In this document: positions 1-22,994 of the stretch, piece by piece
How the letters are laid out: each line of letters begins with the position of its first letter
Position numbering within the stretch: position 1 is the stretch's first letter
Origin: a virus
Direction: 5' to 3' (one strand)
IMG/VR virus record: IMGVR_UViG_3300043543_000655
Span: 1 to 22,994 of that record
Length of the DNA stretch: 22,994 bases
Program-made: the position numbers and the translations under genes
The notes under the pieces: model-generated
Databases searched by the model: none
What the model was told of the DNA's origin: nothing
What the model saw: the letters and a program-made list of their open reading frames with translations, nothing else

Positions 1-334
1 CGTGCCGGTCAGCAATCTCGCAGAACGAGCCGCTACAGGCACTCTCCCCGGGTCCTTCACTCGCCTGGGGTTTGAGTCCTGGCGGGAGCGTTGGGCGGGT
101 CACAGGCTGAACCATGATCTGTCCATTGGGAACCAACCGATCCAAAACCGCCAAACACTCCCGATAAGAAATTGGGGTAACTTCTGCAAAATTGGGACGC
201 CAACCCCCCAACTCTCCGGGCAAATTGCTCCAGTAATGCCAAACCGCCTCGCCCCCCTGTGCCAAGTAACGTTGCATCATCAAAAGGACTAAATCACTAG
301 AAGTTTCTGGCTCAGGTAAACTCCAATACGTCAT
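1..334 (-). CDS. Tail-region protein of unknown function, 3' end outside window
   Basis: This minus-strand frame is open from an ATG at 334 to the window edge (111 codons seen). The ATG overlaps the TGA of the preceding tail chaperone extension as ATGA, which implies translational coupling. The visible protein begins MTYWSLPEPETSSDLVLLMM and is rich in Trp and Pro (HYWSNLPGELGGW). It then has a Pro-rich stretch and two Cys residues near the edge. I do not recognise a family. In siphophages the gene after the tail chaperone pair is usually the tape measure, but this start does not look like the helical repeats of a tape measure. It may be a small tail gene before it. Frames on the opposite strand here are shadows. 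Confidence 0.7.
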   Translation of the reverse strand, partial: MTYWSLPEPETSSDLVLLMMQRYLAQGGEAVWHYWSNLPGELGGWRPNFAEVTPISYRECLAVLDRLVPNGQIMVQPVTRPTLPPGLKPQASEGPGESACSGSFCEIADRH

Positions 335-807
335 TTCACCCACTCCAAAACAACACTTGTACCTCCGACCGCCCCGGACGGGACAACCACCCGATAAACC
401 CGACCCGTATCCCAGTCCGTCAACTCAGCCACCCCCGCCGACCCCAGAAACACCACCAGCCCGCACCACAGACCCGATTGCTCAACCCGACAATTGCACG
501 CCCAGGCAGACCAGCCGCCCAGATAACGGATATGCCCCGGCGGGAGCTTGGGATTTTTGGTCGCCGCCAACTCCACCACCTCCGGCGAAACCAACCGCCA
601 GGTTTCCGGCGGGCACTTCGCTTGGAGCATCAGAGCCGCCGTCGTTGGGTCAATCTGCCTGCGAGCCTCCAGCTGAGCAATCTGTTTCGCCAGCGGATTT
701 AACGACCAATAGAGGGACTCCAGATGCTTGGAACCCGCCGCCGCCCCAACCAATACCCCCACCTGGGCAATCGCCTCATTCCGTTGAGCCTCTAGGGTGA
801 GAGCCAT
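331..807 (-). CDS. Tail assembly chaperone, GT-like extension
   Basis: Downstream half of a tail assembly chaperone pair. Read alone, it could start at ATG 807, which has GGGAGG eight bases upstream, giving 158 aa. However, the same frame stays open and protein-like upstream of that ATG to a C5 tract at 929-933 and is closed just beyond it by TAG at 936-934. The upstream residues (REQYAQIFWRL, then FGAERLTTIREALRMALTLE) look like genuine coding sequence. I therefore read it mainly as the -1 frameshift extension of the 831-1268 gene, giving a fusion of about 312 aa. It ends in TGA overlapping the next ATG. Such pairs are known from lambda G/GT and Mu gp41/gp42 and help assemble tail tube subunits around the tape measure. 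Independent initiation at 807 is also possible. Confidence 0.75.
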   Translation of the reverse strand: MALTLEAQRNEAIAQVGVLVGAAAGSKHLESLYWSLNPLAKQIAQLEARRQIDPTTAALMLQAKCPPETWRLVSPEVVELAATKNPKLPPGHIRYLGGWSAWACNCRVEQSGLWCGLVVFLGSAGVAELTDWDTGRVYRVVVPSGAVGGTSVVLEWVK

Positions 808-830
808 CCGCAATGCCTCCCGGATCGTCG

Positions 831-1268
831 TCAGCCGCTCGGCACCAAAACTACGCTCGTTGAATCGCCCGGGGAACCAGTGGCAGAGCCGCCAGAAGAT
901 TTGGGCGTACTGCTCCCGGAGTCCAACTGGGGGCTAGGCTCATCCTCCCCCTCCGCCTCAGGGATTCCCGCCAACTCCTCCTGCAACAACTCGTTCAGTT
1001 TTTGCGCCTGCGTAAACGTCAGCCGCTTGCTGAGGGTTTCAAAATCATCCGATACCCCCGCCCGTAGCCGGTAAAATTCCAACGCCATACGGTAGTCCAG
1101 TTCACGTTGGGACACCAGCCCTTTCTCATCAAAGAGCTTTTTCAGTGACAGTTCAACATCAGCTAGGGCGATATGCTCCGCCACCGTGATCGTCCCAAAC
1201 CGCTGAACCGAAACCCGATTTCCCGCCAAATCCAAACCCAGGTTGACTGTTTCAATCGGCTCGAACAT
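831..1268 (-). CDS. Tail assembly chaperone, G-like zero-frame product
   Basis: A 145-aa protein just after the tail tube gene, starting at ATG 1268 with GGGGAA upstream. Residues 1 to about 105 look like an ordinary folded domain (TVAEHIALADVELSLKKLFDE, then LTFTQAQKLNELLQEELAG). From about residue 110 the sequence turns into a Ser/Gly/Thr/Pro-rich tail, exactly where the -1 frame becomes protein-like. This is the usual layout of phage tail chaperone G: a short abundant product plus a minor frameshifted GT product. Position after the tube gene, and the overlapping frame, support the role; I see no diagnostic residue. The protein is expected to be absent from mature particles. Confidence 0.7.
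   Translation of the reverse strand: MFEPIETVNLGLDLAGNRVSVQRFGTITVAEHIALADVELSLKKLFDEKGLVSQRELDYRMALEFYRLRAGVSDDFETLSKRLTFTQAQKLNELLQEELAGIPEAEGEDEPSPQLDSGSSTPKSSGGSATGSPGDSTSVVLVPSG
928..936 (-). promoter_or_regulatory. Probable -1 ribosomal frameshift site (C5 tract)
   Basis: On the minus strand the zero frame reads AGC CCC CAG. The five-C run (929-933) lets the P-site tRNA on CCC slip back one base and still pair with CCC. In the -1 frame a TAG lies immediately upstream (936-934), so the shift must occur at or after this tract and before the zero-frame TGA at 833-831. The site is not a canonical X XXY YYZ heptamer, so the efficiency is uncertain. The resulting fusion has 113 zero-frame plus 199 shifted codons. 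Confidence 0.5.
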
Positions 1269-1280
1269 AACTTCCCCTTA

Positions 1281-2267
1281 TTAGGTGACAGTAAAGCGAG
1301 AATAACTAGAGGCTACAAAACGAGTGGTATTAGCATCCGTTAATCCAACAAAATAGTTTCCAGAGCCAAGTGATGGTAACGTGGATGTGATTTTGTTCCC
1401 ATCATTAGTCGACACGTTGCTCGTACCGTCAGGGGTTTGTGAACCATCCACCTTAGCCTTAGTTGTCCCATAGCGCACTTGGGTCAGACCCTCCAGCCCG
1501 TGACCGTAAATCGTAATGCTGGTGCCTGAAACAACTACACACAGGATTTTGCCAAATAAGTCGTCCCCAGCCTTCGGGCGTTTCCGCACCGGCTCTGTAA
1601 TCGCCCGCAACTGAAAGGTGCTCGTGCGAGTATCCGCAGTCTTAGGCTCTTCTGGCTTGGAGATGTAATAATCCCCTTCAATAATCTGCCCAATCCAGCC
1701 AGACCGGGGACTTGGGTTAGTATCTCTAACAAATACAGGGAGGTTGTTGTCTCCTTGATAGCGAGCTTGTAACAGGGCGGCATCGAGGTCATTTGTCTGA
1801 ATTTGAAACGACCCCCCAAACTTGTAATCAACGGGGCTTTCCGGCGTAAACCCAGAAGTTTCCAACGCCGCCGAACCCGTGTAATTCTGCTCAGGCACCA
1901 GGGACGATTCCAGCCGCCCGTAATAGCGATAGGGATAGTCCACGAAGCAATTCGCAGGAATCGCCTCATCTAACGGCTCGACGGAAATGGATGTTGCAGT
2001 TGCAGAAATATCCGCCGTCAGCACCGCCAGATAGGACTTACGAGTCGTCGGGTCGACAAATTCTAAATAGCGACCATTTTTCAGTGACCAGGCAGTCCCC
2101 GTTGCCCGGATGGTGATACTGGTCGCCCCCTTAGCTGCCAAGGCAGTATTTTGTAGGCAATCCGGCATTGTAGGTTCCCCAGTATCGCCCAGCCCGTTTG
2201 GATAAACCTCCAGAGGAATCTGGTTATAAATCGCCTGGGGGCTTTTGGTTCCGTAGAGAAATCCCAT
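1281..2267 (-). CDS. Major tail tube protein with C-terminal Ig-like domain
   Basis: A 328-aa protein starting at ATG 2267 with AGGAGG five bases upstream, overlapping nothing but lying one base after the preceding stop. It sits between the gp37-like gene and the tail chaperone, the normal place of a tail tube gene. Residues 1-240 are beta-rich with many Thr, Ser and Gly (for example RYYGRLESSLVPEQNYTG). The last roughly 85 residues look like an IPT/TIG-type Ig fold (SGTSITIYGHGLEGLTQVRYG), a domain often appended to siphophage tube subunits and displayed on the tail surface. There is no separate sheath gene next to it, which argues against a contractile tail. The role is inferred from position and architecture. 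Confidence 0.65.
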   Translation of the reverse strand: MGFLYGTKSPQAIYNQIPLEVYPNGLGDTGEPTMPDCLQNTALAAKGATSITIRATGTAWSLKNGRYLEFVDPTTRKSYLAVLTADISATATSISVEPLDEAIPANCFVDYPYRYYGRLESSLVPEQNYTGSAALETSGFTPESPVDYKFGGSFQIQTNDLDAALLQARYQGDNNLPVFVRDTNPSPRSGWIGQIIEGDYYISKPEEPKTADTRTSTFQLRAITEPVRKRPKAGDDLFGKILCVVVSGTSITIYGHGLEGLTQVRYGTTKAKVDGSQTPDGTSNVSTNDGNKITSTLPSLGSGNYFVGLTDANTTRFVASSYSRFTVT

Positions 2268-2268
2268 C

Positions 2269-2706
2269 TTAACCTCCTATAAACGTGGATTGGTAACTGT
2301 ACAGTTGGCGATATTCGTGCGCCCCAGTTTCCTCTGGACCACCCGAATAAAACTCCGACTCAATCTGAATTGGATCGCAATTTGGAAGCCGATAACCCAC
2401 CAAGGACTTGCGACACTTGGACATCACCTCATATGCGGCAGTCTGCGACCTAGGGTCAAAATATCGAAATACCAAGACAATGGTTGTCTTAGCCCGCTGT
2501 TGGTGGTCATCCAGGATACGCCGGTCTTGATAGCGAACCGACTCCAAAGCCAAATAAATTTCCCCCCGCCCCGACGGTCTCCCCTCTTGATTAGGACGCT
2601 GAAACAACCAAAATTTCAGCGGCTCCACCAGCGGCTCCAACCGCTCAGCCAAGTCTTCCAGAACCCCTGGAATTTCAGGGATATAATTAGGGGTCAAGAT
2701 ACTCAT
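2269..2706 (-). CDS. Mu gp37-like (DUF1834-type) tail terminator
   Basis: A 145-aa protein with ATG at 2706 and GGAG seven bases upstream; its start overlaps the end of the gp36-like gene by 20 bp. It follows the gp36-like gene as Mu gp37 does. Visible segments include EIPGVLEDLAERLEPLVEPL near the N-terminus and RQLYSYQSTFIGG at the C-terminus; the latter resembles the end of minor tail/terminator proteins whose strands close the tail tube. The expected role is a ring at the head-proximal end of the tail. Assignment rests on synteny, size and general resemblance; no catalytic residue applies. Confidence 0.6.
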   Translation of the reverse strand: MSILTPNYIPEIPGVLEDLAERLEPLVEPLKFWLFQRPNQEGRPSGRGEIYLALESVRYQDRRILDDHQQRAKTTIVLVFRYFDPRSQTAAYEVMSKCRKSLVGYRLPNCDPIQIESEFYSGGPEETGAHEYRQLYSYQSTFIGG

Positions 2707-3097
2707 TTTTGCGCTCCGTAGTCCACCAAGAACTGGGGGTGAAATAATCAGGGGAGTTATCCGTCACCGCCCCCGCACTAGTCTCCAACGTAATTTTCCC
2801 GCTGGCAATATCCCGCAGAATTCTCATTGCCTCGTTGTACTCCTCCAGCACCCCCTCCGGCGGGTCAAAAATGTGCAAAAACCGATTGACAATCTGCGCT
2901 CCCACCCGCACCAGCACACGGGGAACAGTGGTCAGCTTGGGCACATACGCCTCAATCAGGTTATTCGCATCGTCGCAGGCCTTTTGCAAGACAGTTAGAT
3001 TAATCGTTGTCGCCTGGGGATTTTCCAAATTCGTCAAACGCAGGGCTTGCTCATCCCCGTAGCGGTCCCGATAGTCCTGCGTCGTAACAAAGTTCAT
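2687..3097 (-). CDS. Mu gp36-like (DUF1320) head-tail connector protein
   Basis: A 136-aa protein starting at ATG 3097, with GGAGG seven bases upstream, overlapping the previous stop as ATGA. The opening, MNFVTTQDYRDRYGDEQAL, is typical of DUF1320/gp36: a short N-terminal segment followed by a helix with ANNLIEAYVPKL, then a helical bundle (VLVRVGAQIVNRFLHIF, EYNEAMRILRDIASGKITL). Such proteins resemble the gp6/gp15 adaptor fold that bridges portal and tail. The C-terminus has SWWTTERKNEYLDP, similar to the Trp-containing end of the family. The position between capsid and tail genes fits. Confidence 0.75.
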   Translation of the reverse strand: MNFVTTQDYRDRYGDEQALRLTNLENPQATTINLTVLQKACDDANNLIEAYVPKLTTVPRVLVRVGAQIVNRFLHIFDPPEGVLEEYNEAMRILRDIASGKITLETSAGAVTDNSPDYFTPSSWWTTERKNEYLDP

Positions 3098-3285
3098 TCC
3101 GCCGCCTCCTGCACCTTGAGCATTCTGGGTTTTTGATGGGTTTTCGGCTTCGGTTCAGGCTCCTCCACCGGCTCCACCAAGCCCATCGAAATCCAAATGG
3201 GCATTCCATCTGGGGGCAGGGTTTCGATCATCTCCCCCACCTCATACAGGCGGTCAAAGCTAAACGGGATGACAACACGGTACAT
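3094..3285 (-). CDS. Small structural-region protein, paralogue of its neighbour
   Basis: A 63-aa protein from ATG 3285 with GGAGG nine bases upstream; its TGA overlaps the next ATG. Residues 1-38 (MYRVVIPFSFDRLYEVGEMI) match the start of the 64-aa neighbour at 3287-3481 in pattern (VRVITPFMFGGRIWLPDETL), so the two are probably a tandem duplication. Both end in a charged, Pro-rich tail (here EEPEPKPKTHQKPR). The location between capsid and gp36 corresponds to Mu gp35. The fold looks like a small beta domain; function unknown, perhaps capsid decoration or connector accessory. Confidence 0.65.
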   Translation of the reverse strand: MYRVVIPFSFDRLYEVGEMIETLPPDGMPIWISMGLVEPVEEPEPKPKTHQKPRMLKVQEAAE

Positions 3286-3286
3286 A

Positions 3287-3481
3287 TCAGGCGGCCTCCG
3301 GGGTAGGGGGTTTGCGGGGCGGCTTACGGGGCGGTTTGGTTTCCGTCTCCGGCACAGGGGGAGCCTGCACTTCCTCTAACACCGTCCCCAAAAAAATACG
3401 CTCCGACTCCGGCACCTCCAGCGTCTCATCCGGCAACCAAATCCGACCGCCAAACATAAACGGCGTAATAACCCTAACCAT
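3287..3481 (-). CDS. Small structural-region protein, paralogue of its neighbour
   Basis: A 64-aa protein. ATG at 3481 overlaps the capsid stop (TGATG); a GTG one codon upstream is also possible. The N-terminal 38 residues resemble those of the next protein (VITPFMFGGRIWL against VIPFSFDRLYEVG), followed by a Pro/Lys-rich tail with the repeat RKPPRKPP. Position matches Mu gp35. It probably accompanies the capsid, but nothing in the sequence fixes a function. Confidence 0.65.
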   Translation of the reverse strand: MVRVITPFMFGGRIWLPDETLEVPESERIFLGTVLEEVQAPPVPETETKPPRKPPRKPPTPEAA

Positions 3482-4431
3482 CACGCCACCACCCCCTTCG
3501 CCAGGAATCCAGCAATATTAGAAGCAATTACAGGAGCACGTTCATACGTCACACCGTAGTACCAGGTCTTGGTGTTGTTGTCGTAATACGGCTCCTCCAC
3601 CAGCGGATGCCCCACCATCGTGTAGGTGTAGCCAAAGCTAGGCTCCTCCATCGTGGTCGCCTGCTGAGGGACATACGCCAGGATCACATCCTTGCCCCAA
3701 ATATCAACAAACGTCGGAGTATTATTGGGTCCAGTATTTGAGGAGTACACGCCCCGCCCTACAGCAAAAACTTCCACATCAAACAAGCGGGCGAACATCG
3801 CTTCCGTCATCGGCTCTCCGGACGTGTACTTCACCCGGTCACGCATTTTGTCGTTAGTCTGCAAGGCTCGGTAAACGCCCGGACCAACAACCATAACGTT
3901 GATGTCAGCCCCAATTTTTCCCCGCACAATTTCCCGCCAATTATTCACGGCTTGCACTGGGTCAACCGTATTCACACTCCAACGGTCTGCCGACGCAACC
4001 GTAACCGAGTTACCCGTAGCGTAGTTCGCCGCAGTCGTCGCTAACTGCGCCGCATCATACTCCAATTGGCGATTCAAAACCCGCATCGCCATCATCACCG
4101 CCCGTTCCGCCAAGTCAATCCCCGGCGAAACCTGAGCATCCCGTTGATGTTCCCTAGGGACAGGTGCCTCAATCGCATCGCAAACCAGCGAGTATTGTTT
4201 CCCCGTATAGAAAAAATTAGCCCTGACCGTCGCCGCCCCAGGTGCCCGTTTCGTTTGATACAGCCGAAACGCCTCATCCCCAAACTCCAGGATTTGCCCC
4301 CCCGAGAGCGTGACCGGCACCGGCGGGAACAGAAGATTCCACACAAACTGGGTGTCCTTATAGCCCTGAACCCTCTCCGTGAGGACTGGGTTAACTACCC
4401 GAACTTGGCTCAGTGTTTGATTCGTCGTCAT
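3481..4431 (-). CDS. Major capsid protein
   Basis: A 316-aa protein; ATG at 4431 is preceded by GGAGG with a five-base gap, and another ATG lies one codon upstream. It sits directly after the decoration protein gene, as major capsid genes do in Mu-like phages. Features consistent with an HK97-fold subunit are an N-terminal arm (TLSQVRVVNPVLTERVQGYK), a segment with YTGKQYSLVCDAIEAPVP, a spine helix (GIDLAERAVMMAMRVLNRQ), and a substrate-like P/A-domain part (INVMVVGPGVYRALQTNDK). The C-terminal part has FGYTYTMVGHPLVEEPYYD. The match is of the VpGp/major capsid type seen in phage heads without a separate T gene. Family assignment by synteny and pattern. Confidence 0.8.
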   Translation of the reverse strand: MTTNQTLSQVRVVNPVLTERVQGYKDTQFVWNLLFPPVPVTLSGGQILEFGDEAFRLYQTKRAPGAATVRANFFYTGKQYSLVCDAIEAPVPREHQRDAQVSPGIDLAERAVMMAMRVLNRQLEYDAAQLATTAANYATGNSVTVASADRWSVNTVDPVQAVNNWREIVRGKIGADINVMVVGPGVYRALQTNDKMRDRVKYTSGEPMTEAMFARLFDVEVFAVGRGVYSSNTGPNNTPTFVDIWGKDVILAYVPQQATTMEEPSFGYTYTMVGHPLVEEPYYDNNTKTWYYGVTYERAPVIASNIAGFLAKGVVA

Positions 4432-4440
4432 CATTCCCTC

Positions 4441-5172
4441 CTATGCGGTTACAGTAGCGGCGGCAGTAGGCGTAATCAAAACCTTGATTGGAGCAGGATT
4501 GGTGGTCGTAGTTACTGCCTCTAAGGCAATAGCCACAGCCCAATCCGTTGAAGAATTAAACACACATTTAACCAGCCTCCCGTCAGCGGTTGTTTTCAGC
4601 GAATCCCCCGCCACAATCGTTTGGGAAGCCGCCAGGGAAGCAGTAATTTCACCCCCAGTTTGTATTGCAACTTCTGTACCTGCGCTAACTGTTTTAGTTG
4701 CAAAACCTACAATTTTTTGTCCTGGGTTACCTGTACCACCTGCTGTTGCATGAACCCCTGCGGCTGTTACAGCCCGTCCTTCCGTTACACCACCTGTTCC
4801 TGCTGTTAATTTAATTTGAGGCTGAACAACATTAATTGGTGTTCCAGGATAAAAAAATACAGGAATCAATTGTCCCGCCGCCGTTGCCGCCTTGAGTGCA
4901 ACCCCGACCGTTGAACCAGCAATCCGGTTAATTACCCGCCCGGAAGCATCAGATTCCAGCAGTCCGAACTCGGTAACCGCCGCCCCGGTTTCCACGTTAA
5001 TCACGCCATAGGTGTCAACGGTAAAACGCTCGCCATTATCAACACTGGTTCGAGCTACCCCAAACGCAGTTTCGCCTGCCCCCGTGTGCACACCACTGGC
5101 TTTAACCATTCGGTGTTTGGTAATGTTGGCAGTCGCCTTAATCGTCAACGGCAATAGCTGAATTTCAGACAT
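4441..5172 (-). CDS. Capsid decoration protein, tandem DUF2190-like repeats
   Basis: A 243-aa protein from ATG 5172 (AGGAGG six bases upstream; the start overlaps the upstream TGA). It is Ala/Thr/Gly/Val-rich and has two similar beta-rich halves. The first runs about residues 8-110 (TANITKHRMVKASGVHTGAG, then TAFGVARTSVDNGE). The second runs about 120-240 (TEGRAVTAAGVHATAGGTG, then IVGFATKTVSAGTEV). This is the layout of DUF2190 capsid fibre or decoration proteins, here duplicated. The AT-richer codon use around 4640-4860 differs somewhat from its neighbours. It probably coats the capsid surface. The stop is TAG, which matters for interpreting the amber codon in the terminase. Confidence 0.7.
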   Translation of the reverse strand: MSEIQLLPLTIKATANITKHRMVKASGVHTGAGETAFGVARTSVDNGERFTVDTYGVINVETGAAVTEFGLLESDASGRVINRIAGSTVGVALKAATAAGQLIPVFFYPGTPINVVQPQIKLTAGTGGVTEGRAVTAAGVHATAGGTGNPGQKIVGFATKTVSAGTEVAIQTGGEITASLAASQTIVAGDSLKTTADGRLVKCVFNSSTDWAVAIALEAVTTTTNPAPIKVLITPTAAATVTA

Positions 5173-6029
5173 CAGGAGCCTCCTACAGCGAGATAAGCGG
5201 TTTTCAAATCAACCCCCGGATTTTGAAGCTGATATTTCTTAGCCTTTTGATAAAGTTCCAATTCCTTAGGATTAGCTTGATAGCCAGGGGCAATGCCAAA
5301 CGCCACCGGCTCCGGTTCAACAGGCTTAGAAATCTCATCCCCAAACGACACCGCCAGCGGCAAATTTTGGATTAAATCCCGGAACAAATCGAGCGCAGGC
5401 TTGGAGCTATCCCCAAACGCCACCGGCTCTGGCACCTGCCCCAACACTCTCATCAAACTCAGGGCAACATCCTTCAGGTGGGGCGGCAGGCGGAACCCAT
5501 CAGACCCAAACGCCACCTGTTCCAGCCATTGGCGGTTTTGAGCCTCAGCAATTTGCGCCTTCAGTTTGGCAATTTCCAAATCCTTCGGGTCAGGCGGCGG
5601 CGGGGACTTTTCCTTTTCCCCAAACTGCACCGGCTGAGTTTCAAACACCACCCCATCCTCCCCAAACGCAGGCTGGAGCAAATCCCGCACCCTGGGGGAC
5701 TCTACAAACGCTAGGTGGTCAGCGGCCCATTGCCCCGGCGTGGGATTGTTGGGATGATCCGGCTGGAATAGTTGAATGCTCAAACCAAAACCCGCCACCT
5801 GTTCCGCCAGGTCAGCGGGCACATCCTTGGGCACCACGAGCAGGTGATCCCCGACCACCGCCGCATCCGCCACCTCCGTTTTGACGACCCCACCATCGTG
5901 TCCGATTTGGACAGGGCGACCTATGAGCGTTTGACGGATGCTCTCCAGCGCCTCACGGTCAAAAGTCCAGGTGCGGTTTTGATTATCCGTGTGCGTGCCA
6001 GCGGTGAAAGCGTGCCAGGGTTTAACCAT
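5172..6029 (-). CDS. Mu I-like head maturation protease/scaffold
   Basis: A 285-aa protein beginning at ATG 6029 with no clear Shine-Dalgarno site; TGA lies five codons upstream in frame, so no longer start exists. Residues 1-110 resemble the N-terminal protease part of Mu I (PWHAFTAGTHTDNQNRTWTF, VQIGHDGGVV with His44 as a candidate catalytic His). From about 140 it is scaffold-like: a Pro-rich linker, a short coiled coil (DLEIAKLKAQIAEAQNRQWL) and a Lys/Gln-rich C-terminus. Six copies of an [A/Q/S]FG motif (about residues 121, 135, 173, 204, 228, 243), mostly VAFG, are spread through the scaffold part. The protein should direct prohead assembly and then be processed. The position before decoration and capsid genes fits. 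Confidence 0.75.
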   Translation of the reverse strand: MVKPWHAFTAGTHTDNQNRTWTFDREALESIRQTLIGRPVQIGHDGGVVKTEVADAAVVGDHLLVVPKDVPADLAEQVAGFGLSIQLFQPDHPNNPTPGQWAADHLAFVESPRVRDLLQPAFGEDGVVFETQPVQFGEKEKSPPPPDPKDLEIAKLKAQIAEAQNRQWLEQVAFGSDGFRLPPHLKDVALSLMRVLGQVPEPVAFGDSSKPALDLFRDLIQNLPLAVSFGDEISKPVEPEPVAFGIAPGYQANPKELELYQKAKKYQLQNPGVDLKTAYLAVGGS

Positions 6030-6043
6030 AGGAAAACCATTTC

Positions 6044-6072
6044 ACTACAGTCATCAAAAACCATCCGCACAA
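6044..6072 (-). promoter_or_regulatory. Possible promoter for the protease-capsid-tail unit
   Basis: On the minus strand TTGTGC (6072-6067) and TGTAGT (6049-6044) are separated by 17 bases, just upstream of the protease gene and overlapping the T-run of the terminator-like hairpin. Both boxes are weak matches to the sigma-70 consensus. The proposal rests mainly on the need to restart transcription after the hairpin. Confidence 0.25.
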
Positions 6073-6099
6073 AAAAGTCAGGGTTGACCAGGTCAACCC
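6071..6099 (-). terminator. Palindromic hairpin terminator, copy 1
   Basis: The palindrome GGGTTGACCAGGTCAACCC (6081-6099) begins three bases after the stop of the G-like gene. On the minus strand it is followed by TGAC and six Ts, the layout of an intrinsic terminator. An identical palindrome, with identical flanking TGACTTTT, follows mor at 14494-14520. A dyad operator for a regulator is the alternative reading. Confidence 0.6.
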
Positions 6100-6102
6100 C
6101 AA

Positions 6103-6546
6103 CTATCCCAACAACTCCCGGCGAATCAACTCCACAATCCGTCGCTCCCGTTCCGGTGTCAGCCCGAGAAACTCCCGTTTTGGAATGCCCCTGGCGGGGT
6201 CGCCCTGGTTGTGCGTCCGAGCATAAATGACGTTCGTTCCGACCGCCACCTGATTCCCAGAAACCCGATAGGCAATCGAACCCCGCAACCGCCCCGTATC
6301 CGTCAAAATTTTGCGCCGTTTCCGATAGACAGCCTCTTGCTTAAACCCAGGCGTCCGTCCAAACCGCCGCCTAAACAGCGTCTTAGCCTGCAACTTCAGC
6401 GGCGGCCAAGGCGTTCCATCCGGCGCACGTTCGTTCCGAAAACAATTATCTGTTTCCAATAGCAAATATTCCCCCACCGCCACCAACGCCGCCCGGAGAC
6501 GCTCAGGAGCCAACCGCCTAGAAAGATTCAAACGCACCCTAGCCAT
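6103..6546 (-). CDS. Mu G-like virion morphogenesis protein (tail completion)
   Basis: A 147-aa protein. ATG 6546 is chosen because GGAGG lies nine bases upstream; an ATG at 6555 is directly abutted by that site. The start overlaps the end of the MuF gene. Typical family features are an N-terminal helix region (RRLAPERLRAALVAVGEYLL), then the conserved RAPDGTPWPPL segment, and after a basic stretch TDTGRLRGSIAYRV and VGTNVIYARTHNQG, the hallmark end of phage virion morphogenesis proteins. The C-terminus has PKREFLGLTPERERRIVELI. In Mu, G joins tail to head. Stop is TAG. Confidence 0.85.
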   Translation of the reverse strand: MARVRLNLSRRLAPERLRAALVAVGEYLLLETDNCFRNERAPDGTPWPPLKLQAKTLFRRRFGRTPGFKQEAVYRKRRKILTDTGRLRGSIAYRVSGNQVAVGTNVIYARTHNQGDPARGIPKREFLGLTPERERRIVELIRRELLG

Positions 6547-8998
6547 CCAAATCATCCTCCCGCTTCGCAGAGAAATCTTGCAGATTTTTCAATTCTTCAG
6601 CCAAGCCTTGAATGAAATTATCTTTAGAACGTCCAAAAATTACCTGTTTTGTGAGCTTTTCCACCGTCTTTGCCCCGACCCCCTTGACCCTGCGTTGCAC
6701 ATCCGCCGGATTCACAAACGGTTGTCGTTGCGCCTCCTGATAAATTTTAGTCGCCACAGACTTGGATATATTTAACTTTTTCTGTAAATCTTCCACAGAT
6801 GCGGAATTAATGTCAATTATTTCAGCTATTTCGGCTAAAGCCTTAAGTTTTTCCACCGTTTTAGGACCAATATCAGGCACCTTGAGCAAATCATCAAGCG
6901 AATTAATTTGTCCCCCTTCAGCCAAAAATTTCCGCAAACTCGCCACCTGGCGGGTATTCAACGGAGTTAACGTTAACAATTCCTGATTGGTAGCAGTCAG
7001 GATATTCAAATCCCCAACAAACACCCCAGGCTTTTGTCTCGCCTGTTCCAAATTGGCAATAATTCGGTCAATCTCCTGAGGGTCAATAGGCGAATCCAAT
7101 TCCGCCTGAGTCACAGCCCCGACCTCATTTCTAATCCTGACAATTTCCCCCGGCGGGTCTCGCTTTGCCAATGGTCCACCTTTAACCCCAGGGGGCAAAG
7201 ACAGCAAAGACGCAGGCCCAGGAGGCGGTTCCGGCGGTTTTGGGGCGAAATCCACATCAATTATCCCATCTGGGGGTGTAGGGGGTTTTCTCCTAGACCC
7301 CGTAGAGGGCGTATCATCAACTTGTTTAAGGAATTCATTCAAATCATCCACTGTGGCCTGCACCACGTCCCGGCGTTGCGGCCAAGTCAGTTGACCAGGT
7401 CGCTCTCCCATGCCACCGTGATAGACATCTTCAAAAAATCTATCTAAGCGATTTGGATCGGGAATGCGAAGGAACTGTAAGTAATCCTTATTACTGAAAT
7501 ATCGCCGATAACGTGTAGATTTTCCAAGCTGTGGTGGCGACCCCACGCCGCCCCAGGTCACAATATCATCAATTTCAATCCCTAACTCCTTGAAAATCCC
7601 TGCCACACCCTCAGATATATTTGCCCCAGAAGAATAACCTACTAAATTTATTTTTGCCACATCTCCAGTTTCCAAAAAATCGGCAATAATTTGCTGAGCT
7701 ACAGATTGTGTAGTTCTTCCATGATTCAAAAAAGTTTGGTATAAAATCGTATCCCATATATTTTTTACCCTTTTACTGGGGTTATTGATGGGTACTATTT
7801 CCCCTTTTAAGCCCAGCGCCCGCAAATTTTGCGCTATTTTTTGTGCCCCTTCCCCAAACTCATCTCCAAGCCCAGAGATGACATAAGTCCGTTGAGTCGT
7901 TTTAGGATTAGCCAATGCTCTTTTTATTTGATCAATGGAATCCTCCCCAAAAATATTGATTATTTCCTTAGCCCCTTGCTTGTGAAACTCCCGTTGAACT
8001 GCCTTGCCAGCAGAAGTAACCAATGCCCCGGAAAAAGCGATCTGCGCCGCATCCCCAGCCAATCCATAATCATCAAACGCCCAACCCGTCGCTAAACTCA
8101 GCCCAAAATTAAAAACTTTCATTTCGATCAGCTGAGCAATAGCCACCTTTGGGTCCGGGCTGAGACGGTCAAAATTGAGAGCCGCCTGCACCGCCGTCTG
8201 CAACGTTGAAATCACCCACGCCCTGGACACATAGCGCAACGGACGAGCGATATTCCCCGGCACCTTATCCCAGACCGCCAACTGGGACAACAGGGGCAAC
8301 TTTGCAGTCTGACGCTCCACCTCCGCTGTTAGGTTTTCCGCCCCAGGGATTACCTCAAACCCAGGGTCAACCCCCACCGGCACCCGCACCCGCCGCCCCT
8401 GGGCATCCGTATATTCGTAGAACTCATCATCAGGAACCTTGCTAACTTTTGCCTTATCCAAAGACAAAATCTTGCACTTGCACCCAAAGCCCGCCGGGGG
8501 AAATTTATTTCTAAACCAAGGGTGATTCGCCGGGAGCGTCACCCCATCCCAAGCTAAATGCTGTTTACGGGGATAAATTGAATCCCCATGCCGCCACATC
8601 CAATAAGGTCGAGCTTTGAGAGTAGCAGGGTCCGTTAATTGCCCATAACGCCCCGCCCCGTAAGCCTGGCGCAGATTTTGGTTCAAAATTAATTCCGTCC
8701 GCCAGGTACGATTGCCCCGATAGCTCCAGCCCGCCCTCGCCACCTCCCGATCAAAATCCTGCCGAAACTCCTGCAAAGTCGTCCCCTGCACCAACGCCTT
8801 ATCCACCGCCTGCCTTAGAGATTCCAGCAGTTCCGCCTGCATGACCCCCGCCACCGCAAATGCCCTATCCCGCTGTTGGGCAGTTAAATCCCGATAAGAC
8901 GCCGTAGGCAGATTCACTTTGGAACGAAAATACTCAATTGCCTCATCAAACGGCAGAGATTGCCAATCCGAACGAGCATCAACCCGAAAACTAGTCAC
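6539..8998 (-). CDS. MuF minor head protein with hydrolase-like and HhH modules
   Basis: An 819-aa protein starting at GTG 8998, overlapping the portal stop. Residues 1-185 form a MuF head-morphogenesis domain (ending RHGDSIYPRKQHLAWDGV, WFRNKFPPAGFGCKCKIL). Residues about 260-560 resemble an alpha/beta hydrolase: a strand TYVISGLGDEFGEG near 371, a nucleophile elbow GYSSG with Ser456, and a candidate His527 in VYHGG. A Pro-rich linker (565-615) leads to tandem helix-hairpin-helix motifs (705-790: VPDIGPKTVEKLKALAE, VKGVGAKTVEKLTK). A typical MuF of Mu (gp30) is about 430 aa, so roughly half is extra. DNA for the added part is clearly AT-richer. MuF proteins enter the head and can be carried into the new host; known MuF fusions include toxins. 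The enzyme activity here is inferred only. Confidence 0.8.
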   Translation of the reverse strand: MTSFRVDARSDWQSLPFDEAIEYFRSKVNLPTASYRDLTAQQRDRAFAVAGVMQAELLESLRQAVDKALVQGTTLQEFRQDFDREVARAGWSYRGNRTWRTELILNQNLRQAYGAGRYGQLTDPATLKARPYWMWRHGDSIYPRKQHLAWDGVTLPANHPWFRNKFPPAGFGCKCKILSLDKAKVSKVPDDEFYEYTDAQGRRVRVPVGVDPGFEVIPGAENLTAEVERQTAKLPLLSQLAVWDKVPGNIARPLRYVSRAWVISTLQTAVQAALNFDRLSPDPKVAIAQLIEMKVFNFGLSLATGWAFDDYGLAGDAAQIAFSGALVTSAGKAVQREFHKQGAKEIINIFGEDSIDQIKRALANPKTTQRTYVISGLGDEFGEGAQKIAQNLRALGLKGEIVPINNPSKRVKNIWDTILYQTFLNHGRTTQSVAQQIIADFLETGDVAKINLVGYSSGANISEGVAGIFKELGIEIDDIVTWGGVGSPPQLGKSTRYRRYFSNKDYLQFLRIPDPNRLDRFFEDVYHGGMGERPGQLTWPQRRDVVQATVDDLNEFLKQVDDTPSTGSRRKPPTPPDGIIDVDFAPKPPEPPPGPASLLSLPPGVKGGPLAKRDPPGEIVRIRNEVGAVTQAELDSPIDPQEIDRIIANLEQARQKPGVFVGDLNILTATNQELLTLTPLNTRQVASLRKFLAEGGQINSLDDLLKVPDIGPKTVEKLKALAEIAEIIDINSASVEDLQKKLNISKSVATKIYQEAQRQPFVNPADVQRRVKGVGAKTVEKLTKQVIFGRSKDNFIQGLAEELKNLQDFSAKREDDLDG

Positions 8999-10508
8999 CC
9001 TCTAAAACCTCAGAACGCCCCACCAAATCCGCCAGCACCAACGCCTGCGCCAACTGAGCCGCCACCTCTTGCACCGACAACTGAGGATAAATTTCCGCCA
9101 ACTTGCCCCGGAACTCCACCAAATCCTGAGAATCCTGCAACAACGCTTCAATCTCCCGCACCCAATCCCCCAACCCAGCCAGCACCCCAGGACGCAGCAT
9201 TTGAGCAATTTTCCCAACCGCATCCATCTCCCCAAACGCCACCGGCGGTTTTTCTTGCGGCAGTTCCAGCGGTTCATTCCGCTCCAACCAACCCTCCCCG
9301 TAGGTACTGCGGATGTATTCCAGGGTTGGTTTGAAGCCCATGCTATAGATTTTAACGTCCCGCTCCGCCAGCAGACCCCTATCCTCCGGCGTTTCAAAAT
9401 CCCTAGAAATAATAGGGACTGCAACATCCTCACCAAAATTAAACCGGCTTAACCACGCCACCGGACCCCGGCAAAACGAACCATAGATCAAATCGTTATC
9501 AGCGTGGACTAACTCCTCTTTGACCTGCGCCCGTTCCTGCTCATTGCCCAACTTACCCTCAGTCCCCTCAGTAGTGGCAGTTTGTCCCAAAATTACTTTG
9601 GCAATAGCTTTTTCCAACTGTGAATAAAGCTGATCAAATTCGGGTCCCGCCCCAGAATTGCTATTCAAAAATTCAATCAACCAGCCCTCCGGGAGAACCG
9701 CACCACCATTGGATTTCAGAGCTTCCAGGGTGCTGAGCAATTTTGATTGTTGGCTCGGGTCCGTGCCCGCCGGGAACCGCCCCAGCAGCATTCCCCCCGC
9801 CTTCTTCTCCAAAAAACTCAACCACTCCGACATATTCCCCCGTTTGAACAACACCAGCCAGTACAGCCAGTGCGCCAGCCCAATCCCATACGGGTCATCG
9901 CAATGGTCTGCCCCAGACGAATAATGCCAGAATCGCCCAGGATATTCCGCCGTGAGATTAATCCCCCGAACATAATCCGTCGGGGTCAGCAGGCGCAAAT
10001 TCCCCTGCGGGTCAAAACGGAACCGCCGCCGGTCACGCACCAAAACCCGATCCAACTGGACATAATTCCCATCCCGAACGTAGGTCAACTCGGCGACAGA
10101 ATAGCCGTAAAACACCCCCCAATGTGCCAACTCCGACCAGCCATCCCAATCCCCAGCCAGCACCCGCTCCGCCCAAAAATCCCGTGCCATCTCATCAACC
10201 TTGGAGACTGCCCGTCCCCTGGGCAGACCCACGTCCACCCGCATTGGCAGACTCAACAGAGCGTGAGTCCGTTGTTGCCAACACGCCTTCACCTGCGGGT
10301 CGGACCTCACCTTCGCATAAATATCCAGAGCATTCCAGCCCGCCCCCCCTTGAGAACGCAGGATATGATCCTGGTGCAGGAGCAAATCCGTGTAATACGC
10401 CCGGGAAACATCCAGCGACCGCCCACCCTGGTCAAGCAGCGGCGAGACCTCCGGCTGGTTAACCGGCGGCTTACGCCCCCACGCCTTGAGAATCCCTAAC
10501 CAGTCCAC
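8991..10508 (-). CDS. Portal protein, Mu gp29-like (DUF935)
   Basis: A 505-aa protein starting at GTG 10508, with GGGAGG six bases upstream; it overlaps the terminase stop. The order terminase-portal-MuF is as in Mu. Recognisable DUF935 pieces are DPQVKACWQQRTHALLSLPM, AHWGVFYGYSVAELTY, FRFDPQGNLRLLT, and GIGLAHWLYWLVLFKRGNMS; then GGMLLGRFPAG and KVILGQTATTEG. Portals form the dodecameric ring at one capsid vertex for DNA passage and tail joining. A single VAFG motif lies in the C-terminal extension (KPPVAFGEMD), shared with the protease/scaffold. The C-terminal about 80 residues are helical and Leu/Ala-rich. Stop is TAG. Confidence 0.85.
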   Translation of the reverse strand: MDWLGILKAWGRKPPVNQPEVSPLLDQGGRSLDVSRAYYTDLLLHQDHILRSQGGAGWNALDIYAKVRSDPQVKACWQQRTHALLSLPMRVDVGLPRGRAVSKVDEMARDFWAERVLAGDWDGWSELAHWGVFYGYSVAELTYVRDGNYVQLDRVLVRDRRRFRFDPQGNLRLLTPTDYVRGINLTAEYPGRFWHYSSGADHCDDPYGIGLAHWLYWLVLFKRGNMSEWLSFLEKKAGGMLLGRFPAGTDPSQQSKLLSTLEALKSNGGAVLPEGWLIEFLNSNSGAGPEFDQLYSQLEKAIAKVILGQTATTEGTEGKLGNEQERAQVKEELVHADNDLIYGSFCRGPVAWLSRFNFGEDVAVPIISRDFETPEDRGLLAERDVKIYSMGFKPTLEYIRSTYGEGWLERNEPLELPQEKPPVAFGEMDAVGKIAQMLRPGVLAGLGDWVREIEALLQDSQDLVEFRGKLAEIYPQLSVQEVAAQLAQALVLADLVGRSEVLEGD

Positions 10509-11824
10509 CGCAACCCTCCCCTAGGCATTGCCAACTCCCCCCACGCCAGCGCCGAAACCCTAGGGCGCAACCCCAACACCTGCTCAATCGGCGCCACCGG
10601 ATTATCCGCCCCATGCACCGCCAACGCCAACGCCCAGAAATAATCCCCGTGTCCAACCTCATCCCGATCCGCATCAAACCGGGGGTTCCCCGCACTGGTT
10701 CTAGTTTGCCGAATCGAGTGGAGAGATTCCCTGATGTCCCGGTCAATCGGGATTCTAATTTGGCGATCCTCAAATTTTCGCTTCAGCGTCACCGCCAAAT
10801 CCTGCTTCACCGCCCCAGTAAACGTCACCGCCTCCACCCGGTACTGCCCATGTCTGCGCTGCGCCTCCTCCGCCACCGGCATCCCCAACCCCGTCTCATC
10901 CAAACACGCCCGCCGCACCCGATAGCGAGCCAACACCCCATCCAACGCCGCCAACTGTTCCGCAAACGGCACCCGCAACAACGGAAGCACCTCCCGCGTC
11001 CAGAACAAATCCCCAATTTTTTCCACCACTTTTTCCACCACCCAAATCACTGTTAAATCCCTTCTACGCCCCACGTCCATCCCAACATAGCAATCCCCGC
11101 CTTGATAATTTCCGAGGCATTCTGGAGCCTCACAGGCGGCAATCAAGTCATAATCCAACCAAGCCCCCGCCTCATCCAGCCACTGCAGTTCATACTCCTG
11201 CGCCCAGGCATCCGGGTCATTCTACGCCCTTCTTAATTGCTCAATATCCCTGGGCAAGCCCTGCGCCACCGCCTGGTAAATATCACACCGGTGCTTGCTC
11301 CACACCGGGTCATCCGTCGTCATTAGCTCGTAAAACTTATTGCCCTTCCCATTCGGCGTAGAAATCACCCGCAGAGAGTGCCCCGCCGAAATCACCGGGA
11401 ACAACGCCGCCCAGATTTTCCGGGAATCCTGGTGGAACGCAAACTCATCCAGCAGGACGCTCGCACTAAACCCCCGAGCCGTGTCCGGGTTAGCAGGCAG
11501 AGCCGTGATCCTGGACCCATTTGGGAGCCGCACCTCCAGCGCATTTTCCTGGGCAGAAATCGGATAATTCAAATCCTCATACGCCACCTTAATCACCGCC
11601 AAATGCTTTTTAACCCCCTCATCCATCGCCTCCTTCGCCTGCCGCTCCCCCCGGGACAAGATCACCCAGCGGCGGGGAGATTCCAGAGCAGACAGCACAA
11701 TTTCCAAAGTCGCAACAAACGTCTTTCCAGTCTGCCTCGCAAACATCCCCACCTTAAATCGGGACTTATCCTCCAGCCACCGGCGTTGATAAGGATACAG
11801 CAGAGGTTCAAGAGACGAGACCAT
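10496..11824 (-). pseudogene. Terminase large subunit (Mu gp28-like) with in-frame amber codon
   Basis: One reading frame of 443 codons encodes the large terminase, but codon 201 is TAG (11224-11222). ATG 11824 has GGAGG six bases upstream. The N-terminal part has Walker A ARQTGKT (29-35) and Walker B VLLDE (123-127), plus STPNGKGNKFYEL, so it is the packaging ATPase. After the TAG, NDPDAWAQEYELQWLDEA continues the family pattern without a gap. The nuclease part has VGMDVGRRRDLTV (Asp250), LDETGLG and DEVGHGDYFWALALA. No good start serves the second half; its best candidate is a TTG without a clear ribosome site. Other genes here use TAG as an ordinary stop, so codon reassignment is unlikely. 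A TTG or similar sense codon probably mutated, or the read is wrong. Suppression cannot be excluded. Confidence 0.85.
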
Positions 11825-12314
11825 AAATTTCCTCCCGCACAATCCGTAGAGTTTCCGGGTCCAGATTCCGCTTGGGAGCCTCCCGCTCCAGTTTTATCAA
11901 CTTATCCTTAACCTCCTGCTGATAGCGTTTTACCGCCACCGTCCCCCGGCTCGTCTCCACCACCGCCCGACTGATCAGCGCCAACTCCTTCGGGGTCAAT
12001 TCCTCGCCCTTCTCCAACTGCAACTGGAACAGCAACGACTGATTCAATTGCAAAGACGCTTCCGAAACCGCCGCCTCATCATCCGCAAAAACCTGTTTCA
12101 TTTCCTGCGCCTGCCGGGTAGCGAGCCGCAACAACTGCACCTTATCCTCAAACTTCTGCCCAAAACGGTGAACCGACGACTTGCTAATCTCGTAGCCTTG
12201 TTCCTTCAGCCAATCCGCCAACTGCTGATAGCCCGAAAAACCCTGCCGCTCCAGCCGTTGCTCTAGCTCAATCCTGATTGCCTCTGGCAGTAGCTCAACC
12301 TTGGACGGCAGCAT
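11808..12314 (-). CDS. Mu gp27-like protein (DUF3486), likely terminase small subunit
   Basis: A 168-aa protein. ATG 12314 follows TGAGG with a five-base gap and lies 8 bp after the preceding stop; longer frames lack a site. It begins MLPSKVELLPEAIRIELEQR, followed by SGYQQLADWLKEQGYEISKS and SVHRFGQKFEDKVQLL, the classical DUF3486/gp27 helix-turn-helix N-terminus. The rest is a long helix/coiled-coil region ending APKRNLDPETLRIVREEIYG. Directly before the terminase large subunit, it is expected to bind phage DNA ends and start packaging. Its end overlaps the terminase start by 17 bp. Confidence 0.8.
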   Translation of the reverse strand: MLPSKVELLPEAIRIELEQRLERQGFSGYQQLADWLKEQGYEISKSSVHRFGQKFEDKVQLLRLATRQAQEMKQVFADDEAAVSEASLQLNQSLLFQLQLEKGEELTPKELALISRAVVETSRGTVAVKRYQQEVKDKLIKLEREAPKRNLDPETLRIVREEIYGLVS

Positions 12315-12321
12315 AGCAACC

Positions 12322-12624
12322 TCACACCTGAGGCGGGCGGGCAATCCCCGGCGGGCACGGAATCGAATACTCCACACACTCAATGCCTTGTTCCGTCAGT
12401 TCCACCAACCAGGGATCGCCAGAGTTTTGGATCAGCGTCACCAGTTTCGACTTACTGAGATAATCCAACTCCCGGCGCAACTCGTAAGCAGACAGGCTGA
12501 GCGACACATCAGACAGCACCCGAAACAGCAAAGTTTCTGCCACCGGCAGGGGGCGACCCGCATCCAACGCCCGCAGAATCCGCCAGCGAATCTCCTCCCG
12601 CCTCGCCTGCTCAAAGCTTTTCAC
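12322..12624 (-). CDS. Mu gp26-like winged-helix protein
   Basis: A 100-aa protein. GTG 12624 is preferred because GGAGG lies six bases upstream; ATG 12645 has no such site. It overlaps the gp25-like end. The core is a winged helix: EEIRWRILRALDAGRPLPVA, then LSAYELRRELDYLSKSKLV, and a wing LIQNSGDPWLVELTEQGIE. Mu gp26 at this place is also a small ArsR-like HTH protein. Role in particle formation or regulation unknown. The tail CPPGIARPPQV is Pro-rich. Confidence 0.7.
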   Translation of the reverse strand: MKSFEQARREEIRWRILRALDAGRPLPVAETLLFRVLSDVSLSLSAYELRRELDYLSKSKLVTLIQNSGDPWLVELTEQGIECVEYSIPCPPGIARPPQV

Positions 12625-12931
12625 GCAGACCCTCCAGTTTTTCATTCAATCTGTCCAACTTGGCATCCAAAACCGCCCCAAACCGAATCCAATCCTCCCG
12701 CCCCACATACGTTTGCGAAACTTCCGCCTTAAACTGCAGGAATTTCCGCTCCAACTCAAACACCTCGCCCACCCCCCGCTCCGCCATCTCTTCAATCTCG
12801 TGGATTGAGCGGTCAACCCGTCCCAAACGAGAATCAATTAATTGCTTCAGCACCTCATTACTGCGAGCCGTGAGAAGCCCCACCCCCAACCAACCCAGCA
12901 CCGAAGTCAAAGCCAAAACTATTTCCAGCAT
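12611..12931 (-). CDS. Mu gp25-like membrane/coiled-coil protein (DUF2730)
   Basis: A 106-aa protein starting at ATG 12931, with GGAGG five bases upstream, overlapping the endolysin stop as TGATG. One N-terminal membrane segment (EIVLALTSVLGWLGVGLL) precedes a charged coiled coil (LIDSRLGRVDRSIHEIEEMA, then LDRLNEKLEGLREKL). This matches DUF2730/gp25 found upstream of gp26-gp27 in Mu-like phages. It may act in lysis, for example as a spanin- or holin-associated protein, but there is no proof. Topology suggests a cytoplasmic or periplasmic coiled coil anchored in the inner membrane. Confidence 0.75.
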   Translation of the reverse strand: MLEIVLALTSVLGWLGVGLLTARSNEVLKQLIDSRLGRVDRSIHEIEEMAERGVGEVFELERKFLQFKAEVSQTYVGREDWIRFGAVLDAKLDRLNEKLEGLREKL

Positions 12932-14022
12932 CAGTACCTCCAGCGCAAGCGACCAGGGCGCAGGTCAACGTGCGTGAACCCCAGACCAGAGCGTTGCCCA
13001 TAGCCCAATCCCCCCTCCCACCTCAAATCCAACCATTCCTCAAACTCCTGCCCATCCCGGTCAATCGGATAAATATCCGCCGCAATCCCATCAATATGGG
13101 TACTATTCGGCACCCCACCCACCGCCGCATTAATCGCCGGCGGACGATACCAGGACGTGACCCCAATCGGTCCCCCCCAGTCCCGGCGCAGTTTATCCAA
13201 CTTCCCCGCCAGGCGCAGGATATTCGCCTTGATTTGCGGGTCAGTCGGGATGCGCTTCGGGTCACCGTTTGTAACCTCACGGACGCTGAAAAACTCACTC
13301 ACCCGGGCATTCGGATTCTGCCAATCAATCCCAGGGCAAGTCACCCGTCGCACCGACTCCTGCGCCGCCACATGGTTGCCCGACTCCCCCCCACCCGGCT
13401 TGATCTCCGGCCAGGGCGAGCGATAAATCCTGACCCAATTCGCCGAGTCGCTCAACTGTTCCGGCGGGATATGCTTCGCCAACTCCTCAACAGCGTTGCG
13501 ATGCTTCGGGTTCCGTTCGTCGTAATATTTGAAAAAATTACTGAAAACAAACTCCGACTTAGGCGGATTCACATCAGCCAAAAACAGCACCTTTTCCCGT
13601 GCCCTACGTTTAACCAGCCCCGGCAGCACCTCCCCCGCCGCCCCATGCACCCAGTCATCGAACTCCCCAGCCGCCCCGTAGAAATCGCCCCGGTTCAACT
13701 TTTCCAGCAGACGGCTCCGGGAAAAAGCCCCCACCCCCACGTTATAGACCAGCGACAGCAGGGCAGTCCGTTGCAACCGAGAAATTTCCACCCGCACCAG
13801 CGAATCCAACTGCTGATTAATCCTGCCCAACTCCTGCGCCGCCCACTGATACGCCTGCTGTTTTGTGCAACGATGCCCCGCCTGCACCGGCGTACCATCA
13901 GGATAAAAAGTCGTTCCCAGCCCGATTGTCCACACCCCAGAGGGACACAAATACGCCTCCAGATGCAGACCCTCAAACTCCTCCAGAAGCTCAATCGCCC
14001 CCTTAATCGCCGGGTGTTCCAT
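12931..14022 (-). CDS. Bifunctional endolysin: GH24 lysozyme plus M15-type peptidase
   Basis: A 363-aa protein; ATG 14022 has GGGGAGG five bases upstream. Residues 1-145 are a GH24 lysozyme: catalytic Glu17 in EEFEGLHLEAYL, then CPSGVWTIGLGTT, and LQRTALLSLVYNVGVGAFSR. Where T4 lysozyme has Asp20, this has a CPSG version of the motif, also seen in relatives. A linker (about 150-260) leads to a D,D-peptidase-like domain with TSWYRPPAINAAVGG, His309 and Asp316 in STHIDGIAADI, and His351 in FTHVDLRPG, the M15-type zinc ligands. It should cut both glycan and peptide bonds of peptidoglycan at lysis. No signal peptide is seen, so a holin is needed. It corresponds to Mu lys. Confidence 0.85.
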   Translation of the reverse strand: MEHPAIKGAIELLEEFEGLHLEAYLCPSGVWTIGLGTTFYPDGTPVQAGHRCTKQQAYQWAAQELGRINQQLDSLVRVEISRLQRTALLSLVYNVGVGAFSRSRLLEKLNRGDFYGAAGEFDDWVHGAAGEVLPGLVKRRAREKVLFLADVNPPKSEFVFSNFFKYYDERNPKHRNAVEELAKHIPPEQLSDSANWVRIYRSPWPEIKPGGGESGNHVAAQESVRRVTCPGIDWQNPNARVSEFFSVREVTNGDPKRIPTDPQIKANILRLAGKLDKLRRDWGGPIGVTSWYRPPAINAAVGGVPNSTHIDGIAADIYPIDRDGQEFEEWLDLRWEGGLGYGQRSGLGFTHVDLRPGRLRWRY

Positions 14023-14440
14023 CCCCACCTCCCCACTGATCCAGAATCAAATCCCGCACCGCATAGCCCAAATCTAGGGCGTCAATTTTCAAAATTTCCT
14101 GATGCCCCCGGCGAATCTTCTCCGGCAAATCCGGGCGATCCAGGTCGCTGGCAACCAAACTTTTCAGCAACAGCCCCGCCTGTTCAATCTGCTCAAGCGT
14201 TGGTTTAGGGTCCATCAGCGGTCTGCCCGCCGGATAGCTGTGGGTCAGCCAGGTTTGATAGGCAAGCAGCACCAATTGATCCCAAGACGTCGCCGATTGT
14301 GCCGCCTGGTGGAACGCCCCCAAAAAATCAAAAAACCGTCCAACCGTCTGACGAGTCGAGAGTTTCAGCACAAACCGGCAATAAAAATAAAACGCCAGCA
14401 AAGCGGCAAAAACAATCACAAACAAAATTGCTGGCGACAT
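14003..14440 (-). CDS. Membrane protein, possible holin or lysis accessory
   Basis: A 145-aa protein with ATG at 14440 but no recognisable ribosome site. Residues 1-24 (MSPAILFVIVFAALLAFYFY) form one membrane segment, followed by a cytoplasmic-type charged helical region (LGAFHQAAQSATSWDQLVLL, EQIEQAGLLLKSLVASDLDR). It is the first gene of the late block and overlaps the endolysin start. Holins often precede endolysins, but a single membrane span plus a 110-residue soluble part is not typical. I do not recognise a family. Confidence 0.65.
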   Translation of the reverse strand: MSPAILFVIVFAALLAFYFYCRFVLKLSTRQTVGRFFDFLGAFHQAAQSATSWDQLVLLAYQTWLTHSYPAGRPLMDPKPTLEQIEQAGLLLKSLVASDLDRPDLPEKIRRGHQEILKIDALDLGYAVRDLILDQWGGGDGTPGD

Positions 14441-14493
14441 AGGGAGGAATCGAACAAGGCTAGGGCTATCCTCAACCTACACCCCTCAGCCCC

Positions 14494-14520
14494 AAAAGTC
14501 AGGGTTGACCAGGTCAACCC
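14494..14520 (-). terminator. Palindromic hairpin terminator, copy 2
   Basis: The palindrome GGGTTGACCAGGTCAACCC (14502-14520) touches the TAG stop of mor and is followed on the minus strand by TGACTTTT. It is identical to the copy at 6071-6099, though the T-run is shorter. It would end the early/middle transcript before the late genes. An operator for Mor or another dimeric regulator is possible. Confidence 0.55.
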
Positions 14521-14837
14521 TAGCGACGCGCTCGAACTACACGATATACAGTGCGATACGACACACCCAATTCGTGGGCAATTGTACTCAGACCCTGCCC
14601 AGATTTTGCGAGATCAAGAATTTTATCCCTGGTTTTCAACCTCTCAAACGAATAGCGAAACAGGGGCAGGTTATGCGACCCAGGGCAATAGAACGCCAAC
14701 TTAGTCAGCGCCTCCAGCCCAATAATCTGCGCCAGCGGGTGATCCGCCCCTGGATTTTTAGGGATATAGATTTTCGTCCCCCCCTTCGCCGCCAACAACG
14801 CCGCCCACTGCACTTCGCTGAGATATTCTCGGATCAT
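14520..14837 (-). CDS. mor: Mor-family late/middle transcription activator
   Basis: A 105-aa protein starting at ATG 14837 with GGGAGG seven bases upstream; it overlaps the gemA stop. The N-terminal half has LSEVQWAALLAAKGGTKIYI and IPKNPGADHPLAQIIGLEAL, typical of the Mor dimerisation part with GG.. and a hydrophobic strand. The C-terminal HTH is clear: TRDKILDLAKSGQGLSTIAH followed by ELGVSYRTVYRVVRARR. Mu Mor turns on the middle promoter and its paralogue C the late ones; only one such gene is seen here, so this protein may activate late genes directly. The hairpin terminator follows its stop. Confidence 0.85.
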   Translation of the reverse strand: MIREYLSEVQWAALLAAKGGTKIYIPKNPGADHPLAQIIGLEALTKLAFYCPGSHNLPLFRYSFERLKTRDKILDLAKSGQGLSTIAHELGVSYRTVYRVVRARR

Positions 14838-15358
14838 TTTTTTCCCTCCCCGTTCTGCGCTTTTGGATCAGCCGGTTCCCAATCCCGGATTTTTTTCAGA
14901 GCCGCAATCAGCTTGGCACACTGCTGATCCGACAGAGCCTCAATCGGGCGAGTCCCCGGCAAGACCACCGCCCTGACCTGTTTCGGTCCAAGGAATTGAA
15001 CCGCAAACTGCTGAAGCGCATAATCGCTACCATCCTTAATTTTGCCCGCTTTGCCCAACTCAATCCACAGCGCCGTCGCCAGGTGGTGCGGCTTCTTCCA
15101 CTGGGGCGGCAAATGGCTAGAGCTAGGCGACTTATCCCCCGTTTTCCAACCCTTCGAGCGCAGGTGGTTGATGACCATATCCAACTCCCGCAGGGTGAGT
15201 TCAGCGGCTGACCTACGCCCCGTGATCTGCTCCAGCAAATCCCGGTAACAATCATCATCAAAGCCCAGGTCTCGCTTCGCCTTGTGAATCAGGGCGAGCT
15301 TGTGCTTGCGTTGCGCCTGCTGGGCTGGCGTAAGTCCGACAATCAAAATTTTAGCCAT
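14834..15358 (-). CDS. gemA: GemA / Mu gp16-like regulatory protein (DUF1018)
   Basis: A 174-aa protein from ATG 15358 with AGGAGG five bases upstream. It carries the family pattern: KLALIHKAKRDLGFDDDCYR near the N-terminus, then LLEQITGRRSAAELTLRELD and MVINHLRSKGW, and at the C-terminus DGSDYALQQFAVQFLG and LSDQQCAKLIAALKKI. GemA in Mu modulates host gene expression and DNA supercoiling; its biochemical activity is poorly known. It stands just before mor as in Mu and overlaps it. The Ser/Pro-rich SPSSSHLPPQWKKPH stretch links two halves. Confidence 0.85.
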   Translation of the reverse strand: MAKILIVGLTPAQQAQRKHKLALIHKAKRDLGFDDDCYRDLLEQITGRRSAAELTLRELDMVINHLRSKGWKTGDKSPSSSHLPPQWKKPHHLATALWIELGKAGKIKDGSDYALQQFAVQFLGPKQVRAVVLPGTRPIEALSDQQCAKLIAALKKIRDWEPADPKAQNGEGKK

Positions 15359-15371
15359 ATTAACCTCCTAA

Positions 15372-15506
15372 TCGTGGTTTACCAAGAAAGTTGGGTCTAA
15401 AGCCCCGCAAGGGGAAACGACTGGGGAGACAGGCACCTCTGCTGATGAAAGGCAACTTGAGTCAGTAAGTGCTGTCGTGGAACCAGGAACAAGAATCCTC
15501 AGTTGA
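15372..15506 (+). pseudogene. Remnant resembling the 3' end of a cyanobacterial tnpB (IS605 family)
   Basis: Between gemA and the upstream gene, the plus strand has a 44-codon open stretch ending TGA at 15504-15506, with no start. The peptide (KKVGSKAPQGETTGETGTSA followed by DERQLESVSAVVEP and RILS) resembles the hydrophilic C-terminal tail of TnpB/OrfB proteins of cyanobacterial insertion sequences as I remember them. The orientation is opposite to all surrounding genes and the DNA has RNA-like features such as CCCCGCAAGGGG. TnpB 3' ends overlap the guide (omega/reRNA) scaffold, so a relic RNA is conceivable. The rest of the element is missing. Identity is from memory, not search. Confidence 0.45.
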
Positions 15507-15516
15507 TTAGGGCAGT

Positions 15517-16041
15517 CTATTCAGCAGGCACCTCAACAACGTTGTCGGAAACCGAGCCAGGCAATGCGAATTGATTGGGGTTGAGCGTCCCAACAAACGC
15601 CGCAATTTCCATCAATCGCTTACCATCGTCATTCCGCTCAGCCCAAGTAAACTCAACCGCAAAATACGATTTGCCAGAATTGCTAGACCGCTTCGCCATC
15701 GTCGCCGTCACAATCCCTTCTCCGATTGCCTTGCCCTCAGCCGCCAGGTCAACTTGCAAATTGGCAAAATTGTCGAGCGACTCGGTCTTAAACAGGCAAC
15801 TGGAAACCACGTTTTGAGGGTCAATAAACAGCACTTGGAGCCACGTTTGAAACCCGTATCCAAACAACTCGTCGTCAAAGGTCCGAAACCCAAACACCTC
15901 CATATTCAGGCTTTTGCCAATCAACTTGTCGGAACCGATTTTGAATTGCCCCAATTGGCAGTCAGAGCGGTACTGGCGGGGACGACCCGTCCAGATGATG
16001 CCCTTAAATTCTGGAACACTCAACGCATTTCCTAAAAACAT
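15517..16041 (-). CDS. Early-region protein of unknown function
   Basis: A 174-aa protein from ATG 16041 with AGGAGG five bases upstream. It is acidic-neutral and beta-rich: GIIWTGRPRQYRSDCQLGQF, then a hydrophobic core FGFRTFDDELFGYGFQTWLQ and VLFIDPQNVVSSCLFKTESL. Later parts include SSNSGKSYFAVEFTWAERND, which could be part of a nucleotide- or nucleic-acid-binding fold (similar in feel to single-strand DNA-binding proteins), but no signature motif is present. It lies in the early operon between winged-helix genes and gemA, next to the tnpB-like relic. I do not recognise a family. Confidence 0.7.
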   Translation of the reverse strand: MFLGNALSVPEFKGIIWTGRPRQYRSDCQLGQFKIGSDKLIGKSLNMEVFGFRTFDDELFGYGFQTWLQVLFIDPQNVVSSCLFKTESLDNFANLQVDLAAEGKAIGEGIVTATMAKRSSNSGKSYFAVEFTWAERNDDGKRLMEIAAFVGTLNPNQFALPGSVSDNVVEVPAE

Positions 16042-16070
16042 TTCAGCCTCCTAAAAATTGGACTCATCAG

Positions 16071-16106
16071 TGGGGGCACAACCCCCAGACTCCCCCGTAG
16101 GGGAGT
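16071..16106. repeat. Two adjacent GC-rich hairpins in an intergenic gap
   Basis: TGGGGG/CCCCCA arms with a five-base loop (16071-16087) are followed by perfect ACTCCCC/GGGGAGT arms (16089-16106) with a four-base loop. They fill the gap between the 15517 and 16113 genes. No T-run follows on either strand, so they may be RNA processing or attenuation elements, or a leftover of inserted DNA. Confidence 0.5.
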
Positions 16107-16112
16107 TTCGTC

Positions 16113-16616
16113 CTAGCCACGCAACTTCTCCAGCACCAAATCATTGAGCGGCACACCCCGAGCCGCCGCCTGCGCTCGCAGTTCAGCGATCAGGCTATCC
16201 GGGATCGAGAGGATTGCCGGGTCATTCGGCGGCCCCACATAGCGACCCGACTCCAAATCGGGCACCTGAATCGGCGACTCGATCAACTCCCCCTGGCGAG
16301 GCTCCAGATAGCTAGGCCCCAGCCGCCGCAGTCGGGACTCCTGACGCAAATGCTCCAGCCCCCTGACCCGCAACCACGCCGCCGCCCGGTCAATCTCCTC
16401 CACATTCGCCGCCCACCAATACCCGTAGGTCGGGTGAGCGCAGATTGGATACCCACTCGCCCGCAACTTGTTCACCACCTCCCGCAGGAGCCGCTCCGCA
16501 GTCGCCCCCGTCGAGCCAAACACAATCGGGGCAAGCTCCCGCGCCCGAATCCCCCGCTCCCGCCCCCGACAATTTTGGGCGAGAAACTCCACCAACCGCT
16601 GAGCAGGACTACTCAT
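16113..16616 (-). CDS. Winged-helix early protein
   Basis: A 167-aa protein; ATG 16616 overlaps the upstream TGA as ATGA and has GGGGGAAG seven bases upstream, so longer GTG/ATG options are less likely. The N-terminal 80 residues look like a winged helix: SSPAQRLVEFLAQNC, RGIRARELAPIVFGSTGATA, ERLLREVVNKLRASGYPICA, and a wing HPTYGYWWAANVEEIDRA. The C-terminal part ends SIPDSLIAELRAQAAARGVP and LNDLVLEKLRG, an RHH- or CopG-like tail. It probably binds DNA as an early regulator. Family not recognised. Confidence 0.65.
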   Translation of the reverse strand: MSSPAQRLVEFLAQNCRGRERGIRARELAPIVFGSTGATAERLLREVVNKLRASGYPICAHPTYGYWWAANVEEIDRAAAWLRVRGLEHLRQESRLRRLGPSYLEPRQGELIESPIQVPDLESGRYVGPPNDPAILSIPDSLIAELRAQAAARGVPLNDLVLEKLRG

Positions 16617-16945
16617 TGCCGCTTCCCCCACCAAACCGCCACAGTCAGCCGCCAAAAATCAAAACAAAAGCCAACCGGAAACTCCTTTTTTGGTTCAGGA
16701 GGCGGCGGCACCGGCGGCAAATTGACAGACACAGACTGCGATTTCGGCGCAGAAAACAACTCCTTGAGCAACAAATCCTCCGCATCCTTACGCTCTTTAT
16801 CCCGCCGGGTCAACTCCGAGTGCAGGACAAAATTTTCATTCAACAGCGACAGCAAAATATCTAAGCGTTCCTCATCATTCGACTGCCGCCACTTGTGTTC
16901 CAAAACTGTAATCTTGAACTCCAACTCCAAAGGCATAGTCGACAT
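16613..16945 (-). CDS. Small early protein, coiled coil plus Pro-rich segment
   Basis: A 110-aa protein from ATG 16945, with AGGGGG six bases upstream. Residues 1-65 are helical and charged (LELEFKITVLEHKWRQSNDE, LLSLLNENFVLHSELTRRDK), likely a coiled coil. A Pro-rich stretch LPPVPPPPEPKKEFP follows, and the end FCFDFWRLTVAVWWGKRQ is aromatic. The DNA for LPPVPPP is identical over about 20 bases to that in the gene at 17336-17695. Function unknown. Confidence 0.6.
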   Translation of the reverse strand: MSTMPLELEFKITVLEHKWRQSNDEERLDILLSLLNENFVLHSELTRRDKERKDAEDLLLKELFSAPKSQSVSVNLPPVPPPPEPKKEFPVGFCFDFWRLTVAVWWGKRQ

Positions 16946-16955
16946 AAAAAACCCC

Positions 16956-17339
16956 CTAAATCAAAGACAACCTTTTGGGTCTGATGAAAGCATCAACATC
17001 CTCCTCCCGGACAAAAATCCGCCGATTGCGATAAATATAGGGACAACCCCGACCCCGCAACCGGGAATACAGATTCGGCAACGGCACCCCCAGACGCACC
17101 GCCACCTCAGTCAACGACACCAGCGGAAAATCACTCGAAAGCTCCAGAAACGGCGGCTGAGCATCCACACTCCAGGACAACAGCCCCACCGCCCCAGACA
17201 GGCCAGCTATAACCTCCATAGCCCGGTCGATCAGCAACATCTCCGCATCAACAGGAGAATCAGACCAATTTCCCGCCCCCGTCCGATAGACATACTCCTC
17301 ATGTTCCGAGAGCTTCACCACCACCGCCAACCGATTCAT
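16956..17339 (-). CDS. Early protein with C-terminal MerR/excisionase-like HTH
   Basis: A 127-aa protein; ATG 17339 overlaps the upstream TGA as ATGA. Residues 1-70 have no recognisable domain (HEEYVYRTGAGNWSDS, LLIDRAMEVIAGLSGAVGLL). Residues 73-125 fit the HTH_17/excisionase pattern: VSLTEVAVRLGVPLPNLYSR, then RGRGCPYIYRNRRIFVREED and VDAFIRP, which typically ends such domains. It should bind DNA and could regulate early transcription or act in transposition control. Gap to the next gene is 10 bp. Confidence 0.65.
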   Translation of the reverse strand: MNRLAVVVKLSEHEEYVYRTGAGNWSDSPVDAEMLLIDRAMEVIAGLSGAVGLLSWSVDAQPPFLELSSDFPLVSLTEVAVRLGVPLPNLYSRLRGRGCPYIYRNRRIFVREEDVDAFIRPKRLSLI

Positions 17340-17695
17340 CGCGCCACCTCCCGTTGCGTTTTTGCCAACTCATCAATCAACAACAAGAGCATCTGCTGAA
17401 GCTCCTGGTCCGTCAATTTCAGCCTGGAATTTTTACCATTAAAATGCTGTGCCAGCCATTGCCGGGACTGCGACGGATTCCAGCCTAGAGCGTCAAACAA
17501 AGCATTCGATTTAGCGATCAACTCCTGAGCATCAAACCCCACAGGCGGCGGCACCGGCGGCAACCTCTTAGCAATCTCCTGAGCCAACACATTCGCATAC
17601 TCACACGCCCGTTCCGCCAGGATTTGAGCATCCAACTCCGGGTGCGTCTGAGCAAATTTGAGCGCAAACTGTTGAGCAAGCTGAGTAAATTTCAT
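17336..17695 (-). CDS. Early protein with cyanobacteria-type C-terminal helical motif
   Basis: A 119-aa protein; ATG 17695 overlaps the upstream TGA. The N-terminal half is helical (FTQLAQQFALKFAQTHPELD, AERACEYANVLAQEIAKRL) and is followed by a LPPVPPP linker. The C-terminus, LGWNPSQSRQWLAQHFNGKN followed by SRLKLTDQELQQMLLLL, has the spacing of a motif I know from the ends of many cyanobacterial proteins (about: LGWxxxQGRxxLxxxxGKxSRxxLTDxEL). Its function is unknown. This is the main hint for a cyanobacterial host. No enzymatic motif. Confidence 0.65.
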   Translation of the reverse strand: MKFTQLAQQFALKFAQTHPELDAQILAERACEYANVLAQEIAKRLPPVPPPVGFDAQELIAKSNALFDALGWNPSQSRQWLAQHFNGKNSRLKLTDQELQQMLLLLIDELAKTQREVAR

Positions 17696-18033
17696 AACGT
17701 TTTCCCCTTCAACAAATTACGAATGGACTCCGAAATCTCCGGCGGGCAAGGCGAACCCGCAGGCCAGTTATCCGTCGGGAGAGCCGGACGCTCCCTAGGC
17801 TCCTGGTCAACCTGGTACTGCATCCACTGCAAATGGCACAGGTCATTGCGCTCCTCATCAAAGCGCGCCTTATTGATCCACGCCATCGCATCCACCGTCT
17901 CGTGCGGCAAGTCCCGATCCCGCAGGTAGCGGACAATGTGCCGCACAAACCCAGGATCAAAATCAAACCGGCGATTCGATTTCTGCCAAGGCTCCAACCG
18001 ACCCTCATAATGGTCACGCACCGGGTCACGCAT
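17692..18033 (-). CDS. Small early protein of unknown function
   Basis: A 113-aa protein; ATG 18033 is used, though a GTG one codon upstream (18036) also overlaps the previous stop. It is charged and His/Arg/Trp-rich (MRDPVRDHYEGRLEPWQKSN, then VRHIVRYLRDRDLPHETVDA, INKARFDEERNDLCHLQWMQ). The C-terminal third is Pro-rich. It overlaps the next gene by ATGA. I do not recognise a family. Confidence 0.6.
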   Translation of the reverse strand: MRDPVRDHYEGRLEPWQKSNRRFDFDPGFVRHIVRYLRDRDLPHETVDAMAWINKARFDEERNDLCHLQWMQYQVDQEPRERPALPTDNWPAGSPCPPEISESIRNLLKGKTL

Positions 18034-18197
18034 CACATCACCCCCCCAGATTTCCTAGATTTTTGGCGATTAATCAAACACGACCGTAGCACCAGGGGCA
18101 CCTGGGGCACCCGCCGCCGCACCTCCACCCGATAGACCGGGCAACCCTCACAAGGCAGACCCACCGGTCCACCCCGACAACATTCACGCAGTCGCAT
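18033..18197 (-). CDS. Cys-rich small protein, possible zinc-binding
   Basis: A 54-aa protein starting at ATG 18197 with GGAGG six bases upstream, inside the end of the upstream gene; the longer frame to 18335 lacks a site. Cys6, Cys7, Cys16 and Cys19 (RECCRGGPVGLPCEGCPVYR) could bind zinc. The rest is basic (RVEVRRRV, NRQKSRKS), consistent with nucleic-acid binding. Function not known. Its ATG TGA end overlaps the next start. Confidence 0.5.
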   Translation of the reverse strand: MRLRECCRGGPVGLPCEGCPVYRVEVRRRVPQVPLVLRSCLINRQKSRKSGGVM

Positions 18198-18744
18198 CAT
18201 CCACCTCCACAAAACGAGCCAAATTAGGATCAAACACCCGCCCCGTCCCCCGTTCAGGAATCGGAGCCGCCGGTCCCGTATTCCGAACCAACCGCGCCCC
18301 CTTATGCCCCCCACGCCCCAAACACACCTGCACATAGCCCAGCTTTTCCAGGCAACGGAGATATTTCCGAGTCAGTTGCAGGTCAGTTTCAGCGTGACCA
18401 GACAACTCCCGGAGCGTCAGCCAGCCAAACCGGCGCAGAGCCGACCAAATCCGCAATAGCGGGTCGTGGATTTCCCCGGCACAATTCGGGTCATAACACC
18501 CCCCCCGGAACTGCACCGGCGCAGACGGCCCCGGATTGCGGACCAATTGATACTGGGCCACCACCCCCGCCTGCGGAACCCCTGGGTCAACCACCCGCAC
18601 ATAGCCCTGGCGGATTAACAAATCCAGGTAGCGACGGGGCGCACGACCCTTGCCCAAATCCCCCAACGTGAACGGCCTGCCCTTGTCAGCAAACTGGCGC
18701 ATAGCCGACCACATCAACGCCCTGGACAAAGCCGACCCCCGCAT
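18184..18744 (-). CDS. Early protein with two tandem winged-helix repeats
   Basis: A 186-aa protein. ATG 18744 overlaps the B-gene stop as TGATG; GGAGG lies seven bases upstream. It contains an internal duplication: repeat 1 (about residues 8-87) has LMWSAMRQFADKGRPFTLGD, YLDLLIRQGYVRVV and QYQLVRNPGPSAPV ending DPN; repeat 2 (about 98-174) has RIWSALRRFGWLTLRELSGH, YLRCLEKLGYVQV and ARLVRNTGPAAPI ending DPN. Each looks like a winged helix. This protein, just after the transposition genes, probably binds DNA as a two-domain monomer. Family not recognised. Confidence 0.7.
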   Translation of the reverse strand: MRGSALSRALMWSAMRQFADKGRPFTLGDLGKGRAPRRYLDLLIRQGYVRVVDPGVPQAGVVAQYQLVRNPGPSAPVQFRGGCYDPNCAGEIHDPLLRIWSALRRFGWLTLRELSGHAETDLQLTRKYLRCLEKLGYVQVCLGRGGHKGARLVRNTGPAAPIPERGTGRVFDPNLARFVEVDDATA

Positions 18745-19481
18745 CACGCCGCCTCCTCTCTCTGCTGTTTATCCCCCACATCCCGCACCGTTTTTTCCCA
18801 CCACTCCAGCGGCACCGTTTTCAGCCCATTTTGTCGAGCAACCTGTTCCGCCCGGTTCAGCAAAACACAATACTCCCGCACCAGCCCCCGCGACTGCGCC
18901 AGCAAACGGTCAATCAACGCCGGTTCCAGCGTGCAACCCTCCACCAGTGCCTTCGCCAACTTCACCGCATCATTCCGGTCAATAGACTCGAAATTGATCC
19001 ACCTAGAAACCCGCCCCTCCAAGCGTTCGTACTTGGCAATTTTCAGATTAATTCGATGCTCCCCAACCAGCACAAACGTCGTCCCCGCCGCATCATGCAG
19101 TTGCCTCAGTCCATCAATTAATTCCAGTTCCCGCTTATTCCCAAAAAAACAATCAAACTCATCAATGATCACCCCCCGACCATTTTGCTCCCGGAGCAAA
19201 GTCGCAATCCGGTCAAACATAATCCCGTTCGCATTCGACGGTTTACCCCCCAGCGTAGAAATAATCGCCCTCAGCATATAGTTCGGAGTCCAAAACCGAT
19301 TCGCCGTCAGATACACCGGATTCTCATGGTTCGCCAAATAGCTAACCGCCTTCGTTTTCCCCGTCCCAGCATGACCACAACAGACCAACAAACGAGGCAG
19401 AGACGGGCTTTGGTCATTCACCTCTTGATAGGCAGTGACCAACTTTGTTACATTAGAAATCAACACAGTTTGATTGCGCAT
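18744..19481 (-). CDS. Transposition ATPase, MuB-like
   Basis: A 245-aa AAA+ protein starting at ATG 19481, with GGAGGG and an eight-base gap upstream. Walker A is GHAGTGKT (36-43), Walker B GVIIDEFD (103-110), and a sensor-like strand TTFVLVGEHR follows. It stands 12 bp after the transposase stop, as B follows A in Mu. Mu B is about 312 aa with an N-terminal HTH domain; here that domain is missing, so it resembles shorter TniB/IstB-type ATPases. It should bind target DNA, deliver it to the transposase and provide target immunity. Confidence 0.9.
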   Translation of the reverse strand: MRNQTVLISNVTKLVTAYQEVNDQSPSLPRLLVCCGHAGTGKTKAVSYLANHENPVYLTANRFWTPNYMLRAIISTLGGKPSNANGIMFDRIATLLREQNGRGVIIDEFDCFFGNKRELELIDGLRQLHDAAGTTFVLVGEHRINLKIAKYERLEGRVSRWINFESIDRNDAVKLAKALVEGCTLEPALIDRLLAQSRGLVREYCVLLNRAEQVARQNGLKTVPLEWWEKTVRDVGDKQQREEAA

Positions 19482-19493
19482 TGAGCCGCCCTC

Positions 19494-21674
19494 CTAAGCG
19501 GTTTGTTTTTTGTAATTTTTGAAAAAATCCGTCAGCGAATCCCGCAAATCCCAACTAGGCAAAGCGCATTTAATCAGCAACTGCCCAGGATTCGTCAGCG
19601 CATAAACCGCCACCCGGTCACAATCAACCGGATCAGGCGACTCCCCCTCCAGCCACGCATCGCACACCCGAGTCAAAACCCGGTGCAACGGCTCAGGCGG
19701 CGGCGGCGGTTCCGGCTCAACCACCACCTCCTCCCACCGGGGCATCGGATCAGCAGGCGGCGGCGGCGCAGAAATCCCCCGCAAATCCGCCTCCAACTCC
19801 TGCACCTGGCGACGCACCAGAGCCACCGGCGCAGACGGTCCCTGCACCAAAATCCCCGGATTTTCTCTGATTTTTTTATCTAACTTCCGACCCTCCCGAC
19901 GAAACTCCACCACCCGCCTCTGCGCCTTCGCATACTCCGACTTCGCCTCCCGCGCCACCTTTGCCCGTTCTAAATTCGACAGCCCATCCGCATTCTTAGC
20001 AATACAAATTAAAGTTTTCAATTGCGGCGAATCATACACCCACACCTGCGAAAGGTCATCCGGGTCAAACCTCACATGAACCCGTTTGCCCACCATCCCC
20101 CCCAGCACCGGCGCCACAAAATGGCACCCCGCCACCGTCAGCCCATTTTTGCCCACCCGTTGCAGCCCATCCGGGTTCGTCGAGCCAGGGAGCAGAACAA
20201 AGTCCAATTGAGTCGGGTCAACCGTCCTCTGCACCCAGCCCAACGGCAACGCCCTGGCGAGCTTCTCCAGCGGCGAACAATTGATCCCCGAGTGGTACGT
20301 TTGATGATATTGCTCCAGCCAAGCATCCAACCAAATCTGCAAATCCCCCGGCGACATCGCCACCGCCCAACCCGGCTCCCCACTGGATTTTTGAATGTTT
20401 TTCCGTTCCGCCACATTGTGCCCCACAAACCCCGGCAAAGACTCCAACGCCCCATGTTGCAAAGTATTGAAAAACCGCTCCACAAACGGCTTCTCCTGCG
20501 GGTTCCCAGGATTGCAAAACCAAGGCGAAATCCCTAAATTTTCCAACCGTTGCAGGACAAAATTATTCTTAAACTCCTTCCCGTTATCCAGCTTCAAAGT
20601 TTCCGGCAAACCCCAGGACAAAATCGCCTTACGCACCACCTGCATCGTCGCCCGACCCCGGGGTTGCGGAGTCAAAAGCACCTGCGCCCGGCGGGTAAAC
20701 ACATCCACCAGCGCCACCAGCGTCCAGCGTCGCACCGTTTCCCCCGTCCGCACCGTCAGGTCAACCCGGGTACAATCAACCTCCCAGATTTCGTTAGGCC
20801 TGGTTGTCTGGTTGCGAGTGCCAAACGCCGGAGCCACCCGACCCCGAGCCGTATCCGGGTTCTGGAGCAACGCCCATTCCTGCGGATGATCCTGCTTCCA
20901 ATCCGTCACAAACCGATAAATCTGCCCCTCGCTCGGCATTTCCCCCCGCCAGTGCAGGGCGAGTTCCCGCGCAATCCCCCGATGCCCCAACCAGGGCTTC
21001 GCCGCCAAAATCCCCAGAATCAGTTCCTGGCAGTCCTGAGGAATCGCCCGTTTCAAACCCGTCCAGGACGGCTGTAACTTTCCCCGCCGTTGCGCCCCCG
21101 CCCAATTCGCCAGCGTCGAGCGACTCAAGTGGCGCACCAACTCCCGCACCCGCTCCGGCACCACAATCGTCCCAGCGTTATAATCCCGAGCTAAGCGATG
21201 GCGAGCCTCCTCCAGCGTCAGATTTTCAGCCTTAACCAACCCCTCCACCGCCGCCAACAACAGAGAGCGAGCCGTCACCCGTTGAGTCGTCCTATCCGTC
21301 GTCCAATTGTTCCGGTCGAACGCCCACGCCGGGAACAGCATGGGGGCACCAGTAGATTCGGGTGCCGTCGGCGTAGTAGATAATGGCAGTTCCGGCTCCA
21401 CTGCGGGCGCACTGGGGGCAGGGTCCAGGTCGCTCAACCCCAACTCGGACGATCCAGCGCATGGTTTTTCTCCTATATATATATGTGTTTGCAAAGCCAC
21501 TCTCGTTTCCTCCGGCAAACAAGAAATGTGGTATTCAAACCCCCCACCCCGCCCCGACCGACGGCGCACCTGGTGCGGCTGAGCAAGACTTTTCAACCTT
21601 TTGGAAATTCCCCGAACACTCTGAGGCAATCCCGGCAAACCCTGGAGTTGAGACACCGATAACCAATCCTTCAT
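19494..21674 (-). CDS. DDE transposase, MuA-like
   Basis: A 726-aa protein starting at ATG 21674, overlapping the RHH gene stop by ATGA. Residues 1-60 form a winged-helix DNA-binding domain (KDWLSVSQLQGLPGLPQSVR, SGRGGGFEYHISCLPEETR). A Pro/Ser-rich linker (70-115) follows, then the end-binding helical domains (about 135-260; RSLLLAAVEGLVKAENLTLE). The catalytic DDE triad is Asp300 in WEVDCTRVDL, Asp363 in LKLDNGKEFKN and Glu399 in EKPFVERFFN, with a 35-residue D-E spacing. A C-terminal beta-barrel-like region and a tail (DLRDSLTDFFKNYKK) follow, which in Mu contacts B. Mu A is 663 aa; the linker is longer here. It carries out integration and replicative transposition at phage ends. Confidence 0.93.
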   Translation of the reverse strand: MKDWLSVSQLQGLPGLPQSVRGISKRLKSLAQPHQVRRRSGRGGGFEYHISCLPEETRVALQTHIYIGEKPCAGSSELGLSDLDPAPSAPAVEPELPLSTTPTAPESTGAPMLFPAWAFDRNNWTTDRTTQRVTARSLLLAAVEGLVKAENLTLEEARHRLARDYNAGTIVVPERVRELVRHLSRSTLANWAGAQRRGKLQPSWTGLKRAIPQDCQELILGILAAKPWLGHRGIARELALHWRGEMPSEGQIYRFVTDWKQDHPQEWALLQNPDTARGRVAPAFGTRNQTTRPNEIWEVDCTRVDLTVRTGETVRRWTLVALVDVFTRRAQVLLTPQPRGRATMQVVRKAILSWGLPETLKLDNGKEFKNNFVLQRLENLGISPWFCNPGNPQEKPFVERFFNTLQHGALESLPGFVGHNVAERKNIQKSSGEPGWAVAMSPGDLQIWLDAWLEQYHQTYHSGINCSPLEKLARALPLGWVQRTVDPTQLDFVLLPGSTNPDGLQRVGKNGLTVAGCHFVAPVLGGMVGKRVHVRFDPDDLSQVWVYDSPQLKTLICIAKNADGLSNLERAKVAREAKSEYAKAQRRVVEFRREGRKLDKKIRENPGILVQGPSAPVALVRRQVQELEADLRGISAPPPPADPMPRWEEVVVEPEPPPPPEPLHRVLTRVCDAWLEGESPDPVDCDRVAVYALTNPGQLLIKCALPSWDLRDSLTDFFKNYKKQTA
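21292..21462 (-). CDS. Possible nested small zinc-ribbon-like ORF in the transposase gene
   Basis: On the same strand but in another frame, inside the transposase linker, a 56-codon ORF begins at ATG 21462 after AGGAG with a six-base gap, and a TATATATATA run just upstream. The product has Cys15/Cys18 in GPCPQCARSG and Cys39/His41 in YWCPHAV, like a small zinc ribbon. It overlaps the low-complexity linker, where an extra frame costs least. It may simply be chance, since GC-rich linker DNA often stays open in other frames. Confidence 0.25.
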   Translation of the reverse strand: MRWIVRVGVERPGPCPQCARSGAGTAIIYYADGTRIYWCPHAVPGVGVRPEQLDDG

Positions 21675-21829
21675 TTCACCCTATCCTTCAGACCACGACG
21701 AACCCGAGACATCAAGACCTGTCTGACAAACTCCGAAAAGCTTATCCCCATCTCCTTAGCCATCCCCTCTATTACAGCCAACTCCTTTTCGGAGAAGCGG
21801 ATAGCCTTCAGTCGAGAACGAGTACTCAT
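21671..21829 (-). CDS. Ribbon-helix-helix early regulator (Ner position)
   Basis: A 52-aa protein from ATG 21829, with no strong ribosome site (GAGACGTTGGAT precedes). The sequence MSTRSRLKAIRFSEKELAVI followed by EGMAKEMGISFSEFVRQVLM is the RHH/Arc-CopG plan: a strand with IRF, helix A, a G-I-S-F-SEFVR turn and helix B. In Mu, ner occupies this place between the early promoter and A and represses both promoters; here an unrelated fold has the slot. Its stop overlaps the transposase start as ATGA, so translation is likely coupled. Its probable operators are the CCAACGT repeats at 21832 and 21864 near its promoter. Confidence 0.8.
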   Translation of the reverse strand: MSTRSRLKAIRFSEKELAVIEGMAKEMGISFSEFVRQVLMSRVRRGLKDRVK

Positions 21830-21856
21830 ATCCAACGTCTCATACACTAGAACAAT

Positions 21857-21883
21857 GTTATACCCAACGTTTTACGCTGTCAA
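21857..21883 (-). promoter_or_regulatory. Early leftward promoter (Pe-like)
   Basis: On the minus strand TTGACA (21883-21878) and TATAAC (21862-21857) are separated by 15 bases, upstream of the RHH-transposase operon. The -35 is a perfect consensus. Spacing is short, but TATAAC is a good -10. A TGTTATAC element coincides with the -10, so the repressor or RHH protein could block it. Confidence 0.6.
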
Positions 21884-21934
21884 GAGTCCAATACGTTAGA
21901 CAAGCATTGAGAAAAAAAAACGAAGCGGCGCTAT

Positions 21935-21956
21935 TGTTATACATTGTGTTATACAT
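21935..21956. promoter_or_regulatory. Direct repeats TGTTATACAT, probable repressor operators
   Basis: TGTTATACAT occurs twice at 21935-21944 and 21947-21956, 12 bp apart (just over one helical turn), between the divergent genes. The core TGTTATAC occurs a third time at 21856-21863 over the leftward -10. The repeated TATACAT could also serve as the -10 of the rightward repressor promoter. The arrangement suits cooperative binding by the XRE repressor. Confidence 0.5.
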
Positions 21957-21990
21957 AAAAGATGAGACATACACAGATTAAGTGGTTTTT

Positions 21991-22353
21991 ATGGGCAAGA
22001 CAGCAGTTGTTGACACCCCACTTTTCATCAACCGCTTTGGCTGGATAGCGTTGGGTACGCACATTCGGACCTGTCGGGAAGCGCGCGGTTGGAACTTGGA
22101 AGATGTTATTGAGCGAATTGAGGCGATGTATCGGGATCGAGGCATTGAGCCGCCCATTTCCAAGGCGACGCTTTCCAACATCGAGCGTGGTTGTGTAAAG
22201 CCAACCATTGAAAAACTTTTGCCCCTGATTGCCCTGGGTTACATTACCGACACCAATGGTCAGCCTATGGACTTTGATGACTTACTGTCTTTTGCCGGGA
22301 AGCACAGTGCAAGAGCAGTTGAATTTTCAGACGGTGCTCTGGTTCCAAGTTAG
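21991..22353 (+). CDS. Phage repressor, XRE-type HTH
   Basis: A 120-aa protein, divergent from the early operon. ATG 21991 is used; GTG 21982 is an alternative and neither has a clear ribosome site. The HTH_3/XRE domain spans about residues 20-85: FGWIALGTHIRTCREARGWN, then IEAMYRDRGIEPPISKATLS, NIERGCVKPTIEKLLPLIAL. The C-terminal 35 residues lack a peptidase domain, so this is a small repressor without RecA self-cleavage. It likely keeps lysogeny by binding the TGTTATAC repeats. The stop TAG lies within the first unit of the 11-bp repeat array. Confidence 0.85.
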   Translation: MGKTAVVDTPLFINRFGWIALGTHIRTCREARGWNLEDVIERIEAMYRDRGIEPPISKATLSNIERGCVKPTIEKLLPLIALGYITDTNGQPMDFDDLLSFAGKHSARAVEFSDGALVPS

Positions 22354-22402
22354 TTCCAAGTTAGTTCCAAGTTAGTTCCAACTTCGGCAAACTTGGAACT
22401 AA
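22342..22402. repeat. 11-bp tandem array GTTCCAAGTTA with terminal inverted repeat
   Basis: GTTCCAAGTTA occurs three times head to tail (22342-22374), then GTTCCAACTT, followed by the perfect inverted repeat TTAGTTCCAA (22372-22381) and TTGGAACTAA (22393-22402) with an 11-base loop. The first unit overlaps the repressor stop. A further GTTCCAAGTT lies at 22774. Candidates are transposase end-binding sites, a repressor operator, or a terminator for the repressor gene (no T-run follows). Confidence 0.7.
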
Positions 22403-22542
22403 TTCCGGCGAAAACCGTGAGAATGTAAAGATTTAGACATATAAGAAATTTGTATAGAACCAGCAGTTCGGGACATCATTCACCCACATGAGCGTGGTGC
22501 GAATCTGCGGTGATTCCATGACTCCCAGGCGACCTAGCTATA

Positions 22543-22692
22543 GTGGATTTATCCTTCGAATGCCCTTATTGCAGAGGTTCTGTCTTTATTTTTGGAGCGA
22601 GTCAGAGCGTGACCTGTCCCCACTGTGGGCATCCGCCGCCATCCCCATTTCCCCCGTCAAAATCAGGGGGATTATGGGGGGGCAATCAATAA
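22543..22692 (+). CDS. Small zinc-ribbon protein
   Basis: A 49-codon frame from GTG 22543 (the only start after the in-frame TGA at 22519) to TAA. Two Cys pairs, CPYC (7-10) and CPHC (25-28), separated by 14 residues (RGSVFIFGASQSVT), form a clear zinc ribbon. A Pro/Gly-rich tail follows. There is no ribosome site, so expression is uncertain. It is on the plus strand beyond the repressor, in a place where Mu-like phages rarely have genes, so it could be a cargo (moron) or host remnant. A run of eight Ts follows the stop. Confidence 0.5.
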   Translation: MDLSFECPYCRGSVFIFGASQSVTCPHCGHPPPSPFPPSKSGGLWGGNQ

Positions 22693-22896
22693 GTTTTTTT
22701 TAAGAGGGAGCTTTCAGAAATTTTTGGGGGGTGTTTCACTTTGATCCAAAAGCGCGATCCAATTTGTAACACAGTTCCAAGTTTGTGATCACAGGGCAAA
22801 ACACGCCTCAAACCTCCATCCCGGCTTATCCCGGCTTATCTCGGCTCATCCCAGATCACAGCCCCCCTCGATCCAAAATCAAATCAAACACTACAG
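22693..22896. other. Intergenic stretch, likely phage/host border
   Basis: No gene is seen. The stretch holds a T8 run, a G6 run (near 22725), a GTTCCAAGTT copy (22774-22783) next to the palindrome TGTGATCACA (22784-22793), three imperfect copies of CCCGGCTTAT (22820-22849), and GATCCAA three times. Read leftward, TGTGATCACAAACTTGG begins with TG like Mu ends and could be the left terminus. Confidence 0.4.
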
Positions 22897-22994
22897 ATGT
22901 TGCCACTTCTTCAGTTTGCAGCACGCAAAGGAACTGAAATATCAACCAACGAGGCTGTTGAAGCGCTAGCAAAGGAACTGGACCTCACAGAGGA
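22897..22994 (+). CDS. Mrr-like restriction protein, N-terminal fragment at window edge
   Basis: From ATG 22897 the frame is open to the window edge (32 codons). MLPLLQFAARKGTEISTNEA followed by VEALAKELDLTEE fits the Mrr N-terminal winged-helix domain, which typically reads LMLPLLxxxxDGxxH...EALAxxFxLTxEE. The whole family couples this domain to a PD-(D/E)XK nuclease that cuts modified DNA; that part is outside the window. No start codon lies between ATG 22897 and the in-frame stop at 22786, so the usual few N-terminal residues before LPLL are absent or the gene was cut by insertion. It may be host defence DNA next to the prophage or phage cargo. Confidence 0.6.
   Translation, partial: MLPLLQFAARKGTEISTNEAVEALAKELDLTE

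Follow-up and report, generated by a model that had tools for sequence, protein, structure and literature searches.

The herpesvirus scaffold has two cleavage sites, of which one follows the protease and the other precedes the C-terminal tail, and the P1 residue of the herpesvirus protease is alanine. The homology of the phage prohead protease to the herpesvirus protease has already been published (Cheng et al. 2004, as cited in PMC10052503). The SPN3US protease has multiple AXE sites, including in the portal (PMC10052503). In the virion structure of phage Mu, the last 124 of the 512 residues of the portal gp29 are missing, and the authors infer C-terminal cleavage by protease I (PMC11915804); for portal cleavage by this protease, the same article cites Grimaud 1996. 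For decades, it has been inferred that protease I processes the Mu portal. Our literature search found neither a description of the motif analyzed here nor a published consensus for the cut sites of this protease family.

The window analyzed in this study is a stretch of 22,994 nucleotides from a viral record (IMG/VR IMGVR_UViG_3300043543_000655). Profile matches show that it contains the head genes of a Mu-like phage on the minus strand, in the order portal, MuF-like minor head protein, protein for tail completion, protease/scaffold, cement, and major head protein (Table 1). The order terminase, portal, MuF, tail completion, protease, cement, and capsid is the same as in the phrog_976 Mu-type head modules compared. 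Two separate ORFs (11222–11842 and 10496–11158, minus strand) correspond to the large subunit of the terminase, whose gene may be split, frameshifted, or decayed.

Repeats in the protease/scaffold and portal proteins of the window

The initial annotation described a VAFG-like motif that is repeated in the protease/scaffold protein and present once in the portal. Our scan agrees exactly with this description. Six [VP]-x-F-G copies are located within residues 120–245 of the protease/scaffold protein and one at residues 423–426 of the portal, and the spacings between the scaffold Phe positions (F122, F136, F174, F205, F229, and F244) are 14, 38, 31, 24, and 15 residues, as had been stated. Six strict copies in the 173-residue scaffold part compare with a mean of 0.82 in shuffles (p = 4e-5). 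The portal copy alone is not significant (p = 0.28); it gains significance because F425 is near-invariant, being kept in at least 90% of 27 portals. Across the portals, the copy lies about 85 residues from the C-terminus. The VIFG stretch in the C-terminus of the MuF-like protein of the window was left out of the motif copies (p = 0.11). The C-terminal part of the same protein contains a serine-hydrolase-like GYSSG stretch in its middle and helix–hairpin–helix domains (HHH_3 and HHH_5) near its end, a combination that is unusual for a minor head protein.

The near-identical DNA that had been pointed out at several sites is present, with CCAAACGCCACCGGC occurring at positions 5296, 5413, and 9232. 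It carries little evidential weight because the codon preference of the phage (GTG 0.58, GCG 0.54, TTT 0.78, GGG 0.54, and CCG 0.51) largely predicts the same letters, and a recent duplication read from the DNA-level identity was set aside on this ground. The identity of 15 bases at the three PVAFG sites is somewhat above what codon bias alone suggests, and small-scale DNA copying between the portal and protease genes is possible.

The protease/scaffold protein consists of a protease domain (residues 1–117), a linker (118–147), a coiled coil (148–172), helical modules (183–221), a second linker (223–251), and C-tail helices (254–281). In its AlphaFold model (pLDDT 84), the linker that follows the protease domain is of low confidence and contains copies 1 and 2. 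Copy 3 is placed where the coiled coil ends, copy 4 separates helical modules, and copies 5 and 6 are found around the low-confidence linker that precedes the C-tail helices. A sequence search of the PDB gave no relative of the protease with a solved structure. In a Foldseek search with the protease model, the top 40 PDB hits were all herpesvirus proteases, with a best probability of 1.00 and a best E value of 8e-3, which is above 0.001. His44, Ser84, and His105 are invariant in 40 of 40 relatives. The portal was assigned to Portal_Mu with a score of 268 bits against the curated cut-off of 23.9. Its AlphaFold model comprises a core extending to about residue 403, a low-confidence linker (residues 418–428; pLDDT <50), and a helical C-terminal domain (residues 430–504), and the motif sits in the linker between the core and the helical domain.

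Table 1. Features of the window. Positions are those of the whole stretch; arrows mark the candidate scissile bond; counts give the relatives in which the motif Phe is kept.
Feature	Positions	Strand	Description
Major head protein	3481..4434	(-)	phrog_1005 E=2.6e-84
Head maturation protease/scaffold	5172..6029	(-)	285 aa; phrog_976 E=1.2e-21, residues 2-133
Motif copy 1, PAFG↓ED	5661-5672	(-)	Right after protease domain, release-site position; F kept in 38/40; low-confidence linker
Candidate internal start, GTG 127/128	5646..5651	(-)	Behind strong Shine-Dalgarno GGGGAGGA, formed by codons of motif copy 1
Motif copy 2, VQFG↓EK	5619-5630	(-)	F kept in 37/40; pLDDT <50
Motif copy 3, VAFG↓SD	5505-5516	(-)	Coiled-coil end; F kept in 35/40
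Motif copy 4, VAFG↓DS	5412-5423	(-)	Between two helical modules, predicted short strand; F 39/40, +1 A/G/S 39/40
Motif copy 5, VSFG↓DE	5340-5351	(-)	Helical-module end; F kept in 31/40
Motif copy 6, VAFG↓IA	5295-5306	(-)	Just before C-terminal tail, maturation-site position; F 26/29 ungapped; surrounding linker pLDDT <50
MuF-like minor head protein	6539..8998	(-)	819 aa; VIFG at residues 786-789
Portal protein, Portal_Mu	8991..10508	(-)	505 aa; PF06074 E=1.4e-79
Portal motif copy, PVAFG↓EM	9231-9242	(-)	VAFG = residues 423-426; linker before C-terminal helical domain

An in-frame ATG with a Shine–Dalgarno sequence follows the protease domain in 24 of 49 family members versus 5 of 93 control stretches, and the window has a candidate GTG start at this place. 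These sequence features suggest that a scaffold-only product may also be made from an internal start, as for gene Z of Mu, which is an internally started scaffold in the Mu record and a precedent for such a product.

Conservation and dialects of the motif in related phages

Single-protein scans of viral and genome contigs found no close relatives of the protease of the window, and profiles were therefore used to gather relatives. The first four relatives compared (Stenotrophomonas Bhz63, Rhizobium RR1-B, Klebsiella KP12, and Nodularia 2AV2) contain the same kind of repeat, mostly as FAE, FSE, or FAD. The motif, for which the initial annotation had named lack of conservation in relatives as a refutation, is kept in relatives with the same proteins, and the Phe of each scaffold copy is individually conserved in most of the 40 relatives at an overall identity of ~24–32%.

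At the sequence level, VAFG belongs, as one of several dialects, to the five-residue motif [VAILP]-x-F-[AGS]-[ED]. Position −2 is Val, Ala, Pro, Ile, or Leu, position −1 is Glu, Ser, Ala, or Asp, and Phe is followed by Ala (54%), Gly (25%), or Ser (20%) and then by Glu (50%), Asp (16%), or Ala (14%). The information is confined to these five residues, and the flanks are near background. Phe is replaced by Leu in the Mu sequences and by Leu or Met in those of some relatives.

The over-representation of the motif was evaluated with protease loci gathered from viral contigs. When all tripeptides in 45 non-redundant proteases were ranked without selection on the motif, FAE was the most over-represented (105 seen versus 8.8 expected), and FGE and FSE were also in the top five, alongside words of the fold or active site such as YGW and GHP. 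Since the protease domain has motif-like copies of which some (PxFAE[LM] near residues 80–100 and LxFSEA near residues 22–30) are homologous fold positions, this domain was left out and the count was repeated in the scaffold part only. In the scaffold parts of 44 non-redundant relatives, the core [VAILP]-x-F-[AGS] has 260 copies versus 50 ± 6.6 expected, with a maximum of 71 in 1000 shuffles. In the scaffold part, Ala, Gly, or Ser comes directly after two-thirds of the Phe residues, compared with one-third in the protease domain.

Among the head proteins, F[AGS][ED] is enriched 8.6-fold in the protease family (domain copies included), 2.5-fold in the portals (41 copies versus 16 expected), and about 1.5-fold in MuF, and it is near or below expectation in the capsid, tail-completion, and terminase proteins and in 649 other proteins. 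The major head protein family has three strict copies versus five expected. The start of the Mu capsid protein is confirmed by sequencing in the Mu record, which fits the absence of the motif in capsid proteins. An additional copy is found within the first 32 residues in 4 of 27 portals (P = 0.005) and 5 of 26 MuF proteins (P = 0.0006). The small cement and gp36 families have five and nine copies versus 2.8 and 4.6 expected, respectively. Near the head genes of Nodularia phage 2AV2, gp10 and gp23 (L250 385–1794 and L004 2798–4414) contain the single copies EVDFAAA and VEFSAPT, and these two proteins may be further clients of the protease.

Judging from the compared proteins, the motif changes in step in the protease and the portal across many related phages. 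The window is the only phage in the set in which all scaffold copies are FG, and it is also the only one with FG[EDQ] in the portal tail. In one relative (L265), Gln follows the small residue in both proteins (PAFSQ and IEFAQ in the protease; AEFAQ in the portal), and in another (L011), Phe is lost in both (VTLAE and VEMAE; portal IELAA). In phage Mu, I/Z contains VAALSA, IAALSA, and AVLSA, and the portal contains EAALSA; the corresponding words of JBD30 are AALT for the protease and AALAT for the portal. Nodularia 2AV2 combines protease repeats with one NIGFSEID in the portal tail; in Synechococcus S-CBWM1, repeats occur in the protease and none was found in the portal tail. In a set thinned by portal identity and with Fisher tests that ignore shared descent, F[AGS][EDQ] was found in the portal tail of 26 of 31 phages with the protease family of the window versus 5 of 42 with the Mu-I family (p = 4e-10), and a Mu-style Leu motif in the portal tail went together with at least three copies in the protease (4/7 versus 5/65, p = 0.004). 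The protease profiles of Mu and of the family of the window had no hits in common in the panel. Six Mu-I-type proteases (L208, L211, L216, L218, L221, and L229) are without either dialect and share the words VVANS/VVANK and VVPxGK, which may be a dialect of their own.

Proposed cleavage role of the motif and rival roles

Because the motif changes in step in the protease and the portal, the sequences suggest that it is an unrecognized cutting address of the head-maturing enzyme. We consider it fairly probable that the repeats are recognition and cut sites of the phage's own head maturation protease. The initial annotation had proposed VAFG as such a site, with docking to the capsid as the other choice. 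The cleavage part is supported by the module-boundary positions, the protease–portal covariation, the assemblin-like protease, and the Mu virion portal without its C-terminus; VAFG itself turned out to be only the local form of a wider code, and docking stays as the main rival.

In the proposed scheme, an assemblin-like enzyme with the His44–Ser84–His105 triad would form the N-terminal part of the motif-bearing polypeptide, and this protease plus scaffold polypeptide would assemble inside the prohead. The enzyme would cut its own chain behind the protease domain, where the coiled coil ends, between the helical modules, and immediately ahead of the C-terminal tail. Cutting at every site would, by computation, yield pieces of about 13.4, 4.4, 4.3, 3.3, and 2.6 kDa and two of 1.6 kDa. 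The portal would be cut once in the linker 418–428; by computation, a cut after G426 would free the last ~80 residues, corresponding to 8.5 kDa (from 56.7 to 48.1 kDa). These cuts would let the scaffold pieces leave and the DNA enter. Cleavage would take place at the motif copies, and the scissile bond is probably the one after the small residue, F-[AGS]↓x, because this is the best-conserved position after Phe and assemblin prefers a small P1.

Several points speak against cleavage. The absence of the Mu portal tail from the cryo-EM map can also be explained by disorder. The Foldseek E values lie above 0.001, and SPN3US-type prohead proteases cut after Glu, a residue that only two of the six scaffold copies have in place. 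In the model of the protease/scaffold protein, copy 4 appears in a predicted ordered short hairpin, and copies 3–5 would flank short helices, not long linkers. Matching dialects would also be expected if another partner (capsid or chaperone) recognized the motif, and related phages have dialects in common by descent.

As a docking peptide, a role that we regard as possible but unlikely, the scaffold copies and the single portal and MuF copies would fit into a groove on the inside of the major capsid protein, or into one on another scaffold molecule, and tie the portal and the minor head protein into the prohead, with cleavage occurring elsewhere. Multivalent short motifs in disordered linkers fit this role, as does the need to recruit the portal and MuF to the prohead; the capsid protein itself is without the motif, as expected of a receptor, and the copy at F205 is the one in the predicted ordered hairpin. 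However, docking needs no bracketing of the scaffold modules, which here includes copies that immediately follow the protease domain and immediately precede the C-tail, and the portal copy lies between the core and the helical domain, near the truncation of the Mu portal in the virion model. By general analogy with the herpesvirus scaffold, the C-tail helices would be a better candidate for capsid binding. The two functions may also be combined, if the uncut motif docks the scaffold and the portal and the protease then destroys it, so that cutting releases the interaction. The evidence for cleavage and that for docking would both apply, and the combination would explain why one short protein retains six or more sites, as well as the conserved hydrophobic residue at −2 and Phe, but no data require two functions, and we judge the combination improbable.

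Neutral repetition, arising from DNA-level duplications or from a compositional habit without function, would account for the three 15-base sites with identical DNA, but codon bias is responsible for much of this identity. The individual conservation of each Phe described above also stands against it. Furthermore, the copies of a single relative vary between A/G/S and between E/D/A, and therefore the amino acids, rather than the DNA, are kept. The conservation found across such distant relatives speaks strongly against neutral repetition, to which we give very little credence.

The cleavage reading can be extended to a head-address code, in which a lineage-specific five-residue tag alone would send a protein into the prohead and have it cut there, and the dialects FG, FAE, FAQ, LAE, and LSA would act as lock and key between the protease and all its clients, including the portal, MuF, and perhaps cargo. 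We put this extension forward as a tentative idea that is rather unlikely to hold. If the motif is the cut site, the cleavage maps of many phage heads would be readable from sequence, and the co-changing dialects provide a natural series for tests of protease specificity.

Comparison with known systems

The systems of the T4 gp21/SPN3US gp245 type resemble the window in that several sites of one short motif occur in propeptides and the portal has a site as well. In SPN3US, gp245 cleaves on the C-terminal side of Glu, whereas the scaffold copies of the window have Glu, Glu, Ser, Asp, Asp, and Ile after the small residue. A strict Glu-terminated site of the T4/phiKZ type (X-X-Glu↓) was rejected, with Glu in place in only two of these six copies.

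The similarity to herpesvirus assemblin/pUL26 includes the His–Ser–His triad, the succession of protease, linker, scaffold, linker, and C-tail, and a small residue at the putative P1, and may extend to the predicted fold (Foldseek). The layout of the window is that of the herpesvirus scaffold with extra sites in between, and this parallel in the release and maturation sites would be directly testable if the motif is the cut site. In contrast to assemblin, which cuts Ala↓Ser, the family of the window usually has Glu or Asp after Ala, Gly, or Ser, and it has an extra conserved Phe; the Ala↓Ser pattern was not found in the motif family, in which Glu, Asp, and Ala predominate at this position.

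Homologous proteases with repeated F-[AGS]-[ED] are present in Stenotrophomonas Bhz63, Rhizobium RR1-B, Klebsiella KP12, Nodularia 2AV2, and Synechococcus S-CBWM1, and like the window, Bhz63, KP12, and 2AV2 have at least one motif copy in the portal tail. These five relatives differ from the window in having mostly FAE or FSE instead of FG and longer linkers, and the genomes of 2AV2 and S-CBWM1 are large (139 kb).

Gene I/Z and the portal gp29 of Mu share with the window the gene order, the fusion of the protease to the scaffold, a C-tail after the last copy, and scaffold repeats combined with one copy in the portal tail. The Mu portal motif, AALSA at residues 427–431, lies beyond the last modeled residue, and a cut there would, by computation, remove 9.1 kDa. 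Mu differs in having L-[ST]-A where the phage of the window has F-G.

Follow-up and report, generated by a model that had tools for sequence, protein, structure and literature searches.

A MuF head protein of a Mu-like phage with an alpha/beta-hydrolase-like domain and a tandem helix-hairpin-helix tail

MuF proteins of phages have been proposed to deliver effectors (Jamet 2017, PMC5576092; Iyer 2017, PMC5512222). Most of the toxin domains described by Jamet et al. are nucleases, metallopeptidases, ADP-ribosyltransferases, and RelA-like domains, and a small downstream ORF, which is usual though not universal, accompanies 89% of their MuF toxin genes; the main text makes no mention of a lipase, a hydrolase, or a helix-hairpin-helix (HhH) domain (PMC5576092). 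The MuF-PBECR2 proteins of transposable phages carry an extension of ~150–230 aa with an RNase-type BECR domain (PMC5512222). Lipase-like toxin domains are described as Tox-ABhydrolase 1–3 in classical and T6SS-type polymorphic toxins, and we found no mention of a MuF fusion of these domains in the text of that study (Zhang et al. 2012, PMC3482391). Among MuF proteins, SPP1 gp7 has been studied best. It binds DNA, is targeted to the procapsid through the portal, and supports infection; of SPP1 virions without gp7, only about 25% are infectious (PMC6316719).

We analysed positions 1–22,994 of IMG/VR record IMGVR_UViG_3300043543_000655 (this whole stretch of 22,994 nucleotides is called the window). 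An intact frame of 819 codons is flanked by a Mu portal gene on one side and a gpG-like gene on the other, and it overlaps each of them. The features of the locus are as follows, in the direction of transcription:

8991–10508, minus strand: portal gene (Portal_Mu, E 1e-79), overlapping the MuF start by 8 bases
6539–8998, minus strand: complete gene for the MuF protein with hydrolase-like and HhH regions (GTG start, TAG stop)
8327–8998, minus strand: MuF domain (PF04233), residues 1–224, with the invariant His147, Cys173, and Cys175
7907–8323, minus strand: helical, partly hydrophobic stretch without a Pfam match, residues 226–364 (low-confidence model secondary structure and hydropathy)
7304–7906, minus strand: alpha/beta-hydrolase-like domain, residues 365–565 (hhalign against Lipase_3, Abhydrolase_6, Lipase_2, and combined profiles, with controls)
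7625–7639, minus strand: nucleophile elbow GYSSG, residues 454–458, Ser456 codon at 7631–7633 (sequence and profile alignments)
7484–7486, minus strand: candidate catalytic Asp505 (SNKDY), from order and spacing
7418–7420, minus strand: candidate catalytic His527 (YHGG, residues 526–529), the sole His C-terminal to Asp505 and the final His in the sequence
7019–7303, minus strand: proline-rich linker, residues 566–660 (19 Pro in 95 residues)
6842–7006, minus strand: HhH_3 / ComEA-like unit 1 (29.7 bits, Pfam cut-off 27)
6641–6823, minus strand: HhH_3 / ComEA-like unit 2 (37.7 bits)
6103–6555, minus strand: the next gene downstream, gpG-like (virion morphogenesis / tail completion), overlapping the MuF stop by 17 bases

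The surrounding morphogenesis module is Mu-like, with genes for a Gp27-like protein, terminase, portal, MuF, gpG-like protein, protease, head decoration/scaffold, and major head protein. The terminase lies upstream of the portal and gpG downstream of MuF, which places the MuF gene in the packaging/head module beside the portal, and the MuF/portal/gpG order matches that in relatives. Since MuA, MuB, GemA, and Mor-like genes are present upstream of the module, the phage is transposable and temperate. An endolysin gene at 12931–14028 (minus strand) joins a phage-lysozyme domain to Peptidase_M15_3, a two-activity lysis enzyme. The locus resembles the MuF polymorphic toxins in its N-terminal MuF domain, its place in the packaging module after the portal, its temperate phage, and the long extension in the toxin slot (PMC5576092). 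It likewise shares with the MuF-PBECR2 proteins the same MuF domain and mostly the same gpG-like gene next, but their shorter, RNase-type extension is replaced by about 594 aa with a hydrolase-like region and an HhH tail (PMC5512222). Unlike the polymorphic toxins (PMC5576092), it has no small downstream ORF: the 17-base overlap leaves no immunity ORF between the MuF and gpG-like genes, and gpG directly follows MuF in most sampled relatives too.

At local composition, the chance of 594 open extension codons is about 3e-16, and the extension frame is therefore not a chance product; the other five frames across it hold 13–47 stops each. The frame of the large terminase subunit (TerL) is split by an in-frame TAG at 11222–11224 (minus strand), with Terminase_6N in 11222–11842 and Terminase_6C in 10496–11158; this may mean that the phage copy is defective, that the stop is recoded, or that the assembly contains an error. 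Together with the source, an IMG/VR virus record for which no close relatives were found, the TAG would fit a decayed or chimeric sequence, that is, a defective phage copy or misassembled contig with a functionless extension. We consider that reading highly improbable, as the 819 codons form an open frame that overlaps the genes on either side, in the gene order of a phage, and a misjoin would need to be in frame at two junctions.

The MuF anchor itself is almost certainly genuine. PF04233 matched residues 61–177 with 37.6 bits (curated cut-off 29.6; E 4e-9), and PHROG 220, ‘minor head protein and DNA pilot’, matched residues 8–367. Clear homology runs from about residue 11 to 224–239, according to tblastn in phage records and the profile alignment of relatives, somewhat past the 185 residues that an earlier note on this DNA had rightly called a normal MuF domain. 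Identity to five viral relatives in this domain is 39–44%, and all 13 columns that are invariant across 80 relatives, including His147, Cys173, and Cys175, are present here. The protein is, like SPP1 gp7, a MuF-type minor capsid protein, but gp7 has no effector domain and no HhH tail is reported there (PMC6316719). Its closest MuF relatives come mostly from genomes of proteobacteria and deltaproteobacteria. The cyanobacterial host assumed in the earlier note is thus not established, being neither supported nor excluded; the cyanobacterial HIP1 octamer, with 0 found in the window and 0.47 expected, decides nothing.

We compared the C-terminal extension with those of relatives fetched from the MuF-domain alignment (80 bacterial-genome loci and 80 viral-contig loci; about 170 compared overall). 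Their extensions range from 0 to about 540 aa, and the 594 aa of the window is the longest. Among the 79 relatives whose extensions are 100 aa or longer, a Pfam scan found PBECR2 in 38/79, ADPrib_exo_Tox in 2/79, and MuF_C in 1/79, and neither HhH nor an alpha/beta hydrolase in any. With hhalign, none of 86 distinct relative extensions reached 21 on two hydrolase profiles, on which that of the window scored 33 and 35.5. An extension with hydrolase and HhH regions occurred in none of the about 170 relatives. This is not the outcome that the earlier note had named as counting against an unusual cargo, namely one extension common to all relatives. The MuF C-terminus is therefore a variable, effector-like slot, and its filling here is unique in the sample. 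The note had also proposed that the extension would be an unusual effector cargo of a MuF protein; it does lie in the slot where relatives hold effector domains. Its elbow is of alpha/beta-hydrolase type, and neither a homologue nor a toxin family was matched.

Several relatives have features of their own. Two long MuF proteins (L039:6180-10037 and L048:7980-10196) have ADP-ribosyltransferase-like C-termini, and an immunity ORF would fit into the gap of 510–860 bases before the gpG-like gene at these loci. L081 and L092 have HExxH metallopeptidase-like motifs in their extensions, and in 2/80 sampled MuF proteins a Portal_Mu domain shares the MuF reading frame (portal-MuF fusions).

Base composition sets the extension apart from its surroundings. 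GC is 0.44 at 6500–6999 and 0.41–0.44 at 7250–7999, against 0.55–0.60 in most flanks, which bears out the AT-richness noted earlier. Third-position GC is 0.54–0.69 in the MuF part (residues 1–260), 0.35–0.37 in residues 351–560, and 0.44 in residues 661–819. Most other phage genes measured have values of 0.60–0.68, with exceptions at 4441–5172 (0.39) and 1281–2267 (0.52); the former is a scaffold/decoration-like gene on the minus strand. The low GC of the extension would be consistent with its having been acquired from a more AT-rich source.

Residues 226–565 are covered by no curated family. For residues 365–565, no family in Pfam, PHROGs, or NCBIfam was above its cut-off, and the Pfam lipase families Lipase_3 and Lipase_2 gave no match. 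Weak Pfam matches fall at the elbow (Abhydrolase_3, E 0.11; Abhydrolase_1, E 0.19), where the sole PDB sequence match up to E 10, a serine hydrolase, also aligned. We then compared this core, as a single sequence, with hydrolase profiles for Lipase_3, Abhydrolase_6, and Lipase_2, each made from real sequences found in genomes. It scored 35.5 against Lipase_3 (E 9.6e-5), 33.0 against Abhydrolase_6, 32.2 against Lipase_2, and 37.1 against a combined profile. On the Lipase_3 profile, the maximum was 24.2 for 30 shuffles and 21.7 for 400 ORF fragments from relatives (mean 12.6, sd 2.2); 15 shuffles on Abhydrolase_6 and 15 on Lipase_2 all fell far below the core score, and other segments of the same protein scored at most 15. 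Genuine Abhydrolase_6 members scored 36–50 against the Lipase_3 profile, and genuine Lipase_3 members 16–58 against the Abhydrolase_6 profile; the match of the core is thus roughly as good as that of true hydrolases to the profile of another family. A motif scan of viral contigs for GYSSGAN yielded 36 peptides as possible relatives; none had a hydrolase-like score, and as chance occurrences of the motif they stayed at or below 17.1 on both the Lipase_3 and the Abhydrolase_6 profile.

The four profile comparisons, set against these controls, support a GxSxG elbow in a strand-turn-helix context, and at the elbow residues 365–565 thus behave like a distant alpha/beta hydrolase. On this evidence the region is very probably an alpha/beta hydrolase, in which it would resemble Tox-ABhydrolase 1–3 as a putative effector domain of that fold (PMC3482391). 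All four matches centre on the elbow and neighbouring elements and rarely reach further, that of the Lipase_2 profile covering the elbow alone, so they single out no alpha/beta-hydrolase subfamily and do not by themselves warrant the name ‘lipase’. The lipase-like effector of the earlier note accordingly keeps its alpha/beta-hydrolase-type elbow, but no Pfam lipase match or subfamily assignment goes with it. Ser456 and the candidate His527 are where the note had placed them, and Asp505 would complete a possible triad in canonical Ser-acid-His order. The Asp505/His527 region may resemble a small LipA-type lipase, which we take as a lead only.

Searches for homologues of the hydrolase region found none by pattern scans with tblastn confirmation in viral and genome contigs, by tblastn of phages and plasmids, or by a whole-genome search covering about 1,300 genomes in five phyla, those to which five of the relatives' genomes belong. 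A single whole-genome match (E 3e-5) was rejected as it falls in a thiolase frame. Because no homologue was found, structure prediction, one of the checks proposed in the earlier note, was of low confidence: AlphaFold without homologues gave pLDDT 37 for the whole protein and 36 for residues 362–568, and Foldseek with this single-sequence model of residues 362–568 returned no match at E <= 0.001.

Beyond the proline-rich linker, residues ~661–790 form two tandem ComEA-like HhH units (E 2e-15), both above the PF12836 cut-off, as expected from the two segments that the earlier note had reported near the C-terminus. The tail also matches TIGR01259 and TIGR00426 below the NCBIfam whole-protein cut-offs. 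It is nearly certain to be genuine, and no relatives of it were found in phage records. The units and these matches are shared with ComEA-type DNA-binding domains, but here they belong to a phage head protein and not to a DNA-uptake protein. By analogy, a DNA-binding tail of its own could plausibly elaborate on the DNA-binding role of SPP1 gp7.

We propose that the C-terminal effector slot of the MuF protein of this temperate transposable phage is filled by an acquired alpha/beta-hydrolase-type serine hydrolase, with a flexible linker rich in proline leading on to a ComEA-like, presumably DNA-binding tail. As inferred from SPP1 gp7, the MuF domain would bind the portal and carry a few copies into the procapsid, where the HhH tail is predicted to hold the packaged genome non-specifically. 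At infection, protein and DNA would exit together through the tail. In the new host, Ser456 with Asp505 and His527 would then cleave an ester or amide (in a lipid or in some other molecule of the host or of a defence system), and this hydrolysis would favour establishment of the phage. Packaging and co-ejection of the protein are probable, and we judge the explanation as a whole, a MuF effector protein with a co-ejected serine hydrolase cargo and a DNA tether, to have an even chance of being right. The points against it are that neither a curated family nor a homologue was found for the region, the low pLDDT and empty fold search, the missing immunity gene, and the TAG in TerL. More tentative, and rather doubtful, is the stricter form in which a virion-delivered alpha/beta-hydrolase effector built on MuF has its own DNA tether and enters together with the genome as one complex.

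The target of the enzyme is a separate question, and a lipid is a possible substrate with somewhat less than an even chance. A hydrolase acting on a non-lipid (a peptide, a thioester, acyl-ACP, or an ester-linked signal or defence molecule) would be an early counter-defence or host-takeover enzyme. The four profiles match mainly around the elbow and favour no subfamily, and the absent immunity gene suits a mild, non-lethal target; no substrate is directly supported, however, and we regard this reading as unlikely. As no immunity gene lies downstream, we favour an enzyme that is mild, that acts at a site to which the lysogen is not exposed, or that acts only in the few injected copies, over a toxin that is strongly lethal in the cytoplasm.

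The missing immunity gene would also agree with a structural or ejection-assisting module, in which a hydrolase fold without relevant catalysis is joined to a DNA-binding tail that helps to arrange the genome at the portal or to pilot it. SPP1 gp7, a DNA-binding protein with no enzyme part, still raises infectivity (PMC6316719), and the very name of PHROG 220 refers to a DNA pilot. Yet the GxSxG elbow and the downstream Asp and His are retained in canonical order, and a DNA-binding tail alone needs no hydrolase-like domain of 200 residues, which leaves such a module with a low probability.

Under the proposed effector reading, the protein would add to a list of MuF cargoes that is so far short: nucleases, peptidases, ADP-ribosyltransferases, and nucleotide synthetases. 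A serine hydrolase, if true, would widen this list to esters, lipids, or peptides, and the fused HhH tail suggests a concrete way of keeping a cargo with the genome during ejection. In the stricter form, with enzyme and genome entering as one complex, the protein would stand for a new class of effector and also for a new device that loads cargo for MuF delivery.
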